DNA from: Streptomyces marispadix
Lineage (GTDB): Bacteria; Actinomycetota; Actinomycetes; Streptomycetales; Streptomycetaceae
Length of the DNA: 64,000 nt
Direction of reading: 5' to 3'
Assembly (NCBI RefSeq): GCF_022524345.1
Contig: NZ_JAKWJU010000002.1
Coordinates: 248,001 to 312,000, forward strand
Shown: positions 1 through 64,000 of the stretch, piece by piece
Layout: each line of letters begins with the position of its first letter
Numbering within the stretch: position 1 is the first letter of the stretch
Notes under the pieces: generated by a model
The model's database searches: none
The model's input: only the letters and a program-made list of their open reading frames with translations
Told to the model about the DNA's origin: nothing
Made by a program: the position numbers and the translations under genes

Positions 1-161
1 GCCGCCCGGGGGCTCCTGGGCCGGTTGTCCGGTTGTGCTCACACGACCGATCATAAAAGGGCCCTCTGGTGGAGCCCGCGGGTTGCGGGCACACTTCCAA
101 GAGGGTATGGGGCGGCCGGCCCGGGGGCACCCGGGGCCGCGAGGACTGGTGGGAGGCAATC

Positions 162-473
162 GTGGCGGAGCCGGAGTACGACGCGGGCGGGGTCCGAATA
201 CGGCGGATGCTCCGTTCACTCACACGTGCGGGTCATGTCCTTGTGCGGGACGGGCAGTTGGTGCTGATGACCAGCTACGGCAGCGAGATCGACAGCGCTC
301 CGGTCGACAAGGTCCGCATCAGCGGCTACGGCATGCCGGACAGCGCGCTGGCGACCCTCGGCGGTACGCGCTATGTGCTCCAGTTCGGCCTGGGCCGCCG
401 TGCGGGCCTGCTGAACGCGGTACGCACGGCGCGTGCCAAGGCCGCCGCCGAGCGGGGAGTGCTCGGCACCTGA
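162..473 (+). CDS. Small conserved protein of unknown function
   Basis: A 103-residue soluble protein that I do not recognise as a named family. I start it at a GTG at 162 because a GGGAGG at 151-156 lies five bases upstream; the in-frame ATG at 69 would add Gly/Arg-rich sequence that does not look coding. It has no signal peptide or membrane segment. The middle is hydrophilic with a DGQLVLMTSYGSEIDSAP stretch and the C-terminus is Ala/Arg rich. It precedes an RsbW-like ATPase gene by 159 bases on the same strand, so a role beside that protein is possible but not shown. A GGGTAT at 103-108 resembles a stress-sigma -10 element but lacks a convincing -35. Confidence 0.7.
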   Translation: MAEPEYDAGGVRIRRMLRSLTRAGHVLVRDGQLVLMTSYGSEIDSAPVDKVRISGYGMPDSALATLGGTRYVLQFGLGRRAGLLNAVRTARAKAAAERGVLGT

Positions 474-632
474 GGGCCGGTGGCCGGGCGACGGCCGGTC
501 GCGCGTACCTGCTCGCGTTGCGGGACATCAGGCACCGTTTCATCCTGAGCGTGTGTCTTTCCTCACATATGTCTCGCAGGTTGCGCAGGTACCGGTCCGC
601 TCCCTGATCGCACGAGCCGGGGAGCCGCTGCC

Positions 633-1334
633 ATGACCGCCCGTACCACGGGGAGGTCGCGCACCCACTGCGCGGTCGAGTTCCAGGCGCTGCCCTCACG
701 GATCGGGCAGGTGCGCCGGATCGTCGCCGCGCAGCTGCGCTACTGGCGGCTGGAGCCGCTCATCGACGCGGCCGCGCTCGGTGTGACCGAGCTGCTCACC
801 AACGTCCACAGGCACACCGGCTCCGACAAGCACTGCACCGTGGAGATCGTCTTCCGCAGGGACCATCTGACGGTGTCCGTACGGGATCACGACCCGCGTC
901 TGCCACGGGTGCGCTCCGCCGAGCCGTCCGCGACCAACGGGCGCGGGCTCGCGCTCATCGCAGCCGTCAGCGCGAGCTGGGGCATGCGGGCGCAGAACGA
1001 CGGCTCCGGGAAGGTCGTCTGGTTCACGCTGCCCGTCGCGCTGGGCACGCCCCCGCCGCGTGCGGGGGGAGGTGCGTCGGCGGCGTCCGGCGAGGCCGGG
1101 GTGCCCGCGCTCGCGGGCGCGGCCGGTACGGCGACGAGCGCGGGCACGGGCACGAGCGCGGGCACGGGTACGGGCTCTGGTCCCGGGTCTGGTCCCGGGG
1201 CTGGTCCCGGCGGCGGCGCGATGGACTTCACGGCCGAAGGGGTGCCCGGCACGGTGTCCCAGGGCCAGGTCGTCACAGGGCCGGGTGTGGCCGGGCCAGG
1301 CATGACCGGACCCGGCATCACGGGTCTGGCGTAA
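633..1334 (+). CDS. RsbW/anti-sigma-like ATP-binding protein with repeat-rich tail
   Basis: 233 residues. The first 135 or so form a GHKL HATPase fold of the anti-sigma-factor/serine kinase type that is abundant in Streptomyces. The N-box is ELLTNVHRH with Asn57, the G1 region is VRDHDP near 85, and the G2 glycines are in NGRGLALI near 103-109. Such proteins bind ATP and often phosphorylate an anti-sigma antagonist or bind a sigma factor; the partner cannot be named here. From about residue 140 the protein turns into a Gly/Pro/Thr/Ala low-complexity tail written by degenerate DNA repeats, and its stop codon sits inside a 14-bp tandem repeat. CGGGGAG at 618-624 supports the ATG at 633. Confidence 0.85.
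   Translation: MTARTTGRSRTHCAVEFQALPSRIGQVRRIVAAQLRYWRLEPLIDAAALGVTELLTNVHRHTGSDKHCTVEIVFRRDHLTVSVRDHDPRLPRVRSAEPSATNGRGLALIAAVSASWGMRAQNDGSGKVVWFTLPVALGTPPPRAGGGASAASGEAGVPALAGAAGTATSAGTGTSAGTGTGSGPGSGPGAGPGGGAMDFTAEGVPGTVSQGQVVTGPGVAGPGMTGPGITGLA
1131..1217 (+). repeat. Low-complexity repeat inside the ATPase tail
   Basis: Repeats of GCGGGCACGGGCACGA type followed by GGTCCCGGGTCT type encode alternating Thr-Gly, Ser-Gly and Pro-Gly. They lie entirely within the C-terminal tail of the HATPase gene. Confidence 0.7.
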
Positions 1335-1376
1335 CGGGTCTGGCATCACGGGTCTGGCGTAGCGGGTCTGGCGTAA
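1321..1376 (+). repeat. Four tandem 14-bp repeats across a stop codon
   Basis: Units CGGGTCTGGCGTAA (1321-1334), CGGGTCTGGCATCA (1335-1348), CGGGTCTGGCGTAG (1349-1362) and CGGGTCTGGCGTAA (1363-1376). The first unit supplies the last codons and the TAA of the HATPase gene. Upstream coding sequence (about 1275-1320) holds diverged copies. The rest of 1335-1570 has no gene that I can support. Confidence 0.85.
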
Positions 1377-1570
1377 CGGGGCCGCGCTCTCGCCGATGCC
1401 GGGTCCATGCCGCCGAGCCCACTCGGCCGCAGCGAACTCGCCCCGTCCGCCTGCGAGTTGGAGAGCGGACGGCCCAGGACGTGCGAGGACGGCGCACGGG
1501 CGGCTGCCGTACCCGCCCACGCACGGCAGCCCGCTCACACGCCGTCCCCACCGCCTCGCACGGACCGCGC

Positions 1571-4255
1571 TCACTCGGAGGCCACGGCACGCAGCACATT
1601 CAGCCGTGCCGCCCGCCGCGCGGGCCGCAGCCCCGCGACCAGTCCGGCCGCGACACCCACGAGGGCCACCAACGCCAGCCGCCCCGGCGGCAGTTCGAAC
1701 GCGGCCGTCCCGGCGCTGTCGGCGGCACGCACCAGCGCCCAGCCGAGGAAGCCGCCCAGCAGCAGTCCGCCGAGGGTGCCGAACGCCGCCGTCAGCAGCG
1801 ACTCCCAGCGCACCATGGCCCGCAGTTGCGCCCGTGTCTGCCCGACGGCACGCAACAGGCCCAGTTCACGGGTGCGTTCGTGCAGCGCCAGGGTGAGGGT
1901 GTTGGCGATGCCCAGCAGCGCGATGAGGACCGCCAGGGCGAGAAGGGCGTAGACGAGCGTGAGCATCATGTCGATGCCGGCCGCCGAACTCTCCGCGTAC
2001 TCCTCGCGTGTCTGCACCGAGGGCCCGCCGTAGGGACGTACCGCCTCGCTCACCGCCGCCTTGCCGTCCTCCGGAGCGACCCCGTCGGCGAAGACGACCG
2101 CCAGCAGCGTGTCGGAGTCCTGTGTGCGGTGCGGCTGCCAGGCGTGGCGCCCGATGACGTAGTCGCCCGCCAGTTCGTTGCGGTCGAAGACGGCTCTCAC
2201 GGTGAAGCGTTCGCGGTCGCCGTCGGTGAAGGCCAGCTCCACGGCCGAGCCGGTGTGCCAGCCGTGCTTGTCCGCCTCGTCGGCGGAGACGGCGAGGCCG
2301 TCCGTGCCGAGGGAGCCGAACGAGCCGTGTACGCCGGTCAGTTGGAGGACGTCGCGGAGACGGGCCGGGTCGGCGACGGTCAGCTCCTTGCCGCCGCCCT
2401 CGACGCGTGCGACGCCCTTGCCGAGGCCCAGAGCGGTGGACACCTCGGGCAGTGCCTCGACGCGTGAGGCGAGCTTGGGGCTGAGCCCGCTGCCTCCGGC
2501 GCCGAACGCGGGTGCGCTGACGGCGACGTCGCCCGCGAAGGAGCGGGAGACGGCAGCGTCCATCGTCGCCTTCGTGGACGAGGCGAAGACGGTGAACAGC
2601 GACACCACCGCCACCCCCGTCATCAGCGCGGTCGCCGTGGCGGCGGTGCGCTTCGGGCTGCGCAGCGCGTTGCGCTGGGCGAGCGCCCCCGTGACGCCCC
2701 GCAGCCGGGCCACGGGCCTTCCCAGCACCCGTACGGCGGCCGAGGCCGCGGCCGGACCCAGCACCAGGAACGCGGCGAACACCGCGACCGCTCCCGCACC
2801 CGCCAGCCACACCGAACGCGGGTCGCCCGCCGCGCCCAGCACCGTCGTCCCAGCGCCCGCCGCCGCGAGCAGCGCACCGGCGAGGGTACGGACGCGGGGC
2901 ACACGCGTCCTCTCCGCGGACGTCTCACGCAGCGCCGCCAGTGGTGCGGTGCGTGACGCCCGTACGGCGGGCAGCAGCGCCGAGCTCACGCACACCAGCA
3001 CGCCGACGGCCGGAGGCAGCGCCATGGAGAGCGCGCTGACGACCAGTGAGCCTTCGGGGAACGGGAAGCCGACAGCGGGGAAGAGCGCCTGCAACCCGGC
3101 CGCGATGCCGATTCCCCCGGCGAGCCCGGCCGCCGACGCGACCAGCCCCACGACGACGGCCTCGGTGAGGGTGGCGCCGAGCACCTGGCGGCGTGAGGCG
3201 CCGAGTGCCCGCAACAGGGCGTTCTCCCGGGTGCGTTGGGCGATGACGATGGCGAAGGTGTTGTGGATCGAGAAGACCGCGACGAGCAGTGCGATGCCGG
3301 AGAAGACCAGCAGCAGCGACGTGAAGAGCGTGAGGAACTGACCGGAGATCATCTCCTGGTCCTCCTCGGCGACCCGCTGCCCCGTGACGGCCTCTGCCGA
3401 CTTCGGCAGGACGGGCTTCAGCGCGTTGACCAGCTCCTGCTGACCGGTTCCCTCCGAGGCCCGCACCTGGATCGACGCGGCGCGGTCCTTCCCCGGCATC
3501 AGATACCGCTCGGCGTCGCCGAGGGTCAGGCCCGCGAAGGTGACCTGGCCCATGCCGTCCTGGCCTCCGAAGGACGCCAGTCCGACGATCTTCACCCGTA
3601 CCGGGTCGGGCGTGCGCAGCGTGGTGGTGTCGCCGATGTGCAGTCCGCCTCGCCGGGCGGCGCCCTTGTTCAGTACGGCCTCGCCGGAACGGGCCGGTGC
3701 CCGCCCCTGGGCCAGGGTGTACGGATTCAGCTCGGGGTCGTCGATCCAGTTCCCGGCGAGGGTGGGCGGGCCCTGGCCGCCGACGGGCTTGCCGTCGGCG
3801 CCGATGATCTGGCCCATGCCCTCGACCGACGGCTCGGCGGCCGCGACGCCCGGCACCTCGCGGATGCGCCCCAGCACGCCGGTGTCGATCGGCTGCCGGG
3901 TGCCCTGGGCGTTGCCCGCCGTGGTGATGACGCTGTCGCTGCGTACGACGGCGTCGGTGCCTGCCGCCGCGTTGCCGAACATGGTGTCGAAGCTGGCGCG
4001 CAGGGTGTCGCCCATGACGAGCGTCCCTGCGACGAAGGAGACGCCTAGCAGCACGGCGGCGAAGGTGCCGGTGAAGCGCCGCTTGTGGGTGCGCAGCGAG
4101 GCCAGGCTGAGGCGCAGCGCGGCGAGCGCTCCCGCGCGGCGGGTGCGCGCACGCCCGTACGGGCCCGGGGACGCCGGGTGCCCGTGGCCTTCCGGGGCGG
4201 GGCCGCCGGGCGCACGGCTGCCCTGTCCCGGGCCGTGGTCGGTGACGGTGGTCAT
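1571..4255 (-). CDS. ABC transporter permease, FtsX/MacB type
   Basis: 894 residues, the usual size of the Streptomyces FtsX-like permeases with two FtsX domains. An N-terminal membrane segment (about residues 58-80) is followed by a large extracellular MacB-PCD-like region. Next come the first FtsX domain, with RTRENALLRALGASRRQVLG on its cytoplasmic loop, several central membrane segments, a second extracellular domain, and a C-terminal FtsX domain with RTRELGLLRAVGQTRAQLR. It should form the membrane part of a lipoprotein- or peptide-type exporter or mechanotransmission complex with the ATPase encoded just upstream. The ATG at 4255 overlaps the ATPase stop as ATGA, so translation is probably coupled. 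The substrate is unknown. Confidence 0.93.
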   Translation of the reverse strand: MTTVTDHGPGQGSRAPGGPAPEGHGHPASPGPYGRARTRRAGALAALRLSLASLRTHKRRFTGTFAAVLLGVSFVAGTLVMGDTLRASFDTMFGNAAAGTDAVVRSDSVITTAGNAQGTRQPIDTGVLGRIREVPGVAAAEPSVEGMGQIIGADGKPVGGQGPPTLAGNWIDDPELNPYTLAQGRAPARSGEAVLNKGAARRGGLHIGDTTTLRTPDPVRVKIVGLASFGGQDGMGQVTFAGLTLGDAERYLMPGKDRAASIQVRASEGTGQQELVNALKPVLPKSAEAVTGQRVAEEDQEMISGQFLTLFTSLLLVFSGIALLVAVFSIHNTFAIVIAQRTRENALLRALGASRRQVLGATLTEAVVVGLVASAAGLAGGIGIAAGLQALFPAVGFPFPEGSLVVSALSMALPPAVGVLVCVSSALLPAVRASRTAPLAALRETSAERTRVPRVRTLAGALLAAAGAGTTVLGAAGDPRSVWLAGAGAVAVFAAFLVLGPAAASAAVRVLGRPVARLRGVTGALAQRNALRSPKRTAATATALMTGVAVVSLFTVFASSTKATMDAAVSRSFAGDVAVSAPAFGAGGSGLSPKLASRVEALPEVSTALGLGKGVARVEGGGKELTVADPARLRDVLQLTGVHGSFGSLGTDGLAVSADEADKHGWHTGSAVELAFTDGDRERFTVRAVFDRNELAGDYVIGRHAWQPHRTQDSDTLLAVVFADGVAPEDGKAAVSEAVRPYGGPSVQTREEYAESSAAGIDMMLTLVYALLALAVLIALLGIANTLTLALHERTRELGLLRAVGQTRAQLRAMVRWESLLTAAFGTLGGLLLGGFLGWALVRAADSAGTAAFELPPGRLALVALVGVAAGLVAGLRPARRAARLNVLRAVASE

Positions 4256-4995
4256 GCCGTCACCCCCGCCGTGTCGAAGTCCTTGAGCCTGTCGAGGACC
4301 CGCTGCGCGGTGGGCGCGTCCATGCGGTCCACGAGCCGCCCGTCGGCGAGGAAGACCACCTCGTCGGCGTGTGCGGCGGCCACGGGGTCGTGGGTGACCA
4401 TGACGACCGTGCGGCTGGTCTGCCGTACCGCGTCGCCGAGCAGCCGCAGCACCTCCTCGCCGGAGCGGGAGTCGAGATTGCCGGTGGGCTCGTCGGCGAA
4501 GACCACGTCGGGCCTGCCCGCGAACGCCCTTGCTACGGCGACTCGTTGCTGCTGGCCTCCGGAGAGTTCGCCCGGCCTGTGGTGCAGCCTGTCGCGCAGC
4601 CCTACGACGTCGATGAGCGCGTCGGTCCACTCCGTGTCCGTACGGCGTCCCGCGAGGTCGCGGGGCAGGCTGATGTTCTCCGCGACGGTAAGCGTCGGCA
4701 CCAGGTTGAAGGACTGGAAGACGAAGCCGACGCGTTCGCGGCGCAGCAGCGTCAGCCGCCTGTCGCTGAGGGCACCGAGTTCGGTGCCGCCGATGTGGGC
4801 GGTCCCCGAGGTGAGGGTGTCCAGCCCCGCGGCACAGTGCATCAGCGTCGACTTGCCGGACCCTGAGGGCCCCATGATGGCGGTGAACCGGCCGGCGGTG
4901 AAGCCGAGGGAGACGCCGTCCAGCGCCCGCACCGCGGCCTCACCGCTGCCGTAGATCTTCACCGCGTCGGTGACGTGTGCGGCGAGATCGCTCAT
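4252..4995 (-). CDS. ABC transporter ATP-binding protein, LolD/MacB type
   Basis: 247 residues with a complete ABC ATPase set: Walker A GPSGSGKST near 42-50, Q-loop VFQSFNLVPTL, signature LSGGQQQRVAVARAF, Walker B VVFADEPTGNLD and H-loop MVTHDP. The LVPTLTV and EPTGNLDS variants are typical of the MacB/LolD/FtsE group that pairs with FtsX permeases, matching the next gene. The start ATG (4995) overlaps the stop of the upstream SHOCT gene as ATGA and its stop overlaps the permease start, so the three genes form one tightly coupled unit. Confidence 0.96.
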   Translation of the reverse strand: MSDLAAHVTDAVKIYGSGEAAVRALDGVSLGFTAGRFTAIMGPSGSGKSTLMHCAAGLDTLTSGTAHIGGTELGALSDRRLTLLRRERVGFVFQSFNLVPTLTVAENISLPRDLAGRRTDTEWTDALIDVVGLRDRLHHRPGELSGGQQQRVAVARAFAGRPDVVFADEPTGNLDSRSGEEVLRLLGDAVRQTSRTVVMVTHDPVAAAHADEVVFLADGRLVDRMDAPTAQRVLDRLKDFDTAGVTA

Positions 4996-5324
4996 GCCGG
5001 GCCGTCCTTCGGCCTGGCGCCCTCCTCCAGTACGGACAGCCGCCGCCAGTACTCGTCCTCGTCGATCTCGCCCTTGGCGAAGCGCCGTGCGAGCAGGTCG
5101 ACGGGTGAGTCCTCGCCGCGGGGGCCTCCGGCCGGTACGGGGCCGTGTCCGCGACCGGGACCGTACCCAGGTCCGCTCCAGGGGCCGCTCCATGGGCCGC
5201 GTCCGCGCCAGACGGTGCGCCGCAGCAGGACGACCACCCCGGCGATCACCGCCGCCCAGACCAGCGGGAAGAACAGGATCCACGGGCCGGGGCCCGCTCC
5301 GTGCCACTGTGCGAGGTCGAACAT
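4992..5324 (-). CDS. Small membrane protein with SHOCT domain
   Basis: 110 residues. One N-terminal membrane segment (WILFFPLVWAAVIAGVVVLL), a Gly/Pro/Trp-rich linker and a C-terminal SHOCT-type helix pair (LLARRFAKGEIDEDEYWRRL). SHOCT segments are short oligomerisation-like domains often at the ends of actinobacterial membrane proteins. It leads the ABC operon and is coupled to the ATPase by an ATGA overlap, so it may be an accessory or assembly factor. Starts at ATG 5324 or GTG 5327 are both possible behind GAGGAG at 5334-5339. Confidence 0.85.
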   Translation of the reverse strand: MFDLAQWHGAGPGPWILFFPLVWAAVIAGVVVLLRRTVWRGRGPWSGPWSGPGYGPGRGHGPVPAGGPRGEDSPVDLLARRFAKGEIDEDEYWRRLSVLEEGARPKDGPA

Positions 5325-5547
5325 CACTCTCAACTCCTCGGTCGCGAAGGGCTTCTGCCTCTTCCTTCGCTACCGAGAGTCGCCCGGTGAGGGGGCAGCC
5401 GTCGTCGTACGGCCAGCGGCTCCTCGCCTGCTCCCCGTGGAGTACCGGGAGGCGCGAGCGCTGCTGCGGGAGGGGACGCCGCCGGGCGTGCCCGCCTCCC
5501 TTGGTGCGGATAGCCGGTGGCGGCGCCGGGAACGCCGACGGCCGGTG

Positions 5548-5931
5548 TCAGAAGGTGACGGCGATCCCGATGTGGGGGCGCCGGCCGAGCCTCAGCAGGG
5601 CCCCGCCGGTGTCGGTGACGCGGAACTGCCAGCCGTACTTGCGGCCCATCGCCTTGCGTAACCGGTCCAGCCCGCCCGGCTCCGTCATCAGCCGTGCGCT
5701 GCCCTCGGCGCTCTCCGCGTCCTGTGCCGTACGGCCGCGGGCGTCGCACGGGGTGACCGTGACGCGGGCTCCGTTGCGCACCCGCTTGACCTTGCCGCTG
5801 TCGGCGCGGGTCCATACGAGGAGTTCACCGGCGTCCTCGACCGCCCAGACGGGGGTGGCGACGGCGGTCCCGTCGCGCTTGAACGTCGTGAGGCTGACGT
5901 AGCGGCTTGCGGCGATCTGCGGTGGCGTCAC
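5548..5931 (-). CDS. PPOX-class F420-dependent oxidoreductase
   Basis: 127 residues, full length for the small split-barrel pyridoxamine-phosphate-oxidase-like family that uses F420 (or FMN) as cofactor in actinobacteria. Recognisable features are the opening RYVSLTTFKRDGTAVATPVW, the central ADSGKVKRVRNGARVTVTPCDARG and the final W-x-F-R-V-T strand. The substrate is not predictable. Translation starts at GTG 5931. It is monocistronic as far as can be seen; the GNAT gene ends 90 bases upstream on the same strand. Confidence 0.88.
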   Translation of the reverse strand: MTPPQIAASRYVSLTTFKRDGTAVATPVWAVEDAGELLVWTRADSGKVKRVRNGARVTVTPCDARGRTAQDAESAEGSARLMTEPGGLDRLRKAMGRKYGWQFRVTDTGGALLRLGRRPHIGIAVTF

Positions 5932-6021
5932 GCCACGAGGCTACGCCCGGGGCCCGGCCGCCAGTGCGGCGGACGGGGAAGGCGATCGCGGGTCGCCCAG
6001 GCGCCGCGTCAACTCCCGGTC

Positions 6022-6573
6022 CTAAGCGGCGAGTTCGCGCCGCATGCAGACCCTGGGCCAGCGGTCCAGGCCCACATGGGCCTCCTCGGCGCGGATGCGG
6101 CGCAGCCCCGGCGTCAGCTCGTCCCCGGCGAGCACGCGGAAGCCGCAGCGCTTGTAGTAGGGCGCGTTCCACGGCACCCGCTCGAAGGTGCACAGCGTCA
6201 GGGCGGGGACGCCGGCGGCCGCCGCCCGCGCGGCGACGTGGTCGATCAGGGCGCGGCCGATGCCCTTGCGGGAGCTGCCGGGATCGACGGACACCTGCTC
6301 GATGTGGACGTTGCCGTCGAGGGGTTCGGCCAGTACGTACGCCACCGGGCGCTCGGCGGCCGTCTCGTACGGGCCGTGCTCCTCGGCGACCCACAGCCCG
6401 CCGTTGTGAACGTAGCGCCGCAGCACGGGAATCGGCGGCGGCGAGTCGTCCGCGACCCGGTCCATGCCGAGTTCGCGGAAGAGGCCGCCCGCCGCTCGCT
6501 CGATCTCCTGGACCCGCCGCAGATCCCTCTCGGCCCCTGCCCTGATGTGCACCGTCGTCATCTCGTCGTTCAT
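6022..6573 (-). CDS. GNAT family N-acetyltransferase
   Basis: 183 residues with a GNAT core: acetyl-CoA loop VSVDPGSSRKGIGRALIDHV (R/Q-x-x-G-x-G/A motif), an earlier strand VHIEQ and a C-terminal APYYKRCGFRV. The substrate is unknown. It lies four bases after the ROK regulator stop on the same strand, so the two are probably cotranscribed. ATGs at 6573 and 6561 are both feasible starts. Confidence 0.88.
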   Translation of the reverse strand: MNDEMTTVHIRAGAERDLRRVQEIERAAGGLFRELGMDRVADDSPPPIPVLRRYVHNGGLWVAEEHGPYETAAERPVAYVLAEPLDGNVHIEQVSVDPGSSRKGIGRALIDHVAARAAAAGVPALTLCTFERVPWNAPYYKRCGFRVLAGDELTPGLRRIRAEEAHVGLDRWPRVCMRRELAA

Positions 6574-6577
6574 CCCG

Positions 6578-7813
6578 TCAGCGTCCCGTCAGCGTCCCGA
6601 GCGGGTCGTCCAGTACGGGCTGCCAGGCGAGTTCGGCGGCGCCGACGAGACTGTTGTGCGCGAGCGAACTGGGCAGGACCGGCACGCTGCCGCTCCTCCC
6701 CCACAGGCTGCGGTCGGCGATCACCGCGCGCAGCCGTTCGCCGTCGGTCTCCAGCAGCGCGCGGTGCAGACCGCCGAGGATGACCCGGTCGGGGTTGAGG
6801 ATGTTGACGAGCCCGGCGATGCCCAGTCCGAGCCGGTCGATCAGGGTCTCCACCGCCGTGCGCACGGCCGGATCGGTGTCGTACTCCTCGCGGATCAGCT
6901 CCTGGGCGCGCTTGAGGAGCGAGATCTCCGGCCCGGGTTCGCGACCGGCGGCCTCCAGGAAGGCGAGCGGGTCGGTCTCCACGTCCAGGCAGCCCCGGCT
7001 GCCGCAGTGGCAGGGCCGCCCGCCGGGATCGACGGTGAGGTGTCCCACCTCCAGCGCGAGGCCGGAACTCCCGGTGTGCAGGCGCCCGTCGAGTACGAGC
7101 GCGCCGCCGACGCCGCGGTGCCCGGTCCCCACGACGAGCAGATGGCGGGCGCCGCGGCCCGCGCCGTGGCGGTGCTCGGCGAGGGCGGCGAGGTTGATGT
7201 CGTTGGCGGCGTAGCCGGTCGCCGTCGCCTCCCCGGAGGGTCCGCTGACGCGGGCCTCGGCCAGCGCGCGGGTGAAGATCTCCCGTACGGGGGCGCCCAC
7301 TTCCCACGCCAGATGCAGGGGGTTGATCGCGGTGCCCTCGGGTTCGGCGACGGCCGAGGGCACGGCGAGACCCGCGCCCACACAGCGGCGTCCGGTGGTC
7401 TTCAGCAGCTCCGCGCCGGAGGCGACGACCTCGCGGAGGATCTCCGCCGGATCGGCCGCGGCCGTGCCGGAGCCCGGTGCGGTGGCGACGATGTGACCGC
7501 CGAGACCGACCAGTGCGGCGCGGTAGCCGTCGGCGTGGACCTGTGCGGCGAGCACGACGGGGCCTTCGGCTTTCACGGAGAGCCGGTGCGAGGGCCGGCC
7601 CTGGGTTCCGGAGGCGGCGCCGGGCCGGGAGTCGACCGTGATCAGGCCGAGCGACTCCAGCTCGGCGGCGACGGCGCCCGCGGTCGCCCTCGTCACGCCG
7701 AGTTCGGCGGTGAGCGCGGCCCGGGTGGGCGCCCTGCCGGTGTGTACGAGTTCCAGCGCCGGGCCGAGAGCGCCGCGGCCTCGCTCCAATTTGCTTGTAC
7801 GCGTCGGGGTCAC
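6578..7813 (-). CDS. ROK family transcriptional regulator
   Basis: 411 residues. An N-terminal winged helix (ALTAELGVTRATAGAVAAELESLGLITV) is followed by a ROK sugar-kinase-like domain with GLAVPSAV, GTGHRGVGGALV and the zinc site CHCGSRGCLDVE. This is the NagC/XylR architecture, usually repressing sugar uptake or metabolism genes. I choose GTG 7813 (VTPTRTSKLERG). That start is only 17 bases from the MFS start on the other strand, so the divergent MFS gene is the obvious target. The inducer is probably a sugar exported or imported by that MFS protein, or a relative, but this is inference. Confidence 0.9.
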   Translation of the reverse strand: MTPTRTSKLERGRGALGPALELVHTGRAPTRAALTAELGVTRATAGAVAAELESLGLITVDSRPGAASGTQGRPSHRLSVKAEGPVVLAAQVHADGYRAALVGLGGHIVATAPGSGTAAADPAEILREVVASGAELLKTTGRRCVGAGLAVPSAVAEPEGTAINPLHLAWEVGAPVREIFTRALAEARVSGPSGEATATGYAANDINLAALAEHRHGAGRGARHLLVVGTGHRGVGGALVLDGRLHTGSSGLALEVGHLTVDPGGRPCHCGSRGCLDVETDPLAFLEAAGREPGPEISLLKRAQELIREEYDTDPAVRTAVETLIDRLGLGIAGLVNILNPDRVILGGLHRALLETDGERLRAVIADRSLWGRSGSVPVLPSSLAHNSLVGAAELAWQPVLDDPLGTLTGR

Positions 7814-7830
7814 CCCTCTATTCTCGCTTT

Positions 7831-7840
7831 GTGTCGACAC
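7831..7840. promoter_or_regulatory. Perfect 10-bp palindrome at the MFS start codon
   Basis: GTGTCGACAC reads the same on both strands and begins exactly at the chosen GTG of the MFS gene, in the 17-base ROK/MFS divergent gap region. It could be an operator on leaderless or very short-leader transcripts, or a chance SalI-containing palindrome. Confidence 0.4.
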
Positions 7841-9123
7841 TGAACAAAATACGGTCGGCGCTCGCCGGGGCAAAGGGGCTCCGCAGTCGCGGAGACGACG
7901 CCTCCCCGCCGCCCGGCCTGCGCCGTCTCCGTATCGCGACGACGGTCTTCTTCGCGCTCGACGGCTTCCTCTTCGCCGGCTGGGTGGTACGCATCCCGGC
8001 GGTCAAGGAGCAGACGGGGGCCTCCCCCAGCGCACTCGGGCTGGCGCTGCTCGGGGTGTCCGCGGGCGGCGTCGTCACGATGATGCTCACCGGGCGGCTC
8101 TGCCGCCGGTACGGCAACCACTCCGTGACCGTCGTCGCGGCAGCGCTGCTCTCGCTCGGTGTCGCGCTGCCGCCGCTGACGCACTCCGCCGTGTCCCTCG
8201 GTCTCGTACTGCTGGTGTTCGGAGCAGCCTACGGCGGTCTGAACGTGGCGATGAACGCCGCGGCCGTCGATCTGATCGCCGCCCTGGGGCGGCCCGTGAT
8301 GCCGGGATTCCACGCCGCGTTCAGCCTGGGCGGCATGGCGGGGGCGGGCCTGGGCGGTCTGGTCGCGGGGCAGTTGAGCGCGACGCGGCATCTGCTGCTG
8401 CTGACCGCGGCCGGGCTGATCCTCACGGCGCTCGCCGGGCGCGTCCTGCTCTCGCACCCTGTCCCGGCTCCCGCACGGTTCGCAGAAGGGGCGCGGCCCG
8501 TATCCCCGTCCGCGCCTTCGGGAGACTCACCGGCCGCCGAGCAGGCCCCGCAGGCTCCGAAGTCCGCGCGCCGCGCCCGTCGCCTCGTCCTCGTGCTGGG
8601 CCTGGTCGCGCTGTGCACCGCATACGGCGAGGGCGCACTCGCCGACTGGAGCGCCCTGCATCTCACCGAGGATCTGCACGCGGGCCCGGGGACCGCCGCC
8701 GCGGGCTACTCGCTCTTCGCACTCGCCATGACCGCCGGGCGCCTGTGCGGCACGGCACTGCTCGAACGCCTAGGGCAGAGCCGCCTGTTGACCACCGGCG
8801 GCCTCACCGCGGGGGCGGGCATGCTGCTGGCGTCGGTGGCGCCCGAGATCTGGCTGGTCCTCGTCGGATTCGTGATCACCGGGCTCGGACTGGCCAACCT
8901 CTTCCCCGTCGCCGTCGCACGTGCCGGTGCGCTCACCGGCCCCGGCGGCGTGGCCGCGGCCTCCACCCTCGGCTATGGCGGAATGCTCGTCGGGCCCGTC
9001 GCCATCGGCTTCCTCGCCGAGTGGTTCTCGCTGACGGCGGCGCTGACCACCGTGGCGTTGCTCGCCTTCGTCGCCGCGGCAGTGGGCCGTCTGGTGCGCG
9101 GCGCGCTCGCCGACGGCGGCTGA
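7831..9123 (+). CDS. MFS transporter
   Basis: About 430 residues with twelve predicted membrane segments in two halves separated by a charged Pro/Ser/Ala loop near residues 205-255. Family marks include the start of helix 1 (TTVFFALDGFLFAGWVVRIP), an RRYGNHSV loop after helix 2 and GLANLFPVAVARAG in the second half. It resembles the YbjJ/FucP-like group. The divergent ROK regulator suggests a sugar or sugar-derived substrate. The start is taken at GTG 7831; a start further in is possible because no ribosome binding site is visible upstream. It ends convergently with the GH3 gene. Confidence 0.88.
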   Translation: MSTLNKIRSALAGAKGLRSRGDDASPPPGLRRLRIATTVFFALDGFLFAGWVVRIPAVKEQTGASPSALGLALLGVSAGGVVTMMLTGRLCRRYGNHSVTVVAAALLSLGVALPPLTHSAVSLGLVLLVFGAAYGGLNVAMNAAAVDLIAALGRPVMPGFHAAFSLGGMAGAGLGGLVAGQLSATRHLLLLTAAGLILTALAGRVLLSHPVPAPARFAEGARPVSPSAPSGDSPAAEQAPQAPKSARRARRLVLVLGLVALCTAYGEGALADWSALHLTEDLHAGPGTAAAGYSLFALAMTAGRLCGTALLERLGQSRLLTTGGLTAGAGMLLASVAPEIWLVLVGFVITGLGLANLFPVAVARAGALTGPGGVAAASTLGYGGMLVGPVAIGFLAEWFSLTAALTTVALLAFVAAAVGRLVRGALADGG

Positions 9124-9201
9124 ACAGCCGAACAGCCGCACGGGGAACGGCGGTTCGCCTGCCGATCGTCGGTTGATCGCCTGCGGAGGACAGGGCCGGG
9201 A

Positions 9202-9216
9202 CGGGGCGGCGCCCCG
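9202..9216. terminator. Possible bidirectional terminator hairpin
   Basis: CGGGGC / GCCCCG arms with a three-base loop in the 114-base gap between the convergent MFS and GH3 genes. There is no T-tract on either side, so this is only a GC hairpin in a plausible position. Confidence 0.35.
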
Positions 9217-9237
9217 CTCCCCCGGTGCGCCCCGCCG

Positions 9238-11592
9238 TCAGGTGAGAGTGAGCTTCGTGTGCAGCTCCGCCTCCGAGCTGCCGCCCGCGTAGACCGTGAA
9301 CTCCCCTGCCTCCACGAGGAGTTCGCCTGACGGGTCGTTGGTGTGGAAGCCGAGGTCGTCGGCGCCGAGTTCGAAGGAGACCGTGCGGCTCTCGCCCGGT
9401 TCGAGTGCGACCCGCTCGAAGCCGCGAAGCCTGCGTACCGGCTGGGCGATGCTGGCGACCTTGTCGCGGATGTAGAGCTGCACCACCTCGTCACCCTTGC
9501 GGCGGCCGGTGTTCTCCACCCGCACGGTCACCCCGACCTTCGCGTGTCCGTCGCGTACGGCCTTCGCGCTCACGCTCTCGTCGCTCAGTTCGAGCCGCGA
9601 GTACCCGAAGGTGGTGTAACTCAGGCCGTGCCCGAAGGGGAAGAGCGGACCGTGCGCCAGATCGAGGTATTTGGAGGTGTACTTGTTGTCCGGGTCGTAC
9701 GGGCGGCCGGTGTTCTCGTGCGCGTAGTACTCGGCGAGCTGCCCGACCGCACGCGGGAGGGTCACGGGCAGCTTGCCGCCCGGGTTCACCTCGCCGAAGA
9801 GGACGTCCGCGACGGCGTTGCCGCCCTCCAGCCCGGGGTGCCAGCCCGCGAGTACGGCCGGAGCCTGCTCCACGATCCCGGAGAGCACCAGCGGGCGGCC
9901 CGCGAGGACCACGACCGCGAACGGCTTGCCGGTCCTCGCGATCCGGCGGATCAACTCCTCCTGCACGCCCGGGAGCCGGATGTCGCTGCGCGACGCGGCC
10001 TCCCCGCTGTGGCTCGCCTTCTCGCCGACGACGACGACCGCCGCGTCGGCGGCCCGTACCACGGCCTCTGCCTTCTCGAAGCCGCCGGTGTCGTCGCCCG
10101 TGACCGCGCAGCCCCGGGCGAACGTCACCTTCGCGTCCGGTACGGCCTTCTTCACGCCTTCCAGTACGGACACGGCGGGGAACATGCGCGATCCGGGACC
10201 CGCCCAAGTGCCGTGCAGCTCCTGGGTGTCGTCACCGAGCGGGCCGACGACGGCGAGCGAGGCGGTGTCCTTGCCGAAGGGGAGCGTGCGCTCGTCGTTC
10301 TTCAGCAGCACGGCGCAGCGGGCGGCGGCCTCACGGGCGCGCCTGCGCGCGGTCCGCGTGGGCTTGGCGATCTCGCCGTCCTCGTCGGTGTACGGGTTCT
10401 CGAAGAGCCCGAGGCGTGCCTTGACGCGCAGCACGCGGGTGACGGCGTCGTCGAGGCGCTCCATGTCGAGACGGCCGGACTCCAGCAGCTCCTTGCCGTG
10501 GTCGGCGTAGGTGGTGCTGACCATCTCCATGTCGACTCCGGCGCCGAGCGCCAGGGCCGCGGCGTCCGAGCCGTCGGCGGCGACGCCGTGCGGGATCAGT
10601 TCCTGGACGCCGTTGTAGTCGCCGACGACGAAGCCGTCGAAGCCGAACTCCTCGTGCAGGATGCCGGTGAGAGTGTGCGGATTGGCGTGCGCGGGGACGC
10701 CGTTGACGGTGTTGAAGGACGCCATGACGGTGGCCACGCCCGCGTCCACGGCCGCCTTGAACGGCGGCAGCGCGACGTCCCTCAGCCGTCTCTCGGAGAT
10801 GTCCACGGTGTTGTAGTCACGGCCGCCCTCGGGAAAGCCGTAGCCGACGAAGTGCTTGGCGCAGGCGGCGATCCTGCCCTCTTCCGAGTAGTCGTCGCCC
10901 TGGTATCCGCGTACCTTCGCGGCCGTCAACTCCGCCGTGAGATACGGGTCTTCGCCGCTGCCTTCGGCGATGCGCCCCCAGCGGGGCTCGCGGCTTACGT
11001 CGGCCATCGGCGCGAACGTCCAGTGCACGCCCCACGACGCGGCCTCACGTGCGCTGACCTCGGCGTCGGCGGCGACCACCGCGGGGTCGAAGGAGGCGCC
11101 CTGGGCGAGCGGCACCGGAAAGGTCGTCAGAAAGCCGTGGATGACGTCGAGTCCGAAGACCAGCGGGATGCCGAGACGTGACTCCTCGACGGCGAAGCGC
11201 TGGAGGTCGTTGCACTCCTTGGCGCCGGTGATGTTCAGGACGGAGCCCAGCCGCCCCTTGGCCGCGGCCTCCCGTGCCTTCTCGTTCTGGCCCTCGCCCG
11301 GCCCGGTGTCGGGGTTCCAGGTGAGCTGCTGTAGCTGTCCGAGCTTCTCCTCCACGGTCATACCTGCCAGCAGCTTCCGCACCCGTCGCTCCGTCCTCGC
11401 GTCAACTCGGCTGCGTGCGGCGGAGGTCGCGCGGCGCGCGGCCCGTACGGAGGCGGTACCGGACGCAGTGCCGGCGGGCGTGGCCGCGGCGGCCGGATCG
11501 GCCGTGAGCCCCGCGATCGACGCCGAGGAGGCGAGCACCGCCGCCCCCGCGGATGCCCTGAACACACTGCGGCGGCTGGGTTCTCCGGTCAC
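9238..11592 (-). CDS. bglX: Secreted GH3 beta-glucosidase (BglX-like)
   Basis: 784 residues, close to the roughly 765 of E. coli BglX. The twin-arginine signal SRRSVFRAS near the N-terminus with a hydrophobic stretch ending in AAAA predicts Tat export. The order is: GH3 N-terminal barrel (about 75-400) with the CAKHFVGYG motif and catalytic nucleophile Asp in GFVVGDYNG; the GH3 C-terminal alpha/beta sandwich (LAVVGPLGDD, VVVVGEKASHSGEA); and a fibronectin III-like domain (VENTGRRKGDEVVQLYI to the end). It cleaves beta-linked glucosides outside the cell. The GTG at 11592 follows AAGGAGATCCGA. A TTGACT/TACGAC promoter lies just upstream. Confidence 0.95.
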   Translation of the reverse strand: MTGEPSRRSVFRASAGAAVLASSASIAGLTADPAAAATPAGTASGTASVRAARRATSAARSRVDARTERRVRKLLAGMTVEEKLGQLQQLTWNPDTGPGEGQNEKAREAAAKGRLGSVLNITGAKECNDLQRFAVEESRLGIPLVFGLDVIHGFLTTFPVPLAQGASFDPAVVAADAEVSAREAASWGVHWTFAPMADVSREPRWGRIAEGSGEDPYLTAELTAAKVRGYQGDDYSEEGRIAACAKHFVGYGFPEGGRDYNTVDISERRLRDVALPPFKAAVDAGVATVMASFNTVNGVPAHANPHTLTGILHEEFGFDGFVVGDYNGVQELIPHGVAADGSDAAALALGAGVDMEMVSTTYADHGKELLESGRLDMERLDDAVTRVLRVKARLGLFENPYTDEDGEIAKPTRTARRRAREAAARCAVLLKNDERTLPFGKDTASLAVVGPLGDDTQELHGTWAGPGSRMFPAVSVLEGVKKAVPDAKVTFARGCAVTGDDTGGFEKAEAVVRAADAAVVVVGEKASHSGEAASRSDIRLPGVQEELIRRIARTGKPFAVVVLAGRPLVLSGIVEQAPAVLAGWHPGLEGGNAVADVLFGEVNPGGKLPVTLPRAVGQLAEYYAHENTGRPYDPDNKYTSKYLDLAHGPLFPFGHGLSYTTFGYSRLELSDESVSAKAVRDGHAKVGVTVRVENTGRRKGDEVVQLYIRDKVASIAQPVRRLRGFERVALEPGESRTVSFELGADDLGFHTNDPSGELLVEAGEFTVYAGGSSEAELHTKLTLT

Positions 11593-11623
11593 TCGGATCT
11601 CCTTCGGCGGCGTCCCGGCCAGT

Positions 11624-11653
11624 GTCGTACGGATCTTGCCGGAGGGAAGTCAA
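11624..11653 (-). promoter_or_regulatory. Promoter of the GH3 gene
   Basis: Read on the minus strand: -35 TTGACT (11648-11653), an 18-base spacer, -10 TACGAC (11624-11629). It fits the vegetative TTGACN/TANNNT pattern and gives a leader of about 25 bases before the GTG at 11592. I see no CebR-type TGGGAGCGCTCCCA box here. Confidence 0.6.
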
Positions 11654-11855
11654 TCCGCCTGGGCAGGGCCGGTCAAGGGACGAAAGGGAAAGCGGCCGGA
11701 ATTATTGGAAGCGCATACATGTAGCCGCCCGGTTTTCGCGTTCCGCGCTCGTCGATACGTACAGCGGCGGTGTGCGGAGGCTCGCCGCGGCGGCAGGTTT
11801 CGGCGGCCGGGCAGGGCGGCCGGTGGCGGCGCTCCGCGCGGGCCGGGTCGGGCCG

Positions 11856-12521
11856 TCAGCCGAGCCAGCCGGGCCGTACGAGCCCCGACTCGTAGGCGAG
11901 GACGACGAGTTGGGCCCGGTCGCGCACGCCGAGCTTGACCATCGCACGGCTCACATGTGTCTTGGCGGTGAGCGGCGAGACCACGAGACGCCCTGCGATC
12001 TCCTCGTTGGACAGGCCGATGCCCACGAGCGCCATCACTTCCCGTTCGCGCTCGGTGAGTTGGGACAGCGACTCGGCCTCCGCGGGCTCCTTGGACCTCG
12101 CCGCGAACTCCTCGATCAGCCGCCGGGTGACGCTGGGCGACAGCAGCGCGTCCCCGTCGACGACGGCACGTGCGGCCCGTACCAGCTCCTCCGGTTCGGT
12201 GTCCTTGACGAGGAAACCGGAGGCCCCGGAGCGGATCGCCTCGAAGACGTACTCGTCCAGCTCGAAGGTCGTCAGCATGACCACCTTCACGTCCGCCAGT
12301 TCAGGGTCCTCGGTGATACGGCGCGTGGCCGCCAGCCCGTCGAGCACGGGCATCCTGATGTCCATCAGCACCAGATCCGGACGCAGTTCGCGCACCAGCC
12401 GCAGGGCTTCCTCCCCGTCGGCGGCCTCCCCCGCCACCTCGATCCCGGGCTGGGCGTCGAGCAGCGCGCGGAATCCCGCACGTACCAGCGACTGGTCGTC
12501 GGCGAGCAGGACTCGGATCAC
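11856..12521 (-). CDS. LuxR/NarL-type response regulator
   Basis: 221 residues. The receiver domain has acidic residues Asp8-Asp9, phospho-acceptor Asp54 (VLMDIRMP), Thr in LTTFE and Lys in FLVKDTEPEE. The C-terminal LuxR helix-turn-helix is LTEREREVMALVGIGLSNEEIAGRLVVSPLTAKTHVSR in sequence order (about 154-190). The GTG start at 12521 overlaps the kinase stop as GTGA, so the pair is translationally coupled and works together. Targets are unknown. Confidence 0.96.
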   Translation of the reverse strand: MIRVLLADDQSLVRAGFRALLDAQPGIEVAGEAADGEEALRLVRELRPDLVLMDIRMPVLDGLAATRRITEDPELADVKVVMLTTFELDEYVFEAIRSGASGFLVKDTEPEELVRAARAVVDGDALLSPSVTRRLIEEFAARSKEPAEAESLSQLTEREREVMALVGIGLSNEEIAGRLVVSPLTAKTHVSRAMVKLGVRDRAQLVVLAYESGLVRPGWLG

Positions 12522-13843
12522 GTTGACTCCTCGGCCGGGGGCGCCGACACGCTACCGCCCGGGCCGACGGGCAGACGTGCGGTGACACGGAATCCGCCGT
12601 CGGGTCGCGGGCCCGCCTCGGCGCTGCCGCCGAGCGCCGCGGCCCGTTCGCGCATCCCGAGGATGCCGTTGCCGCCGCCGGTACGGCCGGGAGCGCTGCC
12701 GCCGCCGGACGCGGGGCCCTCGTCGTCGATGTCGAGCCGCAGTTCGCGGGGCCCGTAGCTCATCCGTACACGGGCCGTACGGGATTCGGAGTGCCGTACG
12801 ACGTTGGTCAGGGCCTCCTGGACGATACGGAACGCGGCCAGGTCGGCGCCCGGCGGCAGCGCCCTCTCCTCGCCCTCGGTCTCGGTGGTGACCCGCAGTC
12901 CCGCGTCCGCGGCCTGCGCGGTCAGCTCCGGCAGCCGGGCCAGGCCGGGAGCGGGTGCGCGCGGGGCGTCGCCGGAGGAGCGCAGCGTGTCCAGCACCTG
13001 CCGGACCTCCCCCAGGGCCTCCTTGCTGGCGCTCTTGATGGTCGTCAGAGCGCTGCGGGCCTGTTCGGGATCGGAGTCCAGCAGCGCCAGACCCATGCCT
13101 GCCTGGACGTTGATGACGGAGATGCTGTGCGCCAGCACATCGTGCAGCTCACGCGCGATGCGCAGCCGCTCCTCGTCCACGCGGCGGCGCTCGGCCGCCT
13201 CCTCCTCGGCTCGGCGGCGGGCCCACTCCTCGCGGCGGGTACGGGCGAGTTCGGCGGCCGCGAGGACGGCCGCGATCCAGGCGGCCACGAGGAGTTCGGA
13301 CTGCCAGCCCGGCGGCTGGTCGCCCTCGGGCGGCAGCCAGTCCCGCAGCACATAGCCGATGAGCAGATGGCCCGCCCACACCAGCGCCAGCGCACCCCAT
13401 GCCGCATAGCGTCGGCCGCCGACGACGGCGGCGAAGGCGGCCACGGCGACGCTGACGAAGACCGGCCCGTACGGATATCCGGCGGCGAGATACACCACGG
13501 TGGCCGCCGCGCAGCCGAAGACGGCGGTGCGGGGAAGGCGGTAGCGCACCAGCAGCAGCAGCGGACCCACCGCCAGCAGCAGCCGCGCGTAGACGTCGAG
13601 CGAGGTCCGCAGGCCCTCCTGGTTGGCAGCCGCGCCCTGGGAGCCCGCCTGCTGGATCACGAGCACGGCCAGAGACGTCAGCCAGGGCACATGGCGGCCG
13701 GCGGACTCCTGCCCCGCGGCGCGCGGGCCGCGCCGCATGGGCGAGCCACGCCACCTGGGCGGGCCCCAGGGAGGCGGACCGGAGGGAGGCTGGACCAGGG
13801 CGCGAAGACCCGGGCCGCCTGGCCGGTGCGGGCGGGGGTTCAT
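12518..13843 (-). CDS. Sensor histidine kinase, HisKA_3 type
   Basis: 441 residues. A Pro/Arg-rich N-terminus is followed by about six membrane segments (residues 53-200), a short coiled helix (RREEWARRRAEEEAAERRR), the HisKA_3 dimerisation helix with phospho-acceptor His234 in ARELHDVLAHS, and a HATPase domain with N-box IVQEALTNVVRHS and G-box GGGNGILGMRERAA. It autophosphorylates and passes phosphate to the NarL-type regulator encoded four bases overlapping downstream. No extracellular sensing domain is evident, so sensing is probably through the membrane region. DUF-type sensor regions of this kind are common in Streptomyces. Confidence 0.95.
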   Translation of the reverse strand: MNPRPHRPGGPGLRALVQPPSGPPPWGPPRWRGSPMRRGPRAAGQESAGRHVPWLTSLAVLVIQQAGSQGAAANQEGLRTSLDVYARLLLAVGPLLLLVRYRLPRTAVFGCAAATVVYLAAGYPYGPVFVSVAVAAFAAVVGGRRYAAWGALALVWAGHLLIGYVLRDWLPPEGDQPPGWQSELLVAAWIAAVLAAAELARTRREEWARRRAEEEAAERRRVDEERLRIARELHDVLAHSISVINVQAGMGLALLDSDPEQARSALTTIKSASKEALGEVRQVLDTLRSSGDAPRAPAPGLARLPELTAQAADAGLRVTTETEGEERALPPGADLAAFRIVQEALTNVVRHSESRTARVRMSYGPRELRLDIDDEGPASGGGSAPGRTGGGNGILGMRERAAALGGSAEAGPRPDGGFRVTARLPVGPGGSVSAPPAEEST

Positions 13844-14448
13844 GTCGGCAACGCTAGCCGCGAGCGGGGGGCCGCGTAGTCAGCCTGCGGCGGACATCGG
13901 GGCTACTCCTGCGGGAGTAGGCAGGGGCGGGGACCTACGGGAGCAGGCGGGAGTCCTCGATCCAGGTGCGGGCTTGGGCGTAGGTGCGGGGCGGGGGTGC
14001 GCGCGGGGCGGGCGTACGCGTGGGCGTGGGCAGGCGCCGGGATCGGTGGGGTGGCCGGGCATCGGTGGGGATGGCCAGGGCGTGGGGGAGCCCCGGGCGG
14101 GGGTCCGGAGGTACGGGAGACGCGAGGCGCGGGAGACGCGAGGCGCGGGAGCCGCGAGGCGCGGGAGACGCGTAGCGCGGGAGACGCGTAGCGCGGGAGC
14201 GTATGGGCTACGGCGAGGTGCTGAGCACGGTGGCTGGCCGCGAGGCACGGAGCGTACGCGCTGACGCGGGGCCACAAGACGCGGGCGAACTGGCGCCCCC
14301 GAGGCGCGAGATGAGCTGCCGCCACGAGGCGACGCGGGCGAACGGGCCGCCGGTCGACATCGCAACGGCGGGCGCTCACGAGGCGCTGGGCCGGGTGCTC
14401 ACGAGGCGGCAGGCACTGGCGCCGAGAGATGCGCGGACGCGAATCCGG
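13844..14448. other. Gene-free stretch rich in short repeats
   Basis: No open frame here shows conserved protein features; apparent frames are Arg/Gly/Pro-rich products of the repeats. The stretch holds the 16-bp tandem repeat at 14115-14194 and scattered diverged copies built on ACGAGGCG and ACGCGGG up to about 14440. I see no convincing promoter for the kinase gene in it. Confidence 0.6.
14115..14194 (+). repeat. Five tandem 16-bp repeats
   Basis: Units GGGAGACGCGAGGCGC (14115-14130 and 14131-14146), GGGAGCCGCGAGGCGC (14147-14162) and GGGAGACGCGTAGCGC (14163-14178, 14179-14194), then a broken sixth. The two variant types are adjacent, as expected from local duplication. Confidence 0.9.
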
Positions 14449-15192
14449 TCAGGCCAGGCCCACGTTGTGGGCGAGCGAAGCCACTGCGTGGTCGAAGAAC
14501 TTCTCCCTCGCTGCCACGACGCGTTCGAAGTGCCCGAAGAGTTCGAAGCTCACCAGCCCCGCCAACTGCGCCCAGGCGGCGATCAGTTCGGCGACCACCG
14601 GCGCGGGCAGCCGTACCTCCAGACGCTCGGCCAGCTCACGGGCGTCGTCGAGCACGGCAGCGGGCGCTGCCGGGACTCCGGCCGCCGTGGGGTCCGGACC
14701 GCCGCTGCCCCTGTCCGTGCCGGGCACCCGCAGTGCACCGGCGGCATACGCGTCGGACGCCACGGCGACCAGAGCCGCCGCGGCACGGGTGGCGGAGACC
14801 GTCGTGGACGCCGGTGCCGCATATCCGGGGACCGGCGAACCGTAGACGAGCGCGTACTCGTGCGGGTGGCCCAGCGCCCACTCGCGATGCGCCCGGCAAA
14901 CGGCCTGCCAGCGCGCGATGTGCGAGTCGCCCTGCGCTGCGGAAGCCTCGTGGGCGGCCTCGGTGGCGGCCCCCAGCGCGTCGTACGAGTCGGTGATCAG
15001 GGCGGTCAACAGGTCGTCCCGGCCGGGGAAGTAGCGGTAGAGCGCCGAGGAGACCATGCCGAGGCTGCGGGCGACGGCACGTAGGGAGAGCTTGGCCGCG
15101 CCCTCTGCGGCGAGCTGTCTGCGGGCCTCCTCCTTGATGGCGACGACGATCTCGTCACGTGCCCGCTCCCGGGCGCCCTGGATCCTGACCAT
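14449..15192 (-). CDS. TetR family regulator with WHG-type C-terminal domain
   Basis: 247 residues. The N-terminal TetR helix-turn-helix lies at about 25-60 (LSLRAVARSLGMVSSALYRYFPGRDDLL). The C-terminal ligand domain is of the WHG type (WQAVCRAHREWALGHPHEYALVYGSPVPGY). I start it at ATG 15192; reading further upstream would run through the palindrome array and give Ser/Arg-rich nonsense. It is divergent from the nitroreductase-like gene and the whole gap between them is packed with copies of AGAGCACTGCTCT, which I infer to be its operators. The ligand is unknown. Confidence 0.93.
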   Translation of the reverse strand: MVRIQGARERARDEIVVAIKEEARRQLAAEGAAKLSLRAVARSLGMVSSALYRYFPGRDDLLTALITDSYDALGAATEAAHEASAAQGDSHIARWQAVCRAHREWALGHPHEYALVYGSPVPGYAAPASTTVSATRAAAALVAVASDAYAAGALRVPGTDRGSGGPDPTAAGVPAAPAAVLDDARELAERLEVRLPAPVVAELIAAWAQLAGLVSFELFGHFERVVAAREKFFDHAVASLAHNVGLA

Positions 15193-15215
15193 GGGCGAAG
15201 TCTGCCAGCTTCGCG

Positions 15216-15430
15216 GAAGCACTGCACACGTTCGAGAGCACTGCTCTGGATTTAGTGCACTGCTCGTGCAACACTGCTCCAAAGAGAGAGCACTGCTCTC
15301 GCAATCGGTTCGGAGCGCTGGCAACGCTTGAGAGCGCTGCTCTTGCGCGCACCGCTCCGGTCCGAGAGCGCCGCTCTCGCCGCATTGATCCGGGATCGAG
15401 AGCACTGCTCTCGCCTCCGACCACCGCTCA
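15216..15430. promoter_or_regulatory. Array of TetR-type 13-bp operators
   Basis: The palindrome AGAGCACTGCTCT occurs exactly at 15235-15247, 15287-15299 and 15399-15411. AGAGCGCTGCTCT is at 15331-15343 and the perfect variant AGAGCGCCGCTCT at 15365-15377. Weaker copies are centred near 15222, 15260, 15274, 15318, 15353 and 15424. Centre-to-centre spacing is repeatedly 19 bp (15222/15241/15260, 15274/15293, 15318/15337, 15405/15424). The array fills the divergent gap and probably lets several dimers of the neighbouring TetR protein bind side by side. Confidence 0.8.
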
Positions 15431-15454
15431 CGCACCCACGCACCCACGCACCCA
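15431..15454 (+). repeat. Three tandem 8-bp repeats before the nitroreductase gene
   Basis: CGCACCCA three times in a row, running straight into the AGGAGGA ribosome binding site at 15454-15460. Confidence 0.85.
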
Positions 15455-15467
15455 GGAGGATTCCGCC

Positions 15468-15962
15468 ATGACCGCAGCACATGTCATCAGACCGGACTGG
15501 CTCACCCGCCGCGTAATCAATCCCGCTGTCGCCTGGCTCGCCCGGCACGGCATCGCCGTAGCCGGGTCACGGGAACTCGCCGTGCGCGGCCGGAAGAGCG
15601 GCGAGTGGCGCCGTACGCCCGTCAATCCGCTCGCGTACCGGGGTGAGCGTTATCTCGTGGCGCCGCGCGGCCATGTCCAGTGGACGCACAACATGCGTGC
15701 CGCGGGCGGCGGGGAGCTGCACAAGGGAGGCCACGTAGAGCGGTTCACGGCATCCGAACTGCGCGACGACGAGAAGCCGGAGATCCTGCGGGCCTATCTG
15801 AAGAAGTGGAGTTGGGAGGTGGGGGCGTTCTTCAAGGGGCTCAGCGCGAAGTCGACCGACGCCGAACTGCTCGCCGCCGCCCACAAGTACCCGGTCTTCC
15901 GGATCACCGCGCTCCCGCCCGCCGACGAGGGCGCGTACCGGTCGAGTACGTCCGAGGGCTGA
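15468..15962 (+). CDS. Deazaflavin (F420)-dependent nitroreductase family protein
   Basis: 164 residues, the size of the Ddn-like family. Typical landmarks are ELAVRGRKSGEWRRTPVNPL, YLVAPRGHVQWTHNMRAAG and a C-terminal YPVFRI. These proteins use F420H2 to reduce quinones or nitro compounds. The ATG at 15468 has a near-perfect AGGAGGA at 15454-15460. It is divergent from the TetR gene and lies downstream of the operator array, so repression relieved by a small toxic or quinone-like ligand is the likely control. Confidence 0.9.
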   Translation: MTAAHVIRPDWLTRRVINPAVAWLARHGIAVAGSRELAVRGRKSGEWRRTPVNPLAYRGERYLVAPRGHVQWTHNMRAAGGGELHKGGHVERFTASELRDDEKPEILRAYLKKWSWEVGAFFKGLSAKSTDAELLAAAHKYPVFRITALPPADEGAYRSSTSEG

Positions 15963-16007
15963 AGAGGAACCCGCCCGAGGCCACGGCCCCGGCCACGGTC
16001 ACGCCGC

Positions 16008-16055
16008 GCACAGCACAGCACAGCACACCGCACCGCACCGCACCGCACCGCACCG
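16008..16055 (+). repeat. Pentanucleotide microsatellite
   Basis: Four copies of GCACA (16008-16027) pass into six copies of CACCG (16026-16055). It lies in the 255-base gap between the convergent nitroreductase and geranylgeranyl reductase genes, which otherwise shows no gene. Confidence 0.9.
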
Positions 16056-16217
16056 ACACGAGCGCTATCGGCTACGGCGCCGACTCCCCCGCGAACACCG
16101 GCACTTGGGCTCCGCGGTCCGCTCCGGTCCGCGCCCCGCGCCCGGCGGCGCCCCGCTCCCCGCGTGCCGCACACCCAGCGCCGCGCGCCCCACGCGAAGC
16201 CCCGTGAACCCACCCGG

Positions 16218-17810
16218 CTACCGGTCCAGCGCGTCCAGTGCGCGGCGCGCGATCGGGCTCGTCCTGATGACCTCGGGCAGCGATGTGGCGCCGCGCGTGA
16301 ACTCCGCGAAGACGTTCCAGGCGGGCCGGAACCCGGTGAGCGCGGCGTGCAGCATCCCCGGGCGGCGCGAGAAGACGTTGAACATGCGCCGCCCCACACC
16401 CATTTCCACGCCCAGACCGGCCTTGACGGCGAAGGCGTAGTTGAGCGCCTGCCGGCGGGCGTCCACCGCGTCGTGTGCCTCGGCGACCCTTACGGCCCAC
16501 TCCCCCGCGAGCCGTCCGGAGCGCAGGGCGAAGGAGATTCCCTCCCGGGTCCATGGTTCGAGGAGCCCTGCGGCGTCCCCGCACACCAGGACCCGGCCCC
16601 GGGAGAGCGGCGAGTCCTCGGCGCGGCAGCGGGTCAAGTGGCCCGAGGAGACGCTGGGTTCGAAGCCGGCCAGGCCGAGCCTGCCGACGAAGTCCTCCAA
16701 GTAGCGCTTGGTCGCGGCGCCTTCGCCGCGGGCCGAGATCACACCGACGGTGAGGGTGTCACCCTTCGGGAAGACCCAGCCGTAACTCCCGGGCAGCGGG
16801 CCCCAGTCGACGAGCACCCGGCCCGCCCAGTCCTCGGCAACGCTCGACGGCACCGGGATCTCCGCCTCCAGCCCCAGATCGACCTGGTCCATCTTCACGC
16901 CGACGTGGGCGCCTATCCGGCTCGCGCTGCCGTCCGCGCCGACGACCGCGCGGGCGAGTACGGGCCGTTCCTCACCGGAGACGACGACGGCGACGGTACG
17001 GCGGTCGGGCACGGAGGCGCCGTGCTGTTCGACGCGGGTGACGGTGACGCCCGTACGTACGCGGGCGCCCGCCTTGACCGCGTGCTCGACGAGCGACTGG
17101 TCGAGTTCGGAGCGGTTGACCAGGCCGAAGAGCATCTGACGTGAGCGGCGGGTACGGGAGAGCCTGCCGTTGAGGGAGAAGGTCACGGCGTGTACGCGGT
17201 CGCGCAGCGGAAGGTCGAAACCCGGGGGCAGGGCGTCGCGCGAGGGTCCGATGATGCCGCCGCCGCAGGTCTTGTAGCGCGGCAGTTCGGCCTTCTCCAG
17301 CAGCAGCACCCGGCGTCCCGCGACGGCCGCCGCATACGCCGCCGACGCTCCCGCCGGGCCCGCGCCGACCACGACCACGTCCCACACCGGGTCCTCGGCC
17401 TCCGCGCTCGCGACATCGTCGGGTGCGAAGGCGGGCGCGGGCCCGGAGTCGGCGTCCGTGCCGGAGTCGGTGTCCGTACCTGGGTCGGACCCGGATGCGT
17501 ACTCGGCGTCCGCGTCGGAGCCGCCCTCTCCGTCATCGGAGCCACCGTCGGCCTCACCGGAGGCGTTCTCAGCGAGGACGTCCCCGGCCGAGGCATCCCC
17601 GGCCGAGGCGTTCCCGGTCGAGACAGCCCCCGTCGGGTCATCCCCGGGCGAGACTTCCTCAACCGAACCGGCACCGCCCGCAGGGAGCCTCGAACTGCCC
17701 TTGCTCTCCGGCCCGTTCGGCTCCCCGCTCCAGGTCTCCTCGGTGCCCGCGGCGACCGCGCCCCCGGCGTCGCCCCGCCCCTCTGCCCCGGTTGCGTCCT
17801 CGCTGTTCAC
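16218..17810 (-). CDS. Geranylgeranyl reductase family flavoprotein with acidic N-terminal extension
   Basis: About 530 residues from the GTG at 17810 (VNSEDATG), chosen for a GGAAG six bases upstream. The enzyme core begins near residue 112 with the FAD-binding WDVVVVGAGPAGASAAYAAA. It continues with LLLEKAELPRYKTCGGGIIGP (substrate-site CxGG), VGADGSASRIGAHVG, the GWVFPKGD strand and a second FAD motif VLVCGDAAGLLEPWTREGI. The family reduces isoprenoid chains (menaquinone side chains, archaeal-type lipids) or similar polyprenyl groups. Homologues I recall start within about 15 residues of the FAD motif, so the Ser/Gly/Asp/Ala-rich leader of roughly 110 residues is unusual. Confidence 0.9.
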   Translation of the reverse strand: MNSEDATGAEGRGDAGGAVAAGTEETWSGEPNGPESKGSSRLPAGGAGSVEEVSPGDDPTGAVSTGNASAGDASAGDVLAENASGEADGGSDDGEGGSDADAEYASGSDPGTDTDSGTDADSGPAPAFAPDDVASAEAEDPVWDVVVVGAGPAGASAAYAAAVAGRRVLLLEKAELPRYKTCGGGIIGPSRDALPPGFDLPLRDRVHAVTFSLNGRLSRTRRSRQMLFGLVNRSELDQSLVEHAVKAGARVRTGVTVTRVEQHGASVPDRRTVAVVVSGEERPVLARAVVGADGSASRIGAHVGVKMDQVDLGLEAEIPVPSSVAEDWAGRVLVDWGPLPGSYGWVFPKGDTLTVGVISARGEGAATKRYLEDFVGRLGLAGFEPSVSSGHLTRCRAEDSPLSRGRVLVCGDAAGLLEPWTREGISFALRSGRLAGEWAVRVAEAHDAVDARRQALNYAFAVKAGLGVEMGVGRRMFNVFSRRPGMLHAALTGFRPAWNVFAEFTRGATSLPEVIRTSPIARRALDALDR

Positions 17811-17991
17811 GATGTGCTTCCGCTCCGCTCGACCTCGGCTTGGTGTGGCCGATCGCATCCTACGGCGCCGCCCGTGCCGCTCCCCCTGTGGGAGGATCAT
17901 CGCCGACTTCACACCACGTTCCCTGCACCTGGACCGCACAACGGCCACGCGGGGAGACGTCCCGAACACCGCGCCCACAAGGAGCGTTCAC

Positions 17992-19470
17992 ATGACTCTC
18001 AGCCCGGCCCGTGGAGACGACGGAAAGGCCGGAGAGAACGGACAGGCGGGAGCTGCCGACCGGACCGGAGCTCAGGCCGTGGACCACGCGCCCGGGGCCG
18101 GTGCCGCCGCCGGTGATGCCGCCATCGCCTCCGCCGTGGCCTCCCTGATGCCCCGCGCCCGTACGGAACTTGCGGAACTGGTCGCCTTCCGCTCGGTGGC
18201 CGACCCCGCGCAGTTCCCGAGGAGCGAGTGCGAGGGCGCGGCCCGCTGGGTCGCGGACGCGCTGCGTGCCGACGGCTTCCAGGAGGTGGACGTCTTCGTC
18301 ACGCCCGACGGCACCGAGTCCGTCTACGGAACGCTGCCCGGCCCGCCGGACGCCCCGACGGTGCTGCTCTACGCCCACTACGACGTGCAGCCGCCGCTGG
18401 ACGAAGACGCCTGGCACACACCGCCGTTCGCACTCACCGAACGCGACGGACGCTGGTACGGGCGCGGCGCGGCCGACTGCAAGGGCGGAATCGTCATGCA
18501 TCTGCTGGCACTTCGGGCTCTGCGTTCCGAGACCGGCGGGCTTCCGGTGACGGTCAAGTTCATCGCGGAGGGCTCGGAGGAGCAGGGCACGGGCGGCCTC
18601 CAGCGCTACGCGGAGGCGCACCCCGAACTGCTGTCGGCCGACACGATCGTCATCGGGGACTCCGGCAACTTCCGTGCCGGACTGCCGACCGTGACCGCCT
18701 CGCTGCGCGGCATGGCGGGACTGCGGGTCACGGTCGAGACCCTGGAGGGCAATCTCCACTCCGGTCAGTTCGGGGGTGCCGCCCCCGACGCGCTCGCGGC
18801 GCTCATGCGCATGCTCGACTCCCTGCGCGACGCCGACGGCGGGACCGTCATCGACGGCGTGGAGCCCTGCCAGCGCTGGGACGGCATGGAGTACCCGGAG
18901 GAGGACTTCCGCCGCGACGCACGCGTGCTCGACGGAGTAGCCCTCACCGGTGGGGGAAGCGTCGCCGACCGCATCTGGGCGCAGCCGTCCGTCACGGTGC
19001 TGGGCATCGACTGCCCGCCGGTCGTGGGGGCCACGCCGTCCGTGCATGCGAGGGCGCGCGCCTCGGTCAGTCTGCGCGTACCGCCGGGTGCGGACGCCGA
19101 GAACATGACGCGGCTGCTGATCGCGCACCTTCAGTCACACGCCCCGTGGGGTGCGCGCGTGAGCGTCGAACGGACCGGCGAGGGGCGTCCGTTCAGCGCG
19201 GACACGACCAGTCCCGCGTACCAGGCGATGGCCGATGCGCTGAGCGCGGCCTACGACGGGCAGGAGATGCAGATCGCGGGGCAGGGAGGCTCGATCCCGC
19301 TGTGCGACACCCTGGCCACGCTCTATCCGCGGGCGGAGATCCTGCTGATCGGCCTCAGCGAGCCCGCCGCCCAGATCCACGCGGTCAACGAGAGCGTCTC
19401 GCCTGAGGAGTTGGAGCGGCTGTCGGTCGCGGAGGCGCTGTTCCTGCGGGAGTACGCAGAGCGCGCCTGA
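17992..19470 (+). CDS. M20 family dipeptidase
   Basis: 492 residues, a cytosolic zinc peptidase of the M20 family. Metal and catalytic residues are visible: His in LLYAHYDVQPP, Asp in GRGAADCKGG, the Glu pair in AEGSEEQGTGG, Asp in VIGDSGNF and His near the end in AQIHAVNES. The lid domain insertion sits around residues 225-370 (LEGNLHSGQFGG). It cuts dipeptides or related N-acyl amino acids. The ATG at 17992 follows AAGGAGCG. It starts divergently from the geranylgeranyl reductase gene, with the promoter region in about 180 bases between them. Confidence 0.95.
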   Translation: MTLSPARGDDGKAGENGQAGAADRTGAQAVDHAPGAGAAAGDAAIASAVASLMPRARTELAELVAFRSVADPAQFPRSECEGAARWVADALRADGFQEVDVFVTPDGTESVYGTLPGPPDAPTVLLYAHYDVQPPLDEDAWHTPPFALTERDGRWYGRGAADCKGGIVMHLLALRALRSETGGLPVTVKFIAEGSEEQGTGGLQRYAEAHPELLSADTIVIGDSGNFRAGLPTVTASLRGMAGLRVTVETLEGNLHSGQFGGAAPDALAALMRMLDSLRDADGGTVIDGVEPCQRWDGMEYPEEDFRRDARVLDGVALTGGGSVADRIWAQPSVTVLGIDCPPVVGATPSVHARARASVSLRVPPGADAENMTRLLIAHLQSHAPWGARVSVERTGEGRPFSADTTSPAYQAMADALSAAYDGQEMQIAGQGGSIPLCDTLATLYPRAEILLIGLSEPAAQIHAVNESVSPEELERLSVAEALFLREYAERA

Positions 19471-19683
19471 CGGCGGCACGCGCCGTGCGACGGCGTTCCG
19501 AACCGCCCCGGGAACTCAGTCGCCGAACTCACTCCTCGTACTACGTGAGGCTCCGCGTCACGGCGCCGGGACTCCGCTCGACGTCGCCTCGTGCGCCGAT
19601 TCGTGCAACCGCCTCGTGCTCCGGCTCGTGCGCCGATTCGTTCCGTGTCCGATCCTTCTGCGCCGAGCGGTCGCTACGCAGCC

Positions 19684-20727
19684 CTACGCCGCGTCGCGTC
19701 CGTCCAGTCCGCCGATGGGAACACCGGCCTCCAGATAGAGGGGCCGCCCCGCCTCGCGTGCCCTCAGCGCACCGCGCAGCCTCTCCAGCCTTACGGGAGG
19801 CAGGAGTTCGGCGGCCTCGGCCTCGGTGACGAAGCGCCAGCCGCGCAGTTCGGCACCGGGCAGCAGCACCCGTTCCGCCTCCTCGGCGGGGAGTAGGCCG
19901 CCGTCGAAGAGGAGGCGTATGCCGCCGTAGCCGGGGGGCCGTGGCGGTTCCCAGTCGGTGACGAGCAGCCGGGGGTCGCCCTTCAGCCGCAGGCCGAGTT
20001 CCTCGGCGACCTCGCGCACTCCCGCGTGCGCGGGCGCCTCTCCGGGTTCGACGACGCCGCCGGGGAACTCCCAGCCCGGCTTGTAGGTCGGGTCGACGAG
20101 CAGCACCCTGTCCTGCTCGTCGAAGAGCAGGACACCGGCCGCCAGGGTCTCGGCGGTCGGTTCCGGCGTCTGCACGATCTCCAGGCTTCCCGCTCCCGCG
20201 CGCAGCGCCCCCGCGACCTCCTCCGCGGTCTGCCGCGGAGTGAGCCCGGAGGTCTCCACGGTGTGCGCGTCCTCGGTGAGCCAGCCGAGGGCCGCACGGT
20301 ATTCGGGAAGCTGGCGGCGGCACCAACTGCGGTCCGGGCGGCTGTCGTTGTCACCTGCCTGTTCGATGCGCATCCGAAGGATCGTTTCGTCCGCGTGAAG
20401 CAGTACGTGGCGGACGGGAATCCGGCGGGCGGCCAGCGCACCGAAGATCTCGTCCCGGTACTCCTGCCGCAGCAGCGTCATGGGAACGATCAGCGGCCCC
20501 GGCACCTCCGTGAGCAGGGCCGCCGCCGTGTCGGCCACGAGCCGCCGCCAGGAAGGGAGTTGCTGGTAGTCGTCGACCTGGGCGAGGCGTTCCTTGGGGA
20601 GCATGCATCTCAGTCCCGTACCGATCAGGGCCGGGTCGCACAGGGTGCTCCCCGGGATCAGCTCCACGAGTTCCTGCGCCGCGGTGGTCTTGCCCGTACC
20701 GAAGGCGCCGTTGAGCCACACGATCAC
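19684..20727 (-). CDS. P-loop kinase-like / Nudix hydrolase fusion
   Basis: 347 residues from GTG 20727, which has AGGGGGA seven bases upstream. The N-terminal half (1-170) is an AAA_33-type P-loop protein opening with Walker A NGAFGTGKTT and resembling small-molecule kinases such as chloramphenicol or tunicamycin-type modifiers. The C-terminal half carries a complete Nudix box (GGVVEPGEAPAHAGV followed by REVAEELGL) and should cleave a nucleoside-diphosphate-linked substrate. The fusion suggests two consecutive steps on one nucleotide-like or phosphorylated compound; the substrate is unknown. Confidence 0.88.
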   Translation of the reverse strand: MIVWLNGAFGTGKTTAAQELVELIPGSTLCDPALIGTGLRCMLPKERLAQVDDYQQLPSWRRLVADTAAALLTEVPGPLIVPMTLLRQEYRDEIFGALAARRIPVRHVLLHADETILRMRIEQAGDNDSRPDRSWCRRQLPEYRAALGWLTEDAHTVETSGLTPRQTAEEVAGALRAGAGSLEIVQTPEPTAETLAAGVLLFDEQDRVLLVDPTYKPGWEFPGGVVEPGEAPAHAGVREVAEELGLRLKGDPRLLVTDWEPPRPPGYGGIRLLFDGGLLPAEEAERVLLPGAELRGWRFVTEAEAAELLPPVRLERLRGALRAREAGRPLYLEAGVPIGGLDGRDAA

Positions 20728-20942
20728 GGTCGGTCCCCCTCTGCCGTCGCCCCCCGTTTCACGCTGCCCGCTCAACCCTGCCACGGAAACGCGCGGGGGC
20801 GGCGCCGTCGCAAAACCCTGGCGCGCGAGGCGCGTTTCACCACGGCACGGCCGGTACGGAGGTGCACGCGCCGAATTCTCGGAGCGACGGGCGGGGGGTC
20901 GGGCGGGGACCGTGGGCCGGGGAACGGGCCGTAGAGCCGCCG

Positions 20943-21527
20943 TCAGTGCTTCACCGCGGGCCGCCAGCCGGGGTCGCGCCCGCTGAGAGCCAGGAGTTCG
21001 TCGAAGGGAGAGGCGCCCTCCGGCACCGGGAAGGGCTCGCCGAAGACGCCCATCTTCCGCCCGGTGGGGGCGAGTTGGCGCCAGCCCTCCACCAGCGTCG
21101 GGAGGCTCGGCTCATACGGGGTGAAGTCCTGGCCGGTGGCGCGGGCGAGGTCCCACGCGTGCACCGTGAGGTCGCCGAGCACCATGCCTCCGACGGTGGT
21201 CTGCGGAAGGCCCATGCCCTGCGAGGTGCCCTCCAGCGCACCGGGCGCGGACCAGGCGGTCACCAGCCGTTCTGTCTCGTCGTCGAAGAGGGCGCGCCAG
21301 TCGCTGCTCTCGCCCACCCGGTCCGGTGTGGTGGCGAAGTCCGCGGTGCCCTTCGCGGCGAGGGCCTGGAAGCTCACCACGACATGGAGGAGATGGTTGA
21401 GCAGGGCCTTTACGTCGTACTCACTGCACGGGGTGGGGTCGGAGAGCTGGTCCTCCCGTACGCCGTGTACGACGGGGCGGGCCTCACGGGCGGCGCCTAC
21501 CAGCAGTCCGGAGATCTCGTTCGTCAT
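20943..21527 (-). CDS. TIGR03086/maleylpyruvate-isomerase-like metal-binding protein
   Basis: 194 residues of the DinB-like MDMPI_N fold. Metal-ligand regions are ALLNHLLHVVV and LTVHAWDLARATG, and the typical opening ARPVVHGVREDQLSDPTPCSEYDV is present. Members are thought to be thiol (mycothiol)-dependent enzymes. It is transcribed away from an AraC-family gene whose start is 76 bases upstream, suggesting local control. Confidence 0.9.
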   Translation of the reverse strand: MTNEISGLLVGAAREARPVVHGVREDQLSDPTPCSEYDVKALLNHLLHVVVSFQALAAKGTADFATTPDRVGESSDWRALFDDETERLVTAWSAPGALEGTSQGMGLPQTTVGGMVLGDLTVHAWDLARATGQDFTPYEPSLPTLVEGWRQLAPTGRKMGVFGEPFPVPEGASPFDELLALSGRDPGWRPAVKH

Positions 21528-21603
21528 GTCCGGAAAGCTACGTCGCCCGTGCGGGCTCGGGCTTGAAGAAACGCGACATCGTGCCCGGCATAGGATCGGC
21601 GGC

Positions 21604-22566
21604 ATGGCAGGTGGGAGCCGGGACGGCGCGGACGGCGGGGAGGACGGGCGGCACAGCCTGCGCGGCCCGGCCGCCCCCGGCGACGACGCCGGCTTCGGCT
21701 CCGGTGCGCCCCGGCGGGACACCCGGGGCATCGTCGACGCCGAGGGACTCCTCTCCCGGGTGCGTTTCCGCAGGCGGGCGGCGGCCCAGCCGCTGCACCC
21801 GTATGTGGAGCACTACTGGCTGATCGACTGGGACCTGGAACAGCCCTTCCTCTCCCAGGTCGTGCCGCACCCCTCGGTGAACGTGGTCTTCCAGCGCTAC
21901 GGGGCTCTGCCGCCGGTGGCCGAGGTGGCGGGCGTCGGGCTGGGCCTGTTCTCCATCAGCCTGGAGGGCAGGGGGCAGGTGTGCGGCGTCCAGTTCCGGC
22001 CCGGCGGCTTCCGGCCGTTCCTCGCCCGTAGCGGCAGGGGGACCGTGGCGGCGCTCACGGGGCGGCGCGACCCGCTCACGGAGGTCTTCCCCGCCGAAGG
22101 CGGCGCCCCCGTGCAGGTGCTCACGCCCGGCGAGGAGGACGCCAGGGTCGAGGCGCTGGACGAGTTCCTGCTGCGGCTCGGACCGGAGGAGGACGCAGCC
22201 GCGGAGCGTGCGATGCGCCTCGTCCACCGCGTGCGCACCGACCGCCGCCTCACCCGCGTCGGTCAACTCGCCCGCGGTGAAGGGGTGTCGGTGCGTTCGC
22301 TGCAACGGCTCTTCGCCGACTGCGTGGGCGTGGGCCCCAAGTGGGTCATCCTGCGCTACCGCATCCACGAGGCGCTGGAGCAGGCGGCGGGACGCCCGGA
22401 CGTCGACTGGGCGCGGCTGGCGGGCGAACTCGGATACAGCGATCAGGCCCATCTCGTAAGGGACTTCACCGACACGGTCGGGCTGCCGCCGACGGAGTAT
22501 GCGCGCGCGCCGCGCTGCGCTCGCAGCCCATGCGAGCCTGACGCCGCGCATCCCTCTCGGGCCTGA
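21604..22566 (+). CDS. AraC family transcriptional regulator
   Basis: 320 residues. A disordered Gly/Asp-rich N-terminus is followed by a DUF6597-like sensor region beginning LHPYVEHYWLIDWDLE and a C-terminal AraC double helix-turn-helix (about 205-300; LTRVGQLARGEGVSVRSLQRLF and LAGELGYSDQAHLVRDF). It is divergent from the TIGR03086 gene and probably controls it. The last 20 residues are Cys/Arg/Pro-rich and diverge from the usual end of the family. Confidence 0.9.
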   Translation: MAGGSRDGADGGEDGRHSLRGPAAPGDDAGFGSGAPRRDTRGIVDAEGLLSRVRFRRRAAAQPLHPYVEHYWLIDWDLEQPFLSQVVPHPSVNVVFQRYGALPPVAEVAGVGLGLFSISLEGRGQVCGVQFRPGGFRPFLARSGRGTVAALTGRRDPLTEVFPAEGGAPVQVLTPGEEDARVEALDEFLLRLGPEEDAAAERAMRLVHRVRTDRRLTRVGQLARGEGVSVRSLQRLFADCVGVGPKWVILRYRIHEALEQAAGRPDVDWARLAGELGYSDQAHLVRDFTDTVGLPPTEYARAPRCARSPCEPDAAHPSRA

Positions 22567-22682
22567 AGTCGCGCCGGGACCGCCGGAGTTCAGGCCGCAC
22601 GGGTCCGGCACCCCGAGTTCACGCCGCTCGGTCCGGCCGTCCGGGTCGCCGAGCCGGCGTCGACCGCCCGACTGCCCCGCGT

Positions 22683-23618
22683 TCAGCGGCAGTCCAGCCC
22701 CCGGCAGGCCGCCGCCGCCCCGATGAGCCCGGCGTCGGTGCCCATCTGCGCGGGCGCCACCTCCAGCCCCCTCACGAACGACAGCGTCGCGTACTCGGTC
22801 AGCGCCCGGCGCAGCGGCGCGAAGAGGACCTCCCCCGCCTTCGCCACTCCACCGCCGAGTACGGCTATCTCCACCTCGACGAGCGTGGCCGTGGCGGCGA
22901 TGCCCGCCGCGAGCGCACGGGCCGCGCGCTCGAACGAGGCCACGGCCGCCGGGTGCCCCTCGGCCGCCGCCGAGGCGACCGCCGCCGCCGAGGCGTCGCC
23001 GTCGGGCCCGGGGCGCCAGCCCAGATCCAGGGCGCGTCGGGCGATGTTGGGGCCGGACGCGATGCGTTCCACGCAGCCGCGTCCTCCGCAGGGGCAACTG
23101 TCCCCGTCGAGGTCGACGCTGATGTGGCCGATGTGACCGGCGTTGCCGCTGGGGCCGGGGTGCAGTTCGCCGCCGAGTACGAGCCCGCCGCCGACGCCCG
23201 TGGAGACCACCATGCACAGGGCACCGGTGCGGCCGCGTGCCGCGCCCTGCCAGTGCTCGGCGGCGGCCATCGCCACACCGTCGCCGACGAGGGTCGCTGC
23301 CAGCCCGCCCGTGCGCTCCTGTACGCCCCGCACGAGCGGGAAGTCGCGCCAGCCGGGGATGTTCACGGGAGAGACCGTGCCCGCCTTGGCGTCCACCGGA
23401 CCGGCGCTGCCGATGCCCACGGCCCGTACGCCCGGCCACAGCGGCGACGCGGCGAGTTCGTCCAGGACCTCGTGGAGGGCGGCCATGACCTGCTCTCCGC
23501 TCCCCTGGGGCGGCGTGGGACGCTGTGCCCGCACGAGCAGTCCGCCGTCGCTGTCCACCAGTGCGCCAGCGATCTTCGTACCGCCGATGTCGAGGGCCGC
23601 GACGAGGTCCGTGTGCAT
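22683..23618 (-). CDS. ROK family sugar kinase (glucokinase-like)
   Basis: 311 residues without a DNA-binding domain. ATP site AALDIGGTKIAGALVD, catalytic region GPVDAKAGTVSPVNIPGW with the NxPGW pattern, GTGVGGGLVLGG-like loop (STGVGGGLVLGGEL) and zinc site CPCGGRGCVE. It phosphorylates a hexose such as glucose or an amino/acyl sugar. The ATG at 23618 follows GGGAG. It is divergent from a LacI regulator, and a perfect palindrome lies between them, so the kinase is probably part of that regulon. Confidence 0.93.
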   Translation of the reverse strand: MHTDLVAALDIGGTKIAGALVDSDGGLLVRAQRPTPPQGSGEQVMAALHEVLDELAASPLWPGVRAVGIGSAGPVDAKAGTVSPVNIPGWRDFPLVRGVQERTGGLAATLVGDGVAMAAAEHWQGAARGRTGALCMVVSTGVGGGLVLGGELHPGPSGNAGHIGHISVDLDGDSCPCGGRGCVERIASGPNIARRALDLGWRPGPDGDASAAAVASAAAEGHPAAVASFERAARALAAGIAATATLVEVEIAVLGGGVAKAGEVLFAPLRRALTEYATLSFVRGLEVAPAQMGTDAGLIGAAAACRGLDCR

Positions 23619-23695
23619 GGGTGATGTACTCCCGGGGAGGGGCCGGAGACCCGCCCCCGGACGGGAACGGACGAGGCTCAAGTCTGGCGCTTTGT

Positions 23696-23707
23696 GACAA
23701 CGTTGTC
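23696..23707. promoter_or_regulatory. LacI-type operator between kinase and regulator genes
   Basis: GACAACGTTGTC is a perfect 12-bp palindrome with the central CG typical of LacI/PurR sites. It sits 78 bases before the kinase start and 69 before the LacI start. A TTGTCA can serve as -35 on the minus strand over the same bases, so binding would block the kinase promoter and possibly the regulator's own. Confidence 0.75.
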
Positions 23708-23775
23708 CAGACTGCTGTGCAAGGCCGCTATGCTGCTCGCTGCCGCTTCACCGCTTCGAGGGGGACCCGAACGCC

Positions 23776-24825
23776 GTGCCCGAGACCGTACGTTCCGCCG
23801 CCGCCCGCGCCTCCGGGGGCCGCTACGGCAACCGTCCGACGATGAAGGACGTCGCCGCCCGCGCCGGGGTCGGCCTCAAGACCGTCTCCAGAGTGGTCAA
23901 CGGCGAGGCAGGGGTCTCCCCCGACACCGAGCGCCGGGTGCAGGAGTCGATCACCGCTCTCGGCTTCCGCCGCAACGACAGCGCCCGCATCCTCCGTAAG
24001 GGCCGCACCGCCAGCATCGGGCTCGTGCTGGAGGACCTCGCCGACCCCTTCTACGCACCGCTGAGCCGCGCCGTGGAGGAAGTCGCCCGCGCGCACGGGG
24101 CGTTGCTGATCAACGGCTCCAGCGCCGAAGACCCGGGCCGCGAACAGGAGTTGGTCCTCGCGCTGTGCGCACGGCGGGTGGACGGTCTCGTCATCGTCCC
24201 CGCCAGCGACGACCACCGCTATCTGGAGCCTGAGATAGCCGCCGGTGTCGCCACCGTCTTCGTGGACCGCCCGCCGGGGAGGATCGAGGCCGACCAGGTG
24301 CTCGTCGACAGCTTCGCCGGCGCCCGCGAAGGCGTCGCGCATCTCGTCGCGCACGGGCACCGCCGCATCGGCTTCATCGGCGACCTCCCGCGCATCCACA
24401 CCGCGCACGAACGTGTCAGGGGCTATGAGGCGGCCATGTCCGAGGCAGGACTGCCGGTGCATGCGAGCTGGCTGGCGCCGGGCGTCACCGATCCCAAGCG
24501 GGTACGGGCCGACGCCGAGCGCATGCTCGGCGGCCCCGAGCCGGTCACGGCGATCTTCGCGGGCAACAACCGGGTCACGGTCACGCTGGTGCGGGTGCTC
24601 GCCGAACTGGACCGGCCCGTTGCGCTCGTCGGGTTCGACGACTTCGAACTCGCCGACCTGCTCTCGCCGCCCGTCACCGTCGTAGCGCAGGACCCGGCCC
24701 AACTCGGGCGCACAGCCGCCGACTTGCTCTTCCGTCGCCTTGAGGGCGCACACGACCCGCCGCAGCTCATGACGCATCCTACGAAGCTGATCGCGCGGGG
24801 ATCGGGCGAACTGCCGCCTGGCTGA
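23776..24825 (+). CDS. LacI family transcriptional regulator
   Basis: 349 residues. The N-terminal LacI headpiece begins near residue 22 (TMKDVAARAGVGLKTVSRVVNGEAGVS in sequence order) with the minor-groove hinge helix NDSARILRKG. The periplasmic-binding-protein-like sugar domain follows (IGLVLEDLADPFYAPLSRAVEE to the end). The GTG at 23776 has GAGGGGGA upstream. The divergent ROK kinase and the intervening palindrome point to a sugar-responsive repressor of the kinase and of itself. Confidence 0.94.
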   Translation: MPETVRSAAARASGGRYGNRPTMKDVAARAGVGLKTVSRVVNGEAGVSPDTERRVQESITALGFRRNDSARILRKGRTASIGLVLEDLADPFYAPLSRAVEEVARAHGALLINGSSAEDPGREQELVLALCARRVDGLVIVPASDDHRYLEPEIAAGVATVFVDRPPGRIEADQVLVDSFAGAREGVAHLVAHGHRRIGFIGDLPRIHTAHERVRGYEAAMSEAGLPVHASWLAPGVTDPKRVRADAERMLGGPEPVTAIFAGNNRVTVTLVRVLAELDRPVALVGFDDFELADLLSPPVTVVAQDPAQLGRTAADLLFRRLEGAHDPPQLMTHPTKLIARGSGELPPG

Positions 24826-24861
24826 GGGCGGTTGGCGCTCGGCCGGGTCTGCTGAGGAGCG

Positions 24862-24894
24862 CGGGCTCGGCGCCGGTCGGCGGACCGGAGCCCG
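24862..24894. terminator. Hairpin between convergent genes
   Basis: Outer arms CGGGCT / AGCCCG and inner arms CCGGTC / GACCGG around a GGCG loop, with a small left bulge. It lies between the ends of the LacI and nucleotidyltransferase genes; there is no T-tract. Confidence 0.5.
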
Positions 24895-24924
24895 TTGGTG
24901 AACGCACGGTACGCCGCCGCGAGT

Positions 24925-25752
24925 TCAGCCGGGCAGTACGGAGTCGAAGAGCGCCCGTGCCTCCTCCACGGCCGCGGCAAGCGCCTCGGGACTTGAGCCC
25001 GCCTCCGCGGTCACTTCGTCGATTTCGCGCAGCCCCGCACGGTCCAGCAGCGTCTTCTCGTTGGTCACCCACTCCCCGCGCGCCGCGAGCACCGCATGGG
25101 CCTGCTGCATGGCGGCCACCGCGATCGCGCCCACGACTTCCGTACGGCCGCCGCGCGGAGCGCCGGCGGACTCGGCGTAGGAGAGAGTGAGACAGGCGGT
25201 CTCGCGCCACTGCGCGGACGCCGACGTACGCAGCGCCGAAGGGTAGGCGGGCCGTGGCAGACGCCCGGACAGCACACGGTTCAGGGCGAGTTCGGCGACG
25301 ACGAGATAGCTGGGGATGCCCGCGAGGTGGAACATGAGCTGCTCACGGTGGAAGCGTCCCTGCTCGGCCTCCGCCAGTTCGTGTTCCACGACGTCCAGAT
25401 CGCGGTAGTGGACATCGGTGCGGCGTCCGTCGACGGTCAGCCACGCCCCTCCGTTGAAGACGCCGCCGCCCCACGCTCCGATCTCGCTGACCTCGCCGGG
25501 CCAGCCGAGTGCGCGCAGATCGGCGGGGTCGAACGCGCCGCGGTAGTAGAGGGCGAAGTCCCAGTCGCTGCCGGGCCGTTGGGTCCCCTGTGCGCGGGAG
25601 CCGCCCAGCGCCACGGCCTCGACGGCGGGCAGCGCGGCGAGGGCCCCGGCGACATGCTCGGTGAACTCACCATCGGTGAACGCCCGTTCGGCGGAGTCCC
25701 GTTCCGTTGCCTGTTCCGGCGCTTGGAGTCCCGCTGATTCCCGCTCGTCCAT
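24925..25752 (-). CDS. Nucleotidyltransferase domain protein
   Basis: 275 residues. The N-terminal pol-beta-type nucleotidyltransferase signature is LGGSRAQGTQRPGSDWDFALYY (GS then D-x-D), with a third acidic strand DVHYRDLDVVE. The C-terminal half is helical. The layout resembles kanamycin/aminoglycoside-type adenylyltransferases, but the substrate is not predictable and similar genes in Streptomyces are not proven resistance genes. It is monocistronic and ends convergently with the LacI gene. Confidence 0.85.
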   Translation of the reverse strand: MDERESAGLQAPEQATERDSAERAFTDGEFTEHVAGALAALPAVEAVALGGSRAQGTQRPGSDWDFALYYRGAFDPADLRALGWPGEVSEIGAWGGGVFNGGAWLTVDGRRTDVHYRDLDVVEHELAEAEQGRFHREQLMFHLAGIPSYLVVAELALNRVLSGRLPRPAYPSALRTSASAQWRETACLTLSYAESAGAPRGGRTEVVGAIAVAAMQQAHAVLAARGEWVTNEKTLLDRAGLREIDEVTAEAGSSPEALAAAVEEARALFDSVLPG

Positions 25753-25818
25753 CTCACTCGCCCCTACGCCCGCTGCCCCTCCGGTGCGCGTCCTCGGCCG
25801 CGGGCGCCGACGCGAGCG

Positions 25819-27744
25819 TCAGCAACGGGGAAGTCCGGGCACCGGCTCGTTGTTGTCCCCGCCCTTGATGTAGACGTCGGACACGAACACGTTCTTGTTG
25901 CCCTTGTCGTCGTCGGTCTTCGCCCACCAGACGTTCGTCCAGCGTCCCGAGGTCTCGCGGTGCGCCGGAAGCTTCTTCTGGCAGTAGAAGTAGTTGATTC
26001 CCGCGTTGAGTTGGCCGACGGGCTTGTGCTCCGCGTTGTAGGACGTCGCCGCCTTCCAGACCGTGCAGTCGAACTTGTTCCCGCCACTGGGGTGGCACGC
26101 CTTCGGCTGCGTCGCGCCGCCGCCTCCGCTGCCGCCCGTGCTCCCGCCGCCCACGGTGGCCCCCGGAACGCCGCCGGTGGTACCGCCGTCACCTCCGCCG
26201 GAGCCGCCCGCGCCTTTCCGGCCGCCCTTGCCGTCGCCGCCCGAGGCGCCCGGCCTGCCGTCGCCCTTCTGGCGTCCGTCGGGCGAACGCCCGTCCCTCT
26301 CGGGCACGCTGCCGCCGCTCCGGTCCGCTTCCTGGTCGCCGCCGCCGGGGACGACGCGCTTCCCGGCCGCTCCCCCCGCTCGGTCGCCGCCGTCACCGGA
26401 GATCGCCGCGTAGGCGGCGCCCGCGCCCGTCACCACGACCGCGGCGACCGCTGCGGCGATCAGCGCGCGGCGGCGGCCCTTCGCCCGCTCGGCACGGGTA
26501 CGTACGGTGTGCCGGTCGGTGTCCTCGTCACCGCTCATGCCGCGGCCCGAACCGGACGGCACGGGCCCATGAGGTACACCCGGCCCGTGCGCTGCGGGAA
26601 CCGGCGCCCCGGGCCCACCCCCGCCGTATCCGCCCGCACTGACGTTACCGCCACCCCCGGATGCGGCCCCCGCCGCGCCCTGCGGGCCGAACTGCCCCTG
26701 CGCGCCCGCGCCTTGACCGCCGGCGGACCCGGACGACAGGCCGCCGCCCTGCTCCGCCTTGCCCAGACGCATCGTCGAGGAGGGGTCCGCCGGGGGCCGG
26801 ACACCCTGTGCGACGGCCTCCAGCAGCGCCGTGGCACGCTCCGCACCGGCCCGCTTCTGCGGGTCCTTGTCCATCAGTTCGGCCAGTACGGGCGCGAGGG
26901 GCCCTGCGTTCCGGGGCTCCGGCAGCGGTTCGACGACGATCGCGTTGAGCGTGGACCACGTCGAGGTGCGGCGGAAGGGCGCGGCTCCCTCGACGGCAGC
27001 GTAGAGAGTGGCCCCGAGCGCCCATACGTCGCATGCCTCGCGGGGGGCTTCGCCGCGCGCCCGCTCCGGCGCCAAGTAGTCGAGAGAGCCGACGAGTTCG
27101 CCGCTGCCCGTCAGTTGCGTACCGGCGCCGTCGTCCGGGTCCTCCACCGCCGCGATCCCGAAGTCGGTGAGTACGACGCGGTCGGAGCCGCTCTCCAGCA
27201 GCACGTTGCCGGGCTTGACGTCGCGGTGCAGCACGCCCGCGCGGTGGGCGGCCGCCAGGGCGCCCATCACCTTGGCCCCGATCGCGGCGGCCTCCCGTGG
27301 CTCGACGGTGCCCCGTTCCCGCAGCACGTCGTCGAGGGAGGGCCCCTCGATCAGTTCCATCACGATGACGGGGCGGCCCTCGTGCTGTGCGACGTCGTGT
27401 ACTGAGACGACGCCCGCGTGCCGCACCCTGGCCGCGGCCCGCGCCTCGCGCTGCATCCGGGTGCGCAGCTCCTCCAGTTCGGAAGGGGCGGCGTCGGCGA
27501 ACGTCCGCAGCTCCTTGACGGCGACCTCACGGCCGAGCACTTCGTCGACGGCGCGCCAGACCACGCCCATGCCGCCGCGGCCGAGCCGGCCCGTCACCCG
27601 GTAGCGTCCCGCGAGAACCCTGCCCGGCTCCGCGGGCCCCGTGCCCGGGCCCGGACTGCCGCCGCCCGGGGCCGAGTTGGCACCCGCCGGCCCCGATTCG
27701 CCGCTTCCGCCGCCCGCCGGCGGCTGCTCCCCCGGTGTCCGCAC
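25819..27744 (-). CDS. Membrane Ser/Thr protein kinase with extracellular Cys domain
   Basis: 641 residues from GTG 27744. The Hanks kinase domain spans about 45-300: GRGGMGVVWRA, Lys in VAVKELR, HRDVKPGNVLL, TDFGIAAVED and SLDYLAPERARGE. A Gly/Ala-rich juxtamembrane stretch, one membrane helix (RRRALIAAAVAAVVVTGAGA), a Gly/Ser/Asp-rich stalk and a final extracellular segment of about 80 residues with four cysteines (KACHPSG, FDCTVW, FYCQKK, GLPRC) follow. It is a PknB-like signalling kinase with no PASTA repeats; the small Cys domain is the likely sensor. No target is identifiable nearby. Confidence 0.94.
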   Translation of the reverse strand: MRTPGEQPPAGGGSGESGPAGANSAPGGGSPGPGTGPAEPGRVLAGRYRVTGRLGRGGMGVVWRAVDEVLGREVAVKELRTFADAAPSELEELRTRMQREARAAARVRHAGVVSVHDVAQHEGRPVIVMELIEGPSLDDVLRERGTVEPREAAAIGAKVMGALAAAHRAGVLHRDVKPGNVLLESGSDRVVLTDFGIAAVEDPDDGAGTQLTGSGELVGSLDYLAPERARGEAPREACDVWALGATLYAAVEGAAPFRRTSTWSTLNAIVVEPLPEPRNAGPLAPVLAELMDKDPQKRAGAERATALLEAVAQGVRPPADPSSTMRLGKAEQGGGLSSGSAGGQGAGAQGQFGPQGAAGAASGGGGNVSAGGYGGGGPGAPVPAAHGPGVPHGPVPSGSGRGMSGDEDTDRHTVRTRAERAKGRRRALIAAAVAAVVVTGAGAAYAAISGDGGDRAGGAAGKRVVPGGGDQEADRSGGSVPERDGRSPDGRQKGDGRPGASGGDGKGGRKGAGGSGGGDGGTTGGVPGATVGGGSTGGSGGGGATQPKACHPSGGNKFDCTVWKAATSYNAEHKPVGQLNAGINYFYCQKKLPAHRETSGRWTNVWWAKTDDDKGNKNVFVSDVYIKGGDNNEPVPGLPRC

Positions 27745-27907
27745 TGCCCGTCCCCTTTGCCGCGTACGAAATCCGCCACGTACGAGTCGCGCACACTCGT
27801 CACCGTGCACCGGCCATCGTGCCCGGTCGCCGCACACGGTCGCAGCGCACCGAATTGTGGCGTACCGAACCGTCGAGCACGAATCATCGTGTGGCGAAGG
27901 GCCCAGA

Positions 27908-29218
27908 CTACGGGGCCGATTCGTCCCGCGCCTCTTCGGTGCGTCCTGCCAGGCGGCCGAGGTCCGCCCGCGTGAGACCGGAGTGCGCGGCGACCTCGCC
28001 GGGCGAGAGCGCCCCGCAATCGAGGCCCCGCAGCAGGTAGTTGCCGAGCGCGCGGGCCGTGGCGGGCTCGTCCATGACGGCGGCGTCGGCGCCCGCGCTG
28101 CCGGTGTAGGCGGCGAGCCGGGCCGCGGCACGTTCCATGCCCTCGCGGTAGAAGCCGTAGACGGCGGCGTAGCGCGTCGGCAGATGGCCGGGGTGCATGT
28201 CCCATCCCTGGTAGTACGCGCGTGCCAACGACCGCTGTACGAGGCGGTGATGGAGCCGCCAGGCGTCGTGGACCTGCTCCCCGGGGCCGGTGGGGACGAT
28301 GTTCGTGGAACCGTCGGAGAGGCGAACTCCCGTGCCCGCCGCGGCAGTCTGCATCACGGCCTTGGCGTGGTCGGCAACGGGGTGGTCCATCGCCTGGTGT
28401 GCGGCGCTCACTCCGCAGGCCGCGCTGTAGTCGAAGGTGCCGTAGTGCAGGGAGGTGGCGCGCCCGCCGGCGGCGTCGATCATGAGGGCGACGGTGGCGC
28501 GCCCGTCGGGGCCGAGGATGGACTGGGTGGTCTCGATCTGGATCTCGAACCCGAGGCGCCCCGCGGGCAGTCGGCGCGCGGACTCGAACTCGGCGCACAA
28601 CTCGGCCATGGCCGCGACCTGTTCGGGGTGGCTGACCTTGGGCAGCGTCAGCACCAGGCCCGCGGGCAGTTCCCCGGCGTCCATCAGGCCGGTGAGGAAG
28701 ATGTCGAGGGTGCGGATGCCGCGCTCGCGCACGTCGGCTTCCATGCACTTCATGCGGATGCCCACGTAGGGCGGCACGCTGCCGTCCTCGCAGGCGGCGC
28801 ACACCAGTCGTGCGGCGCGTGCCGCCGCGGCGTCCTCCTCCGCGTCGGGCCGACGGCCGTATCCGTCCTCGAAGTCGATACGCAGGTCCTCCACCGGCTC
28901 GCGTTCCAGCTTCGCCCGTACCCGGTCGTGCACCGGCTCGGCGAGCTGCGGCGGCAGCGCCAGCACGGAGGCGAACGAGGCGGCGTCCGGGGCGTGTTCG
29001 TCGAGCAGCGCCAGGGCCTGCTCGCCCCAGGAGCGCACGGTGCGGGCGGAGAAGGCGTCCGCCGGTACGTAGACGGTGTGCACGGGCTGCCGCGAGGCGG
29101 GCTCCCCGGGATAGCGGCGGGCGAGTTCGGCGTCCACGGGGGCGAGCCGGGCGGCGAGGTCCTCGCTCACGCTCTTCGTCAGGCTCGTCGGCGCAGTGCC
29201 GTCGCGGTGCTCGGCCAC
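27908..29218 (-). CDS. DUF6986/HpcH-HpaI aldolase-like protein
   Basis: 436 residues of the DUF6986 group, related to HpcH/HpaI aldolase and citrate lyase beta. Landmarks are LRIDFEDGYGRRPDAEED (acidic metal site), GFEIQIETTQSILG, SLHYGTFDYSA and YQGWDMHPGHLP. Members are sometimes mislabelled phosphoenolpyruvate kinase. I recall the family near allantoin/glyoxylate genes in Streptomyces, but no such genes are here. The GTG at 29218 has an excellent AAAGGAGG five bases upstream. A TTGACC/TAGCTT promoter and two palindromes precede it, so it is a tightly regulated single gene. Confidence 0.88.
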   Translation of the reverse strand: MAEHRDGTAPTSLTKSVSEDLAARLAPVDAELARRYPGEPASRQPVHTVYVPADAFSARTVRSWGEQALALLDEHAPDAASFASVLALPPQLAEPVHDRVRAKLEREPVEDLRIDFEDGYGRRPDAEEDAAAARAARLVCAACEDGSVPPYVGIRMKCMEADVRERGIRTLDIFLTGLMDAGELPAGLVLTLPKVSHPEQVAAMAELCAEFESARRLPAGRLGFEIQIETTQSILGPDGRATVALMIDAAGGRATSLHYGTFDYSAACGVSAAHQAMDHPVADHAKAVMQTAAAGTGVRLSDGSTNIVPTGPGEQVHDAWRLHHRLVQRSLARAYYQGWDMHPGHLPTRYAAVYGFYREGMERAAARLAAYTGSAGADAAVMDEPATARALGNYLLRGLDCGALSPGEVAAHSGLTRADLGRLAGRTEEARDESAP

Positions 29219-29230
29219 ACCGGCCTCCTT

Positions 29231-29265
29231 TTCCGCTTAGCGGAATCAACAATTCGTAGAACGAA
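29231..29265. promoter_or_regulatory. Two operator-like palindromes upstream of the DUF6986 gene
   Basis: TTCCGCTTAGCGGAA (29231-29245, six-base arms, three-base centre) and TTCGTAGAACGAA (29253-29265, five-base arms, three-base centre). The second covers the predicted start of transcription; the first lies just upstream of the ribosome binding site. The first has the look of an IclR-type site. Confidence 0.7.
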
Positions 29266-29270
29266 GGCCG

Positions 29271-29299
29271 AAGCTATCCACCGCCTTCGAGCAGGTCAA
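29271..29299 (-). promoter_or_regulatory. Promoter of the DUF6986 gene
   Basis: Read on the minus strand: -35 TTGACC (29294-29299), a 17-base spacer, -10 TAGCTT (29271-29276). Transcription would start near 29264, inside the second palindrome. Confidence 0.7.
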
Positions 29300-29437
29300 C
29301 CACGCCGGGCAGCGCCGGGCACACGCGCACGCACGTCCGCCCCCGCACGCCGGTGGCGTACGGGGGCGGGCGGGGCGGCTGCGAGCCGCAGGAGCTGAGC
29401 CCTTCGAGGGGCCGACGCGGCCGGCCTCGGCCGGAGT

Positions 29438-30400
29438 TCAGCCCTTGCGGGTCTTGACCTCCTCGGTCAGAGCCGGGACGACGTCGAAGAGGTCGCCGAC
29501 GACGCCGTAGTCGACGAGGTCGAAGATCGGCGCCTCGGCGTCCTTGTTGATCGCGACGATGGTCTTCGAGGTCTGCATGCCCGCACGGTGCTGGATCGCA
29601 CCGGAGATGCCGGTCGCGACGTAGAGCTGCGGAGAGACGGTCTTGCCGGTCTGCCCGACCTGGTTGGAGTGCGGGTACCAGCCGGCGTCGACGGCGGCAC
29701 GCGAGGCGCCGACGGCCGCGCCGAGGGAGTCGGCCAGCGCCTCGATGATGTGGAAGTTCTCGGCGCCGTTGACGCCGCGGCCGCCCGAGACCACGATCGC
29801 CGCCTCCGTCAGCTCCGGACGGCCGCTCGACTCACGCGGCGTACGGGAGACGATCTTCGTGCCGGTCGACTTCTCACCGAAGGACACCGAAAGCTGCTCG
29901 ACCGTACCGGCGGCCGGAGCGGCCTCCGGCGCGGTGGAGTTGGGCTTGACCGTGATGACCGGAGTGCCCTTGCTGACACGGGACTTGGTGGTGAAGGCCG
30001 CGGCGAACACCGACTGAGTGGCCACCGGCCCTTCGTCCCCGGCCTCCAGGTCGACGGCGTCGGTGATGATGCCGGAGCCGATGCGCACCGCGAGGCGCGC
30101 GGCGATCTCCTTGCCCTCCGCGGAGGACGGCACCAGCACGGCGGCCGGGGAGACGGCGTCGTAGGCGGCCTGGAGAGCGTCGACCTTGGGCACGACGAGG
30201 TAGTCGGCGAACTCGGCGCTGTCGGCGGCCAGTACCTTCACCGCACCGTACTCGCCGAGGGTCTTGGCCGCCTCGTCGGCGCCCGCACCGAGGTGCACGG
30301 CCACCGGGTCGCCGAGGCGGCGGGCCAGGGTGAGCAGTTCGAGGGTCGGCTTGCGGACGGCACCGTCCACGTGGTCGACGTAGACAAGGACTTCAGCCAT
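29438..30400 (-). CDS. etfA: Electron transfer flavoprotein alpha subunit
   Basis: 320 residues. N-terminal [23 protein letters not shown], then the conserved FAD-domain signatures [53 protein letters not shown] and [20 protein letters not shown]. With EtfB it accepts electrons from acyl-CoA dehydrogenases and passes them to the quinone pool. It follows etfB by 87 bases on the same strand, the usual order. The acyl-CoA dehydrogenase at 56-57 kb is a potential electron donor. Confidence 0.98.
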
Positions 30401-30487
30401 GGGGTTGCTCCTGCGGAAAGTGTGGCGGTCGAGCGGAGGGGGTCTTCGGGTGCGGCGTCGGACGGGCTTCCGGCCCGCCGGGCGGCG

Positions 30488-31273
30488 CTATACGAACTTG
30501 CGCTCCGCGAGGAATTCGGCGAGCTGCTTGCCGCCTTCGCCCTCGTCCTTGACGACGGTGCCGGCGGTGCGCGCCGGGCGCGGCGTCGCGTCGTCGACCT
30601 TCGTCCAGGCGCCGTCGAGCCCGACCTCGTCCGCCTCGATGTCCAGGTCGTCCAGGTCGAGGGACTCCACGGGCTTCTTCTTCGCCGCCATGATCCCCTT
30701 GAACGACGGGTAACGGGCCTCGCCGGACTGGTCGGTCACGGAGACGACGGCAGGCAGCGAAGCCTCCAGCTGCTCGGTCGCGGTGTCGCCGTCGCGGCGC
30801 CCGTTGACCTTGCCGTCGGTGACGGAGACCTCCGACAGCAGCGTCACCTGCGGCACGCCCAGGCGCTCGGCCAGCAGCGCCGGGAGCACGCCCATCGTGC
30901 CGTCGGTGGAGGCCATGCCGCAGACGACCAGGTCGTAGCCGGTCTTCTCGATCGCCTTGGCCAGCACCGCCGAGGTGCCGATGACGTCCGTGCCGTGCAG
31001 GTCGTCGTCCTCGACGTGCACCGCCTTGTCCGCACCCATCGAAAGCGCCTTGCGCAGCGCGTCCTTGGCGTCGTCGGGGCCGACGGTGAGCACGGTGATC
31101 TCCGCGTCGTCGGCGTCCTCGGAGATCTGGAGGGCCTGCTCCACCGCGTACTCGTCCAGCTCCGAGAGCAGGCCGTCCACGGACTCGCGGTCGGTGGTCA
31201 GGTCCTCGGCGAAGTGCCGGTCGCCGGTGGCGTCGGGCACGTACTTCACACAGACAACGATCCTCAAGCTCAC
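30488..31273 (-). CDS. etfB: Electron transfer flavoprotein beta subunit
   Basis: 261 residues from GTG 31273 (MSLRIVVCVKYVPDATGD), which has TAGGAG upstream. AMP-binding and family signatures are visible: DEYAVEQALQISED, VGPDDAKDALRKALSMGADKAVHV, VVCGMASTDGTMGVLPALLAERLG and a C-terminal SFKGIMAAKKKP. It forms the heterodimer with EtfA encoded downstream. Confidence 0.98.
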   Translation of the reverse strand: MSLRIVVCVKYVPDATGDRHFAEDLTTDRESVDGLLSELDEYAVEQALQISEDADDAEITVLTVGPDDAKDALRKALSMGADKAVHVEDDDLHGTDVIGTSAVLAKAIEKTGYDLVVCGMASTDGTMGVLPALLAERLGVPQVTLLSEVSVTDGKVNGRRDGDTATEQLEASLPAVVSVTDQSGEARYPSFKGIMAAKKKPVESLDLDDLDIEADEVGLDGAWTKVDDATPRPARTAGTVVKDEGEGGKQLAEFLAERKFV

Positions 31274-31341
31274 GCCGGCTCTCCTACTGCTTGTCCTACG
31301 GTTCCGGTCCGTCGCTGAACCGGCACCCCGTCGCTCTATAT

Positions 31342-31353
31342 TACTCGTCAGTA
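31342..31353. promoter_or_regulatory. Palindrome over the etfB promoter
   Basis: TACTCGTCAGTA (TACT/AGTA arms) overlaps a possible minus-strand promoter: -35 TTGAGA (31373-31378), 17-base spacer, -10 TGTACT (31350-31355). An AT-rich TAATATAGA follows. TACTNNNNAGTA-like sites are seen with TetR-type lipid regulators, so fatty-acid-linked control is possible. The remainder of 31274-31576 shows no gene. Confidence 0.45.
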
Positions 31354-31576
31354 CACACAGCGCGTACCCGGTTCTCAAGGCCGGGAACTGTGACCTTGCA
31401 TACCCCCGGGCCCGCCGGAGCACGGGCTCAACTCAATCACGGCGGCCGCACCGCGACGCCGTCGGCGACCGCGCTGTCACGGTGCCCAGGTGGCGGGTGG
31501 GGGTCAAGGAACAAGCGCCCGGATGCGACGACAATCACGGGAGCGCAGACAGCTAACCGCACGCCCCGCCACTCGC

Positions 31577-31906
31577 CTACCGGGTCCCCTCCTCCACCGC
31601 CGCGCCCAGCGCCGCGATGACATCGGCCTTGCGCGGCTGCCCGTACGCGCGGCTCACCTCACGCCCGCGGGCGTCCAGGACGAGCACCGCCGGGGTGCGC
31701 GCGATGCCCAACTCCCTTACGACGGGCAGATGTTGCTCGGCGTCGATCTCCGCGTGCGCCACGCCGGGCACCATCGCGCTCACCTCGCCGAGTATCCGCC
31801 TCGTCGCCCGGCACGGCTGGCAGAAGGCGCTGGAGAACTGCACCAGCGTCGCGCGCCGCCCCAAGGCCGGGAGGCCGAGCGTCTCCGCGTCCAGGTGTGC
31901 GCTCAT
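31577..31906 (-). CDS. Thioredoxin-like protein (CQPC active site)
   Basis: 109 residues, a single thioredoxin fold: LVQFSSAFCQPCRATRRILGEV with active site CQPC instead of the standard CGPC, cis-proline region GIARTPAVLVLDARGREV and no signal peptide. It is likely a cytosolic thiol-disulfide protein. The start at ATG 31906 has GCGAGG upstream. It is divergent from the acyltransferase gene. Confidence 0.88.
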   Translation of the reverse strand: MSAHLDAETLGLPALGRRATLVQFSSAFCQPCRATRRILGEVSAMVPGVAHAEIDAEQHLPVVRELGIARTPAVLVLDARGREVSRAYGQPRKADVIAALGAAVEEGTR

Positions 31907-32221
31907 GTCCTCGCCGCCGGTCGGCCGCCGCACTCCGCTCTCTCCCTCGTTCCGCTCGCACCGTTCGCCCCATTCACCCCGTTCACCCCGTTCGTTCCGT
32001 CGTTGCCGGGGCCCCGCACCCCCGGAGTGTGCAGCACTCGCCGCATGTACGGGCATTCCCGCACGGCCCGGGACAGGCGGCGGACGTGCGGACCCCCCGG
32101 GTATGGCCATCGGCAGGCCCATGAGGAACCATCGGCGGCGGACCGAAGTTACGCATCCGTAGGTACGGCTGCGCACCTGGCGGGAGCCACCCTCTCCCAG
32201 GGCCGACAGGAAGGGCTCCCC
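31907..32221. other. Divergent intergenic region
   Basis: Holds imperfect repeats of CCGTTCNCCCC type (about 31955-32000) and, nearer the acyltransferase gene, the 12-bp palindrome TACGCATCCGTA at 32150-32161. An AGGAAGGG ribosome binding site ends it. I found no clear -35/-10 pair and no supportable gene. Confidence 0.5.
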
Positions 32222-32941
32222 ATGGCAGAACTCGTCTACCCGCCTGTGATCGCCACGGCACGCGCCTGGTTCAAGGCGCTCGACCTGCGATTCGACATCC
32301 AGGGCACCGAGCACATTCCACGGCGGGGCGGCGCCGTGCTGGTGAGCAACCACATCAGCTATCTCGACTTCGTCTTCACCGGTCTCGCGGCGCTGCCCGC
32401 CAAGCGGCTCGTACGTTTCATGGCGAAGGAGTCGGTGTTCCGGCACAAGGTCTCGGGGCCGCTGATGCGGGCGATGAAGCACATCCCCGTCGACCGCTCA
32501 CAGGGGGAGGGCGCCTACAGGCACGCGCTGAGGGCGCTGGACTCGGGCGAGGTCATAGGCGTCTTCCCGGAGGCGACCATCTCGCGCTCCTTCACGCTCA
32601 AGGACTTCAAGTCCGGTGCGGCCCGGCTGGCGCAGGAGGCGCGGGTGCCGCTCGTACCGGTGGCGCTGTGGGGCACGCAGAGACTGTGGACCAAGGGCCG
32701 CAAGCGCGACTTCGGGCGCAACCACTTCCCGGTCGGCATCCGCGTCGGCGAGCCGCTGCACAGCGCGGAGGGCGAGGAGACCGCCGGCCTGACCGCCCGA
32801 CTGCGCGGGCGCGTACAGGAGTTGCTGGAGGCGGCGCAGCGCGCCTACCCCTCCGCCCCGGAGGGACCGCACGACTCCTGGTGGCTCCCGGCCCACATGG
32901 GCGGTACGGCGCCGACGCCGGCGGAGGCCAAGGCGATGTAG
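32222..32941 (+). CDS. 1-acyl-sn-glycerol-3-phosphate acyltransferase family protein
   Basis: 239 residues. PlsC motifs in order: NHISYLDFV (catalytic His and Asp of NHX4D), then KESVFRHKVSGPLMRAMKHIPVDRS, FPEATISRSF (the usual FPEGT with Ala for Gly) and VPLVPVALWG. It transfers an acyl chain to lysophosphatidate or a related glycerolipid at the membrane. The ATG at 32222 has AGGAAGGG upstream. It ends convergently with the threonine aldolase gene. Confidence 0.92.
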   Translation: MAELVYPPVIATARAWFKALDLRFDIQGTEHIPRRGGAVLVSNHISYLDFVFTGLAALPAKRLVRFMAKESVFRHKVSGPLMRAMKHIPVDRSQGEGAYRHALRALDSGEVIGVFPEATISRSFTLKDFKSGAARLAQEARVPLVPVALWGTQRLWTKGRKRDFGRNHFPVGIRVGEPLHSAEGEETAGLTARLRGRVQELLEAAQRAYPSAPEGPHDSWWLPAHMGGTAPTPAEAKAM

Positions 32942-32979
32942 CGCGAGCTGCGGGCCGACGGCGGCCCCGCAAGGCCGGG

Positions 32980-33006
32980 CGGCCCGCACCGAGTCGGTGC
33001 GGGCCG
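32980..33006. terminator. Strong hairpin between convergent plsC-like and ltaE genes
   Basis: Thirteen-base perfect arms CGGCCCGCACCGA / TCGGTGCGGGCCG separated by one G. Placed 39 bases after the acyltransferase stop and 78 after the aldolase stop, it can serve both strands; no T-run. Confidence 0.6.
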
Positions 33007-33083
33007 AGGCGTACAGGCCCAGGCGGTGCGGGCCGTGGGTTCGGGACGAGACGTACGGGCGGGGGCCGGGCCGGGCCGTTGCG

Positions 33084-34154
33084 TCAGCGGCCCATCTCCT
33101 CGCGCAGGGCGGCGACGAATCCGTCGACGTCCTCCGGGGTGGTGTCGAAGGAGCACATCCAGCGCACGTCGCCGGCGGCCTCGTCCCAGAAGTAGAAGCG
33201 GTAGCGCTTCTGGAGTCGTTCGCTGACCTCGTTGGGCAGCCGCGCGAAGACCGCGTTCGCCTGGACCGGCTGAAGGATCTCGACGCCGTCGACGTCCTTC
33301 ACGCCCTCGGCGAGGCGGCGGGCCATCGCGTTGGAGTGCCTGGCGTTGCGCAGCCACAGGTCGCCCGAGAGCAGCGCGTCCCACTGCGCGGATATGAACC
33401 GCATCTTGGAGGCGAGCTGCATCGACAGCTTGCGCAGATGCTTCATCGCGCGGACCGCGCCGGGATCGAGCACGACGACGGCCTCGCCGAAGAGCATGCC
33501 GTTCTTCGTGCCGCCCAGGGAGACGACGTCGACGCCCGCTGCGTTGGTGAAGGCCCGCATGGGGCGGTCGAGCGCCGCCGCGGCGTTGGCGATGCGGGCG
33601 CCGTCGAGGTGGACCCTCATCCCGCGCTCATGGGCGTGGTCGCAGATGGCCCGGATCTCCTCGACCGTGTAGACGGTGCCCAGTTCGGTGCTCTGGGTGA
33701 TGGAGACGACCTGCGGCATCGCACGGTGCTCGTCGTCCCAGCCGTACGCCTCCCGGTCGATCAGCTCGGGCGTGAGCTTGCCGTCGTCGGTGGGGACGGT
33801 CAGCAGCTTCAGGCCGCCGACGCGCTCCGGTGCTCCGCACTCGTCGACGTGGATGTGCGCGCTGTCCGCGCAGATCACGGCGCCCCAGCGGTCGGTGAGG
33901 GCCTGGAGCGAGATCACGTTGGCGCCCGTGCCGTTGAAGACCGGGTACGCCTCGGCGCGGGAGCCGAAGTGGCTGCGCACGGTCTGCTGGAGGTGCGCGG
34001 TGTACTGGTCGGCTCCGTACGCGGGCTGGTGCCCGCCGTTGGCGAGGGCGAGCGCCGCCAGGACCTCGGGGTGGGCGCCCGCGTAGTTGTCGCTGGCGAA
34101 TCCGCGGGTCCCGGGGTCGTGGCGGCGCTTGGCGTCGGTCGCGTCCGTACTCAC
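33084..34154 (-). CDS. ltaE: Low-specificity threonine aldolase
   Basis: 356 residues, a fold-type I PLP enzyme. FASDNYAGAHPEVL at the N-terminus, FNGTGANVISL phosphate-binding region, HLDGARIANA (Asp contacting the PLP ring) and the PLP lysine in SLGGTKNGML. It cleaves threonine/allo-threonine and similar beta-hydroxy amino acids to glycine and an aldehyde. The GTG start at 34154 overlaps the SDR stop as GTGA. The gene closes the DUF6421/SDR operon. Confidence 0.94.
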   Translation of the reverse strand: MSTDATDAKRRHDPGTRGFASDNYAGAHPEVLAALALANGGHQPAYGADQYTAHLQQTVRSHFGSRAEAYPVFNGTGANVISLQALTDRWGAVICADSAHIHVDECGAPERVGGLKLLTVPTDDGKLTPELIDREAYGWDDEHRAMPQVVSITQSTELGTVYTVEEIRAICDHAHERGMRVHLDGARIANAAAALDRPMRAFTNAAGVDVVSLGGTKNGMLFGEAVVVLDPGAVRAMKHLRKLSMQLASKMRFISAQWDALLSGDLWLRNARHSNAMARRLAEGVKDVDGVEILQPVQANAVFARLPNEVSERLQKRYRFYFWDEAAGDVRWMCSFDTTPEDVDGFVAALREEMGR

Positions 34155-34930
34155 GGCTTCGGGGTCAGCCACAGGCGTTGTCCGTTCACTTCCTCGGTGG
34201 GCTTGCTCCACGTGCCGGCGATGGCGCCGGCCAGGTCCTTGACGTCGGTGAAGCCCGCGAACTTGGCCTTGGGGCGGTCGGCCCGCATCTGGTCGTTCAC
34301 CAGCGCCTTGACGACCAGGATGGCAGCAGCCGCGGGCGGGCCCTGCTCGCCCCCCGCCTTGCGGAAGGAGTCGCCCAGCGCCAGAGTCCACGCCTCGGCC
34401 GCCGCCTTCGACGCGGAGTAGGCGGCGTTGCCCGCGGTGGGGCTGCTCGCTCCGGCGGCGCTGACCAGCAGATAACGGCCGTTGCCGCTGCGCGCCAGCG
34501 GGCCTTCGAAGGCCAGCGAGGTGTGCTGCACGGTGCGGATCAGCAGATCGTGCAGCGTGTCCCAGTGGCCGAGGTCGGTCTCGGCGAACGTCGCCGAGCC
34601 CCGCCAGCCGCCCACGAGGTGCACCAGCCCGTGCACCTTCCCGAACTCCTTCTCCGTACGGGCGGCCCACTCACGCGTGGCCGACAGATCGAGCAGGTCG
34701 ACGGTCTCCCCGGTGACGCTCGCACCGCCGTGGGCGAAACGGGCGGCGTCGACGGCCTCGGCGAGGCGGCCGACGTCGGAGTCGGCACCGACGACCGTGG
34801 CGCCCTCCTCGGCGAGACGGAGCAGGGCCGCCGCCCCGGCCGGGCCCGCCGCTCCCGCGACGGCGATGACGGACCCCTCCAGGCTCCCCTTTCCGTCTCC
34901 GCGGTATCCACGTGCCGTCGTGTTGGTCAT
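34151..34930 (-). CDS. SDR family oxidoreductase
   Basis: 259 residues, classical short-chain dehydrogenase length. Rossmann glycine motif AVAGAAGPAGAAAL, HLVGGWRG (the NNAG position is altered), catalytic Ser in LLVSAAGASS and YSASK (YxxxK). NAD(P) preference is not certain. Coupled to ltaE by a four-base overlap and 61 bases downstream of the DUF6421 gene, so it may reduce or oxidise a hydroxy amino acid or aldehyde related to the aldolase reaction. Confidence 0.93.
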   Translation of the reverse strand: MTNTTARGYRGDGKGSLEGSVIAVAGAAGPAGAAALLRLAEEGATVVGADSDVGRLAEAVDAARFAHGGASVTGETVDLLDLSATREWAARTEKEFGKVHGLVHLVGGWRGSATFAETDLGHWDTLHDLLIRTVQHTSLAFEGPLARSGNGRYLLVSAAGASSPTAGNAAYSASKAAAEAWTLALGDSFRKAGGEQGPPAAAAILVVKALVNDQMRADRPKAKFAGFTDVKDLAGAIAGTWSKPTEEVNGQRLWLTPKP

Positions 34931-34991
34931 GCGTGTGCCTCCTGGTCCTCGACGCCCTGCCGCTCCGCCGCCCTCCGTGCCGCGGGCGTGC

Positions 34992-36389
34992 TCAGGCCGC
35001 GGCCTGCGCGGGGGCCTGAGCGGTGATGCCCTTGGTCGATGCGATCACGGAACGGAGCTTCTTCGCGAGGGCCTCGTAGAACATGCTCAGCGGAAACTCG
35101 TCCGGAAGCACGTCGTCGACGAGCTTGCGGGGCGGCAGGGTCAGGTCGAGCGCGTCGGGTCCCTTGGCCCATGTGGAGCCGGGGTGCGGTGCCAGGTACG
35201 ACGAGACCAGCTCGTACGCCTTGAACCAGTGGACGATCTTGGGGCGGTCGATGCCCGCGCGGTAGAGCGTCTCGATCTCCTCGCGCAGCCGCGCCGTCAC
35301 CTGCCGGGCCTGGTCCCAGTCGATGGCCAGCTTGTTGTCGGTCCAGCGCAGCGCGCCGTGCTGGTGGAGGTAGGCGAAGAGCAACTGGCCGCCCAGACCG
35401 TCGTAGTTGCGGTTGCGCTCCCCGGTGACGGGGAAGCGGAAGAGCCGGTCCAGCAGGACCGCGAACTGCACGTCCCGGCCCTGCTGATAGCCCTCCGCCG
35501 CGAGGCGTCCGCCCTCGTGGAAGGCGGTCAGGTCGCAGCGCAGCTCCTCCAGTCCGTACATCCAGAACGGCTGCCGCTGCTTGATCATGAACGGGTCGAA
35601 GGGCAGGTCGCCGTGGCTGTGGGTGCGGTCGTGGATCATGTCCCACAGCACGAACGTCTGCTGGCAGCGAGCCTGGTCGTCGACGAGTCCCCTGGCGTCC
35701 TCGGGGAGCTGGAGGCTGGTGACGTCGCAGGCGGCGTCGACGACGCGGCGGAAGCGTGCCGCCTCACGGTCGCAGAAGATGCCGCCCCAGGAGAAGCGGG
35801 AGGGCGCCTCGCGCACGGCGACGGTCTCCGGGAAGAGCACCGCGGAGTTGGTGTCGTAGCCGGAGGTGAAGTCCTCGAAGGTGATGCCGCAGAAGAGCGG
35901 GTTGTCGTAGCGCGTGCGCTCCAGCTCGGCCAGCCAGTCGGGCCAGACCATGCGCAGCACCACGGCCTCGAGGTTGCGGTCGGGGTTGCCGTTCTGGGTG
36001 TACATGGGGAAGACGACCAGGTGCTGGAGGCCGTCCTGGCGGTTCTGCGCGGGCTGGAAGGCGAGCAGCGAGTCGAGGAAGTCGGGCACGCCGAAGCCGC
36101 CCGCGGCCCAGCGGCGCAGGTCGTCGACGAGCGCCTCGTGGTAGGCGGAGTCGTGCGGCAGCAGCGCGGTCAGGTCGCGCACGGCGTTGCAGATCTGCTC
36201 CAGGTCGGCTTCTACGGCCGCACGTGACGGTGCGCCCTCCGCCTCGAAGTCGATCGACCCGTCCTTCGACTGCGCGGGACGGATGGCTTCGACGGCGTCC
36301 TTGAGCACTGCCCATGCCGGGTGTTCGACCACGCGCTCGGCGGACGTATTCGCAGTCCCCACGGTCTTGGACGAAAGCATTTCCGTCAT
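34992..36389 (-). CDS. DUF6421 family protein
   Basis: 465 residues, a conserved Streptomyces protein of unknown biochemical role. Highly conserved stretches include DFLDSLLAFQPAQNRQDGLQ, PMYTQNGNPDRNLEAVVLRM, a candidate metal-binding cluster MIHDRTHSHGDLPFDPF (HDRTHSH) and ALDLTLPPRKLVDDVLPDEF. No signal or membrane segment. The ATG at 36389 has GAGGGG upstream. It leads an apparent operon with an SDR and threonine aldolase, which suggests an enzyme acting on a hydroxy amino acid or related compound; this is inference from neighbours only. Confidence 0.9.
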   Translation of the reverse strand: MTEMLSSKTVGTANTSAERVVEHPAWAVLKDAVEAIRPAQSKDGSIDFEAEGAPSRAAVEADLEQICNAVRDLTALLPHDSAYHEALVDDLRRWAAGGFGVPDFLDSLLAFQPAQNRQDGLQHLVVFPMYTQNGNPDRNLEAVVLRMVWPDWLAELERTRYDNPLFCGITFEDFTSGYDTNSAVLFPETVAVREAPSRFSWGGIFCDREAARFRRVVDAACDVTSLQLPEDARGLVDDQARCQQTFVLWDMIHDRTHSHGDLPFDPFMIKQRQPFWMYGLEELRCDLTAFHEGGRLAAEGYQQGRDVQFAVLLDRLFRFPVTGERNRNYDGLGGQLLFAYLHQHGALRWTDNKLAIDWDQARQVTARLREEIETLYRAGIDRPKIVHWFKAYELVSSYLAPHPGSTWAKGPDALDLTLPPRKLVDDVLPDEFPLSMFYEALAKKLRSVIASTKGITAQAPAQAAA

Positions 36390-36425
36390 GACTACCCCTC
36401 CACACAAGAACCTGGCGTCAACAGC

Positions 36426-36454
36426 ACGGTAGCCCGCCATGGAGACCCCCTCAA
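36426..36454 (-). promoter_or_regulatory. Promoter of the DUF6421-SDR-ltaE operon
   Basis: Minus strand: -35 TTGAGG (36449-36454), 17-base spacer, -10 TACCGT (36426-36431), giving a leader of about 30 bases before ATG 36389. Confidence 0.6.
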
Positions 36455-36470
36455 GTGGAGGGACAGGAAA

Positions 36471-37487
36471 TCATCCGCCAAACCCCCCGTCGCAACCGTC
36501 GATCTTCCTGTCAGATGCCGTCGAGGCAATGACTTTGCCCAGTCCTGCCATGGCCTCCACCGCGTCCGGCAGCAGCTCCCCGACACCGAGGAAGCCGTGG
36601 AACATCCCCGGGAAGTGCGCCTCGCTGACCGGCACTCCGCACTCGCGCAGCTTCGCGGCGTACGCCCGTCCCTCGTCGCACAGCGGATCGCAGCCCGCGG
36701 TGATCACATGCGCGGGCGGCAGCCCGGAGAGGTCCGCGCGCAGCGGCGCCGCGTAGTGGTGGGTGAGATCGCCGTCGGGCCCGAAGTACTGGGCACCGAA
36801 CCAGCGCATCGCGGTCTCGGTGAGGAAGTAGCCCTCTGCGTTGACACGACGGGACTCCGTCTCGCCCCCCGGGTCGGTGGACGGGTAGATCAGCAACTGG
36901 TACGCGACGGACGGGCCGCCGCGCTCACGGGCCATCAGCGTGCACACCGCGGCGAGGTTCCCGCCGGCGCTGTCGCCCGCGACCAGCAGGGCGTCCGGGT
37001 CGCCGCCCAGCTCGTCGACGTGCCCAGCCGCCCAGCACGCGGCCGCGTACGCGTCGTCGGCGGGCTCGGGAAAGCGTGCCTCCGGCGCGAGCCGGTAGCC
37101 GACGGAGACGATCACGGCACCGGAGGCACGGCACATCGCGCGCACCGTCGAATCGTGTGAGTCGATGCTGCCCAGCACCCAGCCGCCGCCGTGGAGGAAG
37201 ACCACCGTGGGCGCCCTGCCGGGGGCGGGCTTCTCCTCGTAGGGGCGGTAGATACGCACCGGCACGTCGGGCGCACCCTCGGGGCCCGGTATCAGCCGGT
37301 CCGACACCGCGCCCACCTCGGGGCGGCGCGACGGCTCCGGCATCATCAGCGCCAGCATGCGGCGTGCCTCGGCCGCGTCGTGGACGGTGGCTCCCACGTC
37401 GGGGAAGACGGCCGCCATGGCCTGCATCAGCTCGCGGGCTCCGGGGGCGAGGCGCTCGGGTCCTTGGGACGCGGTGCTGCCGCTCAC
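36471..37487 (-). CDS. Alpha/beta hydrolase, HSL (lipase/esterase) family
   Basis: 338 residues. Oxyanion motif FLHGGGW, nucleophile Ser in VAGDSAGGN, catalytic Asp in TAGCDPLCDEG and His in FPGMFHGF: a complete hormone-sensitive-lipase type triad. Cytosolic esterase acting on short-chain esters; natural substrate unknown. The GTG at 37487 has AAGGAG upstream. It precedes nothing in its own direction before the DUF6421 promoter. Confidence 0.94.
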   Translation of the reverse strand: MSGSTASQGPERLAPGARELMQAMAAVFPDVGATVHDAAEARRMLALMMPEPSRRPEVGAVSDRLIPGPEGAPDVPVRIYRPYEEKPAPGRAPTVVFLHGGGWVLGSIDSHDSTVRAMCRASGAVIVSVGYRLAPEARFPEPADDAYAAACWAAGHVDELGGDPDALLVAGDSAGGNLAAVCTLMARERGGPSVAYQLLIYPSTDPGGETESRRVNAEGYFLTETAMRWFGAQYFGPDGDLTHHYAAPLRADLSGLPPAHVITAGCDPLCDEGRAYAAKLRECGVPVSEAHFPGMFHGFLGVGELLPDAVEAMAGLGKVIASTASDRKIDGCDGGFGG

Positions 37488-37748
37488 TTCACTGCTCCTT
37501 CTGTCGGGGGTGTGTGTGTCACGTGGGTGCGGCCGGGGCGGGCCCAACCGGCGCCGCCGGGCGGCGAGTCGGGATGCCGTGCGTGTGGCGGTACCTGCCG
37601 CGCCAGGTGCCGGCGTGCTCATGGCCGTTCGTACGTCACGCGGTGCGGACGGCGAACAACGGGGGCAGGGGAAGGTCCGGACGGGAAAGCTAGTGTGTGC
37701 GCCGCGTACGTCACCGCGTGCGCCGGACCACAGGGAAGAGAGGGTGCC

Positions 37749-38432
37749 GTGTCGCTGCTCACCGTCGGCCACCGCGGGGTCATGGGCGTGGAGCCCGAGA
37801 ACACCCTGCGCTCCTTCGTACGTGCCGAGCGCGAGGGGTTCGACGTCATCGAACTCGATCTGCATCTGAGCAAGGACGGCGCCCTGGTGGTGATGCACGA
37901 CGCCGACGTCTCGCGCACGACGGACGGTTCGGGCGCCATCGGCGACTTCACCCTGGCGGAACTGCGCGAGTTCGACGCGGGCGAGGGCGAGCGCATCCCC
38001 GTCTTCCAGGAGGTCGTCGAGGCCGTGCGCTCTCCGTTGCAGGCCGAGATCAAGGACCGTGCGGCGGCCCGGGTGCTGGCCGGTGCCATCACCGAACTCG
38101 GGCTGCACGACCGCGTCACCGTGATCTCCTTCCACGACGAGGCGCTGCGCGAGACCCGTACGCACCTTCCCGACATGCCGCTCGTGCTGGTCACGGGCCG
38201 CTCCACGCCCACCGCTCCCGAACGGGCCCGCGAACTGGGCGCGTTCATGGTCTCGTGCGAGCTGCGGTGGCTGGAGGCGGAGACCGTGGAACGCTGCCAC
38301 GCCGACGGGATCAAGGTCATCACCTGGACCGTCAACACCGACGAGGAACTGGCCCGGGTGCGGGAGCTGGGCCTCGACGGAATCGTGACCGATATGCCGG
38401 AGATCAAGAGGGCCGCACGCCGAGCTTCTTGA
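37749..38432 (+). CDS. Glycerophosphodiester phosphodiesterase, cytosolic type
   Basis: 227 residues, UgpQ-like length without a signal peptide. Catalytic motif VGHRGVMGVEPENT (His and Arg, then Glu-Asn-Thr), metal ligands in IELDLHLSKDG, general acid His in VMHDADVSRTTDG and AEIKD. It hydrolyses glycerophosphodiesters to glycerol-3-phosphate and an alcohol. The start is GTG 37749. Its last 29 bases overlap the 3' end of the convergent GNAT gene. Confidence 0.94.
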   Translation: MSLLTVGHRGVMGVEPENTLRSFVRAEREGFDVIELDLHLSKDGALVVMHDADVSRTTDGSGAIGDFTLAELREFDAGEGERIPVFQEVVEAVRSPLQAEIKDRAAARVLAGAITELGLHDRVTVISFHDEALRETRTHLPDMPLVLVTGRSTPTAPERARELGAFMVSCELRWLEAETVERCHADGIKVITWTVNTDEELARVRELGLDGIVTDMPEIKRAARRAS

Positions 38433-38961
38433 CCAGCAGCTCGAAAGCGAGGTCGTCGCGCTGCGGAATCCCGAACCGCTCGTCGCCGTAGGGGAAGGGC
38501 GTGAACTCGCCGGTGCGCTTGTAGCCGCGGCGCTCGTACCAGGCGATCAGGTCCTCGCGCTGACGGATCACCGTCATCTGCATCTCGCGGGAGCCCCACT
38601 CGGCGGAGGCCGTGCGCTCGGCCTCCGCCAGTACGGCCTTGCCCAGCCCGTCGCCCTGAAGTTCGGGGCGTACGGCGAACATCCCGAAGTAGGCGACGTC
38701 GCCGCGCCGTTCGAGCTGGCAGCAGGCCACCAGCGTCCCGTCCCGCTCGACGGCGAGCATCATGCTGCCGGGGGCGGCGAGGACGGCGCGGACTCCCTCG
38801 GGGTCGGTGCGCTGCCCCTCCAGCAGATCCGCCTCGGTGGTCCAGCCGCTGCGGCTGGAGTCCCCGCGGTAGGCGGACTCCAGGAGCGCGACGAGAGCGT
38901 CCACGTCGTCGCGCACGGCGGCACGGAAGGTCGGCTCGCCGGTCTCCTTGACGTTCTCCAT
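38404..38961 (-). CDS. GNAT family N-acetyltransferase
   Basis: 185 residues. FRAAVRDDVDALVALLESAYRG opening, strand FGMFAVRPELQGDGLGKAVL (acetyl-CoA loop) and LIAWYERRGYKRTGEF. The layout is that of small-molecule acetyltransferases; the substrate is unknown. The start ATG 38961 is 46 bases from the start of the divergent VOC gene. Its 3' end overlaps the GDPD gene on the other strand by 29 bases. Confidence 0.9.
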   Translation of the reverse strand: MENVKETGEPTFRAAVRDDVDALVALLESAYRGDSSRSGWTTEADLLEGQRTDPEGVRAVLAAPGSMMLAVERDGTLVACCQLERRGDVAYFGMFAVRPELQGDGLGKAVLAEAERTASAEWGSREMQMTVIRQREDLIAWYERRGYKRTGEFTPFPYGDERFGIPQRDDLAFELLVKKLGVRPS

Positions 38962-39007
38962 GGTGAGGGACCCTAATACCCGGCCGCCGGGAATAGAGTC
39001 GGCAGGC

Positions 39008-39400
39008 ATGCTGGACGTACTGAGCAGCCGCATCCTGCTGCGGCCCACAGACCCGGAGCGGACCCGGGAGTTCTACGGGCGGACGCTGGGGCTGGCCGTC
39101 CACCGGGAGTTCGGGACGGGCCCCGAGCGCGGCACGGTCTACTTCCTCGGCGGTGGATATCTGGAGGTCTCCGGGCGCTCCGACTCACCGCCCGCGCCGG
39201 GCCTTCAGCTCTGGTTGCAGGTGCGCGACGCCGAGGCGGCGCACCGCGGACTGCGCGAGGCCGGGGCGGACGTGCTGCGCGAACCGGTCCGCGAACCGTG
39301 GGGGCTGATCGAGATGTGGATCGCCGACCCGGACGGCGTGCGCATCTGCGTCGTCGAGGTCCCCGCGGACCATCCGATGCGCTACCGGCCCGGGATCTGA
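39008..39400 (+). CDS. VOC (glyoxalase/bleomycin-resistance-like) family protein
   Basis: 130 residues with two beta-alpha-beta-beta-beta units: SRILLRPTDPERTREFYGRTLGL and LQLWLQVRDAEAAHRGLREAG, ending MWIADPDGVRICVVEVP. A Glu in the final strand could be a metal ligand. Catalytic role not predictable. Divergent from the GNAT gene with a 46-base shared promoter region. Confidence 0.9.
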   Translation: MLDVLSSRILLRPTDPERTREFYGRTLGLAVHREFGTGPERGTVYFLGGGYLEVSGRSDSPPAPGLQLWLQVRDAEAAHRGLREAGADVLREPVREPWGLIEMWIADPDGVRICVVEVPADHPMRYRPGI

Positions 39401-39460
39401 CGCCGTACCCACCGCCGCACACAGCGCCGTACGCACCGCCGCAGACAAGCGCCGTACGCA
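39401..39460 (+). repeat. Direct repeats of about 24 bp after the VOC gene
   Basis: CGCCGTACCCACCGCCGCAC at 39401, CGCCGTACGCACCGCCGCAG at 39425 and a third partial copy CGCCGTACGCA at 39450. The rest of the 268-base gap to 39668 shows no gene. Confidence 0.75.
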
Positions 39461-39668
39461 AGACACCCCCGGGGGGCGCGGGGAGGCGGTTCACGGGTGC
39501 CCGCGGGCTGCCCCGCCCGCGTCGGGGAACTCCCGGACCGTCCTCGCGGCGCGGCTGCCACCGGGCTTCCCGCCCGCCCCCTGAGCGCTCCCCGGTTGCG
39601 CCCGTGCGCTCCCGTGTGACCGCGTACGTACGGGCAGCCTTCACGCGGGGCGAGCGGGGAGGTCGGTG

Positions 39669-40421
39669 ATGCACGGGTCGGCGACGGTCGCCTGGCTGCT
39701 GACGGCAGTGTGCGCGTTCGTCGCCTGCGTGTGCCTGCTGCGCGCAGAGGGTGCCGGGGGGATGCGGCGGCGTACCGCCAGGAGCGAGGCCCTGATGGGG
39801 TTGGGGATGGCGGCGATGGCGCTGCCCGGCAGCGTGGCCGGCGCGCTGTCCCCGCTCGTCTTCCTGGCGCTTTTCGGGACGGTGGGCGTGCTGGAACTGA
39901 CGCGGTTCAGGGAGGGGCTGCGTCGTGCCGTACCGGCGAGTGGGCCGGATTCGGATCCGGGTGGGGGGCCGGTCTCTGGGGCGGGGCCGGGGACGGATCC
40001 GGAGCAGGCGGAGCACGCCCACCACCTCCACCACTTCGTGGGGGCGCTGGCGATGATCTACATGGCGCTCGCGATGCCGGGGGCGCACGGCGCCGCGGGC
40101 GGCCATGGGCCGGGCGGCGCCGCAGTCGCGGGGGTGCCCCTGCTGACGGGCGCGCTGCTCGTCTACTACGCGGGCTATGTGCTGCGCACCGGACTGCTGC
40201 TGCTCCCTGACGCCGCCGGGCAGGGCCACGAGGACCGGGCCCGCCGGGACGGGATCGCCGTGCGGCGCCGCGGGGGCGACGGTGACGCGGGCGTCCCCGA
40301 TGGGCGCCGTGTGCTGCCCGTCCCGCGTGACACGGCGGGCACGCTCGATCTTCCGGGACTGGCCCCCGCATGCCGACTCGCCATGGCCACGGGCATGTTG
40401 GCGATGCTGCTGACGCTCTGA
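39669..40421 (+). CDS. DUF5134 family membrane protein
   Basis: 250 residues with about five membrane segments (TVAWLLTAVCAFVACVCLL, MAAMALPGSVAGALSPLVFLALF and later ones) and a His-rich loop EHAHHLHHF leading into a helix with further His, which could bind a metal such as copper. Function unknown. GGGGAGG precedes the ATG at 39669. It is 101 bases upstream of the M56 peptidase gene, a pairing that recurs in Streptomyces. Confidence 0.88.
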   Translation: MHGSATVAWLLTAVCAFVACVCLLRAEGAGGMRRRTARSEALMGLGMAAMALPGSVAGALSPLVFLALFGTVGVLELTRFREGLRRAVPASGPDSDPGGGPVSGAGPGTDPEQAEHAHHLHHFVGALAMIYMALAMPGAHGAAGGHGPGGAAVAGVPLLTGALLVYYAGYVLRTGLLLLPDAAGQGHEDRARRDGIAVRRRGGDGDAGVPDGRRVLPVPRDTAGTLDLPGLAPACRLAMATGMLAMLLTL

Positions 40422-40522
40422 GACGTCCGCCGTGGTACGCCCCTCGCTGATCGTGAGGCATCGGTCACTTCTGGACGGTCCCGCGTACCGCCCCGCGCCC
40501 GCAGGCCCATAGTCTGGCGACC

Positions 40523-41467
40523 ATGATGGTCCCGCTGGCGCTGCTCGTCCTCGGCGGGCTGGCCGCCGCGGTCGCCCCGCGCATACTGGCCCGTTCGTCC
40601 TGGCCGGAGCGTGAACCCGTGCTGGCGCTCTGGGTGTGGCAGTGCGTCGTGGCCGCCGTGCTGCTGTGCTGCCTGCTGGCCATGGCGTTCTCGGCGGCAG
40701 CCGCGTGGCAGGTCGTAAGGGGCCATGTCTTCGCACCGGCTCCCAGCGGCGTCGAGGAGGCGTACGGCCTCGGCCTCGGCTCGTACGGGCCCTGGGCCGG
40801 AGCCCTCGCGGTGCTGCTGGCCTGCGGGGGTGCGTGGACGGGCGCGATGCTGCTGCGGGAGGTGTACGAGGCACGTGTGCGCCGCCGCCGTCGCCACGCC
40901 GAACTGCGCGAGAGGGCACCGCGGTTGCCTGGCGAGGAGCCGTCGGAGTCGGACCGGCTGGTGGTGCTGGAGGGGAAGAAGCCGGAGGCGTGGTGGCTGC
41001 CCGGCGGCACAGCGCGGCTCGTCGTCACCACCGCGGCGCTGCGCCGCCTGAAGGGCCGTCAACTGGACGCCGTGCTGGAGCATGAGCAGGGCCACGCACG
41101 TGCCCGGCACGACTGGCTGATGCACTGCTCCGCCGCCCTGGCGGCCGGATTCCCGAGGGTGCCGGTCTTCGCCGCGTTCCGCGACCAGGTGCACGCGCTC
41201 GTGGAGATGGCCGCCGACGACGTCGCCTCCAGGCGGTACGGGCGGCTGACGACCGCGCTGGCACTGGTCGAACTCAACGAGGACAGCGGGGTGTTCGGGC
41301 CCGCGCCGACGCCGCTGGCCCAAGTCCCCCACCGGGTGCACCGGTTGCTGTCCGCCGCTCCGCGGCTGCCGGTATCGCGGCGGCTGCGGATGACCGCGGC
41401 AGCCGTGCTCGTACCGGCGGTGCCCCTCCTCGTGGCCTTCGTTCCGGGACTTTCCGCGCTGCGATAG
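40523..41467 (+). CDS. M56 family (BlaR1-like) membrane metallopeptidase
   Basis: 314 residues with N-terminal membrane segments, the zinc motif HEQGH in LEHEQGHARARHDWL, a conserved downstream acidic helix (EMAADDVASRRYG) and a final membrane segment. M56 peptidases such as BlaR1 usually cleave a BlaI/MecI-type repressor in the same operon; no such repressor gene is adjacent here. It is preceded by DUF5134 and followed 33 bases later by a PAP2 gene. Confidence 0.92.
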   Translation: MMVPLALLVLGGLAAAVAPRILARSSWPEREPVLALWVWQCVVAAVLLCCLLAMAFSAAAAWQVVRGHVFAPAPSGVEEAYGLGLGSYGPWAGALAVLLACGGAWTGAMLLREVYEARVRRRRRHAELRERAPRLPGEEPSESDRLVVLEGKKPEAWWLPGGTARLVVTTAALRRLKGRQLDAVLEHEQGHARARHDWLMHCSAALAAGFPRVPVFAAFRDQVHALVEMAADDVASRRYGRLTTALALVELNEDSGVFGPAPTPLAQVPHRVHRLLSAAPRLPVSRRLRMTAAAVLVPAVPLLVAFVPGLSALR

Positions 41468-41500
41468 CCGCGCCGCCGCGATCCGCGCGAAGATCGACGC

Positions 41501-42346
41501 ATGTACGGACCGACGGACCGCCCCGCTGCTCCGGCTCCGGCCTCCCCCACGGAGACTTCCCCTGTGCAGACACCACCAGCGGAGACTTCACCGATGGAGA
41601 CCTCCGAGGCGCCTTCGTCCAGGCGCCCGTGGCTGAGGACCGCGCTGGCGCTGGGCGCCGCCGGCGCTGTCGTGATCGTGCTCGTCGCCGTGGGGTGGCG
41701 GCCCTTGGTGGCGCTGGACCGTGCGGTCGCGCACGTGCTCCACGTAAGGGCCCTGGCACACCCGGACTGGACCGGGACCAACCGCATCCTCACCGACTGG
41801 GTGTGGGACCCGGTGACGATGCGGCTGCTGGTCCTCGCGGCTGCGCTCTGGGTGGGCCTGCGGGGTGAGCGGCTGCGGGCGGTGTGGTGTGCCGTGACGG
41901 CCGCCGCGGGCGCGGGAGTTCAGCAGGCCCTCAAGGCGCTGCTGGACCGGGAGCGTCCGCAGTGGGAGCACCCCGTGGACTCGGCGCAGTACTCCGCCAT
42001 GCCGTCCGGCCATGTGATGACCGCCGCTCTCGCCTGCACCCTGCTGGTCTGGCTGGTGCGCCGCACGGACGCGGGAGCACCCTCGCGGGCGCTGGTGCTC
42101 GCCGCCGCCGTTCTGTCCGTGGCCGGGGTCGCCCTTACGAGGGTGGCGCTGGGGGTGCACTGGCTCACGGACACCGTCGCGGGGGCGGCACTCGGCGTCG
42201 CGCTGGCCGCGGCGGCGATCGGGGCGTTCGAGTCCTTCTCGGGCAGGACCGCCCGGCGAGGTCCGTCGGAGCGCGCGGACAGCCGGGACAGGCACCCCGG
42301 ACGCACGGGAGCGGACGTCAACGGCGCGAGGCCGGGCGCCGGTTGA
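41501..42346 (+). CDS. PAP2 superfamily phosphatase
   Basis: 281 residues. A Thr/Pro/Glu-rich N-terminus, then five or six membrane segments with the three PAP2 catalytic motifs: KALLDRERP (KX6RP), PSGH and TRVALGVHW (SRX5H with Thr for Ser). Dephosphorylates a lipid phosphate or undecaprenyl pyrophosphate at the membrane. It follows M56 closely on the same strand and ends at a strong hairpin. Confidence 0.93.
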   Translation: MYGPTDRPAAPAPASPTETSPVQTPPAETSPMETSEAPSSRRPWLRTALALGAAGAVVIVLVAVGWRPLVALDRAVAHVLHVRALAHPDWTGTNRILTDWVWDPVTMRLLVLAAALWVGLRGERLRAVWCAVTAAAGAGVQQALKALLDRERPQWEHPVDSAQYSAMPSGHVMTAALACTLLVWLVRRTDAGAPSRALVLAAAVLSVAGVALTRVALGVHWLTDTVAGAALGVALAAAAIGAFESFSGRTARRGPSERADSRDRHPGRTGADVNGARPGAG

Positions 42347-42367
42347 GGATTGTCGGCGCCCGGCCTC
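42328..42367. terminator. Bidirectional hairpin terminator
   Basis: Thirteen-base perfect arms GAGGCCGGGCGCC (42328-42340) and GGCGCCCGGCCTC (42355-42367) with a 14-base loop. It overlaps the stop of the PAP2 gene and lies 19 bases beyond the stop of the convergent unknown gene. Confidence 0.65.
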
Positions 42368-42385
42368 TGCGATGCGTCACCGGGT

Positions 42386-42895
42386 TCAGGGTTCGGCGAC
42401 GTCCGTGTGTATGGCGAGCTTGAACTGCGCGTGCATCAGCGGGACGGCGATCTTCTTGTCGCGCCTGCCGCGTGCGGAGACCTTCAGGCCGATCGGCACA
42501 TCGGGGTGTACGAAGAACTGCCACATGTACGACTTGTACTGGCCGCCGCCGGTCGCGGCGGCGTCCGTCGTCGCCGTCGAGTCGTATCCGTCGCCGAGGG
42601 GGTCGCGCACGAACCGGGCGCGGTACTCGTGCGGGTCGTCGTCCTCCTCCCAGTGCACCATCGCCGAGACGACGCCCCAGCCCTCGTGGCTGGGGTAGAT
42701 GAGGCCGGAGTGCGCGTCGGGGAACCGGGAGTCCTCTCCGTCGCGCCGTGAAGCGTGCATGTTCCAGGGGTCGTACGACTCCTGCTCCCCGTAGGGGAAG
42801 CGGACCAGGTAATAGCCGTCGTCGTCGTACTTGACGCGCTGCGAACCGGAGGATTTCTCTGCATCCCAGATGAGCGAGACGACCGCTAACGACAT
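42386..42895 (-). CDS. Conserved hypothetical protein
   Basis: 169 residues that I do not recognise. It is hydrophilic and aromatic with conserved-looking blocks FPYGEQESYDPWNMH, GWGVVSAMVHWEEDDDP and MWQFFVHPDVP, no signal peptide and no membrane segment. Good Streptomyces codon bias and a clear promoter (TTGTTG/TAAGAT) support it as a real gene. It is divergent from a TetR gene 350 bases away and ends at a shared hairpin with the PAP2 gene. Confidence 0.8.
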   Translation of the reverse strand: MSLAVVSLIWDAEKSSGSQRVKYDDDGYYLVRFPYGEQESYDPWNMHASRRDGEDSRFPDAHSGLIYPSHEGWGVVSAMVHWEEDDDPHEYRARFVRDPLGDGYDSTATTDAAATGGGQYKSYMWQFFVHPDVPIGLKVSARGRRDKKIAVPLMHAQFKLAIHTDVAEP

Positions 42896-42989
42896 GGGCT
42901 CTCCTAGTGGGCCACGGTTACCGGAAGATCGCGGAACAGGCAGCGGAGGATCGTGGGACGTGTGCCCGTCTCAGCGTGTTCGTCGTCTC

Positions 42990-43017
42990 ATCTTATTGCT
43001 CGTCCCGTATTCAACAA
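42990..43017 (-). promoter_or_regulatory. Promoter of the hypothetical gene at 42.4-42.9 kb
   Basis: Minus strand: -35 TTGTTG (43012-43017), 16-base spacer, -10 TAAGAT (42990-42995). The leader would be about 88 bases. The surrounding bases are the most AT-rich of this 350-base gap. Confidence 0.5.
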
Positions 43018-43116
43018 CGGTTCGCACAACGGGAGTTGAGGGCTCGCAGACGGGGCGCACGGAGACGCCCGCGGCGTTCGCAAGGGGGCGGGAGTGGCCG
43101 GTGGGGCAGGCAGATA

Positions 43117-43155
43117 GCCGGTATTGGGCGATCCCCCGCGTCGCCCAATACCGGC
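43117..43155. other. Perfect 15-bp inverted repeat in a divergent promoter region
   Basis: GCCGGTATTGGGCGA (43117-43131), loop TCCCCCGCG, TCGCCCAATACCGGC (43141-43155). Far longer than a chance palindrome. It lies between divergent promoters rather than at a gene end, so it may be a protein-binding element or a cruciform/hairpin rather than an ordinary terminator. Confidence 0.75.
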
Positions 43156-43206
43156 GGCCCGCGTCGGAAACAGCCTGGTCGGGACTGCCGCCGAAGTCTC
43201 CACGAG

Positions 43207-43226
43207 TATACTGGCTGCGAGCCAGT
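43207..43226. promoter_or_regulatory. TetR operator overlapping a -10 element
   Basis: ACTGGCTGCGAGCCAGT (43210-43226) is a perfect palindrome with seven-base arms and a GCG centre. It overlaps the -10 hexamer TATACT (43207-43212) and lies 20 bases before the TetR start codon, the standard layout for autorepression. Confidence 0.8.
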
Positions 43227-43245
43227 CAACATAGGAGTTAACAGG

Positions 43246-44055
43246 ATGTCCCCCCGGAGCGCCTCGGTCAACGAAGAGTTGCGTCGGCGCTCCCGGGAAC
43301 GGTTGCTTCAGGCTACGGTCGATCTCGTCGGCGAGCGAGGCTACGAGGCGACGACCCTGGGGGACATCGCCGATCGCGCCGGGTCGGCGCGCGGGCTCAT
43401 CTCGTACTACTTCCCCGGGAAGCGGCAGCTCTTCCAGTCCGCGGTGCACCGGCTGATGCACCTCACGCTCGACGACGCACTGAGGCGCGCGCCGCGACCG
43501 GAGGGTCCCGCCGACGGCGACGAGGCGCTGGCGAGGGCGATCGACGCCGTACTCGGACTGGCCCAGGACCGTCCTGTGCTGATGCGTGCCCATATGGCCG
43601 GAATCCTCCAACAGGAGGGATTCGTCCAGTGTCCCGAGCAGCAGCGGCTGGCGTCGCTGCTGAAGGAGACCGTCACGCGCTACGGTTCGCCGGACCCGGA
43701 CGCCGACTATCCGCTGCTGCGGGCGCTGTTGATGGGTGCCGTGGTGGCCGTGCTCCTTCCCGGTGCGCCGATGCCGGTGACCCGGCTGCGTGCCGAACTC
43801 TTCGCACGGTACGAGCTGGACTGGGAGCTGGGCACCCCGCCCGAGGACGGCGCCGGCGGCGACGAACACCGCGCGCCTGCCCGGCAGTTGACCACTGTGC
43901 GCAATCCGGCGGCTCTCGTGGCGCGGGAGCCGCGGCCGGAGCCCGGGGAGCCGGCGGAAGCCGAGGCGGAGGCGCGGCCCGCGTCGCAGGGGCGCGAACT
44001 GCTGCGCAAGACCCGGCCGGCCACCACTCCGCCGCGGAAGCCCTCGGCGAACTGA
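43246..44055 (+). CDS. TetR family transcriptional regulator
   Basis: 269 residues. N-terminal helix-turn-helix at about 25-60 (ATTLGDIADRAGSARGLISYYFPGKRQLF). The ligand domain is followed by a long Glu/Ala/Pro/Arg-rich C-terminal tail (from about 205) that is not part of the fold. TAGGAG lies eight bases upstream of ATG 43246. The operator over its own -10 indicates autoregulation. The divergent unknown gene is a possible target. Confidence 0.92.
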   Translation: MSPRSASVNEELRRRSRERLLQATVDLVGERGYEATTLGDIADRAGSARGLISYYFPGKRQLFQSAVHRLMHLTLDDALRRAPRPEGPADGDEALARAIDAVLGLAQDRPVLMRAHMAGILQQEGFVQCPEQQRLASLLKETVTRYGSPDPDADYPLLRALLMGAVVAVLLPGAPMPVTRLRAELFARYELDWELGTPPEDGAGGDEHRAPARQLTTVRNPAALVAREPRPEPGEPAEAEAEARPASQGRELLRKTRPATTPPRKPSAN

Positions 44056-44247
44056 GCCGCGGGGCGGGCAGGGCGCGCCCAAGCCGCCTCGCGTCCGCCG
44101 CTCCGATCACGGGGCGTGCTCCCGCAGTTGCGCACGCGCCGCTGTGACCTGCTACGACGTCGGCAGCGGTGCCATTGTCAGTGGGCGGGTGCAGACTGTG
44201 CCCACCTCGAAAGCCCGGACAATGACGTCATGAAGGCGGGATCAGAC

Positions 44248-45357
44248 ATGTCAGACGTACTACTCGCGGTGGGCACCCGCAAGGGACTCTTCCTCGCACG
44301 GCGGCCGGTCGGCGGACGGCAGTCGGCGGACTGGGAGTTCGACGGTCCGCACTTCAACGCGCAGGCGGTCTACTCGGTGGCCTTCGACACCAGGCGCGCC
44401 TCGGGCCCCAGGATCCTCGTGGGCGGCGACAGCGCGCACTGGGGGCCCTCGGTCTTCCACTCCGACGATCTCGGCTCGACGTGGACGGAGCCGGAGGCTC
44501 CGGCGGTGAAGTTCCCGCAGGACACCGAGGTCTCGCTGGAGCGGGTGTGGCAGTTGCAGCCCGGCGGCGCCGACGAGCCCGACGTGGTGTGGGCGGGGAC
44601 CGAGCCCGGCGCGCTGTTCCGCTCCGATGACGGCGGTGTCAGCTTCGAGTTGGTGCGCGGACTGTGGGAGCACCCCACGAGGAAGGACTGGGTGCCGGGA
44701 GGCGGCGGCCTCGGCCTGCACACCATCCTGGTCGACCCGAGGGACGCCCGCAGGGTGACCGTCGCGGTCTCCACGGGCGGCGCCTACCGCACCGACGACG
44801 CGGGCAAGAGCTGGGAGCCGTGCAACCGCGGAGTGGAGGCGGTCTTCCTCCCGGAGAACATGCGCTTCCCGGAGTACGGCCAGTGCGTGCACAAGGTGGC
44901 GCGTGACGCCGCGGACCCCGACCGGCTCTACCTCCAGAACCACTGGGGCGTCTACCGCAGCGACGACGAGGGCACGAGCTGGACGGCCATCGGCGGGAGC
45001 CTCCCCTCCGACTTCGGCTTCCCCGTGGTCAGTCACCCGAGCCGCGGCGGCGTCGCATACGTCTTCCCGCTCAACGCCGACTCCGACCGTGTTCCGGCAG
45101 GGCGCCGCTGCCGGGTGCACCGCACCGAGGACGCGGGGGCGAGCTGGCAGGAGCTGGGATCGGGGCTGCCGGAGGACGCGCACTACGGTCCGGTGCTGCG
45201 CGACGCGATGTGCAGCGACGGCGCGGACCCCGCCGGGATCTACTTCGGCAACCGCAACGGCGAGGTGTTCGCCAGCGCCGACGAAGGGGAGCACTGGCGG
45301 CAGTTGGCCGGGCATCTTCCGGATGTGCTGTGTGTCCGCGCGGCGGTGATCGACTGA
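44248..45357 (+). CDS. BNR/sialidase-like beta-propeller protein
   Basis: About 369 residues of repeated Asp-box (BNR) elements: SDDLGSTWTEPE, SDDGGVSFE, TDDAGKSWEPC, SDDEGTSWTAI, TEDAGASWQEL and ADEGEHWRQL. These make a propeller of the exo-alpha-sialidase/WD40/YCF48-like superfamily. No signal peptide, so cytosolic; no sialidase catalytic set is evident. Start at ATG 44248 (MSDVLLAVGTRKGLF); an in-frame ATG at 44230 is also possible. Six-base arms GTGGGC/GCCCAC at 44181-44205 lie upstream. Function unknown. Confidence 0.85.
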   Translation: MSDVLLAVGTRKGLFLARRPVGGRQSADWEFDGPHFNAQAVYSVAFDTRRASGPRILVGGDSAHWGPSVFHSDDLGSTWTEPEAPAVKFPQDTEVSLERVWQLQPGGADEPDVVWAGTEPGALFRSDDGGVSFELVRGLWEHPTRKDWVPGGGGLGLHTILVDPRDARRVTVAVSTGGAYRTDDAGKSWEPCNRGVEAVFLPENMRFPEYGQCVHKVARDAADPDRLYLQNHWGVYRSDDEGTSWTAIGGSLPSDFGFPVVSHPSRGGVAYVFPLNADSDRVPAGRRCRVHRTEDAGASWQELGSGLPEDAHYGPVLRDAMCSDGADPAGIYFGNRNGEVFASADEGEHWRQLAGHLPDVLCVRAAVID

Positions 45358-45408
45358 TGTGATCGCCGGGGGCGGGTGCCGCCCGCGGAAGCAGTAGAGT
45401 AACGGCCC

Positions 45409-46086
45409 GTGGCTGCACGACCGTTGAACGAAATCGTCGAACCCGGCTGGGCCAAGGCTCTGGAGCCCGTCGCCGAACGGATCGCGTCCATGGGCGAGTT
45501 CCTCCGCGCGGAGATCGCGGCGGGCAGAACCTACCTCCCCGCAGGGGAGAACGTACTGCGTGCCTTTCAGCAACCCTTCGACGAGGTGCGGGTCCTCATC
45601 GTCGGACAGGACCCTTATCCGACGCCGGGGCATGCCGTGGGCTTGTCGTTCTCGGTCGCCCCTGAAGTACGTCCGCTGCCGGGCAGCCTGGAGAACATCT
45701 TCCGGGAGCTCAACAGCGACCTCGGGCTGCCCCGGCCGTCGAACGGCGACCTGACGCCGTGGACGAGACAGGGCGTGCTCCTGCTCAACAGGGCGCTCAC
45801 GACGGCGCCCCGGAAGCCCGGTGCGCACCGGGGCAAGGGCTGGGAAGAGGTCACGGAGCAGGCGATCCGTGCGCTCGTCGCCCGGGAGCGGCCGATGGTC
45901 TCCGTGCTGTGGGGCCGCGACGCGCGGAATCTGCGCGGGCTGCTGGAGAGCAGGCCCGTGGTGGAGTCCTCGCACCCGTCGCCGATGTCGGCGGACCGCG
46001 GCTTCTTCGGCTCCCGTCCCTTCAGCCGCGTCAACGATCTCCTGGTTCAGCAGGGAGCGGACCCGGTGGACTGGAAACTGCCGTGA
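45409..46086 (+). CDS. ung: Uracil-DNA glycosylase, family 1
   Basis: 225 residues, standard Ung length. Catalytic Asp in [17 protein letters not shown], Phe stacking residue within GLSFSV, NRALTT strand and the DNA-intercalation loop with His in [23 protein letters not shown]. Removes uracil from DNA. Start at GTG 45409; a TAGAGT (45395-45400) only eight bases upstream hints at a leaderless transcript. Its stop overlaps the next gene's GTG. Confidence 0.97.
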
Positions 46087-47120
46087 CAGGCCGGGAGTCC
46101 GGCGACGGCAAGGGGTCTTCGGACGGCCCGTCCTCGGGACCGGTCTGGGTGCTGGCCGCCGACTCCGGCGGCTCGGGTCTGCGCATCGCGCTGGCCGACG
46201 CCTCACGTCCGGGCGAGGCGCCCGAGGCGGCAGGCACGGTCACCTCGCCCGAGCCGGTGCGCACGAGCGCCGAGGGCATCGACGCCGACCACATGCTGGC
46301 GCAACTGGTGCCTGCCGCCCGTGAGTTGCTTACGCAGGCCGGGGCGGAGGGCGGCGGCCTGGACGCGGTGTGCGTCGGGGCCGCGGGCATGGCGACCCTC
46401 GGGGCGGGGCTGCGGGCGACGCTGCCGGGGGCGCTGGCGCGGGAGTTGGGTGCACGGCATGTGGCTCTGGCCGCCGACGCCGTGACCGGGTACGCGGGCG
46501 CCCTGGGCGAGTCGCCCGGTGCCGTGGTGACCGGCGGTACCGGCCTGATCGCCGTGGGCACCGATCTGCGCGAGTGGCGGCGTACCGACGGCTGGGGCCA
46601 TCTGCTGGGCGACTGCGGCGGCGGCTCCTGGATCGGGCAGGCGGGGCTGGGGGCCGCGATGCGCGACTTCGACGGCCGGGAGGGCGGCTCCCCGGCGTTG
46701 AGGGAGCGCGCCGAGGAGCGCTTCGGTGCGCCGCTGAGCGGACTGCCGGCGCAGCTTTATCCCCGTACGGACAGACCGGCGGTACTGGCCTCGTTCGCGC
46801 CGGAGGTCGCTGCATGTGCCGCCGAGGGCGATCCGGTCGCCGGTTCGGTGATGCGCGAGGCGGCTGAGGAGATCGCCCGTGCGGCGGCGGCCGTATGCCC
46901 CTCGGCCGGGGGCGCCGCGGTCGCGCTGACGGGCGGCCTGTTCCGTATCGGTGCGCCGCTCATGCAGCCTCTGGAGGAGGAGCTGGAGCGGCGGCTGCCC
47001 CATGCGCGGGTGCTGGTCCCCGAGGGCGGTCCGCTGGACGGTGCACTGCTCGTGGCCGCCCGGCTCACCGAGGGTGCGCTGCGGCTTCCCACCGATCCGG
47101 CGCTGCTTTCCACGAGTTGA
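46083..47120 (+). CDS. BadF/BadG-type N-acetylglucosamine kinase-like protein
   Basis: 345 residues of the ASKHA ATPase family: phosphate-1 [25 protein letters not shown], phosphate-2 [28 protein letters not shown] and adenosine motif [13 protein letters not shown]. The family includes eukaryotic-type GlcNAc kinase and actinobacterial glucosamine/GlcNAc kinases. GTG 46083 overlaps the ung stop as GTGA, so it is translated after the repair enzyme. The sugar is inferred, not shown. Confidence 0.88.
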
Positions 47121-47200
47121 GAAATCCGGTGATGAATTCCGGCATACCTCAACATCTCACCCGCCGGACCAAAAGGGCATTTCCGGCCACTCTCCCCCGC

Positions 47201-47232
47201 TTGAACTGCGGGGTCTCCCAAGGCATTAACAT
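47201..47232 (+). promoter_or_regulatory. Possible promoter for a leaderless CbiX-like mRNA
   Basis: TTGAAC (47201-47206) and TAACAT (47227-47232), with a long 20-base spacer. The -10 ends eight bases before ATG 47241 and no ribosome binding site is visible, so transcription could start at the ATG. Confidence 0.4.
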
Positions 47233-47240
47233 GCGGGCGC

Positions 47241-48245
47241 ATGAGCTCCCCCACTGACCCGGACAACGGCCTGCCAGTGCGAATGCCGCGTCCACGCAGG
47301 CCCGGAAGGCACCGCAAGCCGGAGCCTGTCGTTGCACCAGAGAACGCACCCGCGCTGGTACTCGCCGTGCCCGGCGCACCCTCCAGCGCCGTCCGCAGCA
47401 CCGCTGAGGAGATCCTCAGCATCGCCCGCTCGGAGTTGCCGGGGCTGGACGCCCGGATCGGTTATGTGGAAGGCGACGGCGAGGAGTACCCGACGCTCGG
47501 GGGCGTACTGGCCCGGACCGCGGCGGATCAGCAGGAGGCGGAGGAACGCGCCGCGGAGCTGGCGGCCGTCGAGGCCGCCGCCGCCGGCGAGGACGGCGCG
47601 GGGCACCCTGAATCCGGTGACGGCACCGCCGCCCGCCGCGCCCCCAAGACCGGCGCCGAGGAGCGTCTCGTCGCGCTCGTCATCCCGCTGCTCGCGGGCC
47701 CCGACGCCGCGGGCATGCGCCAGATACGGCAGGCGGTCCTCTCCAGCGGCACGGGCGCGGAACTCACCGATGTGCTCGGGCCGCATCCGCTGCTGGCCGA
47801 GGGCGTGCACGTGAAGCTCTCCGAGGCGGGTCTGGCCCGTGCCGACCGCGCCCGGCTGTTCACTGTCGCGACCGCGGCGGACGGCATCATCCTGGCGTCC
47901 GTCGGAGGCGAGGAGGCCGTGCAGGCCGCGGGCATCACCGGCATGCTGCTGGCCGCGCGTCTCGCCGTCCCGGTGCTCGCGGCGGGGCTCGACGAGGAGG
48001 GCGCCGTGGCGCGCGTCGCCGAGCAGTTGCGCGAGTCCGGTTCCCAGCAGCTCGCCGTCGCGCCCTGCCTGATCGGGCCGGAGGTGCCGGAGGGGCTGCT
48101 CGACGCGGCGGCGGCCGAGGCGGGCTGCGCCGTGGCCGAGCCGCTGGGCGCGTACCCCGCGGTGGGCAAGCTGGTGGCTTCGACGTACGCGACCAAGCTG
48201 GGCATCCCGCATCAGCAGACGCCGCAGGGACTGGCGGCGCGCTGA
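47241..48245 (+). CDS. CbiX/SirB-like chelatase-family protein, first His motif lost
   Basis: 334 residues. A basic N-terminus (RMPRPRRPGRHRKPEP) precedes two related alpha/beta halves like those of sirohydrochlorin chelatases. The first strand reads ALVLAVPGAPSSAVRSTAEE where chelatases carry a GHGSR-type metal-binding His. The second conserved site keeps DVLGPHPLLAEGVHVKLSEAG. An Ala/Glu/Gly-rich insert (about 95-130) is unusual. It may be a scaffold or degenerate chelatase; similar Streptomyces proteins are labelled CbiX or hypothetical. No other cobalamin or siroheme genes are nearby. Confidence 0.78.
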   Translation: MSSPTDPDNGLPVRMPRPRRPGRHRKPEPVVAPENAPALVLAVPGAPSSAVRSTAEEILSIARSELPGLDARIGYVEGDGEEYPTLGGVLARTAADQQEAEERAAELAAVEAAAAGEDGAGHPESGDGTAARRAPKTGAEERLVALVIPLLAGPDAAGMRQIRQAVLSSGTGAELTDVLGPHPLLAEGVHVKLSEAGLARADRARLFTVATAADGIILASVGGEEAVQAAGITGMLLAARLAVPVLAAGLDEEGAVARVAEQLRESGSQQLAVAPCLIGPEVPEGLLDAAAAEAGCAVAEPLGAYPAVGKLVASTYATKLGIPHQQTPQGLAAR

Positions 48246-48506
48246 GGGCGCTCAGCGGCCGGGGTGAGCTCTCCGGCGCGTGCTTCGGCTAGCCGCGCCG
48301 GTGCGGAACGGAGGCGGTGTGCCCGTCGGGGAGGACGGGGCGCGCCGCCTCTCCGCTGCCCGGGGCAGGACGGGGCCTGAAGCCGACCGGCCCGCGGCCC
48401 GTCTGCCCCGGGCGGATCGCCTGAGCCGGGTTCCGGGCGCTCGCTCGGGCCCGGCTTCCCGTTCGGCTGGACTCCCGGGCGGGCTTGCCCCGTTCGGGCT
48501 CCGCCT
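48246..48506. other. Convergent intergenic region with hairpins
   Basis: Contains CTGCCCGGGGCAG (48356-48368, six-base arms) and a longer AGCCGGG / CCCGGCT pair about 48424-48450. They can act as terminators for the CbiX-like and propeller genes. No gene is seen. Confidence 0.45.
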
Positions 48507-49595
48507 TCAGCCGAAGACGACGCAGGACGCCGCCGGTACGGCGATGCTCCCGGAGCGGTGCGGCGTGCCGGTGGTCTGGTCGATGCGGAACCAAGTGACG
48601 TCGCCGGAGCGCTCGTTGGCGGCGTAGAGCCAGCGGCCCGACGGGTGCAGCGCCAGATCGCGCGGCCAGTGGCCGCCGCACGGCACGGTCCCCGTCAGTT
48701 CCATGGAGCCGCCGGAGGCGGCGAGGTCGAACACCGAGATGCTGTCGTGGCCGCGGTTGGCGGCCCATGCGAAGCGTCCGTCGTGCGAGATGACGAGTTC
48801 CGAGGGGTAGTTGCGCTCCGGGGAGGCGCTGCCCGGCACGGTGGCCGTGGCGTGCAGCGCTTCGAGCGTGCCGGTGCCGGCGTCCCAACTGCACACCGTC
48901 ACCGAGGAGTCGAGTTCGTCCACGACGTAGGCGTGACCGGCGTCGGGGTGGAAGACGAGGTGGCGCGGTCCGCTTCCGGGGCGCATCGCCGCCTCGGCGT
49001 ACGGCAGCGGTTCGCCCTCCGGGCAGGCGTCGCGCAGGTCGTAGATCCACACGGAGTCCGTGCCGAGGTCGACCGACAGCAGCCAGCGGCCCGACGGGTC
49101 GGGGACGACCGCGTGCGCGTGCGGACCCTCCTGACGCTGTGTCTCGGGCCCGCTGCCGGTGTGCTGATGTACGGAGGCGCGGCTGCCGAGCGTGCCGTCG
49201 GCGCGTACGGGAAGTGCGCTGATGCTGCCGGTGCCGTAGTTGGCGGTGATGAGATGGCCCGCGGCGATGGTCAGATGCGTCGGGCCTCCGCCCCTTACGG
49301 GGGTGGGTTCGCCCAGCAGCTCGGGTCTGTCCCGGTCGGCGAGGGAGAAGGCCGCCGCGCCGCCGATGTCGCGCTCGCTGACCGCGTAGAGACGGCCGCC
49401 GGGGGCGCCCGGCCCGCCGGGGCCCTCGGTGAGGACGAGATAGGACGGGTCTGGCACGAGCGTCCCGGTGTGGTGCAGCACCGCCAGTTCGCCGGTTCCG
49501 GTGTCGAGGGACGCGGTGGTCACGCCCCGGCCGCCCGCCGAGGTGAACGACCCGATGTACGCCCTGTCGGCCGACTGCCCGTTCACTCCGCTCAC
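48507..49595 (-). CDS. Lactonase family beta-propeller (YbhE-like)
   Basis: 362 residues from GTG 49595 (preceded by GGAAGGGG). Seven-bladed propeller of the 6-phosphogluconolactonase YbhE/lactonase_7 family: AYIGSFTSAGGRGVTTASLD opening, GGGPTHLTIA, GPHAHAVVPDPSGRWLLSVDLG, SGPRHLVFHPDAGHAYVV and GHWPRDLALHPSGRWLYAAN. Cytosolic. May hydrolyse a sugar lactone; assignment to 6-phosphogluconolactone is not certain because Streptomyces also has a DevB-type enzyme. Confidence 0.9.
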   Translation of the reverse strand: MSGVNGQSADRAYIGSFTSAGGRGVTTASLDTGTGELAVLHHTGTLVPDPSYLVLTEGPGGPGAPGGRLYAVSERDIGGAAAFSLADRDRPELLGEPTPVRGGGPTHLTIAAGHLITANYGTGSISALPVRADGTLGSRASVHQHTGSGPETQRQEGPHAHAVVPDPSGRWLLSVDLGTDSVWIYDLRDACPEGEPLPYAEAAMRPGSGPRHLVFHPDAGHAYVVDELDSSVTVCSWDAGTGTLEALHATATVPGSASPERNYPSELVISHDGRFAWAANRGHDSISVFDLAASGGSMELTGTVPCGGHWPRDLALHPSGRWLYAANERSGDVTWFRIDQTTGTPHRSGSIAVPAASCVVFG

Positions 49596-49842
49596 CGTGC
49601 TGCCCCTTCCTGCCCGGGAGTTCCACGATCTGCACGAGAATTCCGTGATCTTGGGCCGACCGTAGCAGCGCTGGCGGGGGCAGGGGACGTACTCGATCAC
49701 ACCCGCGAGGGGCGGGTGCGTGACAGTCGGCGGTGCGCCGCCGCCCGAGAGCGCCTCCTGCGGCCGCTTCCACGGTCCTTCACGCAGGCCCCTCCACCTC
49801 CTCCCGCCCGTCACTCGGCGAGGGTCGGGCACCCTGGTGGCC

Positions 49843-50535
49843 ATGGACGACTCCCCCGCGACCGCCGTGATCTTCGACCTCGACGGCACGCTCGTGGACA
49901 GCGAACCGCACTACTACGAGGCGGGCCGGCGGGTGCTCGCCGCGCACGGAGTGACGGACTTCGGCTGGGAGGAGCACACCCGGTTCGTCGGCATCGGCAC
50001 TCGGGAGACGATGGAGACGCTGCGCGCCGAGCACCGGATCGCCGCGCCCGTCGAGCAGTTGCTGGCGGAGAAGAACCGCAGCTATCTGGAGCTGGCCGGG
50101 CGCTCGACGCCGGTCTTCGACGGGATGCGCAGCCTGGTGGAGCGACTGCACGCCGCCGCACACCCGTTGGCGGTGGCATCGGGTTCCTCGCGGGAGGCGA
50201 TCGACGCGGTCCTGGCGGGGTCGGGGCTGGGGGCGCTGCTGCCCGTGAGGGTATCGGCGGAGGAGGTCGCGCACGGCAAGCCGGAGCCGGACGTCTTCCT
50301 GGAGGCGGCACGGCGTCTGGGCCGGTCCCCGGGGGACTGCGTGGTGGTGGAGGACGCACCGCCCGGCGCGGAGGCGGCACGCCGTGCGGGCATGCGCTGT
50401 GTGGCCGTGCCGTATGTACGGGGTGCGGAGACGGATGAGGGGTTCGCCTCGGCGGGGCTGCTCTTCGCGGGCGGACAGGACGAGTTCGACGCAGGGCGTG
50501 CGTATGCCTGGATCACGGGCGCAGGCGCGAGCTGA
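49843..50535 (+). CDS. HAD phosphatase, beta-phosphoglucomutase-like
   Basis: 230 residues. HAD motif I FDLDGTLVDSEPHYY, motif II AVASGSSR, motif III Lys in AHGKPEPDVFLEAARRLG and motif IV VVVEDAPPGAEAARRAG. The helical cap is of the small C1 type. It removes phosphate from a sugar phosphate or similar metabolite. Divergent from the lactonase gene by 247 bases that show no other gene. Confidence 0.93.
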   Translation: MDDSPATAVIFDLDGTLVDSEPHYYEAGRRVLAAHGVTDFGWEEHTRFVGIGTRETMETLRAEHRIAAPVEQLLAEKNRSYLELAGRSTPVFDGMRSLVERLHAAAHPLAVASGSSREAIDAVLAGSGLGALLPVRVSAEEVAHGKPEPDVFLEAARRLGRSPGDCVVVEDAPPGAEAARRAGMRCVAVPYVRGAETDEGFASAGLLFAGGQDEFDAGRAYAWITGAGAS

Positions 50536-50618
50536 CGCACGGCCCGTCTCGCCGGAACGCGAACTCCGCACGCGCGCACCGCACTTGGCCGTGGCCCGAG
50601 TCCCGCCGCCTTCGGACC

Positions 50619-51827
50619 TCAGCCTCCCGGCAGCGCTGCGCGCAGCAGCTCCGGCGCCGACTCCCATGTCACTTCCATGACCTGGGAAGCCCTCTCCTCG
50701 CCCACGCAAGCGGCGGCCTTCGCCGCGAGTTCGGCGCCGGTGGCCGGGCGCCGCGGGTGGCCCTGGGGCAACTCCAGGGCGGCCTCGGCGAGTTCGCCGT
50801 CCGCGCGTTCCACGACGATGCGGGTCTCGCCTCCCGTCAGATCCTCTCCGCCGTCGGGCACGACACGTACCTCCGTACGCTCCAGCAGGCGCCGCACCTC
50901 GGGGCGGGACGCAGCGGCGTCGGTGAAGTCGTCCATGCCGGGGAAGCCGTCGAGGAGCGCGGTCGCGACGGCGTACTCCATGCTGAACTTCGCCTCCAGT
51001 CCCGTACGGGGCCGGTGGTGGATCAGCGGCTGCATGCCCGCCTCTGGCGTGGTGACCGTGATGCGCGCGATGTCCTCGGTGCCGCCCGGGTCGCCCCCGT
51101 CGCCGAGGAGCGGCAGCAGACGTGCCGCGCTGATGGGCCGCTGCATCGCGTAGCAGCAGGGGTGGAGCTTCACGGCCAGTCCGTCCGGGACGGCGGGCCC
51201 GGCCGTGTCCGGCTCCCGTGCGCCGCCCACGAGGGCGAACCAGGCGTCCAGCGCGGCCGGTTCGGCGGTGGCGCCCGCCGCGGCGAGGCGCGCCGCCCGT
51301 ACCCCGGCCTCGGCTGCGGAACCCACCTGAAGGGACTTCCCCGAAGTGCCGAAGGCACGCTGCACGCCTCCCGCTCCGGGCACGGCGAGCGCCATGGCGC
51401 GCCTGAGCCCGTCCGTGTCCAGGCCGAGGGCGATGCCGGCGGCGATCGCGGCGGCGGGGGCGCCCGCGGTGCAGGTGGTGTGCCAGCCGCTGCTGTAGTG
51501 GCTCCAGCCCAGTGCCGTACCGAGCCGCGCCATGACTCCCGCGCCCGCCAGATAGGCACGCTCTCCACCTCCGCACGCGAGGGCCGCGCTGACGCAAACG
51601 ACGCTGATGTGGGAGGTCGACGGCAGATGGACGTCGTCGAAGTCCAGTACGTGGCCCGTGGCGGCCCAGCGCAGCGGCTCCGGCAGCCCGGCCGTCATGC
51701 GGGCGACCGGGTCGCCGGCGGCGGCGAGGGTGACGGCGACGGTGTCGGCCAGCGCTGTGCGGGCGAGTTCACGGTCGGCGTCGCCCGGGTCCAGTGCGGC
51801 GGCCCAGTCTGCGAGATCCGCGATCAT
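50619..51827 (-). CDS. MmgE/PrpD family protein of the C5-dicarboxylate operon
   Basis: 402 residues. Family marks are HVLDFDDVHLPSTSHIS, AMALAVPGAGGVQRAFGT, KLHPCCYAMQRPISAARLL and FSMEYAVATALLDG. The superfamily contains 2-methylcitrate dehydratase and cis-aconitate decarboxylase (itaconate-forming) as well as uncharacterised relatives. It is the last gene of the TRAP/CitE operon, with ATG 51827 overlapping the dctM stop as ATGA. In the operon it may interconvert C5/C6 acids or isomerise the substrate before CoA activation; this is not known. Confidence 0.9.
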   Translation of the reverse strand: MIADLADWAAALDPGDADRELARTALADTVAVTLAAAGDPVARMTAGLPEPLRWAATGHVLDFDDVHLPSTSHISVVCVSAALACGGGERAYLAGAGVMARLGTALGWSHYSSGWHTTCTAGAPAAAIAAGIALGLDTDGLRRAMALAVPGAGGVQRAFGTSGKSLQVGSAAEAGVRAARLAAAGATAEPAALDAWFALVGGAREPDTAGPAVPDGLAVKLHPCCYAMQRPISAARLLPLLGDGGDPGGTEDIARITVTTPEAGMQPLIHHRPRTGLEAKFSMEYAVATALLDGFPGMDDFTDAAASRPEVRRLLERTEVRVVPDGGEDLTGGETRIVVERADGELAEAALELPQGHPRRPATGAELAAKAAACVGEERASQVMEVTWESAPELLRAALPGG

Positions 51828-53131
51828 GTCACCAACCCCGGCAGCCAGGTGGCGAGTTCGGGTACGGCGGTGACGAGCGCCAGCATGCCGGCCTCGATGG
51901 CCAGATACGGCAGGATGCCGCGGAAGATGTCGGCGAGGTCCAGTTCGGGCACCACGGACTTCATGGTGTAGAGGTTCAGCCCGACGGGTGGCGTGATCAC
52001 CGCCATCTCCAGGTTGACCACCAGCAGCACCCCGAACCACAGCGGATCGAAGCCGAGACCTTCGATCGCGGGAACCAGGATCGGCGTCACGACGAGCAGC
52101 AGCGAGGCGGCGTCGACGAGGCAGCCGAGGACGATGAGCACCAGCATCATCACCGCGACGACCAGGTACGGCGAAGTGTCCAGTCCTACGACGAAGTTGG
52201 AGACGGCGTCGGGGACCCGCGCGACCACCAGCATCTGTGTGAAGACGAACGCGGCGCCGACGATCGCGAGGATCGACGCGGTGACGTGGGCCGTCGAGAT
52301 GAAGATCGTCCGCAGGTTCGCCCAGCCCAGCTTCCGGTAGACCCATCCCGTGACGCCGAACGCCGCGAGCGCGCCGACGGCCGCGGCCTCGGTGGGGGTG
52401 GCGAAGCCGGTGTAGATGGAGCCGAGCACGAGGACGATCAGGGCCAGCGCGGGCGAGATCCTCACCAGCGCGGAAAGGCGCTGCCCCCAGGTGAAGTGCT
52501 CGGCCACCACCGGTGCGTTGGCCGGGGCCGTCTTCGCCCGCACCACCACGTAGACGATCATGAACGCGGCGAGCAGCAGCCCCGGGATGAGGCCCCCGGC
52601 GAAGAGTTCGGCGATACTCACGCCCGTCACCGACGAGTACAGGATGAACATCAGGCTCGGCGGGATGAGCATGGCCAGCGCGCCCGAGGCGGCGACGGTG
52701 CCGCTGGCGAACGCAGGGCGGTAGCCGCGGGCCAGCATCTCCGGTACGGCCATGCGGCCGATGATCGCGACGGAGGAGATGCTGACGCCGGACATGGCGC
52801 CGAAGACCGTGGAGGAGCCGATGGCGGAGGCTCCCAGTCCGCCGGGTATCCGGTTGAACCAGCGGTACGCGGCGCCGAACAGGTCGCGGCCCAGGCCGCT
52901 GACCGCGAGCACCTCGCCGAGAAGGATGTAGAGCGGCGCGGCCACCAGCGCGTAGTTCTGTAGCTGCGCGACCAGTGACAGCGGCGTCAACTCCACGCCG
53001 GACAGGCCGCCGAGGCCGATGAGCCCGGCGATGCCGGAGACGGCGAGCGCCACGAAGATGGGTGTGCGCAGGGCGATGAGCAACAGCAGCAGTACGACCG
53101 CGAGCGCGGCGACACCGGCGTCGGAAATCAT
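51824..53131 (-). CDS. dctM: TRAP transporter large permease DctM
   Basis: 435 residues, about twelve membrane segments. Typical TRAP-M landmarks are ALRTPIFVALAVSGIAGLIG, NYALVAAPLYILLGEVLAVSG, GSSTVFGAMSGVSISSVAIIG, AMLIPPSLMFILYSSVTGVS, GFATPTEAAAVGALAAF and NLEMAVITPPVGLNLYTMK. It forms the sodium-driven substrate channel with DctQ. ATGA overlaps join it to dctQ before and the PrpD-like gene after. Confidence 0.97.
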   Translation of the reverse strand: MISDAGVAALAVVLLLLLIALRTPIFVALAVSGIAGLIGLGGLSGVELTPLSLVAQLQNYALVAAPLYILLGEVLAVSGLGRDLFGAAYRWFNRIPGGLGASAIGSSTVFGAMSGVSISSVAIIGRMAVPEMLARGYRPAFASGTVAASGALAMLIPPSLMFILYSSVTGVSIAELFAGGLIPGLLLAAFMIVYVVVRAKTAPANAPVVAEHFTWGQRLSALVRISPALALIVLVLGSIYTGFATPTEAAAVGALAAFGVTGWVYRKLGWANLRTIFISTAHVTASILAIVGAAFVFTQMLVVARVPDAVSNFVVGLDTSPYLVVAVMMLVLIVLGCLVDAASLLLVVTPILVPAIEGLGFDPLWFGVLLVVNLEMAVITPPVGLNLYTMKSVVPELDLADIFRGILPYLAIEAGMLALVTAVPELATWLPGLVT

Positions 53132-53832
53132 GAGCGGGTCTCTCCTTCTCCGGTGCCGGAGTCGGCGGCGGGGCCGTTGCCGCCACCGGGGCCGGCGCGG
53201 CGGTCGGTGCTGTCGGCGTGTGTGGACTGGCTTGCGGCGGGCGGCACTTGGGACGTACCGGCCTTCCTGGAGGGGTGGGCGCCGGACGGGTCCGCGCCGG
53301 ACGGCGGTGACGTCGCCGCGCCGCCCTCCACCACGGCGGCCGCTCCGTCGTCCCAGCCTCCCGGGGGGAAGAGCACGGCCACGACGGCGAGGAGCACGCC
53401 GCTGAGGAACAGCACCGCGTCCGGCACCCACAGGGGAATGCTGAAGGTGCCGGAGCCGGTGAGGCCCCCGGCGAGCGCGACCGTCATCGAGCGGTACGCG
53501 GTCACGGCGAGCACCAGGCCGAGGAACGCGGTCGCGGCGGCGGTCACCACGTCGGCGGCCCGGCGCGCCCCGGCCGGAAGGGCACGGTGGACCAGGTCCA
53601 TCGAGATGTGCTGCCCCTTGGCGTAGAAGTAGGGGATCGCCAGCGACGTGGCCACGAGGACACCGGCGGCATTCAGCGGGTAGGCCCAGTCCGTCGGTGC
53701 GGAGAAGGTGAAGCGGACGACGACGTCGTAGGTGATGGTCAGCATCATCAGCCCGACGACGGCCATGGCGACGACGGCCAGCGCCATCGCGCAGGCCAGC
53801 ACGTATTTGCGTATCGAGTTCAGCGTGCTCAT
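53128..53832 (-). CDS. dctQ: TRAP transporter small permease DctQ with long C-terminal tail
   Basis: 234 residues. The first 160 give the four-helix TRAP-Q fold (YVLACAMALAVVAMAVVGLMM, TDWAYPLNAAGVLVATSLAI, QHISMDLV, VPDAVLFLSGVLLAVVAVLF). From about residue 162 there is a disordered Gly/Ser/Ala/Pro-rich cytoplasmic tail of roughly 70 residues, not usual for the family. It follows dctP by ten bases and overlaps dctM. Confidence 0.94.
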   Translation of the reverse strand: MSTLNSIRKYVLACAMALAVVAMAVVGLMMLTITYDVVVRFTFSAPTDWAYPLNAAGVLVATSLAIPYFYAKGQHISMDLVHRALPAGARRAADVVTAAATAFLGLVLAVTAYRSMTVALAGGLTGSGTFSIPLWVPDAVLFLSGVLLAVVAVLFPPGGWDDGAAAVVEGGAATSPPSGADPSGAHPSRKAGTSQVPPAASQSTHADSTDRRAGPGGGNGPAADSGTGEGETRS

Positions 53833-53842
53833 GCCGGGCCCC

Positions 53843-54874
53843 TCATGCCTTGCGGATGGATTCGACGGCCTGGTCGGCCGTGCGGGCGCCGAGGCGCTGC
53901 CGCCAGGCCGCGTGCACGGGCCGGATCGCCTTGCGGAAGGCCGCCATCTCCGATTCGCCCGGCTCGATCAACTGCACTCCCGCGGCACGGACCTTGGGGA
54001 GGTAGTCCTTCGTGTGCACCTTCACCATGTGGGCGGTGCCGTCCCGGTAGAGGGTCCTTCCGGCCTCGTCCAGGGCCCGGCGGACGGACGGGTGCTGCTG
54101 CTCGTACCAGTCGCTGCGGCAGTAGGCGTCGACGGTGTAGGCGCCGAAGTGGCCTGCCGTGCCGTACTTGACGATCTTCTGTAGGTCGCGGGAGACGACC
54201 GTGCCGATGTAGCTGACGAGACCGTCGATGGTGTTGCGCTCCAGCGCCTGGTAGACCTCGGCGGACCCCATGGTGACGGGTGCTCCGCCGAGGGCCTTGA
54301 CCGTCTCGCCCTCGATCTCGCCCGCGACGCGCAGCCGCAGCCCTCGTACGTCCTCGGGCCTGCGGATGGGCCTGTCGACCGTCCAGAGGTACTCGAACGT
54401 GGTGGGCATGCCGCCGAGGATGCGCACGCCCTTCGGTGCGAGGTTCTTGTTGATCAACTCGTGCTGCGCGCGCCCCGGTTCGATGGCGCGGCGCAGCTTG
54501 CCGTAGTCCTCGGTGATGAAGGGCAGCTCCATCGCGCCGAGCACCGGGTACGTGGAGGAGACGTAGGAGCTGGTCTGGAAGATGACGTCGGCGACTCCCG
54601 ACAGCAGTCCGGGCAGGAGCTGTTCGGCGCCGAGCAGGGCGCCGGAGTCGTAGAGGTCCGGCGCGAGACGTCCGCCGCTGCGCCGTGCGGCGACCTTGTC
54701 GAACATCTCGATGCCGGGGTAGAGATCGCCGTAGGAGGACGGCAGATAGGTCGCCACCCTCGATTTGCGCCGCGTCCCCGCGTCCGCCGGGGCGCACGCC
54801 GAGGCCGCCGCCGCGGCCAGGCCGAGGCCCGCGGCGGACAGGAAGCCGCGCCGTCCGATCGCTTTCGTGTTCAT
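53843..54874 (-). CDS. dctP: TRAP substrate-binding protein DctP (Tat lipoprotein)
   Basis: 343 residues. The N-terminus combines a twin arginine (GRRGFLSAAG) with a lipobox (ASAC, Cys about 27), so it should be a Tat-exported lipoprotein outside the membrane. Family features are LYPGIEMFDKVAARRSGGR, ELPFITEDYGKLRRAIEP, RPEDVRGLRLRVAGE and MGSAEVYQALERNTIDGLVSY, whose Arg usually binds the ligand carboxylate. It captures an organic acid for DctQM. ATG 54874 overlaps the LLM gene's stop as ATGA. Confidence 0.95.
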   Translation of the reverse strand: MNTKAIGRRGFLSAAGLGLAAAAASACAPADAGTRRKSRVATYLPSSYGDLYPGIEMFDKVAARRSGGRLAPDLYDSGALLGAEQLLPGLLSGVADVIFQTSSYVSSTYPVLGAMELPFITEDYGKLRRAIEPGRAQHELINKNLAPKGVRILGGMPTTFEYLWTVDRPIRRPEDVRGLRLRVAGEIEGETVKALGGAPVTMGSAEVYQALERNTIDGLVSYIGTVVSRDLQKIVKYGTAGHFGAYTVDAYCRSDWYEQQHPSVRRALDEAGRTLYRDGTAHMVKVHTKDYLPKVRAAGVQLIEPGESEMAAFRKAIRPVHAAWRQRLGARTADQAVESIRKA

Positions 54875-55884
54875 GGGAGTACCTCGTCCCTCAGGCGTTT
54901 CAGGCTGGCCATGACCTTCTCCTGCGGCATCCCGGGCCATTGCGGGCGGAGGAGGATGTTCTCCGGTGCCACGTGGTCGATGAGATCGGTGAGTCGAGCA
55001 CGGCAGGAGGCGGGCCCGCCGAGGATGAAGCGGCCCTGCCGCAGCTTGTCGAACTCCGCGTCGAAGCTCTGCGAGGCGGGCAGCACCCGGTCCTGCCCCC
55101 AGGCGCGGTAGGCGGCGTACTTGACGGTCATCGCGGCTCTCACGTCCTCGACGGCGGCCTCGTCGCTCTCGCCGACGTAGACCTCCTGGAGGACCTGTAC
55201 GGGGGCGGTATCGCGGCCGAAGTCACGGCAGGCGGCGCGGTAGTGGCCCACCTGCCGGTGCAGATAGTCCCGGTCGACGTGTGCGGCGGCGGCGAGCCAC
55301 GGCAGGCCCATCCGTGCGGTGCGGCGCAGCGCCCCGTCGGTGTGACCGGCGAGCCAGAGCGGCGGGTGCGGGCGCTGCACGGGCCGCAGCACGGGACGTA
55401 CGGCCTCCAGCTTGACGGCGTCGCTGTGGAAGGTCACCTCGTCCTCGGTCCACAGCCGCTTTACGAGGTCGAGGTTGTCGAGGAAGCGGCGCAGCCTTGC
55501 GTCGCGGGGGACGCCGAAGGCGTCGAACTCCGTGTCGCGGTAGCCCAGTCCGGCTCCGACGGTGAGGCGGCCGCCGCTGATGATGTCGAGCGTGGCCAGT
55601 TCCTCGGCGAGGTCGACGGGGTTCTGGAGCGCCATGAGCGTGATGGCCGTGCCGATCCGCATGCTGCCGGACTCGGGGACGATGCGGGAGAGCACCGCGA
55701 GCGGATGGAGGTACTGGAAGGGGTCGGCGAGGTAGTGCTGGGTGGCCCACACCGAGGAGAAGCCGGCGTCGCGGGCGAAGCGGACCTGCTCCACCTGTTC
55801 GGCGAAGCGCGCCACCACGTCGTCGTCGGAGGTGAACTGGCTGCACAGCACCAGCCCGTATCCGGGCTCCGGGGCTGAAGTCAT
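54871..55884 (-). CDS. LLM class (luciferase-like) flavin-dependent oxidoreductase
   Basis: 337 residues, bacterial-luciferase fold with SSVWATQHYLADPFQYLHPL, LDIISGGRLTVGAGLGYRDTEFDAFGV and HPPLWLAGHTDGALRRTARMG. It uses FMN or F420. I choose ATG 55884 because AAGGAGG ends 11 bases upstream; the GTG at 55896 would sit on the ribosome binding site itself. It is coupled to dctP and lies in the middle of the dicarboxylate operon, where the Pseudomonas itaconate locus (from memory) has no such gene. Its role may be oxidation of a substrate variant. Confidence 0.92.
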   Translation of the reverse strand: MTSAPEPGYGLVLCSQFTSDDDVVARFAEQVEQVRFARDAGFSSVWATQHYLADPFQYLHPLAVLSRIVPESGSMRIGTAITLMALQNPVDLAEELATLDIISGGRLTVGAGLGYRDTEFDAFGVPRDARLRRFLDNLDLVKRLWTEDEVTFHSDAVKLEAVRPVLRPVQRPHPPLWLAGHTDGALRRTARMGLPWLAAAAHVDRDYLHRQVGHYRAACRDFGRDTAPVQVLQEVYVGESDEAAVEDVRAAMTVKYAAYRAWGQDRVLPASQSFDAEFDKLRQGRFILGGPASCRARLTDLIDHVAPENILLRPQWPGMPQEKVMASLKRLRDEVLP

Positions 55885-56017
55885 GGGCGGGGGCACCTCC
55901 TTCGGTGACTGGGTCCTGGGCGACGTGGGGTCTTCGCCGACGTGCGATCGGTCCTGACTTGGGTGACGTGGGAGACGTGGGATCGGTGCGGGGTCGGGGC
56001 CCGGCCTGCCGGCCGGT
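55885..56017. other. Internal operon gap with GACGTGGG repeats
   Basis: The only sizeable gap in the nine-gene operon (133 bases). It has exact GACGTGGG octamers at 55922, 55965 and 55974 and a variant at 55939. It could hold an internal promoter or regulator site separating enzyme genes from the LLM/transport genes; no clear -35/-10 seen. Confidence 0.5.
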
Positions 56018-57181
56018 TCAGAACGAGCGCGGCATCTTCAGTACGTGCTGGCCGATGTGGGCGAGGATGAGGTTCGTAGAGACGGGGGCGACCTGGTACA
56101 GCCGTGTCTCGCGGAATTTGCGTTCGATGTCGTACTCGGCGGTGAAGCCGTAGCCGCCGTGGGTCTGAAGGGCCGCGTTGGCCGCCTCCCAGGAGGCGTC
56201 GGCGGCGAGCAGCTTCGCCATGTTGGCCTCGGCGCCGCAGGGTTCGCCCGCGTCGAAGAGGTCGCAGGCTCGCCACCGCATGAGGTCGGCGGCCTCGACG
56301 TTCACATGTGCGCGTGCGATGGGGAACTGGACGCCCTGGTTCTGGCCGATGGGACGCCCGAAGACCACGCGTTCACTGGCGTACTCGGCGGCGCGCTCGA
56401 CGAACCACCGCCCGTCGCCTATGCATTCGGAGGCGATGAGGATGCGTTCGGCGTTCATGCCGTCGAGGACGTAGCGGAATCCGCGGCCCTCCTCGCCGAT
56501 GAGGCTGTCGGCGGGCACGTGGACGTGGTCGAAGAAGACCTCGTTCGTCTCGTGGTTGACCATGGTGCGTATCGGGCGCAGATCGACGCCTTCCGCTTCC
56601 CGCAGGTCGATCAGGAAGAGCGACATGCCGTCGGACTTCTTCGCCGCCTCGTCCCTCGGTGTCGTACGGGCCAGCAGCAGCATCAGATCGGAGTGCTGCA
56701 CGCGGGAGATGAAGACCTTCTGGCCGTTGACGACATAGCCGTCGGCGGTGCGTTCCGCGGTGGTGCGGATGCTGGTGGTGTCGGTGCCCGCGGTGGGCTC
56801 GGTGACGCCGAACGCCTGGAGGCGCAGTTCGCCTGAGGCGATGGCGGGCAGATAGCGGCGCTTCTGCTCCTCGGTGCCGTGCCTGAGCACCGACCCCATG
56901 GTGTAGAGCTGGGCGTGCACGGGCCCGGCGTTGCCGCCGTTGGCGTTGATGCCCTCCAGGATGACGGAGGCGTCGCCGAGGCCGAGGCCCAGTCCGCCGA
57001 ACTCCTCCGGTACGAGTGCGCCGAGGCAGCCCGTGCCGGTGAGGGCGTCGACGAACTCCTCGGGGTAGCGGCGGGCCGCGTCGACCTCCTGCCAGTAGGA
57101 GTCCGGGTAGTCGGCGCAGATGCGGTCGACCAACTGGCGCAGATCGCGGCGGAGTTCGCCTGCCGCGGCCGGTTCCGTCAC
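56018..57181 (-). CDS. Acyl-CoA dehydrogenase of the C5-dicarboxylate operon
   Basis: 387 residues, full ACAD length. Signatures are LVPEEFGGLGLGLGDASVIL, LQAFGVTEPTAGTDTTSIRTTAE (FAD/substrate), NGQKVFISRVQHSDLML, ERILIASECIGDGRWFVERA and C-terminal QTHGGYGFTAEYDIERKFRE. It oxidises an acyl-CoA and passes electrons to ETF. In this operon a methylsuccinyl-CoA- or itaconyl-CoA-related step is plausible. GTG 57181 overlaps the MaoC stop as GTGA. The etfBA genes at 29-31 kb could serve it. Confidence 0.95.
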   Translation of the reverse strand: MTEPAAAGELRRDLRQLVDRICADYPDSYWQEVDAARRYPEEFVDALTGTGCLGALVPEEFGGLGLGLGDASVILEGINANGGNAGPVHAQLYTMGSVLRHGTEEQKRRYLPAIASGELRLQAFGVTEPTAGTDTTSIRTTAERTADGYVVNGQKVFISRVQHSDLMLLLARTTPRDEAAKKSDGMSLFLIDLREAEGVDLRPIRTMVNHETNEVFFDHVHVPADSLIGEEGRGFRYVLDGMNAERILIASECIGDGRWFVERAAEYASERVVFGRPIGQNQGVQFPIARAHVNVEAADLMRWRACDLFDAGEPCGAEANMAKLLAADASWEAANAALQTHGGYGFTAEYDIERKFRETRLYQVAPVSTNLILAHIGQHVLKMPRSF

Positions 57182-57696
57182 TGCCCCTCCCCTCCGTGCC
57201 GCCCGCCGCTGCGGTCCTCGTGCCGCGGCCCGTGGCCGCGCTTGTAGACCAGCAGCGTCCTGGTGAACTCGATGACGGTCTCCCCGGTCTGCTTATGACC
57301 TGTGGTGTGCACGGTGACCACGCCCAGGCCCGGCCGCGAGGCGGACTCCCGTGCGGCTACGACGCTGGAGCGTGAGTGGATCGTGTCGCCCTCGAAGACC
57401 GGGCTGGGCAGGGTGATCCCGTCCCAGCCGAGGTTGGCGAAGACGTTCTGCGAGACGTCGGTGACGCTCTGGCCCGCTACGAGGGCCAGGGTCAGGGCGG
57501 AGTTGACGAGCGGCTTGCCGAACTCGGTGCGCCGCGCGTACTCGTGGTCGAAGTGGAGCGGCGCGGTGTTCTGGGTGAGCAGCGTGAACCAGATGTTGTC
57601 CGTCGTGGTCACGGTGCGGCCCAGCGGGTGCTCGAAGACGTCGCCGACCGCGAAGTCCTCGTAGAAGCGGCCCTGCCAGCCGGTGTGGGTCGTCAT
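57178..57696 (-). CDS. MaoC family hydratase (candidate itaconyl-CoA hydratase)
   Basis: 172 residues, one hot-dog domain. The hydratase motif reads LTQNTAPLHFDHEYARRTEFG; the usual catalytic Asp-x-N-P-x-H arrangement is changed so that Gln/Asn precede the conserved His. This variant is the one I associate with mesaconyl/itaconyl-type CoA hydratases. GKPLVNSALTLALVAGQSV and LPSPVFEGDTIHSRSSV follow. It would add water to itaconyl-CoA (or mesaconyl-CoA) to give citramalyl-CoA. ATG 57696 overlaps the CoA-transferase stop as ATGA. Confidence 0.9.
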   Translation of the reverse strand: MTTHTGWQGRFYEDFAVGDVFEHPLGRTVTTTDNIWFTLLTQNTAPLHFDHEYARRTEFGKPLVNSALTLALVAGQSVTDVSQNVFANLGWDGITLPSPVFEGDTIHSRSSVVAARESASRPGLGVVTVHTTGHKQTGETVIEFTRTLLVYKRGHGPRHEDRSGGRHGGEGQ

Positions 57697-58958
57697 GACT
57701 CTCCCTCGGCGGTGTGCGGTTCGGCGAGTTCTGCGAGTACGGAGGCGGTGTGCGCGCCGAGGCCGGGCAGCGCGCCGCCCTCGGCGCTCCGGCCGCCGGG
57801 TGCGCCGGGCGGGCGGAGGGTGCGTACGGTGCCGCCGGGGGTCTCGGTGTCCATCCAGCGCCCGTCGCGGGCGAGTTCGGGGTGCGAGGGCAGATCCGCG
57901 AGCGCCGTCATCCGTCCCCAGGCGATCCCTGCGTCGTCGAGGCGCTCGGTGAGCGTCCCGGAGGGGTACGCGGCGAAAAGGGCGGCGAGTTCGGCGTCGA
58001 GGGCGGAACGGTGCGCGACGCGCTCGGAGTTGGAGCCGAAGCGGCGGTCCTGGGCGAGCGGCGCCGCGTCCAGCACTTCGGTGCACAGCCGCGCCCATTC
58101 ACGCTGGTTCTGCACGGCGATCAGCAGCGAGGCGCCGTCGGCCGCGGTGAAGGCCCCGTACGGTGCGATCGCCGGGTGCGAGGTCCCCATCGGCACGGGT
58201 GCGTTGCCCGAGTGGAGCGTGTAGTAGAGCGGGTGCGCCATCCACTCGGTGAGCGCGTCGAAGAGCGAGACATGGACGGGCAGCGCCTCTCCGGTCGTGT
58301 CGCGGTGCCGTATGGAGGCGAGCACGCCGCTGAAGGCGTAGCTGCCCGCGGCTATGTCGGCGATGGAGATGCCGGTCTTGGCCGGCGCCGAGGGAGTGCC
58401 GGTCAGCGACATCAGACCCGTCTCGGCCTGTACGAGCGCGTCGTAGGCCTTCTTCGCGGCCAGCGGCCCGTCGGGCGCGTAGCCCGAGATGTGGCAGACG
58501 ATCAGCGTGGGGTGGCGGCGGCGCAGTGCGGCGGCGTCGAGGCCCAGGCGTGCGAGGGCGCCGGGCGCGAGATTGGCCACGACGGCGTCGGCCCGCTCCA
58601 GCAGCCGATGCAGGTCGTCCACCGCCGCCGGGTCCTTGAGGTCGAGCTGCACGGACTCCTTGCCGCGGTTGAGCCAGAGGAACGCGCTGGAAGTGCCGTG
58701 CACCACGTGGTCGTAGCCGCGTGCGAAGTCGCCGCCGTCGGGCCGCTCGACCTTGATCACGCGGGCACCGAGGTCGGCGAGCTGACGGGTGGCGAAGGGG
58801 GCGGCGACGGCCTGTTCGACGGCGACGACGGTGACGTCGTCCAGCGGGAGCCGGGCGGGCGGCTGCTGCCCGTCGGGCCCGGCGGGGCGGGCGGCGCGGG
58901 CGTCCGTGCGGGGCCGGGAGTCCGGGGCGTTCCCGTTCGCCGCGCTGTGGCTGTTCAT
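57693..58958 (-). CDS. Class III CoA-transferase (candidate itaconate CoA-transferase)
   Basis: 421 residues from ATG 58958; a TTG at 58976 overlapping the citE-like stop would add six residues. CaiB/BaiF fold: VTVVAVEQAVAAPFATRQLADLGARVIKVERP, DFARGYDHVVHGTSSAFLWLNRGKESVQLDL and the catalytic Asp in KKAYDALVQAETGLMSLTG. It moves CoA from a donor such as succinyl-CoA onto a carboxylic acid. Between the CitE-type lyase and the MaoC gene it is the expected activation step for a C5-dicarboxylate. The first 38 residues are a disordered extra. Confidence 0.92.
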   Translation of the reverse strand: MNSHSAANGNAPDSRPRTDARAARPAGPDGQQPPARLPLDDVTVVAVEQAVAAPFATRQLADLGARVIKVERPDGGDFARGYDHVVHGTSSAFLWLNRGKESVQLDLKDPAAVDDLHRLLERADAVVANLAPGALARLGLDAAALRRRHPTLIVCHISGYAPDGPLAAKKAYDALVQAETGLMSLTGTPSAPAKTGISIADIAAGSYAFSGVLASIRHRDTTGEALPVHVSLFDALTEWMAHPLYYTLHSGNAPVPMGTSHPAIAPYGAFTAADGASLLIAVQNQREWARLCTEVLDAAPLAQDRRFGSNSERVAHRSALDAELAALFAAYPSGTLTERLDDAGIAWGRMTALADLPSHPELARDGRWMDTETPGGTVRTLRPPGAPGGRSAEGGALPGLGAHTASVLAELAEPHTAEGES

Positions 58959-58972
58959 CGGGGGCAGGCTGC

Positions 58973-59986
58973 TCAACGGACCGCCTCCTCCGCGTGCCGC
59001 GTTTCCTCCAGGGCGTCCCGGTCCGCTTCGCGCACCAGCGCCTCCGCACGGATCACCACCGGGCGGTCGACGAACGTGCCGTCGCCGAGGCGCACCGCGC
59101 CTGTCCCCCGGTCCTTCGCGTCGTCGTAGGCGGCCAGCACCTCGCGGGCGCGGGCGAGTTCGCTCTCCGTGGGTGCGAACGCCCTTCGTACGGGGGCTAT
59201 TTGGCGGGGATGGAGCACCGCACGCCCGGTGAAGCCGAGTTCGCGCGCCGCGAGCGTGGAGCGTACGAGGCCGTCCTCGTCGTCGAGCGCGGCGTGCGGG
59301 CCGTCGAGGGGACCCGGCAGCCCGGCGGCGCGTACGGCGAGCACCGACTGCGAGCGTGCGTGCAGCAGTTCGCGCCCCTCGGGGCTCGGGCGCACGCCGA
59401 GTTCCGCGGCGAGGTCGAGGGTGCCGAACAGCAGCGTCAGCACACGCGTACTTGCGGAGGCGATCGCCCCCGCGGCGAGCACACCGGCAGCGCTCTCCAC
59501 CACGGGCAGCAACGACAGCCTGCCCACGGGGAGTCGGCCCTCCCCCGCGTCGCCCGCCGCGGTATCCGCCACGGCGGTCCCGGCCGTTTTTGCCCCGGCC
59601 GCTGCCCCGGCGGCCGTCTCGGCGGCCGTCAGCCTCTCCTCCAGCTCCCCGATCTGCTCCGCCGAGCGGGCCTTGGGCACGATCAGCCCGTCCAGCGGGG
59701 CCTTCCCCAGCAGGGACGAGACGGCTGCGAGGTCCGCATCGGCCTCGGCGGTGTCCAGCGCGTTGACACGGATGTAGAGGCCGGGCCGCCGGTGCGGCCG
59801 CACCGGATCGACGGGACCGAGCCCGGTGAGGACATCGGCGGTCAGAGCGCGTGCCGCTTCCTTGGCCGTCGCGTCGACGGCGTCCTCGAAGTCCACGGCG
59901 ACGGCGTCGGCGCCGCTCGCCAGGGCCTTCCCGATCCGGTCCGGACGGTCCCCGGGGACGAACAGCAGCGTCCGTCCGACCTCCAT
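58973..59986 (-). CDS. CitE-like lyase (candidate citramalyl-CoA lyase)
   Basis: 337 residues. HpcH/HpaI-citrate lyase beta fold: LFVPGDRPDRIGKALASGADAVAVDFEDAV (DFEDAV for the usual DLEDAV), YIRVNALDT, LIVPKARS, LLPVVESAAGVLAAGAI (metal Glu), LLFGTLDLAAELGV and GFTGRAVLHPRQI. An Ala/Thr/Gly-rich insert (about 125-155) is unusual. It would split citramalyl-CoA to acetyl-CoA and pyruvate, or a related malyl-CoA. ATG 59986 has AAGGAG upstream and is the first gene of the nine-gene operon. Confidence 0.92.
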   Translation of the reverse strand: MEVGRTLLFVPGDRPDRIGKALASGADAVAVDFEDAVDATAKEAARALTADVLTGLGPVDPVRPHRRPGLYIRVNALDTAEADADLAAVSSLLGKAPLDGLIVPKARSAEQIGELEERLTAAETAAGAAAGAKTAGTAVADTAAGDAGEGRLPVGRLSLLPVVESAAGVLAAGAIASASTRVLTLLFGTLDLAAELGVRPSPEGRELLHARSQSVLAVRAAGLPGPLDGPHAALDDEDGLVRSTLAARELGFTGRAVLHPRQIAPVRRAFAPTESELARAREVLAAYDDAKDRGTGAVRLGDGTFVDRPVVIRAEALVREADRDALEETRHAEEAVR

Positions 59987-59995
59987 GAGCGCTCC

Positions 59996-60023
59996 TTGTT
60001 CCGTGAGGTGGAACACGTACCAT
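59996..60023 (+). promoter_or_regulatory. Promoter of the iclR-type gene
   Basis: -35 TTGTTC (59996-60001), 16-base spacer, -10 TACCAT (60018-60023). The -10 lies inside the palindrome at 60016-60034, so IclR binding would block it. Confidence 0.6.
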
Positions 60024-60034
60024 CTGGCGGTACG
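60016..60034. promoter_or_regulatory. IclR-type operator in the divergent promoter region
   Basis: CGTACC and GGTACG arms around seven bases (ATCTGGC). It overlaps the regulator's -10. It sits downstream of a perfect TTGACA (-35 on the minus strand, 60068-60073) whose -10 (TCAGGG/CAGGGT) is weak, so the catabolic operon probably needs help or relief from the regulator. Confidence 0.7.
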
Positions 60035-60126
60035 ATCGCACTTACCCTGATGAGGGCGCTCACGTACTGTCAAGGGGCGTGCAGCCGACATCCGGAACGG
60101 AACCAGGCCGAGGGGGACGACCATCG

Positions 60127-60894
60127 ATGCCCACCGCAGGCGGCGGGATGCGCGCGGTCATCACAACTCTGCGCGTTCTGGAGACAGTTGCTGAGCTGCA
60201 ACCCGTCGGGGTCACGGCGATCGCGAGAGCGACCGCGATCCCCAAGTCCTCGGTGCACCGCTGTCTGCTCACACTCCGCGAAGCGGAATGGCTCACCACG
60301 TCCAGCACCGACGGAACGCGCTGGGTGCTGACCGGCCGCGCGCTCTCCGTGGGAATGCGCGCCTCCGTCGAGCTGGGGCTGCGTGAGGCCGCGCTGCCGA
60401 CGATGCGCGAGCTTCGGGACGAGACCCACGAGACCATCCACCTCGTCGGCTACGGCACCGATCACGACCTGGTGGTGATCGACCGGATGGACAGCGACGA
60501 ACCGGTGCGCACATGGGTGCGCCTGGGCGCGCGGGTGCCGCTGCACGCCAGTTGCAGCGGCAGGGCCGTACTCGCCCGCCTCACGGACCCGGAGGTGGAG
60601 CGGCTGCTCGACGGCGAACTGGAGCGCTTCTCGGAGACGACCCCCGCGAATCTGGAGGCCGTGCTGGAGGACCTGGCTCGGGTGCGCGAGAGGGGATACG
60701 CGACGAACGACTGCGCCTGGCGCCCCGGCGTCGGAGCGGTCGGCGCGGCACTCGTGGACCCGCGAGGACGGCCCGTGGGTGCGCTGGCGGTATCGGTACC
60801 GGTGCAGCGGTACGACGAGCAACGGGCCCTGCGACTGGGGCCGTTGGCGGCCGACGCGGCCCGGCGCATCAGCACGGCACTCCCGCCTGCCTGA
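60127..60894 (+). CDS. IclR family transcriptional regulator
   Basis: 255 residues from ATG 60127, which has GAGGGGGA upstream; GTG 60079 would have no proper ribosome binding site. N-terminal winged helix (VLETVAELQPVGVTAIARATAIPKSSVHRCLLTL in order, about 15-50) and C-terminal IclR effector domain with HLVGYGTDHDLVVIDRM, PLHASCSGRAVLARL, RGYATNDCAWRPGVGAVGAALVD. Divergent from the CitE-led operon, it is the evident regulator, probably sensing itaconate, a CoA-free C5 acid or a product such as pyruvate. Confidence 0.95.
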   Translation: MPTAGGGMRAVITTLRVLETVAELQPVGVTAIARATAIPKSSVHRCLLTLREAEWLTTSSTDGTRWVLTGRALSVGMRASVELGLREAALPTMRELRDETHETIHLVGYGTDHDLVVIDRMDSDEPVRTWVRLGARVPLHASCSGRAVLARLTDPEVERLLDGELERFSETTPANLEAVLEDLARVRERGYATNDCAWRPGVGAVGAALVDPRGRPVGALAVSVPVQRYDEQRALRLGPLAADAARRISTALPPA

Positions 60895-60959
60895 GGCGCG
60901 GGACCGGCGGGCGGACGGCGAGGCAGCGGGCGGCGGGGTCCGGCGTCGTGCCGCGAGGC

Positions 60960-60975
60960 CGGGGCCGGAGCCCCG
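60960..60975. terminator. GC hairpin between convergent iclR-type and yjbQ-type genes
   Basis: CGGGGC / GCCCCG with a CGGA tetraloop, midway between the two stops; no T-tract. Confidence 0.4.
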
Positions 60976-60991
60976 CGACAGCCCGGGAGAC

Positions 60992-61414
60992 TCAGCCCAG
61001 GAAGCTCAGCCTGACACGGCGGTGCGGATTGTCGCCGTTGGTGTCGACGAGGCACACCGACTGCCAAGTGCCCAGCTCCAGCGAGCCGCCGATGACGGGC
61101 AGCGTGGCGTGCGGCGCCACGAACGCGGGCAGCACGTGGTCCCTGCCGTGGCCGGGGCTGCCGTGCCCGTGCCGCCAGCGGTCGTCGGCCGGAAGCAGAT
61201 CGCGCAGGGCGGCGAGGAGGTCGTCGTCGCTGCCCGCGCCGGTCTCCAGCACGGCGATGCCGGCGGTCGCGTGCGGTACGAAGACGTTGAGCAGTCCGTC
61301 CCGGCCCCTTGCCGCTCCGGCGAGAAAGGACTCGCATTCACGCGTGATATCGCGGACCGTCTCGCCGGAGCCCGTGGAGATGTGCAGGACGTGGGTCTGA
61401 AGTGCGTCGGTCAT
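60992..61414 (-). CDS. YjbQ/UPF0047 family protein
   Basis: 140 residues, complete. Conserved VFVPHATAGIAVLETGAGSD, a His-rich HGHGSPGHGRDHVLPAF with candidate metal ligands, and LELGTWQSVCLVDTNGDNPHRRV. E. coli YjbQ has thiamine-phosphate-synthase-like activity; the physiological role is unsettled. ATG 61414 has GGAGG upstream. Single gene, convergent with the IclR gene. Confidence 0.92.
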   Translation of the reverse strand: MTDALQTHVLHISTGSGETVRDITRECESFLAGAARGRDGLLNVFVPHATAGIAVLETGAGSDDDLLAALRDLLPADDRWRHGHGSPGHGRDHVLPAFVAPHATLPVIGGSLELGTWQSVCLVDTNGDNPHRRVRLSFLG

Positions 61415-61442
61415 GGCTCCATCCTCCATGCGCGTCGTCGTC

Positions 61443-61490
61443 GACGCGCGGGAGGCCCGACGCGCGGGAGGCCCGATGCGCGGGATGCGG
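61443..61490 (+). repeat. Three tandem 16-bp repeats
   Basis: GACGCGCGGGAGGCCC twice (61443-61458, 61459-61474) then a diverged GATGCGCGGGATGCGG (61475-61490), in the gap between the LacI stop and YjbQ start. The unit resembles that of the 14.1-kb repeat in length and its GACGCG core. Confidence 0.85.
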
Positions 61491-61595
61491 TGCGCGGCAC
61501 GCTGGATGAGCAAGTCCTCCGCGCGCCGGGCACGTTCACGGGCGCCGCGACGACGGGCGGCATGTGACAAGCGCGCCCGGCCCGTGCCGGTCGTC

Positions 61596-62621
61596 TCAGG
61601 CCCGTACGGGGATGCTGGAGCGGCGGACGACGAGTTCGGGCTGGAGCACGATGCGCTGGTGCTCGTGCCCCTCGGCGTCCTCCCCCGACTCCTCGATCAG
61701 CAGATCCGCCGCCGCACGGCCCATGCGGAACGCGGGCTGCCGTACCGACGTCAGCGGCACCGCGGCCGCCGCCGCGAACTCGATGTCGTCGTATCCCACG
61801 AGCGCCACCTCCCCCGGCACGGCTACGCCCGCCCCGTACAGCGTCTGAAGGACCCCGAGCGCCAGCAGATCGTTCGCGCAGAAGACCGCCGTGGGGCGCG
61901 GCGACATTCCCAGCAGGCGCGCCCCCGCGTCCCGTCCGGCGGCCACGTCCAGCCGCTCCACCTCCAGCAGGCGCAGAGCGCGCTCCTCGCTCAGCCCGGC
62001 CTCGCGCAGCGCCGATACGACGCCTGTGTGCCGGTCCTGGCACTGGTTGAGCTGCATGGGGCCGCTGACGTAGACGATGCTGTCGTGGCCCTGCTGGAGG
62101 AGGTGGCGGGCGGCGAGTTCACCGCCGAGTACGTCGTTCACGGAGACCGAGCAGCCCTCGGCGGTGGGCAGGACGCGGTCGACCGAGACATGAGGGATGC
62201 CGTGCCGCTGGAACGCGGCGAGATTGCCGCCGCTGGTGTCCGCCGGGGTGACGAGGACGCCGCGCACCCGCTGTTCGGCGAAGAGCGCGAGATAGTCGGC
62301 CTCCTCCGAAGGGCTCTGCGCGCTGTTGCAGAGCATCACCCCCAGGCCCGCGGCCCGCGCGGCGCGTTCCGCACCGCAGGCGACGTCCACGAAGAACGGA
62401 TTCGCCATGTCCAGCACCAGCAGCGCGATGATCCGGCTCCGTCCGGCACGTAGCTGGCGTGCGGACTCGCTTCGTACATAGCCGAGCCGGCGTATCGCGG
62501 CGCGGACCTTGTCCCGGGTTTCCGAGGAGACCGCCTGGGGCCGGTTGATGACGTTGGAGACCGTGCCGACGGACACTCCGGCCGCCCGCGCCACGTCTTT
62601 GATGCCCACCATTCCTGCCAC
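61596..62621 (-). CDS. LacI family regulator, probable rhamnose repressor
   Basis: 341 residues. LacI headpiece VGIKDVARAAGVSVGTVSNVINRPQAVS (in order from residue 5) and hinge helix SESARQLRAG, then sugar-binding domain IALLVLDMANPFFVDVACGAERAARAAG to VGYDDIEFAAAAAVPLTSVRQP. Start at GTG 62621 or ATG 62612; neither has a good ribosome binding site. It is divergent from the rhamnose isomerase gene, and a perfect LacI-type palindrome lies at that gene's promoter, so it probably represses rhamnose catabolism. Confidence 0.93.
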   Translation of the reverse strand: MAGMVGIKDVARAAGVSVGTVSNVINRPQAVSSETRDKVRAAIRRLGYVRSESARQLRAGRSRIIALLVLDMANPFFVDVACGAERAARAAGLGVMLCNSAQSPSEEADYLALFAEQRVRGVLVTPADTSGGNLAAFQRHGIPHVSVDRVLPTAEGCSVSVNDVLGGELAARHLLQQGHDSIVYVSGPMQLNQCQDRHTGVVSALREAGLSEERALRLLEVERLDVAAGRDAGARLLGMSPRPTAVFCANDLLALGVLQTLYGAGVAVPGEVALVGYDDIEFAAAAAVPLTSVRQPAFRMGRAAADLLIEESGEDAEGHEHQRIVLQPELVVRRSSIPVRA

Positions 62622-62925
62622 GAGCGCTCATGCTACGCAGCGGGCGCCGGGCAGGAACCGCAGAGGAAGAGGAGGAAGGGGGAAGGAAAGGGATGAAGAG
62701 GATGAAGGGACGCGGATGGGCGCGGCGGAAGGAGCAGACGGGCCGGGGCGGACCCCTCTTGCGCGCGAATTCCCCGTTCCTTTACGGGAGTCGGCGACCG
62801 CGGCGACCTCCCATGAGCCCCGCGCCGAACTCGGGCCGCGCGGCGCGGAGCCGGGCACGGTGCGGACGCGCCGTCGGCGCTGGCGCCCGGGGCGCCGTCC
62901 CGACTCCGCGCCGGTTACGGCCCTG

Positions 62926-62954
62926 TTGACGCCCGTGGAGCGCGGAAGTAGCTT
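62926..62954 (+). promoter_or_regulatory. Promoter of rhaI
   Basis: -35 TTGACG (62926-62931), 17-base spacer, -10 TAGCTT (62949-62954); transcription would start near 62961. Confidence 0.75.
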
Positions 62955-62964
62955 TCCGGCAGCC

Positions 62965-62976
62965 TGAAACGTTTCA
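62965..62976. promoter_or_regulatory. LacI operator at the rhaI promoter
   Basis: TGAAACGTTTCA is a perfect 12-bp palindrome with central CG, placed immediately after the predicted transcription start, where a LacI repressor would block elongation or promoter clearance. Confidence 0.8.
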
Positions 62977-63094
62977 CAGTGCCGTCAGCGGCGGGAATGC
63001 CGAACATCCACGGGCACCGGCTGTGTGGAACGCCGTACGACCGCTCAACTGCCGCCCCACCGCGGCACGTTGAAGCCCTGCCGGAGGGAGTCGC

Positions 63095-64000
63095 ATGTCA
63101 GGCCCGTACCCGGCGGCCGTCACGGCCGCCCTCGCCGCGCAGCGGATCGAGACGCCCTCGTGGGCGTACGGCAACTCGGGCACCCGCTTCAAGGTCTTCG
63201 CGCAGCCGGGGGTGCCGCGTACCCCCGAGGAGAAGCTCGACGACGCGGCCCGTGTCCACGAGCACACCGGGGTCGCCCCCGACGTCGCCCTGCACATCCC
63301 CTGGGACAGGTGCGACGACTACGGTGCGCTCGCCTCCTACGCACGAGAGCGCGGCCTGCGCCTCGGCACGGTCAACTCCAACGTCTTCCAGGACGACGAC
63401 TACAAGCTCGGCTCGGTCACTCATCCCGACGCCGCCGTGCGCCGCAAGGCCCTGGACCATCTGCTTGAGTGCGTCGACATCATGGACGCGACGGGTTCGC
63501 GCGATCTGAAGCTGTGGTTCGCCGACGGCACCAACTACCCCGGCCAGGACGACATACGGGCCCGGCAGGAGCGGCTGGCCGAGGCGCTGGCCACGGTCCG
63601 CGACCGGCTAGGCGAGGGGCAGCGGATGCTGCTGGAGTACAAGCTCTTCGAGCCGTCCTTCTACACCACCGACGTCCCCGACTGGGGCACGGCCTACGCC
63701 CACTGCCTCAAGCTGGGCCCGAAGGCACGTGTCGTCGTCGACACCGGACACCACGCGCCGGGCACCAACATCGAGTTCATCGTCGCGCTGCTGCTGCGGG
63801 AGGGAAAGCTCGGGGGCTTCGACTTCAACTCCCGCTTCTACGCGGACGACGATCTGATGGCGGGGGCCGCCGACCCCTTCCAGCTCTTCCGCATCATGTA
63901 CGAAGTGGTGCGCGGCGGAGGGCTGGAGAGCGGCGCGGGGGTCTCGTTCATGCTGGACCAGTGCCACAACATCGAGCCGAAGATCCCCGCGGTCATCCGC
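63095..64000 (+). CDS. rhaI: L-rhamnose isomerase, 3' end beyond window
   Basis: 302 codons are visible with no stop, so the gene runs off the window; the actinobacterial RhaI family is about 385 residues. ATG 63095 has GGAGGGAG upstream. Characteristic sequence includes TPSWAYGNSGTRFKVF, ALHIPWDRCDDYGAL, LGTVNSNVFQDDDYKLGS, LKLWFADGTNYPGQDD, LLEYKLFEPSFYTTD (metal Glu), VVVDTGHHAPGTNIEFIVALL and GFDFNSRFYADDDL (metal ligands). It converts L-rhamnose to L-rhamnulose. The divergent LacI gene is its likely repressor. Confidence 0.93.
   Translation, partial: MSGPYPAAVTAALAAQRIETPSWAYGNSGTRFKVFAQPGVPRTPEEKLDDAARVHEHTGVAPDVALHIPWDRCDDYGALASYARERGLRLGTVNSNVFQDDDYKLGSVTHPDAAVRRKALDHLLECVDIMDATGSRDLKLWFADGTNYPGQDDIRARQERLAEALATVRDRLGEGQRMLLEYKLFEPSFYTTDVPDWGTAYAHCLKLGPKARVVVDTGHHAPGTNIEFIVALLLREGKLGGFDFNSRFYADDDLMAGAADPFQLFRIMYEVVRGGGLESGAGVSFMLDQCHNIEPKIPAVIR

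Follow-up and report, generated by a model that had tools for sequence, protein, structure and literature searches.

The analysed window, a stretch of 64 kb from Streptomyces marispadix, contains an operon of nine minus-strand genes (50619–59986) with a divergent gene for an IclR-family regulator. The operon is real, and it is conserved in actinomycetes and rare. It is probably catabolic: judged from their sequences, its core enzymes would degrade both methylsuccinate and itaconate through citramalyl-CoA, with acetyl-CoA and pyruvate as products.

Layout and conservation of the operon

The first gene encodes a CitE-family CoA-ester lyase of 337 residues (58973–59986; PF03328), a putative (S)-citramalyl-CoA lyase. 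It is followed by the genes for a class III CoA-transferase of the Ict clade (57693–58958, 421 aa; PF02515), a RipB-like, single-domain MaoC hydratase (57178–57696, 172 aa) and an acyl-CoA dehydrogenase (ACAD) of the methylsuccinyl-C4-CoA dehydrogenase clade (56018–57181, 387 aa). The next gene encodes a luciferase-like (LLM) flavin monooxygenase (54871–55884, 337 aa), and three further genes specify a TRAP transporter, composed of the solute-binding protein DctP (53843–54874, 343 aa; PF03480), the small permease DctQ (53128–53832, 234 aa; PF04290) and the large permease DctM (51824–53131, 435 aa; PF06808, with TIGR00786 over its cut-off). The last gene encodes a short-form MmgE/PrpD protein (50619–51827, 402 aa), a putative substituted-succinate epimerase. 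On the plus strand, the divergent IclR gene (60121–60894, 257 aa) carries PF01614 and PF09339. All Pfam domains score over their gathering thresholds (HpcH/HpaI-CitE, CoA-transferase III, MaoC, acyl-CoA dehydrogenase, Bac_luciferase PF00296 at 180 bits, DctP, DctQ, DctM, the N and C domains of MmgE/PrpD, and IclR), in agreement with the domains assigned in a first-pass annotation made from the sequence alone.

From the CitE gene to the MmgE gene, the junctions are a gap of 14 bases, two overlaps of 4, a gap of 133, an overlap of 4, a gap of 10 and two overlaps of 4. The start codons are inferred, and the first gap may be a 4-base overlap, as called in two related Streptomyces loci (L120 and L173). 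Seven of the eight junctions are tight, being 4-base overlaps or gaps of 10–14 bases, and the ACAD–LLM gap is the sole loose one; the compact gene order with a divergent regulator that the first-pass annotation described is present in full. At 71.6%, the G+C content of the operon stretch differs little from the 72.5% of the window.

A scan of genome contigs with the window MaoC confirmed 507 stretches, and the best 80 of these were taken as related loci. All nine genes in the window's order, together with a divergent IclR gene, occur in 8 of these best 80 of 507 loci: four from Streptomyces (L120, L121, L122 and L173), three from Pseudonocardia (L123, L125 and L181) and one from Saccharomonospora (L124). 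This recurrence of the same genes in the same order shows that the arrangement is not due to chance. Draft errors or real breaks have left the LLM gene of L124, and several genes in each of L123 and L125, in pieces. In addition, a five-gene core with a divergent IclR gene is found again on a Rhodococcus plasmid. With the LLM as a marker at E 1e-90, 3 of 392 genomes of the genus match, namely the window's own and the strains of L120 and L173. In a sample of the class, the LLM is matched by 3 of the other 393 genomes at E 1e-60 with 36–40% identity, and the short-form MmgE is found in 3 genomes with 59–62% identity.

The putative core enzymes

We infer the following route. The short-form MmgE would epimerise the free acid, and the class III CoA-transferase would use succinyl-CoA as donor to form (R)-methylsuccinyl-C4-CoA or itaconyl-CoA. 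The RipB-like MaoC would then hydrate mesaconyl-C4-CoA, or isomerise and hydrate itaconyl-CoA, to (S)-citramalyl-CoA, which the CitE-type lyase would cleave to acetyl-CoA and pyruvate.

The ACAD and the CoA-transferase resemble those of the Pseudomonas aeruginosa cluster, for which NZ_CP131792, labelled as a plasmid, supplied the reference sequences. Trees for both enzymes were built on rows chosen from the fetched loci. The ACAD is 68% identical to PaMcd over 376 residues (blastp) and groups with it in a clade of 26 of the 42 tree rows (support 100/97). An AP[VI]S motif is present in all 26 ACADs of this clade and in one of the 16 outside it (L040), at the place that we take to be the position of the usual catalytic Glu; eight of the 16 outside rows carry EGT there. 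An upstream Glu-Cys pair is similarly distributed (24 of 26 inside, 2 of 16 outside). PaMcd is reported as a biochemically proven methylsuccinyl-C4-CoA dehydrogenase, forming mesaconyl-C4-CoA from both enantiomers of methylsuccinyl-CoA (PMC12290011), and its gene as required for growth of engineered P. putida on methylsuccinate, not on itaconate (PMC9875883). Because the ACAD lies in the clade of this proven enzyme, methylsuccinate, and not itaconate alone, is the likely core substrate.

The CoA-transferase is 49% identical to PaIct (blastp) and groups with it in a clade of 30 of the 40 tree rows (support 100/100); this reference is described as a proven itaconate/(R)-methylsuccinate CoA-transferase (PMC12290011). 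The clade also holds the CoA-transferases of L101, L102 and L110, which are paired with other ACADs, so membership does not fix the substrate. Moreover, the pattern of NCBIfam scores is similar between the P. aeruginosa enzymes and the CoA-transferase, ACAD and lyase of the window. The two well-supported clades argue for the C5-branched-dicarboxylate route of CoA transfer, hydration and citramalyl-CoA cleavage proposed in the first-pass annotation.

The lyase shares 36% identity with PaCcl (blastp). Its best PDB sequence match is 8khl (120.6 bits), which agrees at 99% with the sequence of the P. aeruginosa lyase, ahead of malyl/methylmalyl-CoA lyases (98–100 bits). Against NCBIfam RipC_Ccl it scores 150.7 bits and PaCcl itself 157.7, both under the cut-off of 375. 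In the lyase tree, whose deep forks are open, the window protein and PaCcl do not group together. For the MaoC, blastp gives no match to the 275-residue PaIch at E 1e-3. Its best NCBIfam score is with RipB_Ich (193 bits against a cut-off of 340, P. caribensis RipB scoring 356.1), whereas PaIch matches no NCBIfam family. A hydratase of the PaIch type is rejected on these two grounds.

The MmgE also departs from its pseudomonad counterpart, with 29% identity to the proven isomerase PA0881 (blastp). The two lie in separate clades, and their joint clade is rejected at p-AU 4.75e-9, with the groups for this test named after the tree was seen. At His88, Glu91, His102, Tyr148, His152, Lys202 and Lys266 of the proposed Msi set, the window protein reads HDHYHKK, the Asp in place of Glu91 being shared with iminodisuccinate epimerase (PMC12290011). 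All seven residues including the Tyr, Asp/Glu exchange aside, occur in 31 of 35 aligned MmgE rows; the set is therefore weakly diagnostic and is no proof of the reaction. The best fold match is iminodisuccinate epimerase (MmgE/PrpD family, 2hp3). By these sequence comparisons, the window MmgE is a separate short-form lineage in which the putative catalytic residues are kept.

Importer, monooxygenase and regulation

At its N-terminus, DctP has an RR motif and what may be a lipobox cysteine. In blastp against the P. aeruginosa cluster, DctM matches with 34% and DctP with 24% identity (to IctP), and the LLM and DctQ find no match. Among the IctP carboxylate contacts (K41, K94, R169, N209, N213 and Y236), only the signature R169 is kept in the window DctP in three MAFFT modes, the aligned positions other than R169 being approximate at about 24% identity. 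The solute-binding proteins of the actinomycete loci L102 and L118, at about 24% identity to that of the window, keep all six contacts; position 91 is Ala and position 234 is Ile in these two proteins. The uptake part of the first-pass annotation, an itaconate/C5-dicarboxylate transporter, is not borne out by this pocket.

Of 17 related loci, 10 have both the LLM and this TRAP transporter, and 7 have neither. Their co-occurrence suggests a different imported precursor. Tentatively, and with odds somewhat short of even, the imported acid may be neither itaconate nor methylsuccinate, as the TRAP pocket lacks the dicarboxylate contacts; the LLM would turn it into methylsuccinate, which the short-form MmgE, separately recruited, would epimerise. 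Aldehyde oxidation or the opening of a ring ketone are examples of the LLM oxidation conceivable here. If true, this would be a natural oxidative route into methylsuccinate, for which PMC12290011 names a single source, the reduction of itaconate.

The operon is probably under the control of the divergent IclR protein. The gap between the IclR and CitE genes contains two tandem palindromes, GTACC-N7-GGTAC (60017–60033) and GTTCC-N7-GGAAC (59998–60014), candidate operators at which, from their sequence, IclR may act. The pattern GTWCCN7GGWAC has two matches in the 64 kb, both in this gap, compared with 0.11 expected, an expectation that flatters the pattern since it was drawn from the palindromes themselves; one of 100 shuffles reaches two matches. 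An alignment of relatives shows the palindromes preserved in the loci from Streptomyces and, in a looser form, in those from Pseudonocardia and Saccharomonospora and on the Rhodococcus plasmid; they are not present in L130. Their arms change in matching fashion (GTACC/GGTAC, GTTCC/GGAAC, GTGCC/GGCAC). In addition, a TTGACA element on the minus strand (60068–60073), a putative -35 box for the promoter of the operon, is found in eight of the nine aligned clusters with this operon, L121 having TTGACG.

Alternative readings and comparison with known systems

The locus could instead be an itaconate uptake and degradation operon proper, with the TRAP transporter importing itaconate like IctPQM and the ACAD and MmgE serving as side enzymes for methylsuccinate. 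It has the same gene content as the itaconate locus of P. aeruginosa, except for the regulator and for the VOC gene, whose place is taken by the LLM, and CoA-transferase, hydratase and lyase are reported to be enough for itaconate (PMC9875883). We consider this reading unlikely, given the low identity of the solute-binding protein to IctP and the loss of K41, K94, N209, N213 and Y236 in all three alignments, while the equally distant proteins of L102 and L118 keep every contact.

An operon for a different substituted succinate, such as one with an alkyl or amino substituent, in which these reactions would act on a larger acid, seems quite unlikely. Short-form MmgEs adjoin Ict-clade CoA-transferases and quite different ACADs in L101 and L102, so this pair may serve several acids, and the MmgE finds its best fold match in iminodisuccinate epimerase; however, the same best match is reported for PA0881 itself (PMC9875883), and the ACAD here is of the methylsuccinyl-CoA type. 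That dehydrogenase type also bears on a route through C1 esters, in which the CoA-transferase would form the C1 ester, the MaoC would act as mesaconyl-C1-CoA hydratase and the CitE protein as beta-methylmalyl-CoA lyase, yielding glyoxylate and propionyl-CoA. The MaoC matches mesaconyl-CoA hydratase PF19315 (80.6 bits), and such an enzyme can act on the C1 ester; it also matches the beta-methylmalyl-CoA dehydratase 8hgn (130.9 bits). Nevertheless, the ACAD groups with a dehydrogenase described as C4-specific (PMC12290011) and the lyase matches PaCcl better than the malyl/methylmalyl-CoA lyases, which makes the C1-ester route very improbable.

If the preferred route through methylsuccinate and citramalyl-CoA is correct, some actinomycetes would degrade methylsuccinate and itaconate by means of another hydratase and an isomerase of another lineage. 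Methylsuccinate isomerase is described as almost confined to Pseudomonadota (96.2%; PMC12290011), and surveys that rely on a profile of the pseudomonad isomerase may overlook such actinomycetes because of this different lineage. The natural origin of methylsuccinate is poorly known according to PMC12290011, and the conserved module of importer and monooxygenase offers a direct and testable way into this question. A candidate operator of the IclR family is provided by the operon as well.

Among known systems, the operon resembles the PA0878–PA0886 cluster of P. aeruginosa and that of C. necator in its CoA-transferase and dehydrogenase clades, its CitE-family lyase and its MmgE/PrpD gene, and it shares TRAP genes with the P. 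aeruginosa form. The locus described in the first-pass annotation, with ACAD, MmgE and TRAP genes together and a LysR gene adjoining, is seen on NZ_CP131792, and comparison with this record confirms that the window operon differs in regulator class (IclR, not LysR) and in the added LLM. Further differences from these clusters lie in the hydratase, the MmgE lineage and the binding pocket, and in the absence of a VOC lactonase gene from the window operon. The LLM itself is at most 25% identical to RslO1 and bacterial luciferases, which are LLM monooxygenases, and the window operon has no flavin reductase gene. With the three-gene rip itaconate cluster of the Yersinia type, the operon shares the RipB-like single-domain MaoC, yet its MaoC and lyase fall below the RipB and RipC cut-offs of NCBIfam. 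Its CoA-transferase is of class III, whereas that of Yersinia rip belongs to another class. Most likely, as far as sequence can indicate, the operon works like the pseudomonad cluster, yet it is no member of it in hydratase, isomerase, solute-binding protein or regulator.

Variability of CitE and the flank of the operon

The CitE lyase of the window carries an Ala-rich stretch at residues 114–158 (window 59513–59647), which remains unaligned to PaCcl, the citramalyl-CoA lyase of P. aeruginosa. This region is about 36 residues longer in the window CitE than in PaCcl. In the four Streptomyces loci containing the full operon, CitE (60–73%) is more variable than MaoC or ACAD (89–94%). An ORF on the plus strand (49720–50535), named a putative HAD-type hydrolase from its motif alone, converges on the operon end, and in the Streptomyces locus L120 a stretch homologous to this region follows the operon.

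Related gene clusters in other genomes

Another actinomycete cluster (L207:7832–15147, genome G453) combines MmgE, MaoC, CoA-transferase, ACAD, and CitE with an LLM protein. Its LLM shares 39% identity with that of the window, and its CoA-transferase and ACAD only 32–33% with their counterparts. Five loci (L038, L146, L147, L159, and L190) harbor both a RipB-like MaoC and an isomerase of the PaMsi (methylsuccinate isomerase) type, and the loci with this pairing include Rubrobacter and Sulfobacillus.

On a haloarchaeal plasmid stretch (L040:3868–20444), genes for TcuA, PrpF, MaoC, CoA-transferase, and CitE are adjoined by those for LLM, nitrile hydratase, and MmgE. The entire itaconate/methylsuccinate locus of P. 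aeruginosa is located on an 847-kb record (L200, NZ_CP131792) labelled as a conjugative plasmid.

Solute-binding proteins compared with IctP

Two other actinomycete loci with an Ict-clade CoA-transferase encode TRAP solute-binding proteins (L102:4793–5836 and L118:4905–5933). In the alignment, both contain the six carboxylate contacts of IctP, the itaconate-binding TRAP protein, with Ala at position 91 and Ile at position 234. These two proteins are candidate components of C4/C5-dicarboxylate transporters, unlike the solute-binding protein of the window.
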